Source: Chloroflexota bacterium (lineage in GTDB: Bacteria > Chloroflexota > Anaerolineae > Anaerolineales > Anaerolineaceae). From it: a DNA stretch of 64,000 nt. Both the position numbers and the translations under genes were made by a program. The notes beneath the pieces were generated by a model. That model was given only the letters and a program-made list of their open reading frames with translations. It ran no database searches and had not been told where the DNA came from. The stretch covers positions 62,001 through 126,000 of the forward strand of contig SLTK01000010.1 in NCBI GenBank assembly GCA_004347695.1, read 5' to 3'. This document shows, piece after piece, positions 1-64,000 of the stretch; within the stretch, counting starts at the first letter, position 1; each line of letters starts with the position of its first letter.

Positions 1-3000
1 ATCGATGACCTCGCTGGTGGTATCCAACCCGACGTCACTGCCGTCAAAGTACAGGCTGAACGTCCCGGCGGTATTGCTGCCAAACGAGGTTGCCGTGAAT
101 TGGACGATGTCATAGGGCTCGATCGCCAGCGTCCCCAGTGTGAACGCCGTCCGGAAGGTCATCAGCAACGTGGTGGCATCTACAACTGCGAAATCGTTCA
201 TGTCCTGCCCGCTGGTCGAAATGCCGACATCCGAAGCATCAAAAAACAGGCTCCAGGATGAGCCATCGTACTGGAGGATGTCCACGTCCTCAGCAGCCAC
301 GCCACCTGCCGTGCCGCCTCCGTCAAGTGAGATGTAAATCTGGCCGGCTGGGGCAGCGGATGTGGCCGTGGGGGTGAAGGTACTGGTAGGCAGCGAGGTT
401 TCCGTCGGGGTAAAAGTACTGGTGGGCAGTAAGGTTTCCGTTGGAGTGAAAGTGCTGGTCGGCGGGAGAGGCGTTTCCGTTACGGTCGCAGTGGAGGTAG
501 AGGTCGGTGATGGGCCAATGGTAGGAGTTGCGGTGTCAGTCGCGGTAGGCGTAGGCGTCGGGGTGACCGACGGTGCAAGGGTAGCGGTCGGGGTAGCGGT
601 ATTGGTCGGGGTTAAGGTCAGGGTGGGCGTGTTCGTTGGCGTCGCAGTAGGAACAGGTCCAAGCGCCAATAGATTGAAAGCATCCACATCATTTGCAGTT
701 TGCCCCCAGCTACTGCCATCAAAATACAAGGTTGGCGAGTAGGTACAGGCCGTCACGCTGCCTGTCGAACCAGGCGCGCAGATAAAAATATCCTCATCGG
801 CGCCGGCTGTTCCGGTGACGGCAAAGTCACCCAGAGTAGAGAGGTAGATATTGCCGGCAGCGTCCATATCCAGCGCATCGACATCTTCAGTACTGCTGTC
901 CGCCAGGCCGACATCGGACCCATCGAAGTACAAAGCCCAACTGCCGCTGGTCACATCCCCGAGCGTGACGGGAGTAAAAGCCAGAATATCCTCATCCGCC
1001 GAAGTTACACCCGGCACGGAGGCTGATCCGGTGGTGGAAACCAGTACGCGCCCATCGGGTAGGCGATCTACCGAGTCGATAGCCTCACTGTTAACATCCA
1101 GTCCAACATCCACCCCATTGAACACCATATTGAAAGTTCCGGCCGTGACGCTGCCGAGTGAGGTGGCGTTGAACTGCACCACATCCCGAGCGGTGACGGC
1201 AAATCCATTCAGCGTGGCTGACCCGGTAAAGGTCATCCAGATGGTACTGGCGTCGATGATGTCGAACGCAAAGAGATCCTGGCTGCCCACACCCACATCC
1301 GAGCCATCGAAGAATATGCTCCAGGTTTGTCCGTCGAAGCGCAGGATGTCTTCATCCGAGAAAGTGATCCCCCCGATGCTTCCATTGGATGCCATGGACA
1401 GGTAGAGCGGATTGCTGGACGGCGCCGGAGTGGCGGTGGGAGTAGCAGTTGCGGTAAAAGTGCTGGTGGCAGTTGGAGTATCCGTCGCTGTAGGTGACGG
1501 CCCAAAAGTCGCTGTAGCAGTAGCGGTTGGGGTATCAGTAGCAGTTGGGGTAGGCCCAAGCGTGCTGGTTGCCGTGGGGAGCGGGGTGTTCGTCGGCGTG
1601 GCCGGTGGGGGTGGGTTGATCGAAATTTCCCAGACTTTTCCGTCATTTTCCGTCGGGCTGGGGTTTGCACCGCTGTCGTTATCAATGCCGCGGCTGGCAA
1701 TGTAAATATTTTTGACGCTGGGGTTGGCCAGGCTTGGCAGGTACCCCACATCCGAACGGATGTTTTGCGCGCTGCCCATAAAGCTTACGTCGTAAGCGCG
1801 CAGCAAGGTTCCGCTGGTGGTAACTTCACCGATATACTGGTCGCTGCTGCTGGTACTGACGATGAACAGCGTTCCGGCTTCGGGGCAGTAACCAATCCCT
1901 TCCAGATCCTTGAAACCAAGCGCCAGGGTGTCGAAATGCGAAACCGGACCGTCATCTCCCCCGCCCAGCACCCCGTTGGCGCCAAGGCTAAACATGTACA
2001 CTTCGGCATCGGATCCGCCAGACATAAACAACATATTATTACCGTAGGCCAGGTCCTCAGGATCGCTGCCGGTGCCGCCGAACAGGGTCACCGTGCTGAC
2101 TTTGGTCACCGCGTCGTCTGCTGTACAGTAAACGTTGTCCGCGCCGAGGTTGATTTCGTAAATCTCTTTGCGGTCATCATCCGTCATAAAGATACGATTA
2201 TTGTTGGGATTGACCGCAATCCCGGTTGGCTCGCGTGAAAATGCCAGCGTGTTGCAGGTGCCAACCAGCGACCCGGCTAACGTCGAAAAATAGACGTTTG
2301 CGCCGGCGTAAACCGACATTTCATCCACTTCGCTGTCATCGATAATCAACCTGCCGGTCAAAGGAAAATAATCGACGCCGGAAGGATCAGGGCTGGAAGG
2401 ATTCCAGGCATTCTTTGACGTGTCAATCGTGCGCACATGAGTTGCCGGAAGCAGCGTCGTTCCGCTCGGCAGAGCCAGCGGCTGCAGCGTCAACTCCAAA
2501 ATTTGACCGCTCTTCAGCGTTGTTCCAGTTGCAGAAGTTTCACCGCCGTCGAGGACGAACAAGTATTGCGCAGACGGATCATCCGTCTGGTCTGCGCTGG
2601 GGGCAAAGGTCAAAGCCTGGATATTCGTCAGATCAAAATTAGCCAGATCCAGCGAGGCTGCTGCCTCGCCATCCAGTGTAAATTCAACTATTTTTTGCTC
2701 AACCGGGGCAGCCGCATACAAATGCCCGTTTTGCGGGTTAAAAGCAATCCCTCTCAAGGTTGAACTGCCCATTCCATTTAAATTTACTCGCTTAATTCGC
2801 CCGCCTTGTAAAGCAGAGGCTCCGTCGAAGTTCTGGTTGGCTGCCGGCGCAACCGATACGACCCGCGGTCCTTTAGCATCCAGGATATAAAGCCGCCCGG
2901 TGAGTGGGTCAAACGTGATGCCTGCCGGCTGCTGCACCCCGTAAGCCCGGGCGTCAAAGTTGACCGCGGCTCCAGCGGCCGTATCCGGGTAACCCCTTTG

Positions 3001-3396
3001 GTTCAATTTCACCTGGGTAAGCCGGGAAGATAAACTGTCAAGGAAGTAAAGGCCGCCGCTGCGTGGATCGAAGGCAGCGTTGAGGCTACCTGCGACGAGA
3101 GGCAAATTCATGCTGCCACCAGGCTGCTCGTAATTGACAAGCAAGCGCGCCTGTGCCAATTCAACCGTGTCGCCCCAAAGGATGAAACCATTGGCAGCCG
3201 GTAAGAATGCAAATCCGGCGGGGTGGAGCACTCCGGCTTTCCCGGTCGATATACTCTGGATATCGGCAAATTGGGCTGATCCAACTTCAGCCTGTACGGA
3301 CGGTGCGGCAGAAAGCAAATGAACTGCCAGAATTCCCGTAACAAGAAACAATCGAAAAATAACGGTAATCAATCGTGATCCTTTTCCCGACATCAT
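1..3396 (-). CDS. Large secreted multi-domain protein: signal peptide, N-terminal beta-propeller/NHL-like region, then Thr/Pro-rich linkers alternating with repeated '[17 protein letters not shown]' modules; truncated at the window start
   Basis: Manual reverse-complement translation is open from ATG at 3396 ([38 protein letters not shown]...) through position 1, about 1132 codons with no stop. RBS-like AAGGGAG lies upstream. Missing from the ORF track because it runs off the window. Confidence 0.9.
368..478 (-). repeat. Three imperfect tandem copies of a 36-39 bp unit encoding [12 protein letters not shown] in the Thr/Pro linker
   Basis: Direct reading: copies at 368-403, 404-439 and 440-478. 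Confidence 0.85.
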
Positions 3397-3409
3397 TAAT
3401 CTCCCTTAT

Positions 3410-3451
3410 AAAAAAAAGCCGTCGATGGGCAATCCCATCAAACGGGCTTTT
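3410..3451 (-). terminator. Intrinsic terminator (riboswitch expression platform) upstream of the large secreted protein
   Basis: Minus strand AAAAGCCcGTttGATGGGattgCCCATCgACGGCTTTTTTTT. The 5' arm AAAAGCC is also the 3' strand of aptamer P1. Confidence 0.85.
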
Positions 3452-3525
3452 CGGCAATCAGGATAACCATTGCATTGGTGCCTGACTTTGCGTATTCCGA
3501 TCGATGAATACGCCTTTTCGAAGCC
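3445..3525 (-). promoter_or_regulatory. Candidate riboswitch aptamer, GEMM / cyclic-di-GMP-I-like three-way junction
   Basis: Minus strand: GGCTTCGAAAAGGC-GTATTC-ATCGATCG-GAATAC-GCAAAGTCAGG...CCTGATTGCCGAAAAGCC. It has P1 (GGCTT/AAGCC), hairpin GCGTATTC/GAATACGC, hairpin TCAGG/CCTGA, and GEMM-like AAAGGC, ACGCAAAG and TTGCCGAA blocks. Confidence 0.6.
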
Positions 3526-3711
3526 AATCGATATTCTATTTTCTATCTATAAATATACCTTAATAACAATCAAAATGGTATATATTGACTAAAACTCTAA
3601 CAATTTCTAATTTTTCGGGTTGTACTATTAAGATCGACGTAGGCTATAATACAAATACGCCAACCGATTCGATTCCGTTACGTTTCCGAACCATTCGTCA
3701 GGAGACCTGCG

Positions 3712-3954
3712 ATGAGCGATGGACACGACCGAGCCCATGGACCTTTTTTAGCACTGCTTGTATTCGCCTTTCTGCTGGCATTAATCGTCCTGCTTGGCCC
3801 GGACATTAAACGGCTGGCTGCGGGGCAGCTTCCGTCGTCGGGTGGCCAGGGATCAGCCCCCTCAGGCGGCTTTGATCCTTTCACGCCCATTATCTATGCC
3901 CTCGACTCGCTCGGCCGCGCCATTGGGAGATTCTTCAGCAGTATCTTCCCATAA
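3712..3954 (+). CDS. Small single-TM membrane protein, unknown function
   Basis: 80 aa ORF with a strong N-terminal hydrophobic segment (FLALLVFAFLLALIVLLG); RBS AGGAGA. Confidence 0.6.
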   Translation: MSDGHDRAHGPFLALLVFAFLLALIVLLGPDIKRLAAGQLPSSGGQGSAPSGGFDPFTPIIYALDSLGRAIGRFFSSIFP

Positions 3955-3983
3955 TTTTCCAGGTCATTGGAGGGGAGGAAGTT

Positions 3984-4922
3984 TTGCAGCCGTTTCGTAA
4001 AAATGTCGCGATTGCAATCGACGGGGGTGGTATTCGTGGGTTAATCGTCGCCCGCGCTTTGTCCATCCTTGAAATGGCGCTGGGGCAACCGCTGCACGCG
4101 ATTTCCCGTTTGAACGCCGGAACTTCGACCGGTGCGATCATCGCTGCCGGGATCGCTGCCGGAATGACAGCCAGTGAACTCGAAACCCTTTATCATTCCC
4201 TGGGGCCGAAAGTATTTCCGACCACGCTGCGCAAGTTAATTTTCCCGCTGACGCGTTATAAATATCCGGCTGAACCGTTCCATACTTTCCTCAAAGCCGC
4301 GTTTGGCGAAAAGCGCATGGGCGACTTTTGGATTGCAAAACCACCAACCGATTTGGTAATCACGCTCTACGACCTGGCCGAAAACCGCAACCTGTTCGTC
4401 AAGCCCTGGAAAGAAGAATACGTGGATTGGCCGCTGGTCCGCGCGGTTCAGGGGTCCTGTACCGTACCAACCTATTTTCCGGTGCTCGAAGGGCGTTATA
4501 TCGATGGCGGAGTTGGATCTTATGCCAACCCCAGCTACCTGGCAGCCTATGAATCCCGCTACATCCTGAAGTGGGATCCGGAGGAGACCACCCTGCTCTC
4601 ATTCGGCACCGGCCGCGAACCCTATTCCTTCGATGCAAAAAAAGCCGTCCACTTTTGGCCCTGGGATTGGCTGGCGCGTATGTTTGGGGTTTTTCTGCAT
4701 TCGGCCGAAGATCAGCAGGTAAACCTGGTCGAGACATTCTTCGAGAAGCTGGATTTTCGCCGCTACCAGGTGAACCTGCAGGAGCCGATCGAGATGGACG
4801 ACGTCGGCTACATCGACCGCCTGCTGGATTACGGGGATATCATGGGCAGAATGATTTTGGATGATGTTTATGACAAGGCCATGACCGTCAACCCTGAAAA
4901 ACCGGCCAGAAAAGTAGTCTGA
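3984..4922 (+). CDS. Patatin-like phospholipase family protein
   Basis: DGGGIRG oxyanion motif, GTSTG nucleophile elbow and DGG motif; TTG start preceded by GGAGGGGAGG. Confidence 0.9.
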   Translation: MQPFRKNVAIAIDGGGIRGLIVARALSILEMALGQPLHAISRLNAGTSTGAIIAAGIAAGMTASELETLYHSLGPKVFPTTLRKLIFPLTRYKYPAEPFHTFLKAAFGEKRMGDFWIAKPPTDLVITLYDLAENRNLFVKPWKEEYVDWPLVRAVQGSCTVPTYFPVLEGRYIDGGVGSYANPSYLAAYESRYILKWDPEETTLLSFGTGREPYSFDAKKAVHFWPWDWLARMFGVFLHSAEDQQVNLVETFFEKLDFRRYQVNLQEPIEMDDVGYIDRLLDYGDIMGRMILDDVYDKAMTVNPEKPARKVV

Positions 4923-5165
4923 TCCTTAAGCAGGTCCCAAAGGATGCCGATGAGCTTTATCAGCATAAATCTACTAAAACTTCTTGCCCAAAACGGAAAA
5001 TCTATGGATTAAATAACCCCTCGCGTTGTATAATTATATAAATTAATCTTTTTACTTTACCAGAACAGTTCCCTCCTTAATATGTTTGGATAAACAGGTA
5101 GGCACTGGCCCCGGTTCGGTTTACCGGGTTGCTGGTTCATTAAAATATCCCCCAGGAGTTCTTAT

Positions 5166-6002
5166 ATGCCATCCTCAGGACCGATCAACAAGATTGGAAT
5201 TTATGTTGATGTAGCTTACATCTACAACAACGGTGGGCAAAAAATGCAATATGACGCTCTGCGCGAGTTTGCCTGTCGCGATTATTCTGAACCCGTCCGG
5301 ATGAATGCATATGTGAGCTATGACCGCGACCGGGCCGATTGGGATGAAAATTACCGCAAGGGAACTCAGAATTTCCATTCGGCGCTGCGCGATATGGGGT
5401 ACAAGGTGATCGTCAAAGAAATCCAGTGGTTCCAGGATGAGAGCGGCAACCGTTACGGTAAGGCCAATGCAGACCTCGACCTGGCGGTGGACGTACTGCT
5501 GCAATCTGCCAACCTGGACCGCATTCTGCTGGCAAGCGGTGACGGCGACTTTGTTCAGGTCGTCCGCGCGCTGCAGGACAAAGGGCTGCGGGTGGAGGTG
5601 CTGGCGCTGGATAATGTCTCCAGCAAGCTGCGCCACGAGGCTGATTTCTTCATCTCGGGCTACCAGGTGCCTAACCTGATTCCGACTGCCAATCACAAGA
5701 CCGAAGGCCCGCTCTGGGGTGAACTGGGGTCGCGGGTGCGCGGGTGGTGCTACTGGCACAGCGACCAGGGGTATGGCTTCATCCGTTACATCAAAGGCAT
5801 CAGCCCTGGCCTGTGGCTGACGGATACCCGTCACCCGGATTCACCGTATGCCACTGCATTCTTCCATGATTCCAACCTGCCGGATGCGGTTCGTCCCAAC
5901 AACCTGCCCAGCCGCAATTACGTCATGGAGATGGAACTGGCCAAATCCGAACGCGGCGGCGGCGTGCAGGCGATTAATATGGAGCTGGTCAGCAAGTATT
6001 GA
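5166..6002 (+). CDS. NYN domain (LabA/DUF88-like) protein with C-terminal cold-shock-like domain
   Basis: IYVDVAYIYNNGG...DLDLAVDVLL...ASGDGDFVQVVRALQDKG...SSKLRHEADFFI (NYN) followed by QGYGFIRY...AFFHDSNL...VMEMELAKSERGGGVQAINMEL (CSD-like). Confidence 0.82.
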   Translation: MPSSGPINKIGIYVDVAYIYNNGGQKMQYDALREFACRDYSEPVRMNAYVSYDRDRADWDENYRKGTQNFHSALRDMGYKVIVKEIQWFQDESGNRYGKANADLDLAVDVLLQSANLDRILLASGDGDFVQVVRALQDKGLRVEVLALDNVSSKLRHEADFFISGYQVPNLIPTANHKTEGPLWGELGSRVRGWCYWHSDQGYGFIRYIKGISPGLWLTDTRHPDSPYATAFFHDSNLPDAVRPNNLPSRNYVMEMELAKSERGGGVQAINMELVSKY

Positions 6003-6007
6003 TAGAG

Positions 6008-6117
6008 GTCATTGAGGAACGAAGCAATCCGCATCGGTTGTCGATGGCGACCGCAGCAGCAAGGAATAATGGTTATTCCAGCGTGGATTGCTTCACAGCT
6101 TCGCGGTTCGCAATGAC
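6008..6117. repeat. Intergenic inverted-repeat element of the 'GTCATTGcGAggaACGAAGCAATC' type
   Basis: Left arm GTCATTGAGGAACGAAGCAATCC (6008-6030); right arm GGATTGCTTCACAGCTTCGCGGTTCGCAATGAC (6085-6117). Confidence 0.75.
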
Positions 6118-6124
6118 AGATAGC

Positions 6125-6265
6125 TCATGATCGCACCGGTCTCATGACCGTGTGCGCTCACTGACCGAAGGTCTCCATGAACCACGCCAGTCAGAGACTG
6201 ACAGACAGATCGCGTGCTCGGTCGATCACAGATCGTCCTGCGGGCGGGAGACCGGCACGATCAAT
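6125..6265. repeat. 141-bp direct repeat, copy 1 (157-bp period)
   Basis: Near-identical to 6282-6422 (two C/T differences seen); ends form an inverted repeat GATCGCACCGGTCTC / GAGACCGGCACGATC. Confidence 0.92.
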
Positions 6266-6281
6266 ATTGTGAACGCACCGA

Positions 6282-6422
6282 TCATGATCGCACCGGTCTC
6301 ATGACCGTGTGCGCTCACTGACCGAAGGTCTCCACGAACCACGCCAGTCAGAGACTGACAGACAGATCGCGTGCTCGGTCGATCACAGATCGCCCTGCGG
6401 GCGGGAGACCGGCACGATCAAT
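6282..6422. repeat. 141-bp direct repeat, copy 2
   Basis: See copy 1. Confidence 0.92.
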
Positions 6423-6538
6423 GGTCTGCCCCAAAAGCGGGCGGGCGTGGAAACCCGCCCCTACCTGTAGGGGATGGGTTACACCCCATCCCGCATATGT
6501 GGTGGAATAAATGACAAATTTATTTTTTTGAGACAGCT
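6423..6538. mobile_element. MITE-like element, degenerate copy (family with 32717-32831)
   Basis: Shares AAAAGCGGGCGGGC.TGGAA.CCCGCCCCTACC...GGATGGGTT.CACCCCATCCCGCATATGTGG.GGAATAAATGACAAATTTATT.TTTTGAGACAGC with the second copy; degraded terminal inverted repeats. Confidence 0.75.
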
Positions 6539-6561
6539 TCGGAATACATGCCCTGCAGTTA

Positions 6562-7953
6562 TTAACCCCGGCGTGGTTTGAGCTTCGGGCCTTCGGGCGT
6601 GTCCATCAGCTCCCAGCCGGCAGCAGTAATTTGATCACGCAGCGCGTCGGCATCCTGCCAACGTTTTTCAGCGCGGGCCTGCTGGCGCTGGGTAAGCAAA
6701 GCCACCACCTCAGCCGGGGCCTCCCCGGCTGACGGTTTCCAATCTGCCAGGCCAAAGCCAAGTACGGTATCGAACTTAAGCAGCGTGGCCTTGCGCACGC
6801 CTTCCGGCAGGTCAGAGCGCACCAATTCCCAGACGAGCGCAATCGCGCGCGGCATATTCAGGTCGTCATTGACCATTTCGCTAAAGCGTTGCAGGTAATC
6901 CTCGTCCACAACACTCGGGTCGCCCAGTTCATGACTGGTGGCCCGCAGCCGGTCGAGCGATTTCGCAGCGGCATCCAGGCCCTCCCAGGAAAAATTGAGC
7001 TTTTGCCGGTAGCTGGCATTCAGGCAGAACATGCGGTACGCCAGGGGGTCATATCCCTTCTCGACCAGCGTTTCGACGCGCAAAAAGTCACCGCTGGACT
7101 TGGACATGCGTTCATGCTCGTTATCATTTACCTGCAGGAAATAGGCGTGCATCCAGAAATTCGCCAGACGGGTACCGTAGCAGGCTTCGGTCTGGGCAAT
7201 TTCATTGGTGTGATGCACGGTGATATGGTCTTCCCCGCCGCAGTGGATATCAAAATACGGTCCAAGGTATTTGGCGGACATGGCAGAGCACTCGATATGC
7301 CAGCCGGGGAAACCTACCCCCCACGGGCTTTCCCACTCCATCTGGCGTTTTTGATCGCCTGGGCTGAACTTCCATAGCGCAAAATCGGTCGGATGGCGTT
7401 TTTCACCCATATCGATGCGCATACCCGCCTGCAAGCCTTCGATGTCCAGCCGGCCCAGGTAGCCATAAGAGGGCAGCTTGCTGGTATCGAAATAAACCCC
7501 GTCCGATGTCTGGTAGGTGTAGCCCGCAGCTTCGATGCAGCGAATGAATTCGACCTGTTCAGTAATATGGTCGGTAGCCCTCGACCAGATGGTCGGTTCG
7601 GCAATGTTCAAGCGCGCCATATCCTTGCGGAACTCGGCAGTGTAGAAATCGGCAATCTGCCAGGCGGTCATACCCGTGCGGCGGGAACCCTTTTCCATTT
7701 TGTCCTCGCCGGTATCCGCATCCGAAGTCAAATGACCGACATCGGTGATGTTCATGACATGCTTCACCTGGTAACCGTTGAATTCCAGTGTCCGGCGCAG
7801 CAAATCCTCAAAGATGTAGGTACGCATATTGCCAAGATGGGCAAAGTTGTACACGGTTGGGCCGCAGGTGTAAAGCCCCACCACGCCCGGTTTGAGCGGC
7901 ACAAATTCGCGTTTTTCACGGGTATAGGTATCGTAGAAATACAATTTTGTCAT
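6562..7953 (-). CDS. cysS: Cysteinyl-tRNA synthetase
   Basis: [15 protein letters not shown] (HIGH region), ERMSKSSGD (KMSKS), zinc-site HIECS. Start taken at [12 protein letters not shown] rather than the longer ORF start at 8007. Confidence 0.97.
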
Positions 7954-8043
7954 GATGCTGCCCACCTTAAATTGGTATTGCCCCTCATTATAACGGCCTT
8001 CAGGCATCCGGCGTGAAGCAAATGGAACGTGCAGGTAAACCCT

Positions 8044-8478
8044 TTACCCAATGGTTAACAAAACAATCCCACCTACCGTCATTGCCATTCCCACCGCCGC
8101 CTTAACCGTCAACGGTTCTCCACCAAAGGCCAATCCCATCAACGCGCCGAATAATGGCGAGGTGAATGCAATCGGCATGACGCGATTAAGCGGTGCGCCT
8201 TTGAGGGCAGTATAAAAGGCTAACATTCCAACCGCTCCCGCCACCAGCCCGCCGCCAATGATCATATACAGCAGCGCCTTTGACCCCGCTTGCGGTAATG
8301 TTTTCCACTGGGGATAGCTGGCGATACCTAAAATGATAAAAGCCACCGCCGTTCGAATGGTAATTCCCATCGTCGGGCTCAGATTGCCAAGGTGCAAGCC
8401 CTTCTTTTCGAAGTAACCTCCTACCCCCCAACAAATGGCTGTGATCAGTGCAAAGAGCTGTGGTTTCATTTTTTTCAC
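8044..8478 (-). CDS. EamA/DMT-family transporter, single EamA-domain (half-size) protein
   Basis: 144 aa, four to five TM segments; ALITAICWGVGGYFEKKGL...PIAFTSPLFGALMGLAFGGEPLT. Confidence 0.8.
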   Translation of the reverse strand: MKKMKPQLFALITAICWGVGGYFEKKGLHLGNLSPTMGITIRTAVAFIILGIASYPQWKTLPQAGSKALLYMIIGGGLVAGAVGMLAFYTALKGAPLNRVMPIAFTSPLFGALMGLAFGGEPLTVKAAVGMAMTVGGIVLLTIG

Positions 8479-8528
8479 CTCGAATTATTAGAACTATACG
8501 AATTAAACTTAAAATATTGCAAAGTCTA

Positions 8529-8557
8529 TTGTAATTTGTAGGGAAATCTTGTAGAAT
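8529..8557 (+). promoter_or_regulatory. Predicted sigma70-type promoter of the dcw cluster
   Basis: TTGTAA (8529-8534), 17-nt spacer, TAGAAT (8552-8557). Confidence 0.7.
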
Positions 8558-8592
8558 GTGGGAGAACGTGGAGATAAGTGGGCGAAAGTGGT
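8558..8592 (+). promoter_or_regulatory. MraZ operator: four GTGGN repeats with 10-bp period
   Basis: GTGGG-AGAAC-GTGGA-GATAA-GTGGG-CGAAA-GTGGT directly downstream of the -10 element. Confidence 0.85.
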
Positions 8593-8644
8593 AAGGAACG
8601 CCGGTAAATGCCGGCGTTCCAGCATTATGGGAGAGTTAGAACTT

Positions 8645-9076
8645 ATGTTCCTCGGGCAGTACGACCATACCATCGATGACAAAGGCCGCATGACCATCCC
8701 CTCGGGTTACCGGGAGCTTTTGGATGGCAGCGCTTTCGTCACACGCGGGTTCGAACAAAACCTGCTGGTCCTTCCACCCGATAAGTTTAACCAACTCGCT
8801 GAGAGCATCTCCGACGCCAGTATGACCGGTTCTGAGGGACGCGATTTCCGGCGGTGGATCTTCTCCTCCGCCAGCCGGGTCGAAGTCGACAAAGCCGGCC
8901 GGATCCTCATTCCGCAGTTTTTGCGGACCTTTGCCGGGCTGGAAAGCAGTGCGATTGTCATTGGCAACGGGACTTATTTTGAAATCTGGTCCGCTGATTT
9001 GTGGCAAAAGCACGAGGAGGAAAACGACCCGGAAAAACAATCCAATCGGTTCTCAGCGATCAATATTCGGTTGTAA
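8645..9076 (+). CDS. mraZ: Transcriptional regulator MraZ
   Basis: MFLGQYDHTIDDKGRMTIPSGYRELL; RBS GGGAGAG. Track ORF starts earlier, at 8558, inside the operator. Confidence 0.95.
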   Translation: MFLGQYDHTIDDKGRMTIPSGYRELLDGSAFVTRGFEQNLLVLPPDKFNQLAESISDASMTGSEGRDFRRWIFSSASRVEVDKAGRILIPQFLRTFAGLESSAIVIGNGTYFEIWSADLWQKHEEENDPEKQSNRFSAINIRL

Positions 9077-9096
9077 CCAGAGGGAGACAATCCCAC

Positions 9097-10032
9097 ATGC
9101 AGCCGCAGCCTCCACATCTGCCTGTACTTTACCATGAAATTATACAAGCTTTAATGCCACGAAGCCCAGGCAAATACATTGATGCAACTGTCGGGGCGGG
9201 CGGACATGCCTGGGGGATTTTGGAAAATAGTGCGCCGGATGGTCTACTTCTCGCACTTGACCGGGATCCACAGGCGCTGGCAATTGCAAGTCAGCGCCTT
9301 TTTGTTTATAAAGACCGGGTTTTTCTTGTCCACGCCTCGTACCTGCACCTTCTGGAAGAAATGGAACGGCTGGGCTGGCAATCGGTGGACGGCATCGTCT
9401 TCGACCTGGGCCTCTCATCCATGCAGCTCGACACACCGCAGCGCGGATTTTCATTCCAGAGCCAGGGCCCACTGGACATGCGCTTCGACCCGACCCAGCC
9501 GCTGGACGCCGCCGAACTGGTCAACAATTTGCCTGAAACCGACCTGGCTGATCTGATCTGGCGCTACGGAGAAGAGCGCGGATCACGCCGCATCGCCGCT
9601 GCCATTGTCCGCAGCCGGCCGGTGACGACCACTCAGCAACTGGCTGAAATCGTCAGCAAAGCGATGGGCGGTCAGCGCAGCCGCATCCACCCGGCCACGC
9701 GAACCTTTCAGGCGCTGCGGATTGCGGTCAACCAGGAACTACAGGCAGTAGAAAGTGTATTGCCGCTTGCCGTAAAAGCTTTATCCCCCGGCGGACGCGT
9801 GGCCATTATTGCCTTCCACTCCATGGAAGACCGGCTCGTGAAACAGTATTTCAGACGCGAGAGCCGGGATTGCATTTGCCCGCCGGATCAACCCGTATGC
9901 GTCTGCGGCCACAAAGCCACCCTTCGAGAAATCACCCGCCACCCCATCATCCCGACCGAAGAGGAAACGTTAACAAACCCCCGTGCACGCAGCGCCCGCC
10001 TCCGGGTAGCTGAAAAACTCAAAATGGCATAA
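9097..10032 (+). CDS. rsmH: 16S rRNA (cytosine-1402-N4)-methyltransferase
   Basis: DATVGAGGHAWGIL, FDLGLSSMQLDTPQRGFSFQ, FHSMEDRLVKQYF. Confidence 0.96.
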   Translation: MQPQPPHLPVLYHEIIQALMPRSPGKYIDATVGAGGHAWGILENSAPDGLLLALDRDPQALAIASQRLFVYKDRVFLVHASYLHLLEEMERLGWQSVDGIVFDLGLSSMQLDTPQRGFSFQSQGPLDMRFDPTQPLDAAELVNNLPETDLADLIWRYGEERGSRRIAAAIVRSRPVTTTQQLAEIVSKAMGGQRSRIHPATRTFQALRIAVNQELQAVESVLPLAVKALSPGGRVAIIAFHSMEDRLVKQYFRRESRDCICPPDQPVCVCGHKATLREITRHPIIPTEEETLTNPRARSARLRVAEKLKMA

Positions 10033-10076
10033 CCCTTGCATACAACCGGATACCAGAACCGTCTTAATTCCACCTC

Positions 10077-10565
10077 ATGGAGCAACCCTCTGTGTTTGAT
10101 CAGCGAATAATCCAAGCTTACAAACAAGCCCCCTGGCGCGTACAGCTCCAGTGGATTGGCGCGCTGCTGCTGGTGCTGGTGGTTGGCATGCTGATCGCCG
10201 GTGTGTATCTTTACCTGAGTGCGGAAGCTACCGCTGCAGGTACACATATTCGCGAATTGGAATTGGAACGCGAAGATTTGCAAATCCGCATCGCCGACTT
10301 AAGCACTCAGTTGGCCTTTTTGCGTTCAGCCTCTTTTATGCAAGGTCGGGCCGAAACCCTTGGCTATAAAAACGCCTCTCAGGGGGATATCGTTTATATA
10401 CCTGTACCTGGATATTCTGGCCGCCAGGTGATCTTTTTAGCTCCCCCGCCAGGTAACGACCCGGTTGACGCCTCCATCATTAAACCGGCGTACAAAGAAT
10501 CGTTGTGGGAGTGGTTGTATCAGGGTACCTTCGACTTAATCGAAAGCCGGGGGGTAAAACCATGA
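10077..10565 (+). CDS. FtsL/DivIC-like septum membrane protein
   Basis: Position between rsmH and ftsI; one TM segment followed by a coiled coil (ELELEREDLQIRIADLSTQLAFLRS). Confidence 0.6.
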   Translation: MEQPSVFDQRIIQAYKQAPWRVQLQWIGALLLVLVVGMLIAGVYLYLSAEATAAGTHIRELELEREDLQIRIADLSTQLAFLRSASFMQGRAETLGYKNASQGDIVYIPVPGYSGRQVIFLAPPPGNDPVDASIIKPAYKESLWEWLYQGTFDLIESRGVKP

Positions 10566-12334
10566 ACAGCACCAATTCGCGCTTACGCTTTATTGGCGTA
10601 ATTTTCCTGATCGTTGGCCTGGCTATCATCTTCCAGATCGTTCGCGTGCAAAACAGCCCACAAGCCAAAGAGATGATTTCCTACCTGGAAAAAACCTACA
10701 ACCAGGAAGTCCGGGTGATCAAGCCTGAACGCGGCAATATTTACGACCGCTGGGGCAACCTGCTGGCAGGTAACACGGAAGTTTATGAAGTGGGCATTGC
10801 TCCCCCCCAGGTTATCAACTCAGACACGGTAGCCCAGGATTTGTCCAGCATCCTTGGACTCGATTTCAGCGAAATCAAGAAAATCGCCCGCTCCTACATA
10901 GAGGAAGGCAACGAGCAATACATGGTCGTTGCTGATTTCGTTCCAGCGGACAAAGTACATTTGCTCGAAAACAAACTGGCAGAATACGAAAAAGCCGACA
11001 AGCCTAAAAAAGGCGCCGCTCCTTCGCTCAATGGCGTCCACTGGGTGGCCCATCTGCGCCGCAGCTATCCCGAAAACACCCTGGCAGCCAACATTTTAGG
11101 TTTCTACAATTATTATGACCGGGTTGATGGGCGCGGTATTCTGGGCCTGGAAGAACAGTATAATAACCTCCTGGCCGGCACCGCTACTCGCGTGGTGCTG
11201 CCCATGAACCCGACCGCTATTCAGGAGATTCCATCGGTTCCGCCGGGCTCCAGCTTGATTTTAACGATCGACCGCGGCATTCAAGCTGCCGCTGAGCGCA
11301 TCGCTCAAAAAGCCCAGGAAGATAGCGGAGCCGAATCAGCCACAATATTGGTTATGGATCCAGAGACCGGTGAAATGCTGGCAATGGCAACCACGCCGGC
11401 TTTCAACCCGAACGAATATCAAAAATACGGCGAGATCTTCCCGCAGGGCAGCCATTACAATCGCGCCATCAGCCAGTTGTATGAACCTGGCTCAGTCTTC
11501 AAAGTGTTAACCATGGCGGCTGCCCTCGACTCAGGCGCAGTGACCCCTGAAACCACCTTTGTCGATACTGGCGCCATCGAAGTCGGCGGGCTGTGGATTT
11601 ACAACTGGGATCGCGGCGCCTGGGGCCCGCAGGACATGACTGGCTGCATGCAGCATTCATTAAATGTCTGTCTGGCCTGGACGGCCACCGAAATGGGCCC
11701 AACAACTTTCTATAACTACATCCAGACCTTCGGTCTGGGCAAATACACCGGTATCGACCTGGCTGGCGAACAGGTTTACCCCCTCAGTCTGCCGGGCGAC
11801 CAGAACTGGTATCCGATCAACCTGGGTACCAATGCCTTCGGACAGGGCGTGGCCGCGACCCCCGTACAGATGATTACCGCAATTGCCGCGGTCGCCAATG
11901 ACGGCAAGATGATGGCTCCACATGTAGTCAAAGCTTACATCCAGGACGGGCACCAGTATGATATCAGCCCGCGATTAATCCGCCAGGTCATCAAACCCGA
12001 AACGGCTCATGCGCTAACGGAAATGTTGGCCAATTCTCTGGAAAACGAAGCGTCTGTCGCCCTGGTGGAAGGCTATCGCGTTTCTGGAAAGACTGGCACA
12101 GCCGAAATCCCCGGCCCAGGCGGCTATGAATCCAGCGTGACCAATGCCTCATTCGTCGGCTGGGGTCCATCGGATGATCCAAAATTCATCGTTTATATCT
12201 GGCTGGAAAAACCAACCAGTTCTCCGTGGGGTTCGGTGGTTGCAGCCCCGGTATTCAGTGAAGTGGTCAGCGAACTGACCGTTTTGATGAAACTGCCGCC
12301 CGATTCAGTCCGGCAGCAAATGGCACAACCCTGA
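10562..12334 (+). CDS. ftsI: Penicillin-binding protein 2 / FtsI family transpeptidase
   Basis: SQLYEPGSVFKVLTMAAALD, SLNVCLAW, SGKTGTAEIP; overlaps upstream stop. Confidence 0.93.
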   Translation: MNSTNSRLRFIGVIFLIVGLAIIFQIVRVQNSPQAKEMISYLEKTYNQEVRVIKPERGNIYDRWGNLLAGNTEVYEVGIAPPQVINSDTVAQDLSSILGLDFSEIKKIARSYIEEGNEQYMVVADFVPADKVHLLENKLAEYEKADKPKKGAAPSLNGVHWVAHLRRSYPENTLAANILGFYNYYDRVDGRGILGLEEQYNNLLAGTATRVVLPMNPTAIQEIPSVPPGSSLILTIDRGIQAAAERIAQKAQEDSGAESATILVMDPETGEMLAMATTPAFNPNEYQKYGEIFPQGSHYNRAISQLYEPGSVFKVLTMAAALDSGAVTPETTFVDTGAIEVGGLWIYNWDRGAWGPQDMTGCMQHSLNVCLAWTATEMGPTTFYNYIQTFGLGKYTGIDLAGEQVYPLSLPGDQNWYPINLGTNAFGQGVAATPVQMITAIAAVANDGKMMAPHVVKAYIQDGHQYDISPRLIRQVIKPETAHALTEMLANSLENEASVALVEGYRVSGKTGTAEIPGPGGYESSVTNASFVGWGPSDDPKFIVYIWLEKPTSSPWGSVVAAPVFSEVVSELTVLMKLPPDSVRQQMAQP

Positions 12335-12343
12335 GGAATAGAT

Positions 12344-13765
12344 TTGCTCACCTTTGCCGACGTCCTCGAAGCCCTTACCGGCATCCGCCCCGAAGCTGCC
12401 TCCCTGCTCATCAGTGAGGCTGCCATCGATTCACGGCAGGTGATCCCGGCAGGAATGTTCGTAGCGCTTCCCGGCGAACGGGTGGACGGTCACGATTACG
12501 TCGAGCAGGCATTTAAGCGCGGAGCGCACCTGGCAGTAATCCAACGCGACCTGGATATCCACTGCCCGGTTATTGATTTACGTAAAGGCAACCTGGGTGC
12601 GCAAATGACGATTCCCGCCCCACCGTTTGCCTTACGTGTTGAAGATTCTCTCAAAGCGCTGCAGGATATTGCCCGCTTTTGGCGGCGGAAACACAATCTG
12701 CACGTCATCGGTATCACCGGTTCGGTCGGAAAATCAACCACCAAAGAACTGATTGCCGAAGTGCTCAGCCTGCGCTTCCGGGTATTGAAAAATCCAGGCA
12801 ACCTCAACAACGAAATCGGCTTACCCCTGACCCTGCTGCGTCTGAGTCCCGGCCACCAGGTAGCAGTGCTGGAAATGGGTTTTTACGTCCCGGGTGAAAT
12901 CAGTTTCCTGTGCGATCTGGCGCTGCCACAAATTGGCGTGATTACCAATATTGGCACAGTGCATGCCGAACGAGCTGGTTCGCAAGAAACCATTGCAAAA
13001 GGCAAAGCGGAATTAGTACAGGCATTGCCCCCGGCCCCTGAGGGCGTCGCAATCCTCAATTACGATGATCCCTGGGTCCAACCGATGGCGGAACAGACCC
13101 GCGCCAATGTGTTTTATTATGGGCTCGACCCCCGGGCAGACCTGTGGGCGGACAATATCGAAAGCCTGGGGCTTAAAGGCGTCCGCTTCCAGTTGCACTT
13201 CCAGAATGAAGTACTGCACGTCCGCATCCCGTTGATCGGGCGACATTCCGTGCATACTGCCTTGCGCGCGGCGGCTGTTGGTCTGGTGGAGGGTATGCCC
13301 TGGGGCGAGATTATTACCGGCTTACGGCAAAGCCACTCGCAGTTGAGGTTGGTCGTGGTTCACACTGACACCGACGCACTGTTGATAGACGACTCCTACA
13401 ATGCTTCTCCCGAATCGACCCTGGCAGCCCTGAATCTGCTCGAAGAAATCGAAGGCCGCAAGGTGGCCGTGCTGGGTGATATGCTCGAACTTGGTCCTTA
13501 CGAACAGGAAGGCCATGAGATCGTTGGCCGGCGGGCGGCTGAAGTTGCCAACGTGCTGGTGACCGTTGGTACGCTTGGCAAAATGATCGCTGAAGCTGCC
13601 GGCAAATCCGGCCTGCCTGAGGAAGTAATCATGAGCTGCGACGATGTACCGCAGGCTATAGAAGTGCTGCAAAAATTATTGGTACAAGGGGATGTGGCGT
13701 TGATCAAAGGATCGCACGGCTTGCGGATGGATCGAATAGCCGCTGCGCTGGAGGTACAGGAATGA
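12344..13765 (+). CDS. murF: UDP-N-acetylmuramoyl-tripeptide--D-alanyl-D-alanine ligase
   Basis: GITGSVGKSTTKELIAEVL, NNEIGLPLTLL, DDSYNASPESTLAAL; TTG start. Confidence 0.95.
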   Translation: MLTFADVLEALTGIRPEAASLLISEAAIDSRQVIPAGMFVALPGERVDGHDYVEQAFKRGAHLAVIQRDLDIHCPVIDLRKGNLGAQMTIPAPPFALRVEDSLKALQDIARFWRRKHNLHVIGITGSVGKSTTKELIAEVLSLRFRVLKNPGNLNNEIGLPLTLLRLSPGHQVAVLEMGFYVPGEISFLCDLALPQIGVITNIGTVHAERAGSQETIAKGKAELVQALPPAPEGVAILNYDDPWVQPMAEQTRANVFYYGLDPRADLWADNIESLGLKGVRFQLHFQNEVLHVRIPLIGRHSVHTALRAAAVGLVEGMPWGEIITGLRQSHSQLRLVVVHTDTDALLIDDSYNASPESTLAALNLLEEIEGRKVAVLGDMLELGPYEQEGHEIVGRRAAEVANVLVTVGTLGKMIAEAAGKSGLPEEVIMSCDDVPQAIEVLQKLLVQGDVALIKGSHGLRMDRIAAALEVQE

Positions 13766-14754
13766 GCAGCACTTCCATCGCGCTTTCACTGAGTGTGTTG
13801 AGCTTTGCGCTTGCCATCATCTGGGGCCAACCGCTGCTCCGGATCCTGCGCCATTTCCGTATCGGCAAGATGATCCGGGTGGAAGGACCGGAGAGCCATG
13901 TTTCCAAGATGGGCACGCCTACCATGGGCGGCGTCATGATCATTTTGCCCGTCACCCTGGTTACCGTGCTGCTCAATGCTGCCTCGCTGATTGGTATGCC
14001 GGTGCTTGGACGCTCGGTGCTGCTGCCGTTGCTGGCGCTCCTGGCCTTTGCCCTGCTCGGCGCCGTGGACGATTGGGAAGGCATTCGCGGTCCGCGCCGC
14101 GGGTTGGGCATGCGCATCCGCACCAAATTCATCCTGCAAATCGTACTGGCGCTGGCCATTGCATTTGCGCTCAAATATTTGCTCATCGTTCCACAAATGT
14201 TCTGGCCCGGCATCGAGCTCCAAATTCCACTGGGAAACTGGTACATCCCGATCGCCACATTCATCATCGTTGGCATGTCGAATGCGGTCAATTTCACCGA
14301 CGGTCTGGATGGACTGGCCGGATTGATTTCCGCCACGGCTTTCGCCGCCTACGGCGGGATCGCGCTGCTGCAAGACCAAATCTTCCTGGCGCGCTTTTGT
14401 TTCACGCTGGTCGGGGCGATCTTCGGCTTCTTGTGGTTCAACGTCCACCCGGCTGAATTGTTCATGGGGGACACGGGGTCGCTGGCGCTGGGCGCAGTGC
14501 TCGGCGTGGTCGCGCTGATGACCGGTCAATGGCTGCTGCTGCCGGTGATTGCGATCATCCCGGTTTCCGAGGCGCTCAGCGATGTCCTGCAAATCATCTA
14601 TTTCAAACGGACTAAAGGGAAGCGCCTGTTCCGTATGGCGCCGTTGCACCATCACTTCGAACTGGGTGGTTGGAGCGAAACCCAGGTGGTGCAACGCTTC
14701 TGGTTGATCGGACTCTTGTTTGCCATGCTGGGCGTGGCACTGGCGATGGTGTGA
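13762..14754 (+). CDS. mraY: Phospho-N-acetylmuramoyl-pentapeptide transferase
   Basis: GTPTMGGVMI, NAVNFTDGLDGLAG, FMGDTGSLALGAVLG, APLHHHFELGGWSE. Confidence 0.97.
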   Translation: MSSTSIALSLSVLSFALAIIWGQPLLRILRHFRIGKMIRVEGPESHVSKMGTPTMGGVMIILPVTLVTVLLNAASLIGMPVLGRSVLLPLLALLAFALLGAVDDWEGIRGPRRGLGMRIRTKFILQIVLALAIAFALKYLLIVPQMFWPGIELQIPLGNWYIPIATFIIVGMSNAVNFTDGLDGLAGLISATAFAAYGGIALLQDQIFLARFCFTLVGAIFGFLWFNVHPAELFMGDTGSLALGAVLGVVALMTGQWLLLPVIAIIPVSEALSDVLQIIYFKRTKGKRLFRMAPLHHHFELGGWSETQVVQRFWLIGLLFAMLGVALAMV

Positions 14755-16139
14755 TGATGCGAATCTGGACTGATCAACGCGTTCTGATCATCGGCGCTGC
14801 CCGCCAGGGCTTGGCGCTGGCGCGCTACCTGGCAAAACAGGGGGCTGCAGTAACCTTGAACGACCAGCGCAACGCTGAACAGCTTGCCGCAGCCGTGGAA
14901 TCGCTTAAAGAATTATCCGTTCATTGGGTATTAGGCAGCCACCCCCTTGAGCTGCTGGAGAAGACCGATTTGGTATGCCTGTCCGGTGGGGTTCCGCCAG
15001 ACATGCCGCTGGCCGTCGAAGCTGCTCGTCGGGGCATCCCCCTCTCCAATGACTCCCAGCTATTTCTGGAAGCAGTACCTTGCCCGGTGATTGGCATTAC
15101 CGGCTCGGCGGGAAAAACAACCACCACCACGCTGGTCGGGCGGATGGCTGAAGCTTATCTCAAGGCGCCCAACCGCGCCTGGGTCGGCGGCAATATTGGC
15201 ACCCCCCTGATCGATCAATTGGACGCGATAAAGCCGGCCGATCTGGTAATTTTGGAATTATCCAGCTTTCAACTGGAACTAATGACGATAGCTCCGCAGG
15301 TTGCGGCGGTGTTGAACATCACCCCCAACCATCTTGATCGTCACGGCACGCTGGAAGCCTACGCTGCTGCCAAAGCACGTATTCTCGAATACCAGGGCCC
15401 GAACAGCGTCAGCGTGCTCAACCGCGATGATGCCGGATCGTGGTCGCTGGCCGGGAAAATCCGCGGGCGGCTGGTGACGTTTGGATTGGCTCGCCCGGCC
15501 CCAGGTACACCCGGCACCTTCTTTGAAAATGGAGAGCTGTTCTGGCAATTTGAGGGGACGGCGCAGCCCTTCCTTTCGCAATCCAGTATCCTGTTGCGCG
15601 GTGAACATAATCTTGCCAGCGTGCTGGCGGCTGCAGCGATTGCATTCGCCGTTGGCTTCTCACCGGAAGCAGTGGCTGACGGAGTGCATGGCTTCGCTGG
15701 CGTCCCCCATCGTTTGCAGCATGTTCGCGAGTTGCGTGGCGTGAATTACTACAACGACTCGATTGCCACTGCCCCCGAACGCACCTGCGCCGCCATCCGC
15801 TCGTTCGATGAGCCAATCGTACTGCTGCTGGGTGGACGCGACAAAAACCTGCCCTGGGACGAATTGGCGGCATTGGTGCATGAACGGGTCGACCACGTAA
15901 TCGTTTTTGGTGAAGCCAGCACGAAAATACTGCTCGCTCTGGGTTCAGTAAAACCAGGCCGGCGACCGTACACCGTCCAGCACTGTGGCGACCTGGAAAC
16001 TGCCGTCAAATCGGCGGCTGAAGTGGCTGAGCCTGGCAGCGTTGTGCTGCTTTCGCCGGGTGGAACCAGCTATGACCAGTTTAAGGACTTTGAAGAAAGA
16101 GGAGAGGCCTATCAATTATGGGTGAACAGGCTGCCATGA
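14754..16139 (+). CDS. murD: UDP-N-acetylmuramoylalanine--D-glutamate ligase
   Basis: GITGSAGKTTTTTLVG, LSSFQLE, NITPNHLDRHGTLEAYAAAK, YNDSIATAPE. Confidence 0.95.
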   Translation: MMRIWTDQRVLIIGAARQGLALARYLAKQGAAVTLNDQRNAEQLAAAVESLKELSVHWVLGSHPLELLEKTDLVCLSGGVPPDMPLAVEAARRGIPLSNDSQLFLEAVPCPVIGITGSAGKTTTTTLVGRMAEAYLKAPNRAWVGGNIGTPLIDQLDAIKPADLVILELSSFQLELMTIAPQVAAVLNITPNHLDRHGTLEAYAAAKARILEYQGPNSVSVLNRDDAGSWSLAGKIRGRLVTFGLARPAPGTPGTFFENGELFWQFEGTAQPFLSQSSILLRGEHNLASVLAAAAIAFAVGFSPEAVADGVHGFAGVPHRLQHVRELRGVNYYNDSIATAPERTCAAIRSFDEPIVLLLGGRDKNLPWDELAALVHERVDHVIVFGEASTKILLALGSVKPGRRPYTVQHCGDLETAVKSAAEVAEPGSVVLLSPGGTSYDQFKDFEERGEAYQLWVNRLP

Positions 16140-17365
16140 ATTCGAACATTGGCCCGGTAAAGGCTGGTACCGGTGTACGCCCGGTTCGGCTGGGTATTGA
16201 CGTTCCCATGCTCTTAGCGGTGGCCTTTTTGCTTGGATTCGGCCTTCTGATGGTCTATTCTGCCAGTTGGCAGCCTTCCATGCTGCGCGATGAAGAACCG
16301 GCTTATTACCTGATCAATCAATTGAAGTGGGTGGTAGTCGGGATTGCCGGCGGAACCATCTTGATGTACATCGATTACCGCCGTTGGCGCAAATATGTCG
16401 TGCCGATCATGATCATTACCCTGGGGCTGCTTGTGGCCGTGTTGATTTTTGGCGAAATGCGCTACAACTCGAAACGCACGCTGCTGAGCGGTTCCATTCA
16501 GCCTTCCGAGATGGCCAAAGTCGTCGTAATTATGTACCTGTCCTTCTGGCTGACCTCGAAACGCGAAGTCCTCAACAATATCAATTTTGGTCTGTTCCCG
16601 ATGATCTTCATCCTGGGTTTTACCGCTGGTTTGATCGTGCTTCAGCCGGATCTAAGCGCAACCATCACCATTTGCGTTCTGGGTGTGCTGTTATTCTTCC
16701 TGGCAGGCGTCGAGATGAAACAAATTCTGCTCATCTTTTTCATCGTCGCACTGCTTGGCGCATTGGTTGTAGCCGTATCCGATACCGGTCAAATGCGCAT
16801 TCAGCAATATGTTGCCGGGTTGCAAGACCCCGGAACGGCCTCGCTGCACATTCAACGCTCAATTGAAGCCGTTGTCCGCGGCGAATTCTTTGGCGTTGGC
16901 ATTGGTAAGGGTTCGACGAAGTTTAGCCTGCCGGTATCGCATACCGACTCCATTTACGCAGTTATCGCTGAAGAAACCGGGCTGCTTGGCGCCGGAGCTG
17001 TGGTCATCCTGTACCTGGTATTTATGTGGCGCGGCCTTAAAATCGCCGCGCAATCCACTGATTTCGCCGGAAAATTGCTTGCCTCCGGGTTAACCTGCTG
17101 GATTGTGATGGAAGCCATCATCAATATGGGTGTCATGGTCAATTTGTTCCCGTTTGCGGGAAACGCCTTGCCGTTCATCAGCGCCGGCGGGTCAAGCCTG
17201 ACCATGACCCTTGGTGCAATCGGATTAATCTTTTCCGTTGCGCGAGTTTCCTCGCGTGATAAGCAGGAACAGGAAGGGAGGTCATTCGGTGCGGTTGTTA
17301 ATTTGCGCCGGGGGGACCGGCGGGGGCGTGTATCCCGCTCTCACGGTTCTGCAGGCATCAGGTAA
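16136..17365 (+). CDS. ftsW: FtsW/RodA/SpoVE-family glycosyltransferase (lipid II polymerase)
   Basis: GFGLLMVYSAS, QPDLSATITI, LPVSHTDSIYAVIAEETGLLGA, NALPFISAGGSSL. Confidence 0.95.
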   Translation: MNSNIGPVKAGTGVRPVRLGIDVPMLLAVAFLLGFGLLMVYSASWQPSMLRDEEPAYYLINQLKWVVVGIAGGTILMYIDYRRWRKYVVPIMIITLGLLVAVLIFGEMRYNSKRTLLSGSIQPSEMAKVVVIMYLSFWLTSKREVLNNINFGLFPMIFILGFTAGLIVLQPDLSATITICVLGVLLFFLAGVEMKQILLIFFIVALLGALVVAVSDTGQMRIQQYVAGLQDPGTASLHIQRSIEAVVRGEFFGVGIGKGSTKFSLPVSHTDSIYAVIAEETGLLGAGAVVILYLVFMWRGLKIAAQSTDFAGKLLASGLTCWIVMEAIINMGVMVNLFPFAGNALPFISAGGSSLTMTLGAIGLIFSVARVSSRDKQEQEGRSFGAVVNLRRGDRRGRVSRSHGSAGIR

Positions 17366-18398
17366 TGAAGCGAACCCGGTACTCTGGGTTGGCGGGGAAA
17401 AAGGCATGGAAGCCGAATTGGTGACCCGCCTGAACATCCCCTTCACCGGCATTCCCACGGCTGGCGTGCATGGCGTTGGTCTGCGCGCGCTGCCGGGTAA
17501 CCTGGCGCGCTTGCTGCGCGGTGTGTTTGCCTCCCGCCGCATCCTGAAAGAATTCCGCCCGGATGTGCTGCTCTTTACAGGCGGGTATGTCGCTGGCCCA
17601 ATGGCGTTAGCCGCCCGCCGCTACCCTTCGTTGCTGTATGTCCCGGACATCGAGCCCGGATTGGCGCTTAAATTTCTGGCACGCTTTGCAGATTGCATTG
17701 CATTGACGGCTGAGGACTCCAGGGCTTATTTTGGTAGGGCCAAACGATTGGTCGTCACGGGTTACCCGACCCGGCCTGAATTAGCCGCCTGGACACGCGA
17801 AAGCGGCCGCCAGAAGCTGGATTTGAGCCAAGACCGGCCGGTTTTGCTGGTTTTTGGCGGTTCCAAAGGAGCGCGTTCGATCAACCGCGCACTGCTTGCA
17901 GCCCTCCCGGTACTCCTGCAGCAAGTCCAAATCGTGCATATCAGCGGTCAGTTGGACTGGGACGAGGTCGACGCTGCTCGCAGAGCGCTGTCATTTGCTT
18001 TGCAGGCGCATTACCACCCCTTCCCTTACCTGCACGAAGAAATGGGCGCAGCTCTGGCAAGCGCTGACCTGGCGCTTTCACGCGCGGGTGCAGCCAGCCT
18101 GGGCGAATATCCACTTTTTGGCCTGCCCGCCATTCTTGTGCCATACCCTCACGCCTGGCGTTACCAGAAGGTGAATGCGGACTACCTGGTCCATCACGGC
18201 GCAGCCCAAATCATCGAAGATCAGCAATTGTCGCAAACCATGACCTCGACCGTGCTCAATTTGCTGCAAGACCCGAATCGGTTGGAAAGCATGCGCCAGG
18301 CGATGCTTTCGCTGGCGAATCCGCAGGCTGCCAGTACCATCGCCAGCCTTTTGCGCGACCTGGCAACCGCCGGAAAGGGTGCCAAAGCCCATGATTAG
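17289..18398 (+). CDS. murG: UDP-N-acetylglucosamine--N-acetylmuramyl-(pentapeptide) pyrophosphoryl-undecaprenol GlcNAc transferase
   Basis: GTG start with RBS AAGGGAGG; LLICAGGTGGGVYPAL, GGYVAGP, FGGSKGARSIN, SRAGAASLGEYPLFGLPAILVPYP. Overlaps ftsW by 77 nt. Confidence 0.94.
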   Translation: MRLLICAGGTGGGVYPALTVLQASGNEANPVLWVGGEKGMEAELVTRLNIPFTGIPTAGVHGVGLRALPGNLARLLRGVFASRRILKEFRPDVLLFTGGYVAGPMALAARRYPSLLYVPDIEPGLALKFLARFADCIALTAEDSRAYFGRAKRLVVTGYPTRPELAAWTRESGRQKLDLSQDRPVLLVFGGSKGARSINRALLAALPVLLQQVQIVHISGQLDWDEVDAARRALSFALQAHYHPFPYLHEEMGAALASADLALSRAGAASLGEYPLFGLPAILVPYPHAWRYQKVNADYLVHHGAAQIIEDQQLSQTMTSTVLNLLQDPNRLESMRQAMLSLANPQAASTIASLLRDLATAGKGAKAHD

Positions 18399-18930
18399 TC
18401 TGAATGCGGTGTTCTGGATTCTGGTAAGCCTGTTCGCGCTGATTGGCGGCGTACGCGGCTGGGCGCGGGAAATCCTGGTCACGTTTGGCGTCATCCTGTC
18501 CATATTCATCATGAACGTCCTGGAGCGCTTCGTCCCGTTCATTAACGAGACCCTGGCGGTCACTGCGCCGACCGAACTTTTCTGGCTGCGGGCGGTCATT
18601 TTGCTTCTTCTGGTTTTCTTTGGCTACCAGACGCCAAACCTGCCGCGCATTGCTGCCAGCGGGCGCTTTGTGCGGGAGCGGCTGCAAGACGTGCTTCTCG
18701 GCTTCTTCCTCGGCGGAATCAACGGCTTTATGATCTGGGGCACCATCTGGTTTTACCTGGAAATCGCAAACTACCCCTTCGACATCATCATACGCCCCGA
18801 CGCAGCCACCGCTATGGGCCAGGCTGCGGAAAGGATGATGGCTTTCCTGCCGCCCGCCTGGTTGGGTTCACCGGTAATTTATTTCGCGGTGGCAATTGCA
18901 TTCGTCTTCGTCATGGTGGTATTTATCTGA
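18391..18930 (+). CDS. CvpA-like integral membrane protein inserted between murG and murC
   Basis: Multi-TM; GGVRGWAREILVTFGVILSIF is CvpA-like; coupled to both neighbours. Confidence 0.6.
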   Translation: MISLNAVFWILVSLFALIGGVRGWAREILVTFGVILSIFIMNVLERFVPFINETLAVTAPTELFWLRAVILLLLVFFGYQTPNLPRIAASGRFVRERLQDVLLGFFLGGINGFMIWGTIWFYLEIANYPFDIIIRPDAATAMGQAAERMMAFLPPAWLGSPVIYFAVAIAFVFVMVVFI

Positions 18931-20309
18931 TGAAACACATTCACCTGATCGGCATCGGAGGCTCTGGATTATCGGCAATCGCTCTGCTCCTCAAGGAGCG
19001 GGGATATACCGTCTCCGGTTCCGACCGCACCCTCTCCCCGCTGGCGCGGCAGTTGTCCGCCCACGGAGTGACGGTTTACGCGGGTCATGATGCCAATAAC
19101 GTTCTTCAGGCCGATGTGGTGGTACGTTCCTCTGCCATCACCGATGATAACCCGGAGGTTTTGGCCGCCCGGGATGCAGGCATCCCCGTTCTCAAACGCT
19201 CCGAATACCTTGGTCAATTGATGGCCGGCTGCCAGGGCATTGCCATTGCCGGAACACACGGCAAAACCACCACAACCGCAATGATCGCGTGGATCTTTAC
19301 CCGGTTGGGTCAGGACCCATCTTATATTATTGGCGGCGTGGCAAAAAACCTGGGAAACAACGCCCATGCAGGCAGCGGGCCGGTCTTTGTCATCGAAGCG
19401 GATGAATACGACAATATGTTCCTTGGCTTAACCCCCCGGGTTGAGGTTGTTTGCACCTTGGAACACGACCATCCTGATTGTTTCCCCACCCGGGAAAGCT
19501 ACAACGAGGCGTTCGTCCGCTTCGTTCAACGGCTGGAGCCAGATGGTATCTTGCTGGCGAGCGCAGACGATGCCGGTACCCGCTGGTTAGCCCGCAACCA
19601 CGGACGCGAGGATATTCGTCTTTTGACTTATGGCAAGGACACCCAGGCCGATTACCGGGCGGAAAACCTGGCGCCCAACCCGCATGGCGGTTTCGACTTT
19701 ACTGCGATGTACCATAACGAAAATCTGACGCCGGTCAGGCTGCAGGTTGCCGGTGAGCACAATGCCCTGAACGCACTGGCTGCACTGGCAGTCGCACACA
19801 CCCAGGGCCTGCCCGTTGATCAGGCTGCCACAGCGCTGGCCGAGTTCAGCGGCACCGGGCGGCGGTTCGAAATTCTTGGGGAAGCTGCCGGGGTCGTGGT
19901 TGTGGATGACTATGCCCACCATCCCACCGAAGTGAGAGCAACCCTGTCTGCCGCCCGCGCCCGCTATCCGGGCCGTCGCCTGTGGGCGGTCTGGCAGCCG
20001 CACACCTTTTCGCGCACAATCACCCTCCTGGATGATTTCATCGCCGCGCTGCAACAGGCCGATAGAGTCATCGTCACGGAAGTTTACGCTGCTCGCGAAC
20101 ACAACGAGGGCTTCTCATCCGCTGTTATTGTGGAAGCCATGACGCACCCTTCCACATATTTTGCCCCCACGCTTCTTTCTGCAACCCAATATCTCTTGGA
20201 GCAGTTGCAACCCGGCGACGTTCTGCTGGTGCTTTCAGCCGGCGATGCCGACCAAATCAGCGCCAGCGTTTACGCCGAATTGAAAAGCCAGGAGGAAAAT
20301 TATGCTTAA
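18930..20309 (+). CDS. murC: UDP-N-acetylmuramate--L-alanine ligase
   Basis: HLIGIGGSGLSAIALLL, GTHGKTTTTAMIAW, EADEYDNMFL, DDYAHHPTEVRATL. Confidence 0.96.
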   Translation: MKHIHLIGIGGSGLSAIALLLKERGYTVSGSDRTLSPLARQLSAHGVTVYAGHDANNVLQADVVVRSSAITDDNPEVLAARDAGIPVLKRSEYLGQLMAGCQGIAIAGTHGKTTTTAMIAWIFTRLGQDPSYIIGGVAKNLGNNAHAGSGPVFVIEADEYDNMFLGLTPRVEVVCTLEHDHPDCFPTRESYNEAFVRFVQRLEPDGILLASADDAGTRWLARNHGREDIRLLTYGKDTQADYRAENLAPNPHGGFDFTAMYHNENLTPVRLQVAGEHNALNALAALAVAHTQGLPVDQAATALAEFSGTGRRFEILGEAAGVVVVDDYAHHPTEVRATLSAARARYPGRRLWAVWQPHTFSRTITLLDDFIAALQQADRVIVTEVYAAREHNEGFSSAVIVEAMTHPSTYFAPTLLSATQYLLEQLQPGDVLLVLSAGDADQISASVYAELKSQEENYA

Positions 20310-20493
20310 ACAGCAAAAATGGGTCATTTCACCAACTTCCAAGTCCCAGGGCAATCTACCCCAGGAACTGCTGGAAGCCATTACCGGTGCGCCTGTACAC
20401 TCCCAAACGAAATACGCTGAAGGACTACCCAGATTGGCGCCCCTGGGAGATTCTCTACTATCCCGTTTGATTGAAAGGATCAAGGCGCTCTAA
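20302..20493 (+). CDS. Small protein of unknown function (63 aa) between murC and murB
   Basis: ATG preceded by AGGAGG (agccAGGAGGaaaattATG); fills an otherwise empty gap in a tightly packed operon. Confidence 0.6.
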   Translation: MLKQQKWVISPTSKSQGNLPQELLEAITGAPVHSQTKYAEGLPRLAPLGDSLLSRLIERIKAL

Positions 20494-20504
20494 CCGCCGT
20501 TGAT

Positions 20505-21473
20505 ATGATCAACCACCCGACCCCGCTTCCCATTCACGAACTGCGCGCGCAGCTGGGCGAACATTTTCAAGAAAATGTTCCAATGTCCAGCTATACCACC
20601 GCGCGGGTTGGCGGCCATGCCGCCGGCATGCTGGCGGTTGCCAGCGGTGAGGAGCTGGAACATGCGGTGCAGGTATTATGGAATCTTGAAGTGCCATTCT
20701 TCATCCTGGGCAGCGGCGCCAACCTCCTCGTCAGCGACCGCGGTTTCCACGGGGTGGTGATTTTGAACCGCGCGCATCTGATCAAAGTGGATGCGGCCGG
20801 CGACCCGCCATCCGTGTGGGCCGAATCTGGCGCGGTACTGGGCACCATTGCGCGGCGTGCAGGTCTGCGCGGCCTGGGCGGTCTGGAATGGGCTGCCACG
20901 GTCCCCGGAACGCTCGGCGGAGCCCTCTACGGCAACGCCGGCGCTTTTGGCGGCAATATGCAGCAATCCCTCATCATGGCAGAAATCTTGCATCCCATTG
21001 ATGGACGGTTGTTCTGGACCGCGGAGAAAATGGAATATGACTACCGCACCAGTGTCCTCAAGCGCCATCCGGGGCAGGCTGTCATTCTGGCGGCCCGCTT
21101 GCGCTTACAGCCAAGCACGCCGGAAGCCGTCAAGGCTGCCATCGCTGATTTATCCACCAAACGCCGCAGCACGCAGCCCCCGGGCGCCAGTCTGGGTTCC
21201 ATGTTCAAAAATCCGCCGGATGATTATGCCGGACGGCTAATCGAGGCGGCGGGGCTCAAAGGTACGCGGGTTGGCGGGGTACAGGTAAGCGAGGTTCATG
21301 CGAATTTCTTCGTTAATGATGAATCAGCCTGCGCCAGCGATTACTGGCAGTTGATCCAACTGGTACGCCGAACCGTGCAGGATAAATTTGGCATACAGTT
21401 GGAATTAGAAATAGAGCCCATCGGGGATTGGGACAGTGAGATGCAACGGGTAGAAAAGAGGATCTCTGAATGA
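20505..21473 (+). CDS. murB: UDP-N-acetylenolpyruvoylglucosamine reductase
   Basis: SYTTARVGGHA, LGSGANLLVSDRGF, GLEWAATVPGTLGGALYGNAGAFG, PPGASLGSMFKNP. Confidence 0.96.
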   Translation: MINHPTPLPIHELRAQLGEHFQENVPMSSYTTARVGGHAAGMLAVASGEELEHAVQVLWNLEVPFFILGSGANLLVSDRGFHGVVILNRAHLIKVDAAGDPPSVWAESGAVLGTIARRAGLRGLGGLEWAATVPGTLGGALYGNAGAFGGNMQQSLIMAEILHPIDGRLFWTAEKMEYDYRTSVLKRHPGQAVILAARLRLQPSTPEAVKAAIADLSTKRRSTQPPGASLGSMFKNPPDDYAGRLIEAAGLKGTRVGGVQVSEVHANFFVNDESACASDYWQLIQLVRRTVQDKFGIQLELEIEPIGDWDSEMQRVEKRISE

Positions 21474-22591
21474 CGGTAAAAACACGAATTGGCGTAATTT
21501 TTGGCGGCCGCTCGGGCGAACACGAAGTCTCGCTCCAGTCGGCGCGTTCGATTCTCGCCAATCTACCCCCCTCCCGCTTTGAGGTCATTCAGATTGCAAT
21601 CGACCATCAGGGACACTGGTTTGCCGGCGCGGATGCGCTCTCGGCGCTCGAATCGGGCAACCTGGGTGCGCTGGAAAATGTCACGCTGCTGCCCGAGCCT
21701 GGCAAAAATTGTCTGTACAGACTGCGCACCACCGATGCCGGGGTTGCACTCGAGAAATATGCCAATTTGGATGTTGTCTTCCCGGCGCTCCATGGGACCT
21801 TTGGCGAAGACGGCACCATCCAGGGCATGTTCGAGCTGGCCGGTATCGCTTATGTTGGCGCTGGCGTACTCGGCAGCTCGCTCGGAATGGACAAAGGTGT
21901 CTTCAAATCCGTCATGCAAGCGCACAATTTGCCGGTGCTGCCCGCTGTGGTAGTCACCCGTCGTCAGGTCGAGGCGGAGATGGAGCAGGTTATTCAGGCT
22001 GCCGAAACAATTTCAGCTTACCCACTCTTCACCAAACCAGCCAATCTGGGTTCATCGGTCGGCATCACCAAGTGCCGCTCGCGCGCTGATCTGGTCGAAG
22101 GTTTGATGGACGCTGCTCGTTTCGACCGCCGCATCGTCATCGAAAAAGGGTTGGCCAACGCTCGCGAGATCGAGGTCAGTGTACTTGGCAATGACCAGCC
22201 GCAAGCTTCTGTTCCCGGTGAAGTGGTTCCGGGGGAAGATTTTTACACTTACTCTGCCAAATACCTTTCCGATAACTCGAAACTGCTTATTCCGGCGCCT
22301 CTGCCGCCGCAGAAAGCCGCTGAAATTCAACAGATTGCAGTCGCCGCTTACCGCGCCATCGACTGCGCGGGAATGGCACGCGTCGATTTTTTGGTCAACG
22401 CCGATGACCTTTCCATATACATCAGTGAAGTCAACACCATTCCAGGATTTACTCGAATCAGCATGTACCCCAAGCTTTGGGAAGCCAGCGGCCTGTCCTA
22501 CCCGGCGCTCATCGAACGCCTGATTGACCTGGCGCTGGAACGCAAAGCTGACCGCGACCACACCGAATTCGAGTACAGGAGGACAGCATGA
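21470..22591 (+). CDS. ddl: D-alanine--D-alanine ligase
   Basis: GVIFGGRSGEHEVSLQSA, FPALHGTFGEDGTIQGM, KPANLGSSVGITK, ISEVNTIPGFT. Confidence 0.96.
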   Translation: MTVKTRIGVIFGGRSGEHEVSLQSARSILANLPPSRFEVIQIAIDHQGHWFAGADALSALESGNLGALENVTLLPEPGKNCLYRLRTTDAGVALEKYANLDVVFPALHGTFGEDGTIQGMFELAGIAYVGAGVLGSSLGMDKGVFKSVMQAHNLPVLPAVVVTRRQVEAEMEQVIQAAETISAYPLFTKPANLGSSVGITKCRSRADLVEGLMDAARFDRRIVIEKGLANAREIEVSVLGNDQPQASVPGEVVPGEDFYTYSAKYLSDNSKLLIPAPLPPQKAAEIQQIAVAAYRAIDCAGMARVDFLVNADDLSIYISEVNTIPGFTRISMYPKLWEASGLSYPALIERLIDLALERKADRDHTEFEYRRTA

Positions 22592-23622
22592 GAGCCGAAA
22601 AATTAATGCCCTCAATTTCCCGCTCTGATCTCGTGCGCCAGCGCCGTTCACAGCGCAGCACCCAGCACGTGACCAAGACCCGCCAGGCAGCCAGCTACCC
22701 GGCCCGATCCCAACCGGTCATCATGCGCAGTGATATCTTCAATGCGGCTCAACCGATTCAAACGAACAGCCGCAGCCGGGTTAAACGGCAGTTTTACTAT
22801 TCATTGGGAGCGTCCGGCGCAGAACTGCGCCTGCCCGCACTGCCATTTTTCAATGCTGGCGGCCGATTTATCTCGGCAATGATCGCAATCTTCGCTGCCC
22901 TGGCAATTTACGCACTGGGTTTTTCAGCCCAATTCCAGATTTCCGATATAACCATCGATGGAATTTCACGCCTCACTGCCGGTGATATTCAGGCAGTGGT
23001 TAATGTGCAGGGTGAGCAGATCGTGACTTTTGACCCGCAGGCGGCTCAAACTGCATTGAAAAAAGCCTTCCCTGACATTGGCAGCGTCAAAGTGCAGGTA
23101 GGATTGCCAGCCAAGGTTCGCATTCAAGTTGACGAGTTGCAGCCGGCTGTCGCCTGGAATGGCGGCGATACCGTTTACTGGATCGATGCCAACGGCGTAA
23201 TTTTACCGCCCCGCGGTGAACCCGGTGAACTGCTTACCATTGGCGCTGACGGCCAACCGCCGCTGCTCCCTCTGGCCGAGGTTGATGCTGCTGCCGCTTC
23301 ATCAAGCGCTGACGGCGCCCTCGCCGTGGTTGCTGCCGCCCCCGCAGAAATCTGGGGACGTCAGGTTGATCCGGAAATCCTCAAGCGCATGATTGACCTC
23401 CAAAAGATGATTCCCCCCGATTCCAAGCTGGTCTATAATTCTCTGAATGGTCTGGGTTGGGAAGATCCACATGGTTGGGATGTCTATATTGGTCGGGATC
23501 TGACGGATTTTGATCTCAAGTTGTCCATGTACACAGCCATCATCACGAATCTGGAACAACAAGGCATCTTTCCGCAAGACATGATCAGCGTCGAATTCAT
23601 CAACGCGCCGTTCTATAGATAA
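22588..23622 (+). CDS. ftsQ: FtsQ/DivIB-type cell division protein (POTRA)
   Basis: Position; N-terminal TM; POTRA-like FQISDITIDGISRLTAGDIQAVVNVQG and WIDANGVILPP. Confidence 0.85.
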   Translation: MRAEKLMPSISRSDLVRQRRSQRSTQHVTKTRQAASYPARSQPVIMRSDIFNAAQPIQTNSRSRVKRQFYYSLGASGAELRLPALPFFNAGGRFISAMIAIFAALAIYALGFSAQFQISDITIDGISRLTAGDIQAVVNVQGEQIVTFDPQAAQTALKKAFPDIGSVKVQVGLPAKVRIQVDELQPAVAWNGGDTVYWIDANGVILPPRGEPGELLTIGADGQPPLLPLAEVDAAAASSSADGALAVVAAAPAEIWGRQVDPEILKRMIDLQKMIPPDSKLVYNSLNGLGWEDPHGWDVYIGRDLTDFDLKLSMYTAIITNLEQQGIFPQDMISVEFINAPFYR

Positions 23623-23634
23623 GTGGAGCCCAAC

Positions 23635-24867
23635 ATGGATGATCCATTTGTAGTTGGAATTGATATCGGCACGACCAAGGTATGTACCCTGGTTGCGCGC
23701 GTGGAGGGGGAACGCAGCCTGCGAATTCTGGGGGTCGGGATTGAGCCCTCACAGGGGATTCGCAAGGGGACCATCGTTGATCTGGCTGCTGCTTCCACCG
23801 CTATTGCCCGATCGATCGAAAAAGCCCAGCGCACCTCAGGGCTTGAAATCACCTCTGCGCTGGTCAGTCTGGCCGGTTCGCACGTTGCCTCCGTCAACAG
23901 CCGCGGTGTTGTCGGCATTTCCGGCGGAGTCATCGACGAGCTGGACATTGCCCGCGCCCTCGAAGCTGCCCAGGCAGTTGCCATTCCCCACAACCGCCAG
24001 ATCATCCATGTCATCCAGCGCGGTTTTGTGGTGGATGGGCAGGACGGCATCCGCACACCCATTGGGATGCACGGCTACCGGATGGAAGTGGAAGCGCACA
24101 TCATCACGGCTGCTGAATCCACCGTCGAAAACCTGCGCCAGTGCGTGCAGGCGGCCGGTGTGGAAGCATCACAATTTGTCCTCAACCCGCTGGCGTCCGC
24201 CGAGGTTGTGCTCTCCGAAACCGAGCGCACCATGGGCGCCATTGTTTGCGATATCGGCGGCGGCACCACGGATCTGGCAATCTACATCGACGGTGACATC
24301 TGGCATACCATGGTGCTTGCCGTCGGCGGCAACCATATCACCTCGGATATCGCCCACGGGCTGCGTCTGCCCATTGATCAAGCTGAAGAGGTCAAAAAGA
24401 AATACGGCCATGCAGTTGAATCCGAAGTAGCCGAGGGAGACGTAATCAATGTGCGTTCATTTGGCCAGGAAGGTCCGGCCCAGGTGAACCGCCGTGAGTT
24501 GGCAAATATCATCGAGGCCCGGGTCGAGGAGATCTTCCAGTTGGTTTTACAGGAAATCAAGCGCTCGGGTTATGACGGCCTGCTGCCTGCGGGCATGGTT
24601 TTGACGGGAGGATCGAGCTTGCTGCCGGGGATACGCAACCTGGCCAGCACAGTTATGGGACTTCCAGTGCGCCTGGCGCGCCCCGAAAACCTGGTCGGTC
24701 TGACAGACCAGCTCCATTCGCCGGCTTACTCCACCAGCGTTGGCCTGCTTCACTGGGCGCTGCTGATGAGCGAAACCGGATTAGTGCACGAAAGGCGCCG
24801 CTCTCCTAAAGGAGGATTATTGGACTCGGACAAGATCAAAGACTTCTTGCGTCGGCTGCTTCCTTAA
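23635..24867 (+). CDS. ftsA: Cell division protein FtsA
   Basis: VVGIDIGTTKVCTLVA, VCDIGGGTTDLAIY, VLTGGSSLLPGI. Confidence 0.96.
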   Translation: MDDPFVVGIDIGTTKVCTLVARVEGERSLRILGVGIEPSQGIRKGTIVDLAAASTAIARSIEKAQRTSGLEITSALVSLAGSHVASVNSRGVVGISGGVIDELDIARALEAAQAVAIPHNRQIIHVIQRGFVVDGQDGIRTPIGMHGYRMEVEAHIITAAESTVENLRQCVQAAGVEASQFVLNPLASAEVVLSETERTMGAIVCDIGGGTTDLAIYIDGDIWHTMVLAVGGNHITSDIAHGLRLPIDQAEEVKKKYGHAVESEVAEGDVINVRSFGQEGPAQVNRRELANIIEARVEEIFQLVLQEIKRSGYDGLLPAGMVLTGGSSLLPGIRNLASTVMGLPVRLARPENLVGLTDQLHSPAYSTSVGLLHWALLMSETGLVHERRRSPKGGLLDSDKIKDFLRRLLP

Positions 24868-24943
24868 TGGTTTCTTTTGCAATTTTCCGAGACCATCGTT
24901 CATTCAACCCATCAACACAAGACAGGTTTAAGCGGAGGAAAAA

Positions 24944-26095
24944 ATGGAAATGAATTTTGGACAACAAGCTGAATCGTTCGCCCGTATCAAGGTTATTGGT
25001 GTGGGAGGGGGAGGATGCAACGCCGTCAATCGCATGATTGAAGAAGGTATGGGCGGGATAGAATTCGTCACCGTCAATACCGACGCCCAGGCATTGCTGC
25101 TCTCCAAGGCGCCGACCCGCGTTCGCATTGGCGACAAAGGGACACGCGGCCTTGGCGCTGGCGGTAACCCGGAGGTTGGCCGCAAAGCTGCCGAGGAGTC
25201 CGCTGAAGAGCTGTACGAAGTCCTCAAAGGCTCTGACATGGTCTTCGTGACCTCGGGTCTTGGCGGCGGCACCGGCACTGGAGCAGCCCCCATTGTGGCG
25301 CAAATTGCCAAAGAGGTTGGCGCGTTGACGATTGGCGTTGTCACCCGCCCGTTTGCCTTCGAGGGAGCTCGCCGCCAGCAATCGGCTGAACTTGGAATCA
25401 CCAAGCTCAAAGAACATGCCGATACCCTGATCGTGATCCCCAACGACCGTCTGCTGCAGATTGTGGATAAAAAGGTCAGCCTGACCGAAGCCTTCCGCAC
25501 TGCCGATGACGTGCTGCGCCAGGGTATTCAGGGCATCTCCGAATTGATCACCATCCCCGGCATGATCAACCTGGACTTTGCCGATGTGCGCGCCATCATG
25601 TCCGAAGGCGGCGCAGCGTTGATGGCTGTTGGACATGCCACCGGTGAAGACCGCGCCCGGGTTGCCGCTGAACTGGCAATTTCCAGCCAGTTGCTCGACA
25701 TCACCATTGATGGCGCCCGCGGCATTCTCTTCAACGTCACCGGCGGGAACAATCTTACGCTCTTCGAGGTCAACCAGGCTGCCGCCATCATCAAGGAAAC
25801 CGCGCACCCGGATGTCAATTTGATCTTCGGTGCCGTCATCGATCCCAACATGGGCGAAGAGGTCCGGATCACGGTCATTGCCACCGGCTTCGACCGCCCT
25901 TCCAGCGGGCGTTCCCCTTTATTGGAGACGCGCCCCGCAGCGAGGGAAGCAACCCAGCCTATCGCGGCGAGCAGCCTCACCAACAAGGCTGAGCGGCCAG
26001 CGCCAATTTCTACGCCGATCGAGTTTCAACCGCACGTCATGAACACGAACGATCTGGACATTCCGGCCTTCTTACGCAATCGTTCGACCCGGTAG
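24944..26095 (+). CDS. ftsZ: Cell division protein FtsZ
   Basis: [30 protein letters not shown] tubulin signature, C-terminal DIPAFLRNR. Confidence 0.98.
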
Positions 26096-26115
26096 GTTCA
26101 ACCCGCTTCGCCCTG

Positions 26116-26370
26116 ATCTGGCCTGAAAAGGCCAGAGTTGGGTGGCTGATCGCCGCAATGACTGACCGTCTGGCTGTCGCATCCCCTTAGAAAGGGTTGA
26201 GTAAACAACCCTTTCTGAAAACACGCCTGCATCTGCGTAAACCATGCACCTGTCCCCTCCAAACAGGGCAGCCGGCTGCGCAGTGCCTTAATGGTAAGGT
26301 CCAAACCTGTCTAGCGAGAGCCTCTGGCGTCAATGCCAGGGGCTCTCCGGGTTTAAAGCCCTTTTTCCTT
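26116..26370 (+). ncRNA. Candidate structured 3'UTR / small RNA downstream of ftsZ, ending in a terminator-like hairpin
   Basis: Series of hairpins: CTGGCCT/AGGCCAG, AGAAAGGGTT/AACCCTTTCT, CCTTA/TAAGG, GAGAGCCtCTGGC/GCCAGgGGCTCTC, then GGGTTTAAAGCCCTTTTT. No ORF explains the region. Confidence 0.35.
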
Positions 26371-26413
26371 TATAATATTTACTGAGATGTCTGGAGGATA
26401 TGAACCATTGGGC

Positions 26414-26442
26414 TTGACACCGGTTTTTTTGTCAAGTAGAAT
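26414..26442 (+). promoter_or_regulatory. Sigma70-type promoter of riboswitch/ATPase transcript
   Basis: TTGACA (26414-26419), 17-nt spacer, TAGAAT (26437-26442). Confidence 0.85.
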
Positions 26443-26450
26443 TTTCCGTC

Positions 26451-26550
26451 TGTTGGGGAGTAGCTACCCTGTTTCAGGGCTGGTCTGCCGTCAAGCCGAA
26501 GAGGTTCTTCCGGTAGCCCAAACGCTCATCAGCGTTTAGCAAGACCATCA
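26451..26550 (+). promoter_or_regulatory. yybP-ykoY (manganese) riboswitch aptamer
   Basis: Diagnostic blocks in order: GGGGAGTAGC, GCCGTCAAGCCG, CCGG, hairpin AACGCTcatcAGCGTT, TTTAGCAAGACC. Located in the 5'UTR of a P-type cation ATPase. Confidence 0.92.
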
Positions 26551-26571
26551 CTAAGGTGGTGGTCTTTTTTT
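26541..26571 (+). terminator. Riboswitch-controlled intrinsic terminator
   Basis: AAGACCATCAC-taag-GTGGTGGTCTTTTTTT; 5' arm shared with the aptamer's 3' closing strand. Confidence 0.9.
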
Positions 26572-26612
26572 AATCCACCTGCCCCTATATTCACAAAGTC
26601 AAGGAGGCTACC

Positions 26613-29369
26613 ATGCAAGAATGGCATCGGATGGACTACCGCGCAGCAGCGTCGCAGTTGGATACAGAAGTCAAAAACGGGTTGGATCCGGCAGAAGCCG
26701 AGCAGCGTCTGCAAACCCATGGACCCAATGAACTGGTTGATCGTGGGCTAAAAAGTCCCTGGAAAATCTTGTGGGAGCAAGTGACCGAGGTCATGGTGCT
26801 GATCTTGATCCTGGCTGCCGGTATTTCATTTTTCCTCGGCGAGAACCTGGACGCCATCGTCATCCTGATCATTGTCATCCTGAACGCTATTCTGGGTTTT
26901 ACCCAGGAATATAAGGCGGAACAGGCCATGGCGGCCTTGAAAAAAATGGCCGTGCCCAAGGTTAAAGTACGCCGCGGCGGGCGGTTGCTGACTGTGGAAG
27001 CCCGCGTCCTGGTCCTGGGCGACATCATCCAGTTGGACGCCGGCGATGCCGTCCCCGCGGATTGCCGCCTGGTTGAGGCCTTCAACCTGCGAGTGCAGGA
27101 ATCCGTTCTGACCGGCGAGTCGGAGCCGGTGGAAAAAATAATTGAACCGCTCGACGGGGAAAACCTGGGCGTCGGCGACCGCCGCAATATGGTCTTCATG
27201 GGAACAGTGACCACTTTCGGCCGCGGCGTAGCCATGGTGACCTCAACCGGGATGAACACGGAACTCGGCAAGATCGCAGACCTGATCCAAACAGTTGGCA
27301 ACGAGCCCACCCCCCTGCAAAAACGCCTGTCTCAGCTTGGCAAAGGCCTGGCAATGGCCGCCCTGGTGATCGTTGGCATCGTTTTTGCCCTCGGCCTGGC
27401 GCGCGGCGAAGACTTTGAAAGCATGCTGCTGACCGGAATCAGCATGGCCGTTGCAGCTATCCCGGAAGGGTTAACCGCCGTTGTTACCATTGCGCTTGCC
27501 CTGGGAGCACAGCGGATGCTGCAGCGCCGTGCGTTGATCCGCAAGCTGCCGGCAGTGGAAACGCTGGGCTCGGTAACCGTTATTTGTTCGGACAAGACCG
27601 GGACTTTGACCGAAAATCGCATGACCGTCACGCTGGTCGATACCGCCGGCAATCGCGTCGATTTCCTCCAGGAAGTCAAGGAATACGCCCCGCGCCTGTC
27701 CGAAGATGACATCAACCACCCCGTTCAAGGATTTTCCACTGCCCTGGGGCTGATGCTGGTAGGCGGCGCATTGTGCAACGATGCGGTACTGGAAGAAAAC
27801 GAAGGCGAACCCGGAAGTTTCACGGCTGTTGGTGACCCCACGGAAGGCGCGCTGGTAATTGCTGCGGCCAAAGCCGGTTTATGGAAAGAAGATTTGCTCA
27901 AAACCATGCCGCGGATTGCAGAACTACCCTTTGATTCTGACCGCAAACGCATGACCACCGTTCATGAGCTTGACCGCAAACATCCCCTTGCTGTTATCCA
28001 GCCCTCCCAGCAGATAATCCAGGCTGCAAACGAAGCGCCATACCTGAGTATCACCAAAGGATCGGTTGACGGCTTACTGGATATATCGACCTCCGTCTGG
28101 GTGGATGACAAAGCCGTTCCTCTGGATGCTGCCTGGCGTGATCGGATCGATCAGGCCAATGCGGACATGGCAAAGAAAGGCATGCGAGTGCTGGGTATCG
28201 GCTACCGTTTCTGTCATGAGCCAACCGATCCCGCTTGCGCCCAGCCATCGGAGAGCGACCTGACCTTCATCGGCATGATGGGAATGATCGACCCGGCGCG
28301 CCCGGAAGTGCGCGATGCAGTCAATGTTGCCAAAGGCGCCGGAGTGCACGTCATTATGATTACCGGCGACCATCCGCTGACTGCCATGCACATTGCCAGG
28401 GAGCTGAATATCGCTGACGCGGAAAGCACCACATTAACCGGTCAGGACCTGGCAAAAATGGAAGTCGAGGACATCAAAACCAGGGTGGATCACGTCTCTG
28501 TTTTTGCCCGGGTTTCACCTGAACACAAACTTAAAATCGTCCAGGCGCTGCAGGAAAAGAACAACATTGTTGCCATGACGGGTGACGGGGTAAATGACGC
28601 CCCGGCGCTCAAAAAAGCCAATATCGGGGTTGCCATGGGTATCACCGGCACCGATGTTTCCAAAGAAGCATCCGATATGGTGCTGCTGGACGATAACTTT
28701 GCCACCATCGTAGCCGCCATCGAAGAAGGGCGCCGGATTTACGATAACATCCGTAAATTCATCAAATACGCCCTGACCTCCAATATGGGCGAGGTTCTGG
28801 TCATGCTTATCGGGCCATTCATCGGCTTCCCGCTGCCATTGACGCCGCTGCAAATCTTGTGGGTCAACCTGGTCACCGACGGTCTGCCCGGCCTGGCTTT
28901 GACCGTCGAACCGGTTGAGCCCGGAACGATGAAACGCAAGCCGCACTCCCCCACGGAAAGTATCTTTGCCCGCGGCCTTGGCATCGATATCCTCCTGATT
29001 GGTTTGATGCTGGCTGCAGTTTCGCTGGTGGCGGGGTTCTGGTCGCAAGCTACCGGTCACCCGGATAACTGGCAGACCATGATTTTCACGACCTTGACCA
29101 TCGCGCAAATGGGTAACGTTATGGCAGTGCGGTCGGACCTCGATTCAACCTTCAAGATCGGGTTTTTCTCCAACCGGATGCTGATCGGCGCCGTCCTTCT
29201 GACGGTGGCCTTGCAGATGGCCGTCATTTATGTGCCATTCCTGCAAGACGTTTTCAACACCCGGGCACTGCCCCTGACCGATTTGCTGGTCAGTCTCGGA
29301 TTGAGTGTGGTCCTGTTTTTCGGGGTCGAGGTCATCAAATGGACGCGCCGGCGTAAAGGCGTCGAATAA
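26613..29369 (+). CDS. P-type (P2A-like) cation-transporting ATPase, candidate Mn2+/Ca2+ exporter
   Basis: [52 protein letters not shown]; substrate suggestion from the upstream yybP-ykoY riboswitch. Confidence 0.93.
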
Positions 29370-29389
29370 TTCGAAAGCGTTTCTTGTAA

Positions 29390-29425
29390 AAAAATTCCCC
29401 CGCCAGGTTCCAGCGGGGGAATTTT
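29390..29425. terminator. Bidirectional-looking intrinsic terminator
   Basis: AAAATTCCCC.GC..ccaggttcca..GCGGGGGAATTTT between convergent genes. Confidence 0.8.
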
Positions 29426-29443
29426 CTCGTTCAATGTAGAAAT

Positions 29444-29719
29444 CTAGCGCCGGCCAAAATTTTTGGCCTGATAACTGAAGCGCCAGCGTTTGACCAGGGT
29501 GGTAAATTCGATCAGCAGCCGCCCGCGCCCCATTTCGGCAGTTTCCTGCTCGCCCTCCGGGACAGTCGAAAGCGCTTTGCGAATGGACTCAGCCGTTTCT
29601 TCGGTCAGGCCGTTGGTTTGTATCTCCTCCTCCCAGGTTTTGCGGGTTGCGTCATCGGTGGGAACCTTCTCGACCAGCTTGAGAATCTTTTTTTCTTCGG
29701 GTGATAAGTGATGTGCCAT
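29444..29719 (-). CDS. Small conserved-looking protein of unknown function
   Basis: 91 aa (MAHHLSPEEKKILKLVEK...); strong RBS AGGAGG upstream of the internal ATG. Confidence 0.6.
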   Translation of the reverse strand: MAHHLSPEEKKILKLVEKVPTDDATRKTWEEEIQTNGLTEETAESIRKALSTVPEGEQETAEMGRGRLLIEFTTLVKRWRFSYQAKNFGRR

Positions 29720-29914
29720 GCTTTTCCTCCTAAAACTCAGGCTGACAGCCAGTGAGTCTCTCCATTCATTATACCTGATCCCTGGCGGCCGGTCACGCAA
29801 CCAGGAGCCTTATGGCAGCCGGGCGAGTATTGTTGCATTTTTTAAAGAATGGTATTATCCAACCCGGAATTTTTTGTGACCCATACGATCTCTTTGCAGA
29901 AAGAATTGTTCCCC

Positions 29915-31219
29915 ATGAAAGAAAAAGTCGATTTATCGTTGTTCCCGGTGACTGCTGGCATTAATTCCCTTGGTCATTTGACCCTGGCCGGCCACGACCT
30001 GGTCACCCTGGCGGAAACCTACGGCACACCGCTGTACTTGTACGACGGCGCTACAGTTCGCGGACAGTTGGACCGGCTCAAAAGCCTGATCAAAACCAGC
30101 TACCCCGGCGAAGCTACAATTGCATACGCCAGCAAGGCCTATTTTTCCCGGGCGTTTGCCGCCAAACTGGCTGCGCTTGGCGCCGGCTCAGACGTGGTCA
30201 GCCTGGGTGAAATTCACGTGGCGCAAAAAGCCGGCTTCTCGGCTGAAGTGATTCACCTGCACGGCAATAATAAATCCGAAGCCGAATTACTGGCTGCGCT
30301 GCAATGGAATATTCAAGCCATCGTGGTGGACAGCCTGGACGAGCTGGCCTTTCTGGAAACGCTGGCTGCCGCACAGAAGCGCCCCGCGCGCATCTGGCTG
30401 CGCATCACGCCAGACTTGAACGTCAACACCCACCCGCATATCGCCACCTCCCATTCCGACAGTAAATTTGGGCTGCATATCCAAAACGGCGAAGCGGCGG
30501 AAGCCATCCGCCGGTCGCTGGCCAGCCCATGGCTCAAACTCGCCGGTCTGCATACGCACCTGGGTTCGCAAATATTCGATGCCGAACCTTACCAGCAGGC
30601 GATTAATGCGCTCTGCGAAGTCGCAGCCGCCAATAACTTCATCCCTGAGGAGCTCAGCCCGGGCGGCGGCTGGGGAGTACGTTATACCAACGCTGATTCA
30701 GCCGACGATGCGGAACTCTGGGTGTGCACGGTCGCTGACGCACTCCAGGAGGCTTGCAGCCGCTATAAATGGCCGTTACCCCGTCTGGTGCTCGAACCGG
30801 GGCGCTGGCTGGTTGCCCGCGCCGGTGTGGCGGTATATACCGTCGGCGCACAGAAAACCACGCCAGACGGCACCCATATTGTCGCCATTGACGGAGGTCT
30901 GGCGGATAACCCGCGGGTGGCTCTCTACAACGCCCACTACACTGCGCGAGTCGTTCAGCGGGCCAGCGCGGACCCAACCGAAAAAGTGCGCGTGGTTGGC
31001 AAATTCTGCGAAACTGGTGACGTGCTGATTCCGGAAACCCACCTGCCGCCGGTCAAACGCGGCGACCTGCTCGTCACCCCCGTTTCCGGCGCCTACCAGT
31101 TGTCGATGGCGTCCAATTACAATTATGCTTCGCGTCCCACGGCCCTCTGGCTGGAGGAAGGCAGCGTGGAAGTAATGCAAACCCGCGAGCAACCGGATCA
31201 GTCCGGCTGGTTGGTGTGA
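29915..31219 (+). CDS. lysA: Diaminopimelate decarboxylase
   Basis: FPVTAGINSLGHLTLAGHDLVTLAETYGTPLYLYD, YASKAYFS, GSDVVSLGEI, LSPGGGWGVRY, GKFCETGDVL. Start inferred by family alignment; ORF opens at 29849. Confidence 0.92.
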   Translation: MKEKVDLSLFPVTAGINSLGHLTLAGHDLVTLAETYGTPLYLYDGATVRGQLDRLKSLIKTSYPGEATIAYASKAYFSRAFAAKLAALGAGSDVVSLGEIHVAQKAGFSAEVIHLHGNNKSEAELLAALQWNIQAIVVDSLDELAFLETLAAAQKRPARIWLRITPDLNVNTHPHIATSHSDSKFGLHIQNGEAAEAIRRSLASPWLKLAGLHTHLGSQIFDAEPYQQAINALCEVAAANNFIPEELSPGGGWGVRYTNADSADDAELWVCTVADALQEACSRYKWPLPRLVLEPGRWLVARAGVAVYTVGAQKTTPDGTHIVAIDGGLADNPRVALYNAHYTARVVQRASADPTEKVRVVGKFCETGDVLIPETHLPPVKRGDLLVTPVSGAYQLSMASNYNYASRPTALWLEEGSVEVMQTREQPDQSGWLV

Positions 31220-31244
31220 AACCCCAATCATGAGTTGATCAAAT

Positions 31245-31435
31245 AATTAACCACGGAGACACGGAGAAACCCTTAATTTCATCAATGCGTCCTCTTTGTG
31301 CTTATCTTTTATATCCTTTGAATTGTTTCTTCCCACCTGTTTATTCGCATTAACCATCAAAATTGGTCGTTATATGACAACTCTTGTGAAAGATGTGAAA
31401 AGCTTTTCTCCGTGTCTCCCTGGTAGATTGTAATT
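31245..31435. repeat. Inverted-repeat intergenic element of the 'ACCACGGAGACACGGAG' type
   Basis: Left arm AATTAACCACGGAGACACGGAGAAA; right arm TTTTCTCCGTGTCTCCCTGGTAGATTGTAATT. Confidence 0.7.
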
Positions 31436-31793
31436 AACGTAAAAGCCATGACACTGCTTCCGCGACATTTGAAAACACCCGGAATTGATTACCGGTATTG
31501 GTTTCTCGCACAAATTCGGCGAAGCGGCCGCTGCCAATGCGCTCTGGCGGCAGCACCACCGCTGTCCGAATGTGGTAAGTGCTCAATTTGAGCAGCACCG
31601 CCCCTGCCAAGCCGGTTTTCAATTCGAAGAAGTCCGGGTGAAGGCAGTCGCCATCCAGCAAGAGCCGCTCGGTCGAGTGCTCGCCGCACAGCGCGACCAC
31701 ATCCAGCGCATCGCGTTCACTGGCTATACGCAATGATTCAGCCGGACATTCAAGATAGGTGATTTCACCACTGGTCCGCAGGATTGGTTTCAT
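31434..31793 (-). CDS. DUF4180-like protein
   Basis: 119 aa; DFFELKTGLAGAVLLKLSTYHIRTAVVLP...RFAEFVRETNTGNQFRVF; family assigned from memory of the motif. Confidence 0.6.
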   Translation of the reverse strand: MKPILRTSGEITYLECPAESLRIASERDALDVVALCGEHSTERLLLDGDCLHPDFFELKTGLAGAVLLKLSTYHIRTAVVLPPERIGSGRFAEFVRETNTGNQFRVFSNVAEAVSWLLR

Positions 31794-31867
31794 GTTATCC
31801 CTTTAGTAAATATGTATTCTTTTTTGACTCCCCTAAAAGGGTTATTTCCGCCATCGTGTTTTTATTA

Positions 31868-31900
31868 AAGCAGGAACGCTGCAAAATTGCATTCCTGCTT
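31868..31900 (-). terminator. Candidate terminator downstream of rubrerythrin
   Basis: Minus strand AAGCAGGAATGC...GCGTTCCTGCTTTAATAAAAA. Confidence 0.45.
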
Positions 31901-31946
31901 ATTTCTATTTCTGATTTTCTCCGCGCTCTGTGGTGAAATTTTTTCT

Positions 31947-32453
31947 TCAGGCGACTTTTTCGAAGCGCGACCCGGGCGCGCCGCATACCGGGCATACCTC
32001 GGGTGCATTGCGTTTGTGAGTGTGGCCGCATACCGGGCAGACGTAGTAATCGTACTCATCTTCTTCTTTCTTGCCCGCTTCAAGCAGTGCTAACGCTTCG
32101 CGATACAGGCTTTCATGCGTCTTTTCGACTTCCCAGGCGTAGCTGAAGCTCCTCAGCGCGCGCCGTTCGCCCTCGGCTTCGGCATCCTGGATGAACGGCG
32201 GGTACATTTCCGCAACCTCATAGTGTTCCCCCTGGATCGCGGCCTGCAGGTTGGCCAGCGTATTGCCAACGCCTTCCATTGCACGGAAGTGCGCTAGCGC
32301 ATGAACGGTTTCAGCCTGGGCAGCCGCGCGGAACAACCGGGCGATCTGCGGGTAGCCTTCTGCATCCGCTTTTTGCGCGAAAGCGGTGTACTTGCGGTTG
32401 GCCTGCGACTCGCCGGCAAAGGCGGCCTGTAGATTATCCAAAGTCTTTGTCAT
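31947..32453 (-). CDS. Rubrerythrin family protein
   Basis: N-terminal ferritin-like ESQANRKYTAFAQKA, C-terminal rubredoxin-like YYVCPVCGHTHKRNAPEVCPVCGAPGSRFEKV. Confidence 0.95.
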   Translation of the reverse strand: MTKTLDNLQAAFAGESQANRKYTAFAQKADAEGYPQIARLFRAAAQAETVHALAHFRAMEGVGNTLANLQAAIQGEHYEVAEMYPPFIQDAEAEGERRALRSFSYAWEVEKTHESLYREALALLEAGKKEEDEYDYYVCPVCGHTHKRNAPEVCPVCGAPGSRFEKVA

Positions 32454-32716
32454 GATTCCCTCCTGCGGAAATTTATGGATTTATTAAATATAGCATGATT
32501 ACGGTAAGCCATTGTATTATGTATGTCCAATAACGCATATCACCAGTCGAACCGACAAAACTCATGAGAGAAGTGTGTGGAAATTCGTCATCCCGGTAAA
32601 ACCCTTCGCCCCGGAATTTCATGAAAACTTGTCATCCTGAATGCCCCGGATCAGATCGATTTGACATATCAAAATTTTACAAGGGCATGAAGGATCTCAT
32701 GACCAGGTATAGAGAG

Positions 32717-32831
32717 GGGCTGTCCCAAAAGCGGGCGGGCATGGAAGCCCGCCCCTACCAAGAGGATGGGTTCCACCCCATCCCGCATATGTGGCGGAAT
32801 AAATGACAAATTTATTCTTTTGAGACAGCCC
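32717..32831. mobile_element. MITE-like element with 14-bp terminal inverted repeats (GGGCTGTCcCAAAA)
   Basis: GGGCTGTCCCAAAA...TTTTGAGACAGCCC (one mismatch), internal hairpins GCGGGCGGGC/GCCCGCCCC and GGATGGG/CCCATCC; related copy at 6423-6538. Confidence 0.82.
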
Positions 32832-32946
32832 ATGACACAGTTATTGCAGGTAGGGTTGGCCACACGGCACGCGTAGAGTGAAACCCAACAATATACCAAT
32901 AATGTTGAGTTTCACTCGCCAGATGCTCTGTTTGTGTCCAGCCGAC

Positions 32947-35562
32947 TTAGCACTCGCTGTAGCCGCAGGCGTAACACTTACGGCAGCCTTCCTCGTTGAT
33001 CACCGCAGCCTCGCCGCATTCAGGGCAAAGATCGCCAAAGCGCAGCAACCGCTGGCTGGCCATCACCGCGCCCAGGCCGCCCTCGACGTGATAGCTCCGG
33101 CCGTTGCCCGGGCTTGCGGGAGCATTCGGCTGTTCGGGGTGGCTGACCAACCGTTCAGCGCGGTTTTGCAAGTACTCGTCCAGAATTTGGCCAACCCCAT
33201 CGGGCAGCGAGCGCACGCGGTTGGGACCAAATCCCAGCGGGCGTCCGCCGCCGATTCCCAGCATCTGGTTGGTCATTTCGCGCAGGCGCTTGTACGGCTC
33301 GATGGGCGACGCGATGCGGAGCACATAGGACAGCAGACGGCCAATCGCCTCAGAGACGGCGGCAGTGTCCGATCCCGCCTTGGCGGTATTGATGAACACC
33401 TCGAAAGGCTGGGCCCCGCCGTTTTCGTTGACAGTGATAAAGGCCTTCCCCAGCGGGGTCTCGATCGAATAGGTAAACCCATTCAGGTAGCGCGGGCGCG
33501 GTTTCTTGGTATCGTGCCAGAGGGTCGTCTGGTCGTCGAGCGCGGCAGCTTCCATGGCAACCGGCGCTGGAACATCGCTGCTTTGCTTCTTCTGTGCCGT
33601 GGCCAGCGTTTCCAGCACAACCTTATCGCGTGACCCGGTCACATACACGGTAATGCCTTTGCAGCCCAGCTTCCAGGCCAGCATGTAGGCAGTGGCGACA
33701 TCTTCTTCGGTGGCGTCGGGCGGGAAATTAATGGTCTTGGAGAGCGAGTTATCCACGAAGGCCTGCATGGCAGCCTGCATGCGCACATGTTCTTCGGCGC
33801 TGATATCGCCGGAAACGACAAACACCCTGCGCAGTTCCTCGGGCAGCGCGGCGACCTGCTGGCAGGAGCCTTCCTGCATGGTCTGGTCGATGATTTGCTG
33901 GCGGGTTTCCGGGTCAAGGCCGGCTTTGATCAAAGCTTCTTCAAAAAGCGGGCTGGCATAGGCCAATTGCAGATCGCTGCCGTTGTCATTGACATGCCGG
34001 ATGTACGCCAGGGCAAAGGTCGGCTCGCAGCCGTAGCCTTCGCAGCCGGCGACCGTGGCAATGGTGCCAGTGGGTGCAATGGTGGTCTGGGCAGCGTTGC
34101 GCAGCCCATATTGCCGCATTTCAGCTTCCAACCCGGCCCAATCCACCTCCGGGCGGGCATAATCATGCTGGTAAGGGGTCAGCGGTTGGGGCGGAGACCA
34201 TTTGAAATCTTTAGGATCGTAAATCGAGCCTTCGATAGCCGCAAAAGGTCCGCGCTCGCGCGCCAGTTCGAGCGATGTGCGCATCGATACGAAGCGCACA
34301 AACTCAACCACCTGCGCCGAAAATTCCTGCCCCTCCTCGGAACCATAACGGATGCCGCAGTGGTACATCAAATCAGCCAGCCCCATGATACCCAGACCAA
34401 TGCGGCGTGCGCGGTGAGCAGCTTCTACCAACTGCGGCACCGCCGGGACATAGGCATTGGCTTCCACCACATCATCCAAAAAGCGGGTGGACAGGTCGAC
34501 CGAGTAGGCCAGTTTTTCCCAGTCCACTGTCCCGTCAGGACCAAAATGCTGAGACAAATTAACCGAACCCAGGCAGCAGTTTTCATACGGGCCAAGCCAC
34601 TGCTCGCCGCAGGGATTGGTGGCTTCCAGCGGGTACAGATGCGGCACCGGATTCTGGCGGTTGGCGGCATCCAGGAACAACATGCCCGGCTCGCCGTTGT
34701 GGTGCGCCTGCCGGACGATGGAATCAAACAATTCACGCGCCCGCACCACTTTTTCAGTGATGATCGACACCCCGGCAGCTTCCATGGCATCGATGGTGCC
34801 TTTTACCTCGCGGTATTTCGGGTCATGCACATCTGGAAAACGCAGCAGCCACTCCTCGTCATTTTCCACCGCGCGCATGAAAGCGTCGGTGATTCCGACC
34901 GAAATGTTGAAATTGGTGATCTGGTTTTCGTTGGTCTTGCAGGTGATAAATTCTTCCACATCCGGATGGTCGACCCGCAGCACCGCCATGTTGGCGCCGC
35001 GCCGGGTGCCGCCCTGGGCAATCTCACCAAAGGCATTGTCATACACGCGCAGAAAACCCACCGGCCCGGTCGCTTGCCCGGCGGACGTCCGCACCATGCT
35101 GCCTTTGGGGCGCAGCCGCGAAAAGGAAAACCCGTTGCCGCCGCCAGTCTGTTGAATCAAAGCAGCGTCGCGCAGGGTCTGGAAAATCCCGGCCGAGTCG
35201 CGGCCCATGTCATCGCTGATGGGCAGCACAAAGCAGGCTGCCAGTTGCCCCAGCGGGGTGCCGGCGCCGGTGAAAGTGGGAGAATTTGGGAAGAAAGCTT
35301 TGGAGGTTAACAGGTGATAGAAAGCTTTGGCTCGCTCAGAGAAATCGCCGCTCCACTTTTCCTCTACCCGGGCAACGTGATACGCAACACGCCAGAACAT
35401 GTCCTCGACGCTTTCGATGGGATTGCCGTCGTTGCCGCGCCGGACATAACGCCGAACCAGTACCTGGCGGGCATTATCGGTCAAGGCAACATCCGGCAGG
35501 TCCGCAGGCCGCGCCGGGGTTGGCAGTAAACCGTTTCTATGTTTCTGCTTATGAGCTACCAT
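32947..35562 (-). CDS. nrdJ: Adenosylcobalamin-dependent (class II) ribonucleoside-diphosphate reductase
   Basis: [51 protein letters not shown]-terminal CPECG...[21 protein letters not shown]. Confidence 0.96.
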
Positions 35563-35576
35563 CGCGTATCTCCTTC

Positions 35577-36029
35577 TCAACCTTCCAATAAACGGTCGAT
35601 CTCCTTGCGGATGGCATGCAGATCGGCCAGATGTAAGTAAACAATTGCATAACGGATGTAGGCCAGTTGATCCAGATCTTTCAGCCCGGCAATCACCATG
35701 TCGCCGATGACCCGCGAGACAACCTCCGAACGACCCATTTGCTGCAGCGATGATTCGATTTCGCCGACCAGCCGTTCAATTTCTGCGGCTGAAACCGGGC
35801 GCTTGGCGCAGGAAATGCGGATGCCGCGCATCAGCTTTTCGCGGTCGAACTCCTCTCGGGTGCCGTCGCGTTTGACCACCAGCGGAGTCGCCAGAATGGG
35901 ACGCTCATAGGTGGAGAAGCGATGATGGCAGCTTTCGCATTCACGGCGGCGGCGAATTCCCCCCCGACTGTCACGGGTGGTATCCAGAACACGAGATTCT
36001 TCAAACTGGCAATAAGGACAACGCATCAA
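35577..36029 (-). CDS. nrdR: Transcriptional repressor NrdR
   Basis: [43 protein letters not shown] zinc ribbon plus ATP-cone. Confidence 0.97.
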
Positions 36030-36156
36030 GGCCTCCCTGAGATGTGCGATAGTGGGACCGATGACCGAAAATATTCGACCACGGTTCCCGGTTACCAGTT
36101 ATGGGACGAGTGGGAGTTTATTTCGGCGAAAGCTGATCAATTCGCTTTCGGGAACG

Positions 36157-36182
36157 CACACCCCCACAGGTGGGGGTGTGCA
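36157..36182. promoter_or_regulatory. 26-bp perfect palindrome GCACACCCCCACAGGTGGGGGTGTGC in the nrdR leader
   Basis: Direct reading; related palindrome CCCACCGGTGGG near 36351-36362. Function unknown. Confidence 0.6.
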
Positions 36183-36210
36183 AAGTAGAACACCGTATAT
36201 GTATGGTAAG

Positions 36211-36239
36211 ATTTTAGCATATTCCAAACGCCGGTGCAA
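36211..36239 (-). promoter_or_regulatory. Predicted promoter of nrdR-nrdJ
   Basis: Minus strand TTGCAC (36239-36234), 17-nt spacer, TAAAAT (36216-36211). Confidence 0.6.
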
Positions 36240-36481
36240 TAGGTTTCGTGAAACATTAACCTTAAAATACGTTTGGTAGAAAATTTTTTCTGGTTTTTTA
36301 AGTTCGTTTTCGGTCAACCTTTCGAACCCACAAATACGGGTGTGTTCACCCCCACCGGTGGGATTTTTAGGCCTTTTGTTCGATATATATCCAGCAATAC
36401 CTGTCTGAATTCAACCAGAAATTTTGACCGAAAGGATCGATTAACCAACCTTAAGGAATCCGATAGCTAATGACCGGGCGA

Positions 36482-37480
36482 TTAAGCGCCAACCCCGCGA
36501 TTCGCCCGGTACAAACCTGCTTTCCGCAGCAACGCGCTGACCAGATTCCGTTCGGTTCCCGGCACGATCACCCGCACCGCGCCCGGCAAAACTTGAACTT
36601 CGACCGGCGTAGTTCCGATGACGTCTCCATCGGCCTGGACAGTCAGCGGGGACATACTTTGTACCAGAATCCGCTTCCTGGCGTTCAAGGTTTTGAAGCG
36701 CGGGTTGGCGCTTTTGATGCCCAGCACAAAATTCACTACCACCATGATCCAATCCCACAGCGTCAGCGCCCGGGAAATGATTACGTCCACCGCCCCATCA
36801 TCCGGCAGGATCACCAGTTGACGCGGCATGCGCCTGAAGCCTACCAGACTTGTATTTCCGACCATGACTTCCGACGCACGCACCCGATAAACCAGGTCAT
36901 CAACCTGAACTTGAAGTCGATGTAAACGCACCCCTGTCAGGTTGATCACAACATTGATGAGATAAGCGAAAAAACCAAAACGTTTCTTTTGCTCTCGTCC
37001 AATCGTTCCCATGGTTGCCGCGCTAAAGCCAATGCTCACATTGAGTGCATAGCAGCGCTCGCCGACCTTCATTAAGTCCATGGAACAAATGCGATGCTCG
37101 TTGACCAATAGATCGAGTGCCCGATCAGTGTTTATCGGTATCCCCAGATCACGCGCCATGATGTTGCCGGTTCCGGCTGGCAGAATGCCTAAAGGAACTT
37201 CGGTGTCGCAAAGAGCGGTTGCTGCCTCCGAAATCGTGCCATCGCCCCCCGAGACAACCACCAGGTCTGCCCCGTTTTGGACAGCCTGGCGGACGGCGTC
37301 GATGGTTCGTTCATCCTCAGAAGTATGGTAGACCTGGCACGTCCAGTTGTGCAACTGAAAGAATTTTAAATAGTGGCTCAATCGGGTGGACTCATCGACT
37401 ATTCCGGAAATCGGGTTGATCACCAGAAAAACCTGCACCCTACTTTCATCGGATGGTGTTGGCAAGGGCAGTCGATTCAC
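36482..37480 (-). CDS. Diacylglycerol kinase / YegS-family lipid kinase
   Basis: LVINPISGIVDES, VVVSGGDGTISEAATAL, LGILPAGTGNIMARDLGIP. Confidence 0.93.
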   Translation of the reverse strand: MNRLPLPTPSDESRVQVFLVINPISGIVDESTRLSHYLKFFQLHNWTCQVYHTSEDERTIDAVRQAVQNGADLVVVSGGDGTISEAATALCDTEVPLGILPAGTGNIMARDLGIPINTDRALDLLVNEHRICSMDLMKVGERCYALNVSIGFSAATMGTIGREQKKRFGFFAYLINVVINLTGVRLHRLQVQVDDLVYRVRASEVMVGNTSLVGFRRMPRQLVILPDDGAVDVIISRALTLWDWIMVVVNFVLGIKSANPRFKTLNARKRILVQSMSPLTVQADGDVIGTTPVEVQVLPGAVRVIVPGTERNLVSALLRKAGLYRANRGVGA

Positions 37481-37508
37481 GGTTTGCTAAAAGCATCAGA
37501 CAAGCGCT

Positions 37509-37817
37509 TCAAGGCACCCACTTCCCGATGTCCGCCCAGGAATAGGAGAGGTGGGATGCTAATTGTGGACCAAGTCGCTTGCGGACCTTCTTGTTGATTT
37601 GTTCCATCAACTCGAATCCGCCAATCTCGTTCAAGCGTTCGCCGATTTGCCGGGCGCGAATATGGCGGCATTGCGCATTAAATAATCCGCCTGAACGCTC
37701 CGAGAGGAATCCTTCCTGCTCGCCAATGCGCACCAGATCCTCGACCATCCGGTTCACTTCTGGTTTTAACGCGGTTGGAACCAGGCTTTTCCCGAATAAA
37801 AAATCCAGAAATCCCAT
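37509..37817 (-). CDS. Hypothetical protein
   Basis: 102 aa; MGFLDFLFGKSLVPTALKPEVNRMVEDLVRIG; same strand and close to YegS-like gene. Confidence 0.6.
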   Translation of the reverse strand: MGFLDFLFGKSLVPTALKPEVNRMVEDLVRIGEQEGFLSERSGGLFNAQCRHIRARQIGERLNEIGGFELMEQINKKVRKRLGPQLASHLSYSWADIGKWVP

Positions 37818-37917
37818 CTGCAGCCCTCCTGCGAGAAGCCTATTTCAATCCCTTTTGGATTGTAACATAGGCCGTCGAAAGTGATACAATGCCAGCAATC
37901 TCCTATCTGGGGGTCGA

Positions 37918-38676
37918 ATGCAGTGGATTTTTCTATCGCCTCATCTGGATGACGCTGCCCTTTCCTGCGGCGGCCTGATTGCTGAACGGACTCGAATGGG
38001 CGATTCGGTCGAAATTTGGACCATTTGCGCCGGTGATCCTCCGCCAGGTCCGCTCTCAGCCTTTGCGCAGTCGCTTCACAAACGTTGGAGGGTGCGTCGC
38101 AACGCAGTAGCCGTCCGCCGGTCGGAGGACCAGCAATCGTGCCAGCGGCTGGGGGCAGCGGCCCGCCATTTCGCCATTCCGGATTGCATCTACCGGCGCA
38201 TCCCGCTGACCGGCGATCCGCTTATCATCGACAACGACGATCTATTCCAGCCGTTTCCAGATTCGCAGCGCCGGTTGGTTGACAGCCTGCGTGACCAGTT
38301 GGCCACGGCACTCCCCCTCAAAAGCCTGGTTGTCAGCCCGCTGACGCTCGGCAACCATATCGATCATCAACTGGTGCGCCGGGCTGCCGAGCAGCCTGGT
38401 CGTCCGCTGCTGTATTATGCCGATTACCCATACACGGTTCAAACCAACAGCGCCTGGGCGCAGTCGATTCATCCCGGCTGGCAAACATTTACCCAGGCAA
38501 TTTCCCCGGATGGGCTGCGCGCCTGGCAGGAAGCCGCGGCAGCCCATCGCAGCCAGATCAGCACCTTCTGGACTTCCGTGTCTGAAATGGAAGCCGCCAT
38601 CCAGTCCTATTACGAGGCAGGCGGTGGTTGCAAGTTGTGGGGCGACCGGAACGCATTAACCATAACAAATCTGTAA
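37918..38676 (+). CDS. PIG-L/LmbE-family deacetylase
   Basis: FLSPHLDDAALSCGGLIAE (PHxDD), C-terminal HxxH-like GNHIDHQLV. Confidence 0.88.
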   Translation: MQWIFLSPHLDDAALSCGGLIAERTRMGDSVEIWTICAGDPPPGPLSAFAQSLHKRWRVRRNAVAVRRSEDQQSCQRLGAAARHFAIPDCIYRRIPLTGDPLIIDNDDLFQPFPDSQRRLVDSLRDQLATALPLKSLVVSPLTLGNHIDHQLVRRAAEQPGRPLLYYADYPYTVQTNSAWAQSIHPGWQTFTQAISPDGLRAWQEAAAAHRSQISTFWTSVSEMEAAIQSYYEAGGGCKLWGDRNALTITNL

Positions 38677-38715
38677 ATTGTTGGCATTTCTAACATTTGT
38701 TGCTACAATAAACCT

Positions 38716-39045
38716 ATGCGAAAAGCGCAGGCGTATCACCTCCCCCAACTCGAAAATTTGAGCGTAGGAAATGTATGCTATACTGAATCCATGCGGGACC
38801 CGCGCAGTTATTGGAGCCAATGGGCAGAGAGATTGGAAGTTTTGGGGGTGAGTGACCTGGCAGCCGCGTTTTTGGATGGCGCCGGTTTCCTCCGGCTCCT
38901 GGCGGCCCAACTGGTACACGCGAGCACGCCGTTCATCGGGTCCTCCGCAGCCTCTGATCAGTGGCAAGCCCTGGCAAGCCTGCTCGAAGATAAAAACGCT
39001 GCGCAGCAATTTGTCTCCTTTCTTCGAGAGGAGGATCAACCTTGA
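38716..39045 (+). CDS. Uncharacterised protein, first gene of the 38.7-46.8 kb operon
   Basis: 109 aa ORF overlapping the next start by 4 nt. Confidence 0.6.
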   Translation: MRKAQAYHLPQLENLSVGNVCYTESMRDPRSYWSQWAERLEVLGVSDLAAAFLDGAGFLRLLAAQLVHASTPFIGSSAASDQWQALASLLEDKNAAQQFVSFLREEDQP

Positions 39046-39794
39046 TTACCATACTTGGAGTGCTCGGCCTGGGGGTGGTCTTCCTGGCTGCCGGATCGAT
39101 CATCATCCTCCGTATGATCGGTAAAGACCACGGCCAGCCGGCCTTCCGGAAAATCGCGGCATTCGATGATTTAAAGAAATCCATTGGCCTGGCTGTTGAA
39201 AACGGCACTCGCACGCATGTCACACTGGGAAAGGCCAGCCTGACCCAATCTTCCAACCCCTCTGCGCTGGCAGGATTGGCGGCGCTGGAGCGCATTGCCC
39301 GGATCAGCAGCACCAGCGACCGGCCACCCATTGCCAGCAGCGGCGATGGCGGACTTACACTGCTCAGCCAGGATATGCTGCACGCTGCGTACCGCAGTGT
39401 ACATGCTCCTGAATTGTATGATCCCGGACGAGGTCGATTAACCGGCATAACCCCCATGTCCTATATCGCCGGCTTGCTGCCCATTGCAACCGGTGAAGAT
39501 GTTTCTTCGCATGTAATGATCGGTAATTTTGGGCCGGAAATCGCGCTGGTGGCTGAGGCTGCTGAAAATGCAAATGCCTTTAGCCTGGCAGCCAGCGATT
39601 CACTGCCCGCCCAGGCAGCCCTGTTTGCCTCCGCACAGGAACCGATCATCGGCGAAGAATTATTTGCCGCCCCGGCTTACCTGGAAACCGATCGCGGTCA
39701 TGCCGCCAGCCTGCAAACTCAGGATATTTTGCGCTGGGGGGTTATTGTGGTCCTCATTGGCGGCGCAATATTAAAAATGATGGGGATCCTATGA
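39042..39794 (+). CDS. Uncharacterised membrane protein (DUF6754-like)
   Basis: N- and C-terminal TM segments; MSYIAGLLPIATGEDVSSHVMIGNFGPEIALVAEAAE.. resembles the DUF6754 type (from memory). Confidence 0.65.
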   Translation: MITILGVLGLGVVFLAAGSIIILRMIGKDHGQPAFRKIAAFDDLKKSIGLAVENGTRTHVTLGKASLTQSSNPSALAGLAALERIARISSTSDRPPIASSGDGGLTLLSQDMLHAAYRSVHAPELYDPGRGRLTGITPMSYIAGLLPIATGEDVSSHVMIGNFGPEIALVAEAAENANAFSLAASDSLPAQAALFASAQEPIIGEELFAAPAYLETDRGHAASLQTQDILRWGVIVVLIGGAILKMMGIL

Positions 39795-40408
39795 GGGCGC
39801 CACTTTCAACCGCCATTGCCATCGGCGCAGGTGTCCTCACCCTGCTTGGCTTTTTCATTCCGATAGAATCGTTGACATCCATGCGCAGCCTGCTGATCGA
39901 GTGGGCAGTTCTGCTGGCCGGAGTCGCCGGGCTGGTCGCGATTGTTCACCTGCTCAGCGTCCATTGGCGCAAAATGACAGCCAGCCACAACAGAAGCGTT
40001 ACTTCAGCTTTCTTGCTGGTTGCATTTGGGATCACTTTCGCAGCCGGGATGGTGCTGAAACCAGGCCACCCGACCATACAGAAGATCGTCACCCATATTC
40101 AGGTACCCATCGAAGCCAGCCTGATGGGCGTTTTGGCCATTTCATTGACGGCGGCGGCCATTCGCTTATTTCAACGGCGTGGCGGGTGGATGTCGGTCCT
40201 ATTTGCAGTCAGTGCATTCGTATTCCTGATCCTTGGCAGCGGTTTTCTCTCCTCGTTTGCCAACATTCCTGTGCTCAAAGACCTGTTGGCGGCCGTCAAT
40301 TCGTTGCCGGTAGCCGGAGCGCGCGGCATCCTGATCGGCGTGGCCCTGGGCAGTCTGACAACCGGCCTGCGCGTTTTGTTGGGAACGGACCGCCCTTATA
40401 GTGGATAA
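39791..40408 (+). CDS. Uncharacterised multi-TM membrane protein
   Basis: 205 aa, several hydrophobic helices; overlaps previous stop. Confidence 0.75.
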   Translation: MRAPLSTAIAIGAGVLTLLGFFIPIESLTSMRSLLIEWAVLLAGVAGLVAIVHLLSVHWRKMTASHNRSVTSAFLLVAFGITFAAGMVLKPGHPTIQKIVTHIQVPIEASLMGVLAISLTAAAIRLFQRRGGWMSVLFAVSAFVFLILGSGFLSSFANIPVLKDLLAAVNSLPVAGARGILIGVALGSLTTGLRVLLGTDRPYSG

Positions 40409-40411
40409 AGC

Positions 40412-42595
40412 ATGAGCGAAATTATCTGTCCGTATTGTGGATATTCCAACGATATCGATGCGCTCACCTGCTTGAGCTGTAAAAAATCGTTATATGACGA
40501 TGTCGAGGAACCCGGCAATCCCCCTCAACAGGAGGGAATGGATTGGCTGAACACCTTCCGCGGGTTCGATACGAAAACCAATGCTTCCACCCTTGATCTG
40601 AAACCGGGTGATGGATCAACCGATGCTGAACCGGAGATCCCTGATTGGCTGGCGCGAATTAGAGCATTAAAGGGGGAAGAAGCTCCCCCACTTGAAGACG
40701 AATCGCTCCCACCGGGAGAAATGCCATCCTTAAACAATCAGGATGCGGATTTACCCGATTGGATCAAAGAAATCAAAGCCTCTGACTCACCGCAGCCCGG
40801 CAAGGAAAATAACGAAGACTTCCCGGACTGGCTCAGGAATCTGTCCGCTGAAGAAAACCTGGCTCCCAAGCCGGAAGCTTCGGAAGTGTCCGGTGCAGCT
40901 CTCCCCGACATCCCGGACGATCTGCAGATGGACGAGCCCGCTGAGTTCAATTTTGACGCACAATCGGTGGAGGGCAACCCAATCGCACCCGTGAGCCCCC
41001 CTCTTGATATCGGGGGATTGCCGGATGAATTTTTCCAGGAGTTAACCGCAGGACAAACTCACGCGGCTGAAGAAATCGATCAGCCGGACCTGGATTGGCT
41101 CCTCGAAAGGGCCCAAACAAACCTTCCGCAGGAAGAAGCAGCCGCTCAACCGCTCGATGAGCCGAATTGGCAAGACCAGCCATCGCTGAAACAACCCGAG
41201 CCAGAGCCTTCCGCCAATGAATCCGAACCGGTCGAATCGGCTGAACTGCCGGCATGGATGTTTGAATCCGGTGAACCGGCAGGCAACGACACGGTTGAAT
41301 CAACAGAAATTGATTTTGCGTCATTAGAAGGTAATCTCACTGGAATCGGCAGCGAAGATCTGATCACTACGCCACAAGAAGAAGAGCTGCCAGATTGGCT
41401 GCTGGAAGATAAAGCCGCTCCTCCAGCCCAGGCGCCTGAATACCTGCCGGAAGCGCCGTCCGACGTCGAGACCGGTGAAATGCCTGGCTGGCTGCATGCT
41501 GTGCGCCCGATCGAAGCAACAGCTCCCAAATTGGTAAAGTCAGAGGAAGAAAGCCGCATCGAGGCCAGCGGGCCGCTGGCTGGTTATCAGGGCGTTTTGC
41601 CGGGTCAAGGCGTGGTCACCCATTACAGCAAACCACCGGTTTACTCGGCGCGGATGCAGGTTACGGATAAACAGCGCATCTATGCCACCCTGTTCGAAAC
41701 ACTCATTGCGGATGAAGCTCGAGTGGGCGCGCCTGCAGCGGCCAAAACCAAATCCTCTCAACTGGTCATACGGCTGGCGGTCGGTCTGGTGATGGTGGTT
41801 GCGCTCCTGGCGATATTAATCCTGCAACCCGGTTTTGCAGCTTTTCCGACCCTGGTTCCCCCTGAATCGGTTGCCTTTTATGATTCAGTCCAAACGCTCA
41901 CTTCTGCCGCCACCCCGCCCCGGGTATTGGTCGCGCTGGACTACGATCCCGCGCTTTCCGGCGAGTTACGAACCATTTCCACCTCAGTTTTGGAAGACTG
42001 GATGGCAGGGAATAGCGGGCTGGCATTCATTTCGATCAATCCGGCTGGCCCGGCTCTGGTTTCAGAACTGGTGAACACAGCCGCCATCCAGACCCCAGCC
42101 TACCTGACTGCAGAACGGGTGATCAATTTGGGTTATCTCCCCGGTGGCGCTTCTGCGCTGGCCGCGCTGGCAAATAGCCCGACTCGTGCTGCCCCAACCA
42201 CCCTGGATGGTTTGCCTGCCTGGGAAAGCTTGCTGCTGCAAGGCATGAACACAGTCGCGGATTTTGATGCCATTTTGTTGCTGACCGATAATGCTGAAAA
42301 TTCACGCGCCTGGGTCGAGCAAGTCAAACCTGCCGCTGGCGATACACCCTTATTAGTTGTCTCCAGCGCACAGGTTGCGCCTGCACTGCAACCATACGTC
42401 CAATCCGGTCAAATTTCCGGAATGGTATCCGGTTTCACCGGTGGCGCCGCCTACGAGCAGTTGACCCAATCCGCAAGCGGTCCGGTGCGCCAGTACTGGG
42501 ATGCTTACCAGGGTGGGATGCTCTTGATTGCAGCACTGATGTTGATCGGTGCTGCCGTATTTGGAATTAAAAATATCGTTCGGCGACCTAAATAG
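40412..42595 (+). CDS. Zinc-ribbon protein with repeated PDWL-type motifs in an acidic region, TM segments and C-terminal extracytoplasmic domain
   Basis: IICPYCGYSNDIDALTCLSCKKS; IPDWLARI, LPDWIKEI, FPDWLRNL, LDWLLERA, LPAWMFES, LPDWLLED, MPGWLHAV; TM near residue 450 and at C-terminus. Confidence 0.88.
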   Translation: MSEIICPYCGYSNDIDALTCLSCKKSLYDDVEEPGNPPQQEGMDWLNTFRGFDTKTNASTLDLKPGDGSTDAEPEIPDWLARIRALKGEEAPPLEDESLPPGEMPSLNNQDADLPDWIKEIKASDSPQPGKENNEDFPDWLRNLSAEENLAPKPEASEVSGAALPDIPDDLQMDEPAEFNFDAQSVEGNPIAPVSPPLDIGGLPDEFFQELTAGQTHAAEEIDQPDLDWLLERAQTNLPQEEAAAQPLDEPNWQDQPSLKQPEPEPSANESEPVESAELPAWMFESGEPAGNDTVESTEIDFASLEGNLTGIGSEDLITTPQEEELPDWLLEDKAAPPAQAPEYLPEAPSDVETGEMPGWLHAVRPIEATAPKLVKSEEESRIEASGPLAGYQGVLPGQGVVTHYSKPPVYSARMQVTDKQRIYATLFETLIADEARVGAPAAAKTKSSQLVIRLAVGLVMVVALLAILILQPGFAAFPTLVPPESVAFYDSVQTLTSAATPPRVLVALDYDPALSGELRTISTSVLEDWMAGNSGLAFISINPAGPALVSELVNTAAIQTPAYLTAERVINLGYLPGGASALAALANSPTRAAPTTLDGLPAWESLLLQGMNTVADFDAILLLTDNAENSRAWVEQVKPAAGDTPLLVVSSAQVAPALQPYVQSGQISGMVSGFTGGAAYEQLTQSASGPVRQYWDAYQGGMLLIAALMLIGAAVFGIKNIVRRPK

Positions 42596-42605
42596 GCTTG
42601 ACTGT

Positions 42606-43286
42606 ATGGCACCTGACCTTTTGTGGACTCTCATCGCATTTTTTCTGACCATCCTGGTATTGAGCTACGTGTTGGGCGACAACGCCCTGTTCCGTATGGT
42701 GATGATGATATTTGTTGGAATATCTGCGGGTTATGGCGCAGTGCTGCTTTTCTATCAAGTGATTATGCCGCGTTTGATCACCCCATTGATGACTGCCCCC
42801 CCGGCCGATCGAATGGTGCTGATCATCCCGGCAGTTCTCAGTATTTTGCTGCTCTTCAAGTTGTCGCCGCGGCTTTCCATTCTCGGTAACCCATCCATGG
42901 CTCTGTTGACCGGCGTCGGAGCTGCAGTAGCAATCGGCGGCGCAGTCAGCGGAACGTTGTTCGGGCAAATCAGCGGTACGATCTCACTTTTCGACCTGTC
43001 CGGTCTGTCATCCGCCGGAAGCGCCATCAGCCAGTTGTTTGGCGGAATCGTCCTGTTAACCGGCACGATATGTAGTCTGGCGTATTTCCACTTTGGTGCG
43101 CGGAAAAAGGGCGGAGAAAATACGGGCGCCCAGCCTGCCATCATCCAATTATTGGCCGGGATTGGCAAGGTTTTTATCGCCATCACTCTGGGTGCTTTGT
43201 TCGCCGGCGTGCTCGCGGCTTCTTTGGCCGCTTTGATCGAGCGCCTGGACTTCCTCATTAATGTGATTAAGCCCATGATATCCTGA
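42606..43286 (+). CDS. Uncharacterised multi-TM membrane protein
   Basis: About 226 aa from MAPDLLWTLIAFFLTILVLSYVLG; several TM helices. Confidence 0.8.
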   Translation: MAPDLLWTLIAFFLTILVLSYVLGDNALFRMVMMIFVGISAGYGAVLLFYQVIMPRLITPLMTAPPADRMVLIIPAVLSILLLFKLSPRLSILGNPSMALLTGVGAAVAIGGAVSGTLFGQISGTISLFDLSGLSSAGSAISQLFGGIVLLTGTICSLAYFHFGARKKGGENTGAQPAIIQLLAGIGKVFIAITLGALFAGVLAASLAALIERLDFLINVIKPMIS

Positions 43287-43294
43287 AGGCAGTT

Positions 43295-45016
43295 ATGTCC
43301 ACACCCTCTGCAGAAGCCGAATCATTACTGTCCATAGAAATTGGCACCATTCACACTCGTGCTTTGCTTTTTGATTTGGTGGACGGCCAGTACCGCTTTT
43401 TGGGCGCAAGCCGGGTGCCCAGTACATACGGCGCACCTTATTATGATATTAGTGAAGGTGTTTATCGGGCTCTCAAACAATTACAGGACGGAACTGCCCG
43501 AATATTTTTAGAGGATTCGCGCCTGGTGATCCCAGGCCGCGCTGACGGCGCCGGCATCGATAGTCTGGTTTTCATCTTTACAGCCGGTCCGGGGCTGCGC
43601 ATTGCCGTGCTGGGCCTGTTGGAAGATGTATCGCTGGAAAGTGCCCGCCGGCTTGCGATATCCACCCAAAGCGTTCTGGTCGAGGCAATTGGCCTGAATG
43701 ACCACCGCGAACATGCTGAGCAGGTCGATGCGCTGCTCAAAGCCAAACCGGACTTAATTTTAATCGCCGGTGGCACCGAGAAAGGCTCCACCCGCTCAGT
43801 GGGCAAAATTGCGGAACTGGTATCCATAGTACTGCAGCTTACCCCGGAAGACCGCCGTCCCGAAATCATGTATGCCGGGAATCAGGCCATGCAGAATCAT
43901 GTTACTGAGGCCTTGAGCCGCTTTGGTGATGTGCTGGTTGCGCCCAATGTCCGCCCAACAATCGAAAACGAGGTTCTTGCGCCGGCCCAGGAAATGATGG
44001 CAAGAACCGTCACACGCATTCGCTACCAACATCTGGGCGGCCTTCAAGCTTACGCCTCTATTACTTCAGCCGCGCCGGCGCCTTCCTCGCATACATTTGG
44101 CCGAATGATCCGGTACTTTAGCCAGATCAACAACTCGCAAAAACCCGTCCTTGGAGTTGACCTGGGTGCATCGTACACTACCCTGGCAACAGCGCAGCAA
44201 GGGAACCTCGAACTGAGCGTACACAATTTAGGTATGGGCGCAGGGCTGAAACTTGCCCTGGAAAAATCCAACCTGGCTGAAATCACCCGCTGGCTCCCCA
44301 TGCAAATTCCTGACGACGAGGTGTGGGATTATCTCTGGCAAAAAACCCTGTTCCCCGCCAGCATCCCCGCTACCGTTGAGACCCTGGCAATCGAGCAGGC
44401 AGCCGCTCGTCAGATTCTTGCGCTGGCTTTACGCACCCATCGTGATCATTACAGGAACCCGATGCTGTCCTTCGAACCGGTACTTGTCTCGGGTGCAACA
44501 CTGGCGCATACCTCTCCTGCACAAACACTAATGATGCTGCTGGACGGGTTACAGCCTGTTGGCACCACCACCTTCGTGCTTGATCCCTACGGGCTGATGG
44601 CCGCTCTGGGTGCCGCAGCAGAGGTCAATGCAATGCTTCCCGTCCAGGTGGTCGAATCGAACGCCTTTGTTAATCTTGGCACGGTTCTTTCACCTATTTC
44701 CAATGCTCGTGATGGAACCAGTATCATGAATGTGCGCATCGAGTTCGAATCCGGCGAAGAATCCACCCACGAAATCCGCCAGGGTAACCTGTACCAGCTG
44801 CCCATCCAGTCAGGTCAGGCTGCCCGGATTCACCTGGAGCCGTTGCGCCCGGTTGAAATCGATCCCATACACAATGCCGACACACGCAGCTTCAAGGTGA
44901 TCGGCGGAATTTGCGGCACAGTGATCGATGCCCGCGGGAGATCGCTGAACTTGCCTGCGGATGCTTCGCGCCGCCGGGATTTGTTAAAAAAATGGGCAAT
45001 GGCCCTTGGTAGTTAA
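43295..45016 (+). CDS. MutL-like (glutamate mutase MutL family) ASKHA-fold protein
   Basis: Two ASKHA phosphate-binding motifs (LLSIEIGTIHTRALLF; VLGVDLGASYTTLATA) and LILIAGGTEKGSTRSVGKIAELV. Confidence 0.75.
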   Translation: MSTPSAEAESLLSIEIGTIHTRALLFDLVDGQYRFLGASRVPSTYGAPYYDISEGVYRALKQLQDGTARIFLEDSRLVIPGRADGAGIDSLVFIFTAGPGLRIAVLGLLEDVSLESARRLAISTQSVLVEAIGLNDHREHAEQVDALLKAKPDLILIAGGTEKGSTRSVGKIAELVSIVLQLTPEDRRPEIMYAGNQAMQNHVTEALSRFGDVLVAPNVRPTIENEVLAPAQEMMARTVTRIRYQHLGGLQAYASITSAAPAPSSHTFGRMIRYFSQINNSQKPVLGVDLGASYTTLATAQQGNLELSVHNLGMGAGLKLALEKSNLAEITRWLPMQIPDDEVWDYLWQKTLFPASIPATVETLAIEQAAARQILALALRTHRDHYRNPMLSFEPVLVSGATLAHTSPAQTLMMLLDGLQPVGTTTFVLDPYGLMAALGAAAEVNAMLPVQVVESNAFVNLGTVLSPISNARDGTSIMNVRIEFESGEESTHEIRQGNLYQLPIQSGQAARIHLEPLRPVEIDPIHNADTRSFKVIGGICGTVIDARGRSLNLPADASRRRDLLKKWAMALGS

Positions 45017-45048
45017 TCCGAAATGAAAGAACTTTACGAGAATCCCTC

Positions 45049-46098
45049 ATGATCACCCCGGTTACTCACCTGCTCCCTCTTGTCCACCTGCGCCGTGATC
45101 GAATGCTGCCGATAAGAGGTCGCGTCCTGTTCAATGTCGGGGATGAGGTGAAAGCGACCGACATTGTTGCTGAGGCAGACCAACATGGCGCACATTTAAT
45201 CCTGGATGTTCGCCGCGCCCTCAACCTTCGCAACGCAGAGGAAGCCCAAAAGCGGATACGGTACAAGGTTGGCGAAAAGGTAGAAAAAGGCGATATTCTG
45301 GCACAAACCAGCGGGATAATCCCGCGTGTTTTACGCGCCCAGGCGGATGGCAGAGTCATTGGTATCCATCGCGGCCAGATCATTCTTGAGGCGGCTGGCG
45401 GCAAATTACAAATTCGGGCAGGGATTTCCGGGAGGGTCACTGAAATGCTGCCGGAGCGCGGACTGGTAATAGAAGGGGATGGCGCGTTGCTGCAAGGCGT
45501 GTGGGGCAACGGGAAGATTGCTTCCGGTGTGCTATTGATCAGAGGCCAGTCAGCCAGCGACGAGTTGACCCGGGCAAACCTCGATGCGAACATGCGCGGC
45601 GCCGTGGTGCTTGCCGGTCATGTTGCAACGAGAGAAACGTTGATTGCCGCACAAGAATTTCAGATCGGCGGCCTGATCCTGGCCAGCATGACCGCCAGCT
45701 TGATCCAAACTGCAATCGAAGTTAACTATCCAATTATCCTGATGGAAGGTTTTGGACGGATACCTCTCAACCAGGCCGCTTTTAACCTGCTTTCCACCAA
45801 TGAAAAACGCGATGTCATCCTCAATGGTTTTGGAGATGCCAATCGCAATGAAAAGCCGGAACTGTTTATCCCACTTCCGGCTCAAGGCAATCCATCACAG
45901 GATTATGCCGAACTCACCCAGGGAAAAACCGTTCGCGTGACTGTTCCGCCATATGCCGGGCAATCCGCGGTCTTGGTGACAATCCGGCCCGGGTTAACCC
46001 TGTTCGCGAACGGCCAACGAGTAAACGCCGCAGATATTCAGCTCGACACAACCCAGATTGTGACCGTGCCCCTCGTAAATCTGGATGTGTTAGAATAA
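45049..46098 (+). CDS. Uncharacterised protein with lipoyl-like / beta-barrel repeats
   Basis: Repeats such as YKVGEKVEKGDILAQTSGIIPRVLRAQADGRVIGIHRGQIILE. Confidence 0.65.
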   Translation: MITPVTHLLPLVHLRRDRMLPIRGRVLFNVGDEVKATDIVAEADQHGAHLILDVRRALNLRNAEEAQKRIRYKVGEKVEKGDILAQTSGIIPRVLRAQADGRVIGIHRGQIILEAAGGKLQIRAGISGRVTEMLPERGLVIEGDGALLQGVWGNGKIASGVLLIRGQSASDELTRANLDANMRGAVVLAGHVATRETLIAAQEFQIGGLILASMTASLIQTAIEVNYPIILMEGFGRIPLNQAAFNLLSTNEKRDVILNGFGDANRNEKPELFIPLPAQGNPSQDYAELTQGKTVRVTVPPYAGQSAVLVTIRPGLTLFANGQRVNAADIQLDTTQIVTVPLVNLDVLE

Positions 46099-46115
46099 AG
46101 TAAGGAGAGAATCCC

Positions 46116-46823
46116 ATGAGCCTTGACAATACCCCACCTGATGAGAATGAACCCGACGAGAATCTACCAGAAGGTCTGTCCTTCGATGATTTTCGTGACC
46201 AGTACGATGACGAAGTCCCGGCCGAAGAAGAAGCGCCCCCATCCGGTGGTCGCACCTTCATCACTGTAGTTGGCATCATCGGCGGTATCATCGTGTTGGC
46301 GGCTCTGGCTCTGGTAGGCTACTTCCTGTTCACTCGCGGAACACTGGCTACGCGCTTCCAGCAGCAAGCTGCGGAACTCAACGCAGAGAATACCGCCATC
46401 GCAGCCACAGCAACTGATGCGTCTAAGGCGCAGATGACTCAAAAGGCCATTTTGCCCCCCACCTGGACGCCTGTGCCGCAGAATACTGCCGTTCAGGCTT
46501 CTCCGACCCCTAAACCGACGAACACAGTTGCGGTTCCAACTGCCGACGAAGCTGCCGGAAATTCGACAGCGACCGCCCAGGCTAATCTGACTCTATCCGC
46601 GCAAGGCGGAAACGCAGGTACCCCAGTCGCCCAGGCTGCTTCACCGACTGTTCGCGCGAGTGCAACCAGTCGGGTTAGCGCTACGCCGTTGAAAACCGCA
46701 ACCGCTTTACCGCAAACCGGTTTCGCCGATGAAGTTGGTTTGCCTGGCCTGCTCGGTTTGGCGCTTGGCCTGGTAATTGTGGTATTCGCTGCCCGACGCA
46801 TCCGGCTTTCGACCGGCCATTAG
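46116..46823 (+). CDS. Thr/Pro-rich TM protein ending in an LPQTG-type cell-wall sorting signal
   Basis: Internal TM (VVGIIGGIIVLAALALVGYFLF), C-terminal LPQTG-hydrophobic-RR tail (ALPQTGFADEVGLPGLLGLALGLVIVVFAARRIR). Confidence 0.75.
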   Translation: MSLDNTPPDENEPDENLPEGLSFDDFRDQYDDEVPAEEEAPPSGGRTFITVVGIIGGIIVLAALALVGYFLFTRGTLATRFQQQAAELNAENTAIAATATDASKAQMTQKAILPPTWTPVPQNTAVQASPTPKPTNTVAVPTADEAAGNSTATAQANLTLSAQGGNAGTPVAQAASPTVRASATSRVSATPLKTATALPQTGFADEVGLPGLLGLALGLVIVVFAARRIRLSTGH

Positions 46824-46884
46824 ACAGGCGCGTACCCGTCAGCAAATCCGGGGAGACGGATAATATTTCATTTGTTAAAAATCA

Positions 46885-46919
46885 CACCCCGTGCCCGAAT
46901 TTTATCCAGGCACGGGGTG
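46885..46919. terminator. Intrinsic terminator between convergent genes
   Basis: CACCCCGTGCC-cgaattttatcca-GGCACGGGGTG followed by AATTATTATTTTG (and TTAAAAAT on the other side). Confidence 0.8.
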
Positions 46920-46973
46920 AATTATTATTTTGTTTCGTCGCTACAAATTCTCTGTCCCGCGAAGAATAAAGAA

Positions 46974-48431
46974 CTACATCACATCCTGCGCAACTTTTTG
47001 GCCAAAGCCAAGCAGCGCCTTGACCATATCGTCGGTGCGTCCTTCCGCATACACGCGCAATACCGGTTCGGTGCCTGAGGGACGGATCAACAACCATGAA
47101 TCATCACTCATAATGTATTTCACGCCGTCCACCACGCTGACTTCCGTGACCTTCTCGCCGCCGATTTCGGCGGGCACGCAGTCGCGCAGGTAAGCCGTCA
47201 TCTTGTCTTTCGAGACGGGATGACCCAGCCGGATATCTTTGCGCTCGTAAAACGCCGGTCCGACCTCTTTCAGCAGGTCCTCAACCAATTCGGAAAGCGG
47301 AACGCCATAGCTCGCCACCATTTCAACCAGCAGTAGCCCCATGACCACTCCATCACCTTCAGGGATATGGCCTTTGAAGGAGATGCCGCCAGATTCCTCG
47401 CCGCCTATCAAAACATCCTCTTTCAACATCAGGTCGGCGATATGATTGAACCCAACCGGAGTTTCGTGGAGCGGCAAACCATATTTCTTCGCCAGGCGGT
47501 CGATCATGCGCGTGGTGGAAACCGTACGAACCACCGAGCCGCTCAAACCGTGTTTTTCGACCAGATAACGCAACGACAGCGCCATAATTTTATGCGGATC
47601 GACAAAATTACCGCGCTCATCCATTGCGCCGATGCGGTCTGCGTCGCCGTCAGTCGCCAGGCCAAAACTACCGTAGCCCATCGAAATAGCGCCGGCTAAC
47701 GCCCCCAGGTAACGGCTAATCGGTTCGGGGTGAACACCGCCAAAACCCGGATTCATTTCACCGCGCACTTCGTACACTTCACAGCCAGTCCCCTGCAGCA
47801 CCGAGCGCAGCACGCCTCGTCCGGAACCGTACATTGAATCGACCACAATCCGTTGAGGGTTTTCAGCGATAACATCGAAATTGATCAGTTTTCGCAAATG
47901 CTCGGAATAGGCAGGGATGGGATTAAAACGCGTGAGCAGATTTGTGTCGCGCGCCTGTTCATATTCCATGACGTTCGGGCCGCGTCCCTGCGTCTCGTTA
48001 TCGTTCAGGTAGATCTCTACCTTACGGCATTGTTCGGGTGAGGCGGATCCGCCGAATGCAGCTTTAAGTTTGACACCGTTATAGCGTGGCGCATTGTGCG
48101 AGGCGGTGATCATAATGCCGCCAATTGCATTCAAATTGCGCACAGCGTAAGAAATGGCCGGCGTGGGGGCATCGGCCTGCGCAAGATGTACCTTGAAACC
48201 GTTGGCAGCCAGCACCCGCGCCGTCTCGACAGCATAGCGATCCGAGAGAAAACGGGTATCAAAACCCACCACCATGGTGTGCGGATCAGGATTCAGTCCG
48301 GTCGCCTCGCCGTTGATCCACGAATCGGATCGGACTGCATCGGCAATTGCCTGGGTGACCTGGCGTAAGTTGTTGAAAGTAAAGGTATCCGAAATAACGG
48401 CGCGCCAACCGTCGGTGCCAAAATGGATCAT
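46974..48431 (-). CDS. Phosphoglucomutase/phosphomannomutase family protein
   Basis: ITASHNAPRYNGVKLK, ATDGDADRIGAMDE, GEESGGIS, RPSGTEPVLRVYAEG. Confidence 0.95.
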   Translation of the reverse strand: MIHFGTDGWRAVISDTFTFNNLRQVTQAIADAVRSDSWINGEATGLNPDPHTMVVGFDTRFLSDRYAVETARVLAANGFKVHLAQADAPTPAISYAVRNLNAIGGIMITASHNAPRYNGVKLKAAFGGSASPEQCRKVEIYLNDNETQGRGPNVMEYEQARDTNLLTRFNPIPAYSEHLRKLINFDVIAENPQRIVVDSMYGSGRGVLRSVLQGTGCEVYEVRGEMNPGFGGVHPEPISRYLGALAGAISMGYGSFGLATDGDADRIGAMDERGNFVDPHKIMALSLRYLVEKHGLSGSVVRTVSTTRMIDRLAKKYGLPLHETPVGFNHIADLMLKEDVLIGGEESGGISFKGHIPEGDGVVMGLLLVEMVASYGVPLSELVEDLLKEVGPAFYERKDIRLGHPVSKDKMTAYLRDCVPAEIGGEKVTEVSVVDGVKYIMSDDSWLLIRPSGTEPVLRVYAEGRTDDMVKALLGFGQKVAQDVM

Positions 48432-48477
48432 GTGGTTTTACTCCAGACCTTGGAATTGACTAAAACGAGAAGCTATT

Positions 48478-49686
48478 TTACCACCCGGGAGCGGGTGTGG
48501 CGGTCGCCAACAGGTTTTGTACGACCCAGCCTTCCAGCCCGTTTTCAGTACGAACTTTTACCCAAATGGTCCCACTCGTACCGCGCACCGGATCCGAGAT
48601 CACCTCCAGCATGTTGCCATTCAAGATGGAGGATAAGATTTTTCCATCAGGTTCATCGCGCAGCAACGCACCGCCGCCCGTTGGCGCTTCAACCCGCGCC
48701 CAAACCGGTGTCGGCTGGGGGGTGATCGTTTGGGTTGCTGTGTCGGTGGGCTCAAATGTAATCGTGGGGGTGAGTGTAACGGTTGGAGATTGATCGACTA
48801 CCGGTTGCGGGGTGGTTGTTTGCGTCATTGTAATCGTGACGGTTGGGCTGCGGTATGCAGACAGGATTTTGGGTAAAGCGGTTGGTTCTACATTACGGAC
48901 TGGCCCCCTGTCGAGGGGTGAGGTAATAAACGCAACCGCCAACACACCCAGCGCTAAACCGGTTAGCAGAAAACCGGCCATTTTTTTAGGTGGGTTCCCC
49001 AGGATGATCAGCGATAGGATCCCGACCAGGACCGCCCAGGCCAAATGCACACCCGCAACTTTGATCCCCGCAATCCAGGCGCTGTCGTTGAACGCAACCA
49101 GGTTGAAGCCCGCTGCGGTTAACGGCGGGAACAGCCCGTATACAATGGCAACGTTGGCAACCAGCGGTCGTTTGCGTGGAGAACGTACCAGCATGTAAAC
49201 CGAAAAACCGACCCCAACCGCCAGAACGAGAAAATTCGGCCACTTATAACTTGTCCAGGAGGTAAAAACGGGCACCGGACCCAGCGGAAGCATGGGCAAG
49301 AGAGCGCCGGCTAAAGCGCCAAAGCCAAACACAAACATTGCTGCAGCCAGCGTGCTGAGGCTGGCCTTTAGCAAATACCTGCCAGATCCGTTGATGGCTG
49401 CCAACGCTATTCCCAATACCGGCCCGAGGAACGGCGCAAATAGAACTCCCAAAACCAGCAGGGCATCTGAAAACAATAGCAGCGCAATCGCCAGTGTCAC
49501 GCCGGAAAGCAGGCAGGCGATGAAGTAGTCATAAGACGGCGTTAGCTGCCGCGCCACTGCTTCCAACCAGGCTGACTGCTCATCATCGCTGCGTGGTAAT
49601 AAAGCCCGGTGAAGGCGCCGGCGGCGGGCGGCAGCAATATTGGAATCGTTTTCGGAGGGAAGGGGCTCACTGGTAGGAAGGCTCAT
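48478..49686 (-). CDS. DUF389-like membrane protein fused by a Thr/Pro linker to a bacterial SH3 domain
   Basis: Multi-TM N-terminus (VLFAPFLGPVLGIALAAINGSGRYLLKASLST), TPTITFEPTDTATQTITPQPTP linker, ALLRDEPDGKILSSILNGNMLEVI..GWVVQNLL (SH3b). Confidence 0.7.
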   Translation of the reverse strand: MSLPTSEPLPSENDSNIAAARRRRLHRALLPRSDDEQSAWLEAVARQLTPSYDYFIACLLSGVTLAIALLLFSDALLVLGVLFAPFLGPVLGIALAAINGSGRYLLKASLSTLAAAMFVFGFGALAGALLPMLPLGPVPVFTSWTSYKWPNFLVLAVGVGFSVYMLVRSPRKRPLVANVAIVYGLFPPLTAAGFNLVAFNDSAWIAGIKVAGVHLAWAVLVGILSLIILGNPPKKMAGFLLTGLALGVLAVAFITSPLDRGPVRNVEPTALPKILSAYRSPTVTITMTQTTTPQPVVDQSPTVTLTPTITFEPTDTATQTITPQPTPVWARVEAPTGGGALLRDEPDGKILSSILNGNMLEVISDPVRGTSGTIWVKVRTENGLEGWVVQNLLATATPAPGW

Positions 49687-50153
49687 TTTCGCAAGGTCGC
49701 AATCATTCGGAGAGGTTTTTCGAGCAATTCGAAGGCTGCAAGGATATCCGGTACGACGATATCAGCAGCGAACAGTGTTTCCTGGGCAGCGCCTTCGCGG
49801 GAAAGTACGCAAATTCCTACTGCAGCAGCGCGCAGCATTTCACTGTCATTTGCCCCCTGTCCAATGGCCACGACATGCGCAGCGCCCAACTTTTGAATGA
49901 ATGCCGCTTTTTGGGCGCTTTCATCGCCTGGTTGAATAATATGGGCATTCAAGTCGAGTTGGTGATCAATTTGATTCTGCCCACCGTAAGTATTGGCGGT
50001 CAGCAGATGAATCTCGAGCCGGTCGCGCAGGGTTTTGAACGTGCGGACAACCCCGTCCTGCAATTTCCCGTCCAGGGCCAGCGTACCGTTTACATCACAG
50101 ACCAGGTAGTTGAGTTTTAAGGTTCCCCGCCCAGGCACATTCAATTCGATCAT
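49683..50153 (-). CDS. HAD-superfamily hydrolase (soluble P-type ATPase-like)
   Basis: LVCDVNGTLALDGKLQDGV, VAIGQGANDSEMLRAAAVGI. Confidence 0.85.
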   Translation of the reverse strand: MIELNVPGRGTLKLNYLVCDVNGTLALDGKLQDGVVRTFKTLRDRLEIHLLTANTYGGQNQIDHQLDLNAHIIQPGDESAQKAAFIQKLGAAHVVAIGQGANDSEMLRAAAVGICVLSREGAAQETLFAADIVVPDILAAFELLEKPLRMIATLRK

Positions 50154-50206
50154 AGGTCAATTATAATACAGCAAAATTACCAGACTTACCGGGTACAATA
50201 ACCAAC

Positions 50207-51241
50207 ATGACTTCGAAGAACGCAATACGCCCATTTATACACATTACCTTGCTCCTGCTTTTTGCGGTCATGGCAGCCTGTTCTGCCGGTCCAGGCGTCA
50301 CGCAAGTTCCACCAATCGATCCATCCCCTTCGCCAGTCCCCACCGTGGCTGTCCCACCCACGCCAACACCCGTCCCGGCTTCAGTCTGGTTGATCGCCGG
50401 TCCGGAGGTGGATGCCGGGCTGCGCGAGGATTACTCGAATGTGCTGGCAAATCAAGCTGCACAGGACAATCTGGCCTTCGAGATAAAGGATGGCTTCAGG
50501 CAGAGCGATGTGCCAGCTGATTTAAAGATTGCGATTTTTCTATCGCCCCCGGATGACATTTCAACCCTGGCTGTCAGCCTGCCAACCACCCAATTCGTTG
50601 CGGTGACCTCCGCTGACCTGCAGCCCGCAGCCAATTTGAGCGTGATCCGCACGGCTGACAACCAGGCTGTGTTTCTGGCCGGCTACCTGGCAACACTGAA
50701 TGCGCCGGATTTTCGTTCCGGCGCCCTGTTTGTGGACGGCGCAGCCAACAGCGCTTTATTGCAGGATAGCTTTATAAATGGCGGCCGGTATTTTTGCGGT
50801 CGCTGCGCCCCGGTTTTCGCGCCGATTGTCCTTTTTCCGCAGGTGGGAGTAGTGCCCGCCAATGCCGATGCGGCTGGCTGGCTGGCAGCCTTCGATGCGC
50901 TCAACCAGAATAACATTGAAATGCTCTACCTGCCGGCCGAAGGTCTGCTGCCGGATTTCCTGGCTTACCTGGCCGGAATCAATGTCAAGGTTATCAGCAA
51001 TGCCCCCCCGCCGGCCGGCAGCGAAGGCTTGTGGGTGGCGACCGTCCAGTCCGATACGCTGGCAGCCATACAGGCTCTCTGGCCGGATTTGATCGCCGGG
51101 ACGGGCGGCAAAATCGGTCTGGCCGGCCTGACATTGACCAACGTCAACGGTGCAAACCTGTCTTTGGGTCGGCAGCAACTGGCTGAAAAAATTATCCCCG
51201 ATTTGACCAGCGGAATCATTTCACCGCTGAGCGTTCCGTAA
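50207..51241 (+). CDS. BMP-family-like lipoprotein
   Basis: Lipobox MAAC; Pro-rich linker; two-lobe periplasmic-binding-like sequence (VFLAGYLAT, GRYFCGRCAPVFAPIVLFPQVG). Confidence 0.6.
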   Translation: MTSKNAIRPFIHITLLLLFAVMAACSAGPGVTQVPPIDPSPSPVPTVAVPPTPTPVPASVWLIAGPEVDAGLREDYSNVLANQAAQDNLAFEIKDGFRQSDVPADLKIAIFLSPPDDISTLAVSLPTTQFVAVTSADLQPAANLSVIRTADNQAVFLAGYLATLNAPDFRSGALFVDGAANSALLQDSFINGGRYFCGRCAPVFAPIVLFPQVGVVPANADAAGWLAAFDALNQNNIEMLYLPAEGLLPDFLAYLAGINVKVISNAPPPAGSEGLWVATVQSDTLAAIQALWPDLIAGTGGKIGLAGLTLTNVNGANLSLGRQQLAEKIIPDLTSGIISPLSVP

Positions 51242-51321
51242 GTAAAAATGTGTCGCGTGTCATGGGTCACGTTTCACGATTTACGTGGCACCTGACACTT
51301 GGCACGTGGCCCGGGATACGC

Positions 51322-51945
51322 CTACCCGCGGAATTCTTCCATAGAGGTCTGGCCGGGTGGAGTAATGTTGCGCCGCTGCAGCACCTGTCCAACGGTTAGC
51401 CACAGGATCTTGATATCCAGGCCAAATGACCAGTGGTCAACATACCACACATCCAGCGCGAATTTTTCTTCCCAGGTGAGCGCGTTACGCCCGTTGACCT
51501 GCGCCCAGCCCGTGATGCCCGGCAGTACGTCATGCCGGCGGCGCTGCTCCGCCGAATAACGCGGCAGATACTCCACCAGCAACGGGCGAGGGCCAACCAG
51601 GCTCATCTCTCCGCGCAGCACATTGATCAACTCTGGCAGCTCATCCAGGCTGCTAGCCCGTAAAAAGTGGCCCAGGCGGGTAATTCGTTGCGTATCCGGC
51701 AGTGGTTTACCGTTACTGTCCAGTTCATTCGACATCGAACGAAATTTGTACAGGGTAAAAATTTTTCCGTTGTAACCCGGTCTGGCCTGGCTGAATAAAA
51801 TTGGCCGCCCGTGTTTTATCCAGACCAGCACTGCCAGAATTGCCAGCAGCGGAGAGGTTAATATCAGCCCCAGGCTGGAAATAAACAAATCGAATATTCT
51901 TTTAGGCAGGGGTATTCGTGAAATTCCGGAATGGCGGCCAGGCAT
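51322..51945 (-). CDS. Undecaprenyl-phosphate sugar transferase (bacterial sugar transferase family)
   Basis: KRIFDLFISSLGLILTSPLLAILAVLV, SARPGYNGKIFTLYKFRSM, SLDELPELINVLRGEMSLVGPRPLL, RHDVLPGITGWAQVNGRN. Confidence 0.96.
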   Translation of the reverse strand: MPGRHSGISRIPLPKRIFDLFISSLGLILTSPLLAILAVLVWIKHGRPILFSQARPGYNGKIFTLYKFRSMSNELDSNGKPLPDTQRITRLGHFLRASSLDELPELINVLRGEMSLVGPRPLLVEYLPRYSAEQRRRHDVLPGITGWAQVNGRNALTWEEKFALDVWYVDHWSFGLDIKILWLTVGQVLQRRNITPPGQTSMEEFRG

Positions 51946-52017
51946 ATGCGCATTGTACCAAAATCCCGAACGGTTGGATTATAATTTCGCCAACTGATAG
52001 AACCCAGGAGAGGTTTC

Positions 52018-52275
52018 ATGCGGCTGAAGATCAGCATCGAATATTGCGCGGTTTGACACTATACAGACAGAGCTGCCGGTCTGGCAGTCGACCTGCTCAA
52101 GTACTATGAGCCTGAAATCGAATCCTTGACGTTAATTCCGTCTTCAGGCGGCAAGTTCGAAATCACCGTCAACCAGCAGTTGCTTTTTTCGAAAGCTGAG
52201 CTCCACCGGCATGCTATTCCCGGTGAAATAACCACCCTGATCTCTAACTACCTCACGGAAGGCAATCCATCATGA
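52018..52275 (+). CDS. SelW/Rdx-family selenoprotein with in-frame UGA (Sec) at codon 13
   Basis: Manual translation MRLKISIEYCAV-U-HYTDRAAGLAVDLLKYYEPEIESLTLIPSSGGKFEITVNQQLLFSKAELHRHAIPGEITTLISNYLTEGNPS*. CxxU motif; RBS CAGGAGAG; ATGA overlap with trpS; SECIS-like hairpin after UGA. Confidence 0.87.
52073..52087 (+). promoter_or_regulatory. Candidate bacterial SECIS apical hairpin
   Basis: CTGCC-GGTCT-GGCAG; loop GGTCT starts 21 nt after UGA (52054-52056). The loop resembles the known E. coli fdhF SECIS GGUCU loop. Confidence 0.75.
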
Positions 52276-53258
52276 CCAAAAAGGGACGCGTTTTCTCCGG
52301 CGCCCGCCCCACCGGGCGTCAGCATCTTGGCAACTATCTTGGCGCTATGCGTAATTATGTTGCGTTGCAGGATGACTACGACTGCATATACTGCGTTGTC
52401 GATGTTCACGCATTGACCACGCTGGAAACCACGCTGGAACTGAAGCAAAATACCTACGATATGGCGCTGGACTGGCTGGCTGTTGGAATTCGCCCGGAGG
52501 AATCGGTCGTCTTCGTCCAATCGCATGTTCCTCAGGTGATGGAACTGCACACTTATCTTTCGATGGTCACTCCGCTCGGCAAACTGACTGACCTGCCGAC
52601 TTTTAAAGACAAGGTGCGCGAGAATCCCAATAATATCAACTATGGTCTGGTAGGTTATCCGGTACTGATGGCAGCCGACATTCTGCTCTACGGCACCGAT
52701 TTCGTCCCGGTAGGCATCGATCAGGCGCCGCATCTCGAATTCACTCGCGAAGTAGTACGCTCCTTCAACTACCGCTATGGCAAACCGGTGCTCAAAGAGC
52801 CGCAGATGAAAGCCACCTCGGTGCCTAAGGTGCTGGGAATCGACGGGGTGCAGAAAATGAGCAAGAGCCTCAACAATCACATCGAACTGGCTGCCACGCC
52901 GGAAGAAACCACCCAGCGGATAATGCAAATGGTCACCGACCCGGCGCGGGTACGCCGAAGCGACCCGGGCAACCCGGACGTGTGCAATGTGTTCTCGCTC
53001 CACAAAATTTTCTCGCCGCAGGCGGATGTTGACATGGTCAACGTGGAATGCCGCCGGGCAGGTATTGGTTGTGTTGACTGCAAGAAATTGCTGGCAAAAA
53101 ACTTGAACGCTCACCTGGAACCCTTCCGCGCCCGCCGCGCTGACCTGGATAAAAACCCCGCATACATCTGGGATGTTCTGGACGACGGCGCCAGACGGGC
53201 AAATGTGCTTGCCGAAGAAACCATGGTGGCCGTGCGCAGCGCCATCGGGCTGCCCTGA
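52272..53258 (+). CDS. trpS: Tryptophanyl-tRNA synthetase
   Basis: SGARPTGRQHLGNYLGAM (HIGH-like), KMSKSLNN. Confidence 0.97.
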   Translation: MTKKGRVFSGARPTGRQHLGNYLGAMRNYVALQDDYDCIYCVVDVHALTTLETTLELKQNTYDMALDWLAVGIRPEESVVFVQSHVPQVMELHTYLSMVTPLGKLTDLPTFKDKVRENPNNINYGLVGYPVLMAADILLYGTDFVPVGIDQAPHLEFTREVVRSFNYRYGKPVLKEPQMKATSVPKVLGIDGVQKMSKSLNNHIELAATPEETTQRIMQMVTDPARVRRSDPGNPDVCNVFSLHKIFSPQADVDMVNVECRRAGIGCVDCKKLLAKNLNAHLEPFRARRADLDKNPAYIWDVLDDGARRANVLAEETMVAVRSAIGLP

Positions 53259-53695
53259 TGCGGGCAGTCGTTCAGCGCGTCAAGCGCGGTTCCGTACAGG
53301 TGGATGGCAAATCCATCGCGGAGATTGGCCGCGGTTATGTCATTTTGCTGGGTGTTGGTCCGGCCGATACCGACGCGACTGCGGCTGCCCTGGCCAAAAA
53401 AATATCCTTGCTGCGTGTCTTCGAAGACGAACAGGGCAAAATGAACTTGTCAATTCAGGATGTCGGCGGCCAGGCGCTGGTCGTATCGCAGTTTACACTT
53501 TATGCGGATACCAGCCGGGGCAACCGACCTTCGTTCATCAACGCAGCCGCGCCGGAGACCGCCAGCCCGCTGGTGCAGCGTTTCGCTGCCCACCTCGCCG
53601 GTTTCGGCATACCCGTGCAGCAGGGCGAATTTGGCGCGCACATGCTGGTGGATATCGAAAACGACGGCCCGGTCACGATTTGGTTCGAATTTTGA
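53258..53695 (+). CDS. dtd: D-aminoacyl-tRNA deacylase
   Basis: MRAVVQRVKRGSVQVDG, VVSQFTLYADTSRGNRPSF, GEFGAHMLVDIENDGPVTI. Confidence 0.97.
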   Translation: MRAVVQRVKRGSVQVDGKSIAEIGRGYVILLGVGPADTDATAAALAKKISLLRVFEDEQGKMNLSIQDVGGQALVVSQFTLYADTSRGNRPSFINAAAPETASPLVQRFAAHLAGFGIPVQQGEFGAHMLVDIENDGPVTIWFEF

Positions 53696-53735
53696 AGAAT
53701 TTCCGAACAACAACCGCCTGGAAAATCAATTTCAT

Positions 53736-53765
53736 TTGACTATTCGCCGCTTGATATGGTAATAT
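53736..53765 (+). promoter_or_regulatory. Predicted promoter of infC-rpmI-rplT
   Basis: TTGACT (53736-53741), 18-nt spacer, TAATAT (53760-53765); followed by leader hairpin TATCCGTT/AACGGATA (53777-53799). Confidence 0.65.
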
Positions 53766-53840
53766 CAAGCTACTTATATCCGTTAGCGCGAAACGGATAC
53801 TTTTAAATCAGCATGTCTTTTTCGAGAGAGGAGAAAGCCC

Positions 53841-54401
53841 ATTAGTACCACAAATTACCGGGTAAATGAGGCGATCCGCGTGCCAGAAGTGCGCGTAATT
53901 GGGCCAAATGGGGAGAACCTGGGGGTTATCCCGATTGAAACGGCTCTTAAGGTCGCCAGGGAAGCCGAGTTGGATCTCGTCGAGGTTTCTGGCAATGCTG
54001 TACCGCCTGTTTGCCGTGTCATGGATTTTGGCAAGTTCCTGTATGAACGCACCAAAAAGGACCGCGAGGCGCGCAAAGCACAGACCAAGATCGAAGTCAA
54101 AGAAATTCGACTACGCCCCAAGACCAACGAACACCACCGCGGTTTTAAAACCCGCGACGCCCGCCGCTGGTTGTTGGACGGCATGAAAGTCCGCGTAACG
54201 ATTCGCTTCCGTGGACGCGAAATCGATTATCCAGAGCTGGCGCTTGAAGACCTGCGCGAAATCGCCCAGGAATTAGTCGATATCGCCGTCGTCGAGCAAG
54301 CTCCAATGATCGAAGGCCGCACGATGACGATGGTTTTGAATGCAGCGCGACCATCCAAGAAAAAACCGACCGAGGAACCTCAACAAGAATCAATCGAGTA
54401 G
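53841..54401 (+). CDS. infC: Translation initiation factor IF-3 (ATT start codon)
   Basis: [50 protein letters not shown] 8-12 nt upstream of ATT. Track ORF begins at a downstream GTG (53880). Confidence 0.93.
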   Translation: [186 protein letters not shown]

Positions 54402-54520
54402 GCTGACTTGATTAACAAGGCTGGCCAGATTCCTTAAGTTTTTACCAATTCGCGAATATTCTGGTATAATTTGCGGTCGCGCAAGCAGACCGCATTTAAT
54501 TTAACGAGAGGAGTAAAGCT

Positions 54521-54751
54521 GTGCCTCGCAAGCTTAAAGACGCAAAAATCAAGCTGAAGACCCATAAAGCGACCTCAAAACGGTTTCGCATGACCGGGTC
54601 CGGCATCCTGGTACGCACCAAGGGCGGTAAAAGCCATCTGCGCCGCCGCACTTCCAAGCGCACCAAGGCATTATTGAGCGAGATGATCCCCGTAGAAGGG
54701 GAAAGCATCATCAAGCGCGTTATTCGACTGGCCCCCTACCTCAAAAAGTAG
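54521..54751 (+). CDS. rpmI: 50S ribosomal protein L35 (bL35)
   Basis: KLKTHKATSKRFRMTGSG...RTSKRTK; GTG start. Confidence 0.93.
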   Translation: MPRKLKDAKIKLKTHKATSKRFRMTGSGILVRTKGGKSHLRRRTSKRTKALLSEMIPVEGESIIKRVIRLAPYLKK

Positions 54752-54837
54752 GGATTTGTTCGTTTTTTTTTGTGCGGCTGTTGGGTGCTCGCAACAGGTG
54801 ATTTCACCGGCGCCCAGGGGTACGCAAAGGAGTAGAA

Positions 54838-55185
54838 ATGCGTGTAAAAGGCGGCCCTCAAGGCCATCTCCGTCATAAAAAGATCTTAAAATTAGCAAAA
54901 GGTCAGCGAGGCTCAAAGCACCTGCTCTTCCGCCGGGCAAATGAAGCCATGCTGAAGGCTCTGTGGTATTCGTTCCGCGACCGCCGCACCCGCAAGCGCG
55001 ACTTGCGCAAGCTGTGGATCGCCCGCATCAACGCCGCGGCGCGCATCAACGGCATCAGCTACTCTCGGCTGGTGTTCGCCCTGCGCAAAGCCAATATCGA
55101 CCTCAATCGCAAGATGCTGGCCGACATTGCTGTCCGCGACCCGCAAGCCTTCACTGCCATCGTCACCCAGGCTAAGTCTGCCTGA
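54838..55185 (+). CDS. rplT: 50S ribosomal protein L20 (bL20)
   Basis: [57 protein letters not shown]. Confidence 0.96.
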
Positions 55186-55219
55186 TTGCCCTGCCACAGC
55201 GGTTCTGCAAAGCGAATTC

Positions 55220-55247
55220 ACACGGGATGACCATCGTCGTCCCGTGT
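55220..55247 (+). terminator. Terminator of infC-rpmI-rplT
   Basis: ACACGGGA-tgaccatcgtcg-TCCCGTGT-ATATTTTTAATTT. Confidence 0.75.
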
Positions 55248-55274
55248 ATATTTTTAATTTAACCGGCTATACTA

Positions 55275-56072
55275 ATGAGCAACCTTATGATTACCTCGTC
55301 CCAGAATCCCAAAATCAAACGCATCCGCGGGCTGCTGGAGAACCGGAAAGACCGCCAGCAGGAAAAAGTCTTTGTCATCGAAGGCATCCGGCTGACTGAA
55401 GAAGCGCTAAAGTCAGAGCGTCCAATCGAAATGGTTTTGTATAGCGCAGAACTTTCCCCTCGCGGTTTCGCCTTAGTTACGCAATTCTCGGCGATGGGCT
55501 GCCCGGTCGAGGAAGTGGATGCCGGGATCCTGCGCAGCCTGTCAGAAACCGAGACCTCGCAGGGCATTCTGGCCGTTCTGCCTCAGCCGGTAAGTGAATT
55601 GCCCAAAATCTGGGACCTGCTGTTGGTGCTTGACCGCATCCGCGATCCAGGCAACCTGGGTACCATGCTGCGGAACGCGGCCGGCGCTGGAGTTCAGGCG
55701 GTGGTGCTGACGCCCGGCAGCGTGGATGCCTTTAGCCCAAAGGTTGTGCGCGCCGCTATGGGCGCCCACTTCCGTCTGCCAATCCTGACGCTGGACTGGC
55801 CTGAAATTATTGCAGCTTGCAGGCAATCCGATCCACAACCGGCGGCTTTGCTGGTGGCAGATTCCGCCGGCGGTGATCCATGCTGGGATGCAGACCTGCG
55901 CCAACGACTGGCGCTGGTGATTGGCTCCGAGGCCGATGGCCCGCAGCAAGCCGCCCTGGAAGCTGCCAACGGCTTGGTGCATATCCCCATGCCCGGAAAA
56001 ACCGAGTCGCTTAACGCAGCCGCTGCAGCCGCCATCCTACTTTACGAAGTGGTTCGACAGAGGAATTTGTGA
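55275..56072 (+). CDS. TrmH/SpoU-family RNA methyltransferase
   Basis: LDRIRDPGNLGTMLRNAAGAGVQAV, LVIGSEADGPQQAALEAANGLVHIPMPGKTESLNAAAAAAILLYE. Confidence 0.95.
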   Translation: MSNLMITSSQNPKIKRIRGLLENRKDRQQEKVFVIEGIRLTEEALKSERPIEMVLYSAELSPRGFALVTQFSAMGCPVEEVDAGILRSLSETETSQGILAVLPQPVSELPKIWDLLLVLDRIRDPGNLGTMLRNAAGAGVQAVVLTPGSVDAFSPKVVRAAMGAHFRLPILTLDWPEIIAACRQSDPQPAALLVADSAGGDPCWDADLRQRLALVIGSEADGPQQAALEAANGLVHIPMPGKTESLNAAAAAAILLYEVVRQRNL

Positions 56073-57298
56073 ATATTCGCTCCATCACTATCTTTTATGA
56101 TCCTGCCCTGGGTGGAGTAACTCCGCCGCTGGAAGCTCTGGGTCAATTTGCTTCAGCCGCCAAACATGCTCTTCAGGCCAAAAATTTCCCGGTGCAATCC
56201 ATTCGGCTGGCAACCTCCCCTTTTCCAGGGTGGGCTCCCAGGCTGACCAGTGATGCTTTGGCCGCACTTGCAGTTGACCTGGAATCGCAGGCCGCCAGCC
56301 GCGGTTTCAACTACGTGTCGCTTGGCCCTGCAGACCCCGCCAACCCGGCCAGTTACCTTGCAATCCCCGCGATTCTGGCAGCAGCTCAATCTGTGTTCGC
56401 TACCGGACTGATGACCTCGGCCGGCGGGAAAGTCTCTCTGCCAGCGGTCCGAGCCTGCGCTGAAATTGTCACTCAGGCTGCCAAAATTTCGCCTGACGGC
56501 TTCACCAATCTACGTTTCGCCGCGTTGGGAAATGTGCCGCCCGGCTCACCATTCCTGCCATCCGCGTATCACTCGGCAGGAGCGCCGCCTGCGGTTGCAC
56601 TGGCGGTTGAATCCGCCGATCTGGCGCTGGAAGTCTTCAAGCAGGCGACTTCGCTGGAAAGCGCCCGCCGAGGATTGCTCAACCGGTTGGAAGAACACGC
56701 TGTCCATTTGCAGACAGCCATGGCCGAACCCTGTCAGCGATTCGGAGTACGCTTTTTAGGCCTGGATTATTCGCTGGCGCCGTATCCATCAGAAACCTGT
56801 TCGAGTGGCTCTGCCCTGGAAAGCCTGGGACTATCTCGCCTGGGGTTATTCGGGACATTGGCAGCCGCCGCATTTTTGGCGGATACGTTAGATCGCGGAA
56901 ATTGGCCGCGTTCCGGATTTAATGGGTTGATGCTGCCGGTGCTGGAGGATATCACCCTGGCTGCCCGTGCGGCGGAAGGTAGCCTGACCGTGCGGGATTT
57001 GCTCATGGTTTCGGCGGTCTGCGGCACCGGGCTGGATACGGTTCCTTTGCCCGGGGAAGCAACAGCAGCGCAGCTAGCCGCCATTCTGCTGGATGTGGCA
57101 GTGCTGTCGCAGCGCCTTGACAAGTCGCTCACCGCCCGGTTGATGCCTATTCCAGGTAAAGTTGCCGGCGAGCGCACCGATTTTGAATTCGAATTTTTCG
57201 CTAACAGCCGTGTAATGGCCTTGAACGCTGAACCGTTAACCGGTTTTTTGGCCGGCGATGAAGAAATCGACTTTCATCCGAGGGCGAGTTATCGTTGA
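56069..57298 (+). CDS. DUF711-like protein
   Basis: SITIFYDPALGG..., FNYVSLGPADP; GTG start, overlaps upstream stop; family from memory. Confidence 0.65.
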   Translation: MNIRSITIFYDPALGGVTPPLEALGQFASAAKHALQAKNFPVQSIRLATSPFPGWAPRLTSDALAALAVDLESQAASRGFNYVSLGPADPANPASYLAIPAILAAAQSVFATGLMTSAGGKVSLPAVRACAEIVTQAAKISPDGFTNLRFAALGNVPPGSPFLPSAYHSAGAPPAVALAVESADLALEVFKQATSLESARRGLLNRLEEHAVHLQTAMAEPCQRFGVRFLGLDYSLAPYPSETCSSGSALESLGLSRLGLFGTLAAAAFLADTLDRGNWPRSGFNGLMLPVLEDITLAARAAEGSLTVRDLLMVSAVCGTGLDTVPLPGEATAAQLAAILLDVAVLSQRLDKSLTARLMPIPGKVAGERTDFEFEFFANSRVMALNAEPLTGFLAGDEEIDFHPRASYR

Positions 57299-57432
57299 TT
57301 TTTTGTGCCCCGGAGGCGCAAATGAGGCGGAATTTGGCGGTTGGATCGAGGGCTGCTCGCATCAGGGTGATTGGTGCTCTTGCGTCTTAATCTTTAATCC
57401 AGGTATTAACCCAATTGCTCCGAGGGGAGGAG

Positions 57433-58197
57433 CTATTCATTCACCTGCTTGAAATCCACCAGGATCAGATTCTTCTCGCACTCTTCGTATGTATTCAGCA
57501 CGATCAAATCCGACAACGGTAGATCGGACTGGTCGAATAGCTGGATCGTCAACTGCCCGACCGATATGCGCGGCGCATCGGCCAGGGTAAATTCATATCC
57601 GGACAGACCGTACTGCAGCGCGGTGCCCGTCAGGCTAAGCAGTTTGATCGTTCGGTTACCCAACCAACCATTGATTGCCACCCGAATCCCTTTTACCGGC
57701 CGGTTCTGGATGTCGAACACTCGTCCCGCAACCCCCATCCAGGCACACCCGCGAGTTGGTTCATACAGGCTGGCGGAAATTCCCTGCGGCTCGGCCTGCA
57801 AACCAAAGGCGAATTTTCCGGGTTTGGCGGTTTCCGAAGTTGGCGATGGGCTCTGAGCTGCAGCCGGGGTACCGGCTACAATCAACACCGCCGTAGTCGG
57901 AGATGGAATTGCGGTCGGAGGATCGATTGCGGGCAGAGTCGGCTCGCTGGTGGCCGTCCAGGTTGGCGGAAGGCTGGTTGGAGTTTCACTGGCAGTTGGG
58001 GGGACAATTTCACCAACCCTGTCCGGCGGCGGGTATGGATTGACGCCTGCAGCCGGATTATTGAAGATCACCAGCAGGAGCACTACCACGGCCAATGTGG
58101 TTAACAGGGCGACAATGGTTAATGCATTCCAATAACTTTCGCGTATGACCGTTTTTTTCTCGATCCCTTGTTCCTCATGTGATCCAACCGGTATCAT
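57433..58197 (-). CDS. Membrane-anchored exported protein with Thr/Pro linker, unknown function
   Basis: N-terminal TM then PTASETPTSLPPTWTATSEPTLPAIDPPTAIPSPTT linker and beta-rich C-terminal domain. Confidence 0.7.
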   Translation of the reverse strand: MIPVGSHEEQGIEKKTVIRESYWNALTIVALLTTLAVVVLLLVIFNNPAAGVNPYPPPDRVGEIVPPTASETPTSLPPTWTATSEPTLPAIDPPTAIPSPTTAVLIVAGTPAAAQSPSPTSETAKPGKFAFGLQAEPQGISASLYEPTRGCAWMGVAGRVFDIQNRPVKGIRVAINGWLGNRTIKLLSLTGTALQYGLSGYEFTLADAPRISVGQLTIQLFDQSDLPLSDLIVLNTYEECEKNLILVDFKQVNE

Positions 58198-58215
58198 GAT
58201 CTGCTATTCCTCTTG

Positions 58216-59145
58216 CTAAGGCAATAAAATTTCGACTGTGCTGGCAGAACGCCGGGTTTCGAGCCAGCTATCCAGCGCGAGATGTTGTAACGTGAGTCGT
58301 GCGTCCACGGACAAAATTCGGTCGCTTTCTCGTTCGAGAACATAAATGATGTGGTAACCAAAGTCGGTTTCAACCACCGGACTATGCTCCCCAGGTTGCA
58401 GGGCAAACGCGGCTTCTTCAACTGCTGGTTGCGTCAGGTAACCGCGCGGGAACCAGCCAAGCATGCCGCCGGTAGTGGGATCATACTTTGCTGCCAGGGT
58501 TGCAAAATCCGCGCCAGCATCCAGTTGACGGATCACACCATCGGCTGTGTCACGCTGCCGCACCAATATTTGCTGGACGCGTACCTGTTCAACGCGTTCA
58601 GGCACGGCATTGATCAGCGCATCGCGCTGCCAGGCACTGGCTGCTGCCCGACGCATGGCAGAACGGAAGCTGACCGGCGAATAGCCGTTTGCCGCCATCC
58701 AGGCATCCAGAGCAGCCTGGCCGCCAAGGTCAGCCGCCAGAGCATCGATTCGTTCCTGCAGCCCGGCATCATCGATTTGAAAACCGCCCTCGACGGCAGC
58801 TTGCGCCAGCAGCGTTTGGTTGATTAATTCATCCAATACCAATTGGCGTTGTTCTTCCGGAGAGCGTGTTTTACCCAGCTCCGCGTCCGCGGCCTGTAGC
58901 TGCATCCATTGAGCTTCATACTCAGCCAGCGGGACACCCGCGCCATTGACAGTCAGCGCCATCGGTTCCGGCGTTGCAGTGACAGTCGCTGTTGCGGCAG
59001 GTACACCTGTAAAGACCGCGGTTCCCGTATCGGGAGTCTGGCTTCCGGGTAAAGTGGGATCAGCGCGGCAACCGCTTAAAAAAACCAGCGCCATGCTGGT
59101 TACCAGCAGGGCAGCTATAAATCTTATCGTTTTCGGGGAAGGCAT
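58216..59145 (-). CDS. Exported peptidyl-prolyl isomerase (parvulin/PrsA-like lipoprotein)
   Basis: Lipobox FLSGC; rotamase region VQQILVRQRDTADGVIRQLDAGADFATLAAKYD...GGMLGWFPRG...ETDFGYHIIYVLER. Confidence 0.9.
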   Translation of the reverse strand: MPSPKTIRFIAALLVTSMALVFLSGCRADPTLPGSQTPDTGTAVFTGVPAATATVTATPEPMALTVNGAGVPLAEYEAQWMQLQAADAELGKTRSPEEQRQLVLDELINQTLLAQAAVEGGFQIDDAGLQERIDALAADLGGQAALDAWMAANGYSPVSFRSAMRRAAASAWQRDALINAVPERVEQVRVQQILVRQRDTADGVIRQLDAGADFATLAAKYDPTTGGMLGWFPRGYLTQPAVEEAAFALQPGEHSPVVETDFGYHIIYVLERESDRILSVDARLTLQHLALDSWLETRRSASTVEILLP

Positions 59146-59163
59146 GGGAATGATTATAATGCA

Positions 59164-59195
59164 AAACAGGCTGCGGAAGTTTCCGCAGCCTGTTT
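59164..59195 (-). terminator. Terminator downstream of groEL
   Basis: AACAGGCTGCGGAA-CT-TTCCGCAGCCTGTTTT. Confidence 0.75.
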
Positions 59196-59209
59196 ACAAA
59201 TCGAGTGGT

Positions 59210-60841
59210 TTAGTATTCGGGCATCGGAGGAGGAGCAGCTTTTTCCTTCTCCGGTACATCCGTGATCAGAGCTTCGGTGGTCAGGATCATGGCCGCGATG
59301 GATGCAGCGTTCTCGAGGGCGCCGCGGGTAACTTTGGCCGGGTCGATGACGCCGCCTTTGACCATGTTCATGTACTCGTCGCGCAGCACATCATAACCAA
59401 TCTTGGTGTCGTTGGCCTTTTTCTGCGCCTGGCGGACGTTCTCGATCACTACCGAACCTTCTTTGCCGGCGTTTTCGACGATCTTGCGCATCGGAACTTC
59501 CAGGGCTTTGCGCACGATGTTGATGCCAATCTGCTCGTCCTCGTGATCAAGTTTGATGCCATCCAGCGCTGACATGGCATTGATCAGCGCAACACCGCCG
59601 CCCGGGACGATTCCTTCTTCAACTGCAGCGCGGGTCGCGGAGAGCGCGTCTTCCACGCGATGTTTCTTCTCTTTCAATTCGGTTTCGGTGGCAGCGCCAA
59701 CGCGAATGATGGCAACGCCGCCGGAGAGTTTGGCCAGGCGTTCCTGGAGTTTTTCACGGTCGTAATCGCTGGTAGTCTTGTCGATCTCGACGCGAATCTG
59801 CTCAATCCGTCCGTGAATTTCGGCTTCGTTACCCTTGCCGCCAATAAGGGTAGTGTTGTCTTTGTCGGCAACGACTTTTTCGGCTTTGCCAAGGTCAGTC
59901 AGGGTGGTGGTTTCCAGTTTGCGGCCGGTTTCTTCAGAAATAACCGAAGCGCCGGTCAGGGTGGCGATGTCCTGCAGCATTGCTTTGCGGCGATCGCCAA
60001 AACCGGGCGCTTTGACGGCCAGAACATTCAGCATACCGCGCAGCTTATTGAGCACCAGGGTAGCCAGTGCTTCGCCGTCGATATCTTCGGCAATGATGAC
60101 CAGGTCGCGTTTGCCAACCTGCACCAGTTTTTCCAGAACCGGGACGATATCCTGGGCGGCCGAGATTTTCTTGTCGTAGATCAAAACATAGGGCTCGCTG
60201 ATGCTTGCTTCCATATGTTCGGGGTCGGTGATGAAGTAAGCCGAGATATAACCGCGGTCGAACTGCATACCTTCCACGTACTCAGTCTCGAACTCGAGAC
60301 CCTTGGATTCTTCGACGGTAATGACGCCATCTTTACCAACCTTATCCATGACCTCGGCGATCAGCTCGCCGATCGTGCGGTCCTGGGCGGAGATGGTGGC
60401 AACATTGCCAATTTCTTCTTTGGTGGTGATGGTAATGGCCTGAGCGCGGATGCCATCGGCAACCGCTTTGGCGGCAGCTTCGATGCCGCGTTTGAGCAGC
60501 ATCGGGTTGGCGCCGGCGGCCAGGGTCTTCAAGCCTTCCGTGACAATGGCGTGCGCCAAAACGGTCGAGGTGGTCGTACCGTCACCGGCAATGTCATTGG
60601 TCTTGGTGGCGGCTTCTTTGAGCAGTTGGGCGCCCATGTTTTCGAAGGGGTCTTCCAGCTCAATTTCTTTCGCTACAGTCACACCGTCATGGGTGATGGT
60701 GGGGGATCCAAATTTGCGATCGAGCGCCACATTCCGTCCCTTGGGGCCGAGAGTGGTCGCTACCGCAGAGGCAACAACATCAATTCCGTTCTTTAAGCGG
60801 CGGCGCGCATCTTCCGAAAATACCAATTGCTTGGCAGCCAT
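59210..60841 (-). CDS. groEL: Chaperonin GroEL
   Basis: [60 protein letters not shown]-terminal MPEY. Confidence 0.98.
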
Positions 60842-60876
60842 AGTGATTCTCCTAGTTTATCGAATAGTATAAAAAA

Positions 60877-61176
60877 TTACTTAGGATCCACAATCGCGAG
60901 CAGATCGCTCTCGCGCAGGATCAACAGTTTCTTGCCATCGATTTTGATTTCAGTGCCGCCGTACTTGGCATACAACACTGTATCCCCCACTTTGACATCC
61001 ATCGCGATTCGGTCGCCATCTTCGTCGCGGTCACCGGGGCCAACAGACAAAACAACCCCCTTCTGGGGTTTTTCTTTAGCGGTTTCCGGGAGCACGATGC
61101 CACCAGCGGTGACTTCTTCCTGCTCCAGCGGCTCAACCACAACACGACTGCCTAAAGGCTTGAGATTGAATGACAT
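60877..61176 (-). CDS. groES: Co-chaperonin GroES
   Basis: [44 protein letters not shown]. Confidence 0.98.
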
Positions 61177-61216
61177 TGAAACCTCCGAACGTGAATTTGG
61201 TTTATCGACTGGACTT

Positions 61217-61243
61217 TTAGCACTCTATACTATAGAGTGCTAA
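61217..61243. promoter_or_regulatory. CIRCE element (HrcA operator)
   Basis: TTAGCACTC-TATACTATA-GAGTGCTAA, exact 9-9-9 inverted repeat. Confidence 0.97.
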
Positions 61244-61252
61244 TATAACCAA

Positions 61253-61281
61253 ATCATAATCTCCTTCATAATCGAAGTCAA
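61253..61281 (-). promoter_or_regulatory. groESL promoter
   Basis: Minus strand TTGACT (61281-61276), 17-nt spacer, TATGAT (61258-61253), CIRCE immediately downstream. Confidence 0.8.
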
Positions 61282-61317
61282 GGGGATTAATTGGCTTCTT
61301 ATGAAACTCTGATATTT

Positions 61318-62685
61318 TTACTGGCTGGTGGTATTAAAAGAATCGCAGATGGCTTCGCTTGGCTCGATAATCGCCATGATTTCGGTATCGCTGCCAAATC
61401 TGGTTCGCACTTCCGCCAGCACCTCCACAGCCCGTTCGCAGTAATCTAAACCCGGGCGGTGCATACCTGCCAAAACTGACCCATAAGTGTAATAGTACAA
61501 AACCGAGCCATCCGTCAAAGGCAGCCCCGCAATCTCGAGTGGAAGGTCAACTTCTTCATTACAACGGCGTACTTCACAGCTCTCTTCTGCCGTACAGCCA
61601 TAAACCGCGCACTTTAACGCTGGAATCGCGCTTTCATAGTTGCGCGCCCGAAAATACACCAATCCCAACTGGCCATAAATATCCGGATTACTTGGCTGCA
61701 TATCCAGCGCAGTGCGCACATTCAAGGCTGCCGAAAAGAATTCCCCCATTTGCGAGTAGGTGCGAGAGATCGCCAGGTAGGGAACCGGGTCTTTTACACC
61801 AATGCGGTTATTGATATTCACTGCCATTTCGTAATACAGCAGCGCATTATCATACATTTCCTTGGCCCGCACCTCGTTGGTGGAACGCAGCCCAAGCGTG
61901 CGGTAATTGGTGCCAATGCGGATGTGCAGCGGGGTGAAGTTGGGTGTGATTTCGATGGCCTTTTTGTATTCTTCAATTGCTGCCTCGTACTCAGCGCTGG
62001 ATTCGAGCACAAAGGCATTCACCCGGTGAACGTCCATCAAACTGCTGTCTTTCTCCAACGCCTGGCGGATATTTTGAAAGGCCTGCTCGTACTTCAACTG
62101 GTCGATAAGAATTTCAGCATAATACGCCAGCGCCAATGCATTCTGGCTGTCTAATTGCAGCGCAGTAACTGCCGATCGTTCTGCCTCGGCCATTATTGCC
62201 CCGGCCTGTTCGCCCGCGTGAGTCGGGTTGGCGTTCCAGTTATACACAAAAGCGCGCACTGCCCAAACAAAGGAGCTTTCCGGTTCAGCTTCTACTGCCA
62301 GATCGATGTTCTTTTTGGCCTCGGTCAGCCGCGCCCTGGCATCGGCATCGGTATTCGACAAACCGGAGTAGTAGGTTTGAATCCGCGCCAATTCAGCGAT
62401 TAATTCGCCATCATTTGGATCCAGGGCGGCGGCTTGCTGGTAAGCGCGGATGGCGGCCTCCAGGTTGCCGGCTTTGAACTGCGTTTCAGCTTCCAGGGCA
62501 AATGAGCTCGGCATGCGCGTGGCGGTCGGGGTGGGAGAAAAGGCTTCCTTGATATCACCGCGCTCGACGCCTAACCAGATATATAGCCCGGCAATAATCA
62601 GTGCCAAAATGAGCAATATCCGGGTTGGATTTGATCTTCCCCGTGATTTGCGAAACAAACTATGCCGGTTATCCAGTTCGATCAT
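61318..62685 (-). CDS. Membrane-anchored TPR-repeat protein
   Basis: N-terminal TM; TPR units such as GNLEAAIRAYQQAAALDPNDGELIAELARIQ. Confidence 0.88.
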   Translation of the reverse strand: MIELDNRHSLFRKSRGRSNPTRILLILALIIAGLYIWLGVERGDIKEAFSPTPTATRMPSSFALEAETQFKAGNLEAAIRAYQQAAALDPNDGELIAELARIQTYYSGLSNTDADARARLTEAKKNIDLAVEAEPESSFVWAVRAFVYNWNANPTHAGEQAGAIMAEAERSAVTALQLDSQNALALAYYAEILIDQLKYEQAFQNIRQALEKDSSLMDVHRVNAFVLESSAEYEAAIEEYKKAIEITPNFTPLHIRIGTNYRTLGLRSTNEVRAKEMYDNALLYYEMAVNINNRIGVKDPVPYLAISRTYSQMGEFFSAALNVRTALDMQPSNPDIYGQLGLVYFRARNYESAIPALKCAVYGCTAEESCEVRRCNEEVDLPLEIAGLPLTDGSVLYYYTYGSVLAGMHRPGLDYCERAVEVLAEVRTRFGSDTEIMAIIEPSEAICDSFNTTSQ

Positions 62686-62691
62686 GAGTTT

Positions 62692-63951
62692 TTATTCAGG
62701 GGGAGGCGTCGCGGTTGGTTCAGGTACTTGCAGGTCGCCGTCAGCCACCTGCTGACAAAGGTTGACGATTTCCTCAGCGTTGGCTACCGAAAATTCCTCG
62801 ATGCTGACGCCGTTTGCCACCAGTTGGGCAATCGGCAGAGCCTCGCCGCATCTCCCCTGATTTGCCAGAGACAGGCCAAGCATGGTGTAGAACTCCGACA
62901 CCGGCCAGTAATCCAACGCCAATCCTTCTACAACCTCGCCGGTGGCGGCAGTACCACCACGTATGGCAATATTAAGGTTTTCGATAGCTTTTGGGTAATC
63001 GGTCATGCGGTAATACACGACGCCCAGGTAGCCGTAAAGAAATGGATCGGTTGGGTCGCGCTCAATGGCATCCACCCCAAACGAGACCGCATTCGGATAT
63101 TCTCCAAGGCTGGCATAAGTCCGGGATAGCCTGGCATACGGCTCGGGATCAGTTGGGTTCAGCGAAATGGCATTGTTAAATTCTTGAATCGCTTTGGTGT
63201 TTTCACCAATTGCACGGTAGTTGCGGCCCAGGTAAATATGAAGATCAGCGATAAAGCGATTCAGGGCTATGGCCGCTTCGAACTCCGCCACTGCCTCTTC
63301 ATAGTTGTTGGTGAATTCATAGACGATCCCACGCGCCCGATGGGCTTCCAGAATTTTAGGTTCAAAACTGAGCGCTTTTTTTGAAAATTCGATTGCCCGG
63401 TTGAGCATGTCCAAATCGCCGGAGGTCGTCTGCGAACGCAAAGCCAAAATTTCTGCCATGTAAGCATACGGCAGGGGGTTATTGGGATCCAGGTCGATGG
63501 CCTGCTGAAGCACGCTTTCCGCAGTGACCATATCATCGGTACGTCCAAGCGCATAACCGCGCAGCGCCATGGCCTGGGCATTACCGGGGTTGCTGACCAG
63601 CGCATTTCCGGCGTTAACCAAAGCCTCGTCAAAGCGGGATGTGTAGATTTGCAAGCGGGCAATATTGACAAAAATGCCCGGATTATCCGGATTGAGCAGC
63701 AGTGCATCCTTGTAGTTTTGGATAGCCTGAGCGTACTTTCCTTCTGCAACAAGCTGCTCTGCCTCTGCCAGGTAGGTTTCGGGAGAGGTGGTAGGGGTGG
63801 GCGTGGGCATAAAAAGCGGCGGTGTTTGTGGAACAATCACCTGGTTGATATAGACTGCGCCGCCCACCAACAGAGCAAGAATGATGATCGTAAGGGGATT
63901 GGACCGCCGGCGCCGGCGGTTCATATTAAATTTACTTCCACGTAAATACAT
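62692..63951 (-). CDS. Membrane-anchored TPR-repeat protein (paralogue of neighbour)
   Basis: N-terminal TM, PTPTPTTSPE linker, TPR units GKYAQAIQNYKDALLLNPDNPGIFVNIARLQ. Confidence 0.9.
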   Translation of the reverse strand: MYLRGSKFNMNRRRRRSNPLTIIILALLVGGAVYINQVIVPQTPPLFMPTPTPTTSPETYLAEAEQLVAEGKYAQAIQNYKDALLLNPDNPGIFVNIARLQIYTSRFDEALVNAGNALVSNPGNAQAMALRGYALGRTDDMVTAESVLQQAIDLDPNNPLPYAYMAEILALRSQTTSGDLDMLNRAIEFSKKALSFEPKILEAHRARGIVYEFTNNYEEAVAEFEAAIALNRFIADLHIYLGRNYRAIGENTKAIQEFNNAISLNPTDPEPYARLSRTYASLGEYPNAVSFGVDAIERDPTDPFLYGYLGVVYYRMTDYPKAIENLNIAIRGGTAATGEVVEGLALDYWPVSEFYTMLGLSLANQGRCGEALPIAQLVANGVSIEEFSVANAEEIVNLCQQVADGDLQVPEPTATPPPE

Positions 63952-64000
63952 ATCTTGATCTTACCATCAGCCAGAAAACATCGTCAAGTTGTCTATCTCC

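Follow-up and report, generated by a model that had tools for sequence, protein, structure and literature searches.

We found that the minus-strand leader at positions 3527-3410 of the window (the whole 64,000-nucleotide stretch of Chloroflexota DNA that was analysed) is a clear relative of the c-di-GMP-I (GEMM-I) riboswitches, and a variant rather than a member of the family RF01051. It is probably a derived c-di-GMP-I riboswitch of the ON type, which uses transcription antitermination to allow expression of its gene when c-di-GMP is bound. That c-di-GMP is the ligand is suggested by the letters of the binding pocket, and that the ligand would turn the gene on is suggested by analogy with a riboswitch of the same layout.

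The leader contains every motif quoted in the initial annotation, including the terminator ending in eight T. Below, positions in Vc2 numbering were assigned by alignment, all folds are predicted, and the genome data are from one genome per species. A search of the window for the combination AAAAGGC-ACGCAAAG-TGCCGAA gave a single match (0.00 expected). The sequence from 3527 to 3445 (-) folds as a three-way junction; the aptamer alone (91 nt) gave this fold at -28.5 kcal/mol (z = -2.36). With the terminator included, z was -4.07 and none of 200 shuffled sequences did as well. The 5' strand of P1, GGCUUCG (3519-3525), is followed by J1/2 AAAA and then G20 (at 3514), G21 and C22 (together 3512-3518); both segments are invariant in the four congeners that have the leader. 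P2 (3490-3513) is predicted to be a hairpin with a continuous 8-bp helix, GCGUAUUC/GAAUACGC, and an 8-nt loop. A47-A48-A49 of J2/3 (3487-3489, A47 at 3489) lead into P3 (3456-3487), which by fold and alignment has a lower helix, AGUCAGG/CCUGAUU, and an upper helix, ACCA/UGGU. C92, the position of the ligand-pairing cytosine in Vc2 (PMC4744006, PMC3764141), is at 3454. The 3' strand of P1, CGAAAAGCC (3445-3453), contains AAAAGCC, which is also part of the 5' arm of an intrinsic terminator (3410-3452) with a U8 tail (3417-3410). The P3 loop, AUGCAA (3470-3475), is the same in three of the congeners (G000, which holds the window, G002 and G006). A simple scan for a sigma-70 promoter for the leader found none.

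Profile searches place the leader close to, and outside, the known family. A scan of the window with Rfam at gathering thresholds had no match. RF01051 was the sole family with any match to the leader, at a score (21.5 bits, E = 0.033) below its gathering score of 35. Two weak RF01051 matches elsewhere in the same genome were judged spurious when the sequence was read, and that first search missed the locus in the window. We built two further models, one (R1) from the four orthologues (G000, G002, G004 and G006) and one (R2) from 20 homologues of the same order with the four orthologues left out. R2 matched the leader at 47.2 bits (E = 9.8e-12) in a search of the window, and the leader was its only match in the whole 3.3 Mb genome (E = 5e-10), which upholds the homology claimed in the initial annotation. 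Within the family, R1 matched 21 of 147 genomes, and within the order, 30 of 399. It retrieved canonical homologues that pass or come near the thresholds of RF01051 or RF03167 (for example, one in G142 at 47.5 bits), and the R1 matches that we read were mostly canonical c-di-GMP-I aptamers. The search of the window with R2 is the stronger test of the two. We file the leader outside RF01051 because it scores below the threshold and lacks scaffold features of that family, as described below.

The leader is conserved in relatives. When we searched eight congeneric genomes at the DNA level, we recovered it from G002 (90% identity), G006 (83%) and G004 (69%), in each case at the syntenic position between the orthologous secreted-protein gene and a divergent patatin-like gene. 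P1, the junction and the lower part of P3 are the same as in G000 at 45 of 45 nucleotides in both G002 and G006, and P1 and the junction are unchanged in G004. Identity to G000 at four-fold sites is 84% for G002, 57% for G006 and 45% for G004, and the G006 protein is 84% identical to that of G000. Since P1 is invariant among the four orthologues, covariation in P1 is impossible within this group. The initial annotation had looked to covariation at the junction as a check on the riboswitch. Among 57 homologues (including the four), there were double changes in 23 of 26 pairs, among them all seven pairs of P1, and this covariation bears out the proposed junction. In this alignment, which was fitted to the structure model and thus favours the result, 92.9% of cells were paired and none of 500 shuffles was as good. 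A MAFFT alignment of 20 homologues had double changes in 16 of 26 pairs.

The ligand pocket is kept and the scaffold around it is altered. Ligand recognition is by G20, A47, A48 and C92 (PMC3764141), and the contacts G20, A47 and C92 are present in the window and in the three congeners. Like Vc2 and RF01051, the leader has a P1/P2/P3 junction with covarying P1 and P3, and it keeps G20, the pairs G21-C46 and C22-G45, C44, A47-A49, C92, C93 and A95. Among 53 homologues, G20 was found in 48, G21 in 51 and C22 in 48, and A47-A49 and C92 were each found in all 53. The leader differs from RF01051 in P2 and P3. G000, G002 and G006 have lost A23 (in 51 of 53 homologues) and A24, G42 and G83 (each in 52 of 53). 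The P2 internal loop, A23 A24 A25 / G42 R43 C44, is closed in these three species, in the window by G23-C44 (3511-3492) and U24-A43 (3510-3493). That is, the pair 23-44 is G-C and the pair 24-43 is U-A, U-G or C-G (a compensatory change), and the internal loop has therefore become a helix. C44 (in 53 of 53 homologues) is paired with G23 inside P2 in the predicted fold, and position 83, in P3 (3463 in the window), is U in all three species, so the inter-helix pair C44-G83 is not available. G004, with G at position 83, is intermediate; it has an AA/GC 2x2 loop and retains both C44 and G83. The P2 loop, AUCGAUCG, is neither GNRA (type I) nor GYRA (type II; PMC11218506), and the bulged A of P3 is absent. 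These results confirm, by alignment and by fold, the departures from consensus first read from the sequence (loss of the AAA/GAC internal loop and of the GNRA loop). The C44-G83 contact places P2 and P3 side by side (PMC3764141) and has been called universally conserved among GEMM riboswitches (PMC4744006). With this contact lost and P2 a continuous helix in the predicted folds, helix packing in the three closed-loop species is probably weaker or different. A contact between the P2 and P3 loops was considered by eye and not supported. A scan of 85,462 species with a pattern for the closed-loop form gave 19 matches, and only those on the G002 and G006 contigs are riboswitches. None of the remaining 17 folds into this junction, and the seven loci that we scanned with Rfam had no match.

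The leader resembles c-di-GMP-I-GGC (RF03167), the best-scoring model for many relatives in the order, in having no tetraloop receptor. However, the RF03167 consensus has G at position 47 (GACGCGAA), whereas the leader and all homologues examined have A47, and we rejected this assignment because of that letter. Aptamers of the GEMM-Ib (cGAMP) type have A at position 20, and the leader has G20. Canonical riboswitches from the same order (for example, at locus L030, on contig C44 of G142) have a nearly identical P1 (GGCUUCG...CGAAAAGCC) and a terminator that reuses AAAGCC. The one at L030 differs from the leader in that it retains GGCAAA...GGGACGC and G83, and it scores 85.6 bits with R2.

Folding of the four orthologues indicated how the leader might switch. 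In all four, AAAAGCC is in P1 when the aptamer is folded alone and in the terminator when the full leader is folded, in agreement with the mutually exclusive pairing proposed in the initial annotation. In minimum-energy, ligand-free folds, the terminator state is favoured over the P1 state by 4.9 kcal/mol in each of the four species. Many canonical homologues also have a terminator that reuses the aptamer-closing P1 strand. An aptamer-closing strand that serves as the 5' arm of the terminator is the arrangement of an ON-type switch, and the leader shares this layout, in which formation of aptamer and terminator is exclusive, with the ON-type 3',3'-cGAMP riboswitch of Geobacter pilM (GEMM-Ib; PMC9262584). 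The genome that holds the window encodes nine GGDEF domains, and thus c-di-GMP signalling is likely there. In the mechanism that we propose, the P1-P2-P3 aptamer would be transcribed first. Without ligand, the downstream GGCUUUU would invade P1, capture AAAAGCC and build the terminator. With c-di-GMP bound in the P1/P2/P3 junction, through contacts to G20, A47 and C92, P1 would be held, AAAAGCC would be out of reach and the terminator could not form. The gene for a secreted beta-propeller protein would then be transcribed, probably together with that for the paralogue behind it.

It is conceivable that the scaffold and the switch are the same and that the ligand has changed, perhaps to another cyclic dinucleotide, with the changes in the loop and between the helices making a new pocket. 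Letters of the scaffold that are otherwise universally kept have been replaced consistently in three species, and the closed loop has a compensatory change at pair 24-43, as might be expected if the pocket had been remodelled. However, known shifts in specificity act at the contacts themselves (G20A for cGAMP, PMC6274999; G instead of A at position 47 of the RF03167 consensus), and the leader has G20, A47 and C92 unaltered in a genome with nine GGDEF domains. Because all three contacts are kept and the known switched subclasses alter one, the changed specificity put forward in the initial annotation is unsupported, and we think it quite improbable. We also consider it unlikely that the leader represents a sub-class, defined by loss of C44-G83 and of the P2 internal loop, that either binds a different ligand or binds c-di-GMP with a new packing of helices.

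The same losses could mean that the aptamer is decaying and that the leader has become an attenuator that works without ligand, in which hairpins alone set how strong the terminator or how stable the RNA is. The leader no longer has the C44-G83 pair, the bulged A of P3, the internal loop or a GNRA-like loop, and R2 scores descend from G004 (62.2 bits) through G000 (47.2) and G002 (44.1) to G006 (38.3). Yet letters whose main role is in binding the ligand would be expected to go first, and J1/2 AAAAG, A47-A49 and C92 are identical in four species whose four-fold sites are 45-84% identical to G000; decay therefore seems rather unlikely. A junction formed by chance beside a terminator of the usual kind, or a leader that binds a protein, would account for a window without a gathering-level Rfam match. 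Against this are the genome-wide R2 match, synteny and conservation in the congeners, and an expression platform common to canonical relatives, and we regard it as very improbable that the leader is something other than a riboswitch.

The open reading frame downstream of the leader occupies 1-3396 (-) and includes the N-terminal 1132 of 1268 amino acids; the rest is outside the window. At that length, the product is not the giant protein first described. It has an N-terminal stretch that, by eye, resembles a signal peptide, and is thus a candidate secreted protein. Pfam found SdiA-regulated and NHL repeats, the NCBIfam search of the protein had no match, and there are Thr/Pro-rich linkers. Its predicted structure is all-beta (pLDDT 76.6), and the matches to this structure were two-propeller proteins, at modest TM-scores (near 0.27). 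From the repeats and the predicted structure, we describe the protein as beta-propeller-like rather than as an adhesin. Approximately 70 nt behind it is a gene for a 706-aa secreted paralogue (38% identity in the N-terminal part), which is probably co-transcribed. Upstream of the gene for a homologue in G114 (39% identity), such a leader was not visible. On the other side of the leader, the divergent gene at 3984-4922 (+) encodes a patatin-like phospholipase similar to the phospholipase effectors of CBASS; it scored 148 bits in PADLOC and 113.7 bits with NCBIfam NF041079, for which the cut-off is 200. Just outside the window, on contig C4 (L022:1-5377), genes that resemble those of phages, with one for a large serine recombinase, directly adjoin the sequence for the C-terminal portion of a ComM-like ATPase, a layout that looks, by eye, as if a prophage had entered the ATPase gene.

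R2 had matches in 219 of the 399 genomes of the order, with up to 11 per genome, and many of the matches that we read precede proteins with signal-peptide-like starts. Four homologous aptamers have A20 (L059, L099, L116 and L044:1501-1596) and one has C20 (L106). It is possible, from this letter, that the A20 aptamers of the order are cGAMP sensors. At L044:1501-1746 (-), on contig C35 of G116, there are two aptamers in tandem, separated by approximately 55 nt. The first has G20 and the second, downstream of it, has A20, and a T-rich stretch that resembles a terminator follows each of them. This arrangement is possibly a two-ligand switch.

Our results indicate that the leader is a real, slightly unusual variant and not a new kind of switch. 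Among riboswitches for cyclic dinucleotides, this is the best-studied class, and the leader offers a test, made by nature, of what the class can do without: scaffold letters that have been called universal are replaced in three close species, a fourth species is half way, and the letters of the pocket are fixed. A lineage-specific riboswitch can thus score under the Rfam cut-off and remain a clear relative. In the order that contains the Anaerolineaceae, riboswitches of the c-di-GMP type are common, many of them before secreted proteins.

Follow-up and report, generated by a model that had tools for sequence, protein, structure and literature searches.

The window analysed here, a stretch of 64,000 nucleotides of Chloroflexota DNA, carries at positions 26414-26571 a promoter, an aptamer of the yybP-ykoY (Mn2+) class and an intrinsic terminator, in this order, followed by the ORF of a P2A-type ATPase. 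The promoter starts with TTGACA at 26414 and, after a spacer of 17 nt, ends with TAGAAT at 26442. The aptamer core begins at most 13 nt 3' of the promoter and the complete aptamer spans 26451-26550, while the terminator is made of a stem-loop (26541-26566) and a T run reaching 26571. The individual features are as follows.

26414-26442, + strand: sigma-70-type promoter TTGACA-17-TAGAAT, matching 11 of 12 consensus positions
26451-26456, + strand: 5' strand of the P1 switch helix (partner 26545-26550, one U-U mismatch); P1 columns covary in the 81-sequence alignment
26455-26464, + strand: L1 core GGGGAGUAGC, of which 26463-26464 pair with 26539-26540; columns near-invariant in 81 sequences
26467-26479, + strand: P2 hairpin CCCUG-UUU-CAGGG, with compensatory changes in paired columns
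26482-26519, + strand: P3 arm, 26482-26490 with 26511-26519 (base imperfect), internal loop L3 and distal hairpin 26498-26510
26491-26497, + strand: L3 loop UCAAGCC; A26493 is equivalent to A41 of L. lactis, the adenosine that contacts Mn2+, and U26491/C26492/C26497 are equivalent to U39/C40/C45
26520-26537, + strand: P4 hairpin AAACGCU-CAUC-AGCGUUU, with partial covariation; some relatives lack P4
26541-26551, + strand: strand shared by the 3' side of L1/P1 and the terminator 5' arm, which are mutually exclusive
26541-26571, + strand: intrinsic terminator with an 11 bp stem, a 4 nt loop (UAAG) and a T run
26601-26607, + strand: Shine-Dalgarno sequence AAGGAGG
26613-29369, + strand: P2A-type cation ATPase, 918 aa, the putatively controlled gene; Pfam Cation_ATPase_N, E1-E2_ATPase and Cation_ATPase_C above cut-off

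The three signature segments are GGGGAGTAGC (26455-26464), GCCGTCAAGCCG (26487-26498) and TTTAGCAAGACC (26535-26546); the L1 core GGGGAGUAGC at 26455-26464 and its 3'-side AGACC at 26542-26546 are both in place. The terminator 5' arm reads AAGACCATCAC, identical to the arm given in a first-pass annotation of this DNA, whose promoter and three core segments likewise lie where it had placed them and match base for base. The -35 box also falls within an inverted repeat, CTTGACA-N10-TGTCAAG (window 26413-26436). As a candidate operator this repeat was rejected: L003 retains it, but within the same genus L005 and L069 do not.

Assignment to the yybP-ykoY class

The window was scanned with Rfam 15 at the gathering threshold and at permissive settings, and RF00080 matched the element at neither. 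The first-pass annotation had proposed this very Infernal search as a check, with a missing hit to count against its reading; formally the outcome is a refutation, delivered by a model without power here. On an E. coli K-12 record, RF00080 gave the mntP leader 41.6 bits, short of the 45 required, and did not list the alx leader at E values up to 1, and its cut-off was passed in none of 121 genomes (this genome and 120 relatives), with a weaker match in 23. Because the model also fails on the known E. coli members and throughout these 121 genomes, its miss in the window is uninformative, and it was dropped as the deciding test after the positive controls mntP and alx failed. The RF00080 model, in the copy used, is insensitive for this order.

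An independent covariance model, R1, was built from 16 elements that RF00080 had flagged in this genome and in related ones; they were aligned and given a hand-derived structure. None of the training elements belongs to the closest clade of the window element (L003, L004, L005 and L030); four represent different species within its genus, and another is this genome's own element before mntP. R1 matches the window element with 79.7 bits (E about 1e-24), and its next-best match in the window (6413-6497, - strand, 16 bits) was discarded, being without the core motif. The gap between these two scores, together with a fold of 26450-26571 at -49.6 kcal/mol (z = -4.2 against shuffles), places the element well beyond chance.

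Applied to the whole genome, R1 found just one further element (G000:C9:77944-78048), which lies before the MntP exporter gene and shares the architecture of the window element (74.4 bits; L3 ACAUACC). Across the order, R1 elements were found in 168 of 400 genomes, and the model also matches canonical-looking elements from Geobacter, Bacillales, Tissierellia, Desulfuromonadales, Planococcus and one betaproteobacterium. The mntP and alx leaders of E. coli, both experimentally validated Mn2+ riboswitches, are recovered at 36.7 and 35.1 bits, respectively; their arms are more divergent than those of the window element and their targets (MntP and Alx/TerC) are different. Homology to validated members is thus captured by a single model, which recovers the window element together with the two E. 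coli leaders, and the link to known Mn2+ riboswitches runs both ways. Control of Alx by a Mn-sensing riboswitch has been described (PMC9936198).

Covariation was assessed in an alignment of 81 elements (79 distinct) fitted to the R1 model, a procedure that favours the modelled structure. In this alignment 87% of cells pair, 27 of the 30 pairs have changes in both partners, and 413 compensatory cells were counted where shuffling gives 126. The signal is lost when pairing partners are slid, and a smaller MAFFT alignment made without structure gives the same pattern. P3 is particularly well paired (96% of cells in the 81-sequence alignment), and these counts together with the R1 match indicate that the P1-P2-P3-P4 arrangement round the junction is present.

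The Mn2+ site of the L. lactis riboswitch consists of G9, U39, C40, A41, U44 and C45, with selectivity arising from N7 of A41 (PMC9190785). The equivalents of U39, C40, A41 and C45 are kept in the window element, whose position 44 is a C and variable among relatives; across the aligned elements, A41 and C40 are conserved in 81/81 and C45 in 80/81. One divergent element (L029:1520-1624, - strand), before a DedA-like gene, has L3 CCAUCCC, in which the U39 position is changed and A41 kept. In sum, the R1 score, the retained A41 and the covariation bear out the complete yybP-ykoY aptamer that the first-pass annotation had claimed.

RF00080, in the copy used, misses most Mn2+ riboswitches of the whole order and falls short of its own threshold on the E. 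coli examples too, so the class is undercounted wherever annotation relies on it. That a standard RNA-family model should be blind to this element and to nearly all its relatives in a bacterial order is the single mild surprise of the analysis. In a 2013 survey based on Rfam, which covered Chloroflexi among other bacterial groups, yybP-ykoY had already been found in over 75% of the groups (PMC3766115).

Predicted switching mechanism

P1 needs 26545-26550 and the terminator 5' arm needs 26541-26551; because both use 26545-26550, the two helices are mutually exclusive. When the folding of the growing transcript was computed without ligand, the junction helix P1b and P3 dominated, P1 peaked at 0.42 with the 3' end of the transcript at 26550-26556, and the terminator took over by 26562, once its 3' arm had emerged. 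In the ligand-free minimum-energy fold P3 is rearranged and the terminator favoured, a prediction that fits an ON switch and says nothing of ligand binding. As modelled, the helix geometry is that of a ligand-stabilised ON switch.

The same layout recurs among the relatives. In 62 of the 81 related elements a promoter with a score of 9/12 or more is found 5-20 nt 5' of GGGG (1.85 in shuffles), and in 72 a terminator overlaps the aptamer (1.35 in shuffles); the sample favours strong matches, includes related genomes and holds a few elements twice. Given this overlap and the exclusive helices, the turn-on geometry that the first-pass annotation had predicted stands.

The proposed sequence of events is the following. 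RNA polymerase would begin some 7 nt past TAGAAT, and folding of the aptamer would follow almost immediately. At high cytosolic Mn2+, the ion would bridge L1 and L3 via A26493 and backbone phosphates and lock P1 (26451-26456 with 26545-26550). The locked helix would hold the strand 26545-26551 and block the terminator (26541-26566), allowing the ATPase gene to be transcribed, and the P2A ATPase would then lower Mn2+, and probably Ca2+ too. At low Mn2+, P1 would open, the terminator would form and transcription would end.

We consider it very probable that the leader is a yybP-ykoY riboswitch that senses Mn2+ and in response switches transcription of the P2A ATPase gene ON. This reading is based on sequence, a structure marked by covariation, homology, site residues, exclusive helices and a conserved promoter, terminator and target; from these we infer that the leader binds Mn2+, in which direction it regulates and which ion is pumped. 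Against it stand a short P1 with a U-U mismatch and the lack of any match by RF00080, which also fails known members. The element is a genuine but ordinary switch of the Mn2+ class, and most likely turns on the gene of a metal-exporting pump at high Mn2+.

Mn2+ riboswitches 5' of P-type ATPases are already known from L. lactis yoaB, whose target is a P-type ATPase as here, and from S. pneumoniae mgtA. The window element confirms this textbook arrangement in a phylum that has received little study. The L. lactis L3 loop is UCAAUUC, compared with UCAAGCC in the window element. The L. lactis yoaB riboswitch (PDB 4Y1I; PMC9190785) shares the L1/L3 core, A41, the four helices and a P1 that competes with a terminator, whereas its P1 is AAAGG/CCUUU instead of UGG/CCA plus two pairs. 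By analogy with yoaB, Mn2+-activated transcription read-through is the best reading of the window element. In S. pneumoniae, according to Martin 2019 as cited in PMC9936198, a Mn2+ riboswitch activates mgtA, encoding a P2-type Mn2+/Ca2+ ATPase; the arrangement is like the one predicted here, in another phylum.

The pump, its ion and the genes behind related elements

The translated ATPase contains the phosphorylation motif DKTGT. Among NCBIfam models it scores best with the PMR1-type Ca2+ ATPase (TIGR01522), at 745 bits against an equivalog cut-off of 798; as this cut-off is not reached, we label the protein P2A-type and no more. Of the proteins with solved structures, Listeria LMCA1 and human SPCA1 are the closest. 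The M5/M6 motifs include TSNMGEV and retain SERCA-like Ca2+ site residues. Among the three closest P2-type ATPases of the genome, only this one is preceded by the aptamer.

P2A ATPase is the commonest gene directly 3' of the related elements (50 of 81), followed by MntP (7), DedA-like (6), GlgC (3) and a few TerC-family genes; of 20 further loci, 16 have it as the first or a later gene, in some cases behind glgC or DedA. The P-type ATPase that the first-pass annotation had named as target is supported. No Nramp (MntH) Mn2+ importer was found in the genome (about 91% complete), despite its two Mn2+ riboswitches before exporter genes.

For an ATPase that would otherwise be labelled a Ca2+ pump, the riboswitch provides a functional clue, and its gene neighbourhood makes Mn2+ export likely. 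From the motifs in its sequence, Mn2+ cannot be told from Ca2+ as the transported ion, and a pump for Mn2+ only would go beyond the evidence. The switch may also operate as described in front of what is mainly a Ca2+ pump, with Mn2+ export a side activity under Mn2+ stress. This reading, to which we give somewhat less than an even chance, touches the pump only and is no rival to the riboswitch reading. It draws on the SERCA-like residues in M5/M6 and on S. pneumoniae MgtA, a riboswitch-controlled homologue that exports both Mn2+ and Ca2+ (PMC9936198), and is countered by the rank of P2A ATPase as the commonest gene of operons led by Mn2+ riboswitches in the order and by the paralogues without an aptamer in the same genome. 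The first-pass annotation had suggested export of Mn2+ by something other than a generic Ca2+ pump: the export of Mn2+ remains likely, and the setting aside of Ca2+ does not hold, Ca2+ being compatible with the sequence and MgtA exporting both ions (PMC9936198).

It is improbable that the aptamer itself has shifted to another divalent ion (e.g., Ca2+, Ni2+ or Cd2+) to match a Ca2+-type pump. The pump is indeed closest to Ca2+/Mn2+ ATPases, and L3 departs from the L. lactis loop at two positions other than A41; however, the selectivity residue A41 is invariant, the variable L3 positions also vary in relatives, including those before the Mn2+ exporter gene mntP, and another element precedes mntP in the same genome. 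That the element is just an attenuator or intrinsic terminator resembling the Mn2+ aptamer by accident, a reading for which the silence of RF00080 and the strong terminator could be cited, was rejected on the covariation and on the score of a model built without elements of this clade. It is further opposed by the occurrence of matches in 168 of 400 genomes, with a core that hardly varies, and by the conserved placement before metal exporters.

Gene order behind the aptamer varies among the relatives. In several Anaerolineales-like genomes of this order (L121, L123 and L125; also L050, L067, L092 and L120), a Mn2+ aptamer and terminator precede glgC, a glucose-1-phosphate adenylyltransferase-like gene, and the P2A ATPase comes next where the contig is long enough. 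In L130 and L132 (also L029, L044, L088, L090, L093 and L106), the aptamer is followed by a gene for a DedA-like membrane protein, named by sequence resemblance only (a 45-residue fragment without a Pfam match), and then by the P2A ATPase wherever the available flank is long enough. This recurrence of the ATPase weakens the idea of glgC or DedA as a substitute target.

As a tentative and rather doubtful generalisation, Chloroflexota may harbour a Mn2+ riboswitch lineage largely invisible to RF00080, with the P2A ATPase operon as its core regulon and a glgC or DedA-family gene added in some genera, which would link Mn2+ sensing to sugar-nucleotide or membrane functions. At two other loci (L048:1501-1618, - strand; L128:153-290, + strand), a Mn2+ aptamer lies 5' of an FtsX/MacB-like ABC permease gene or operon.
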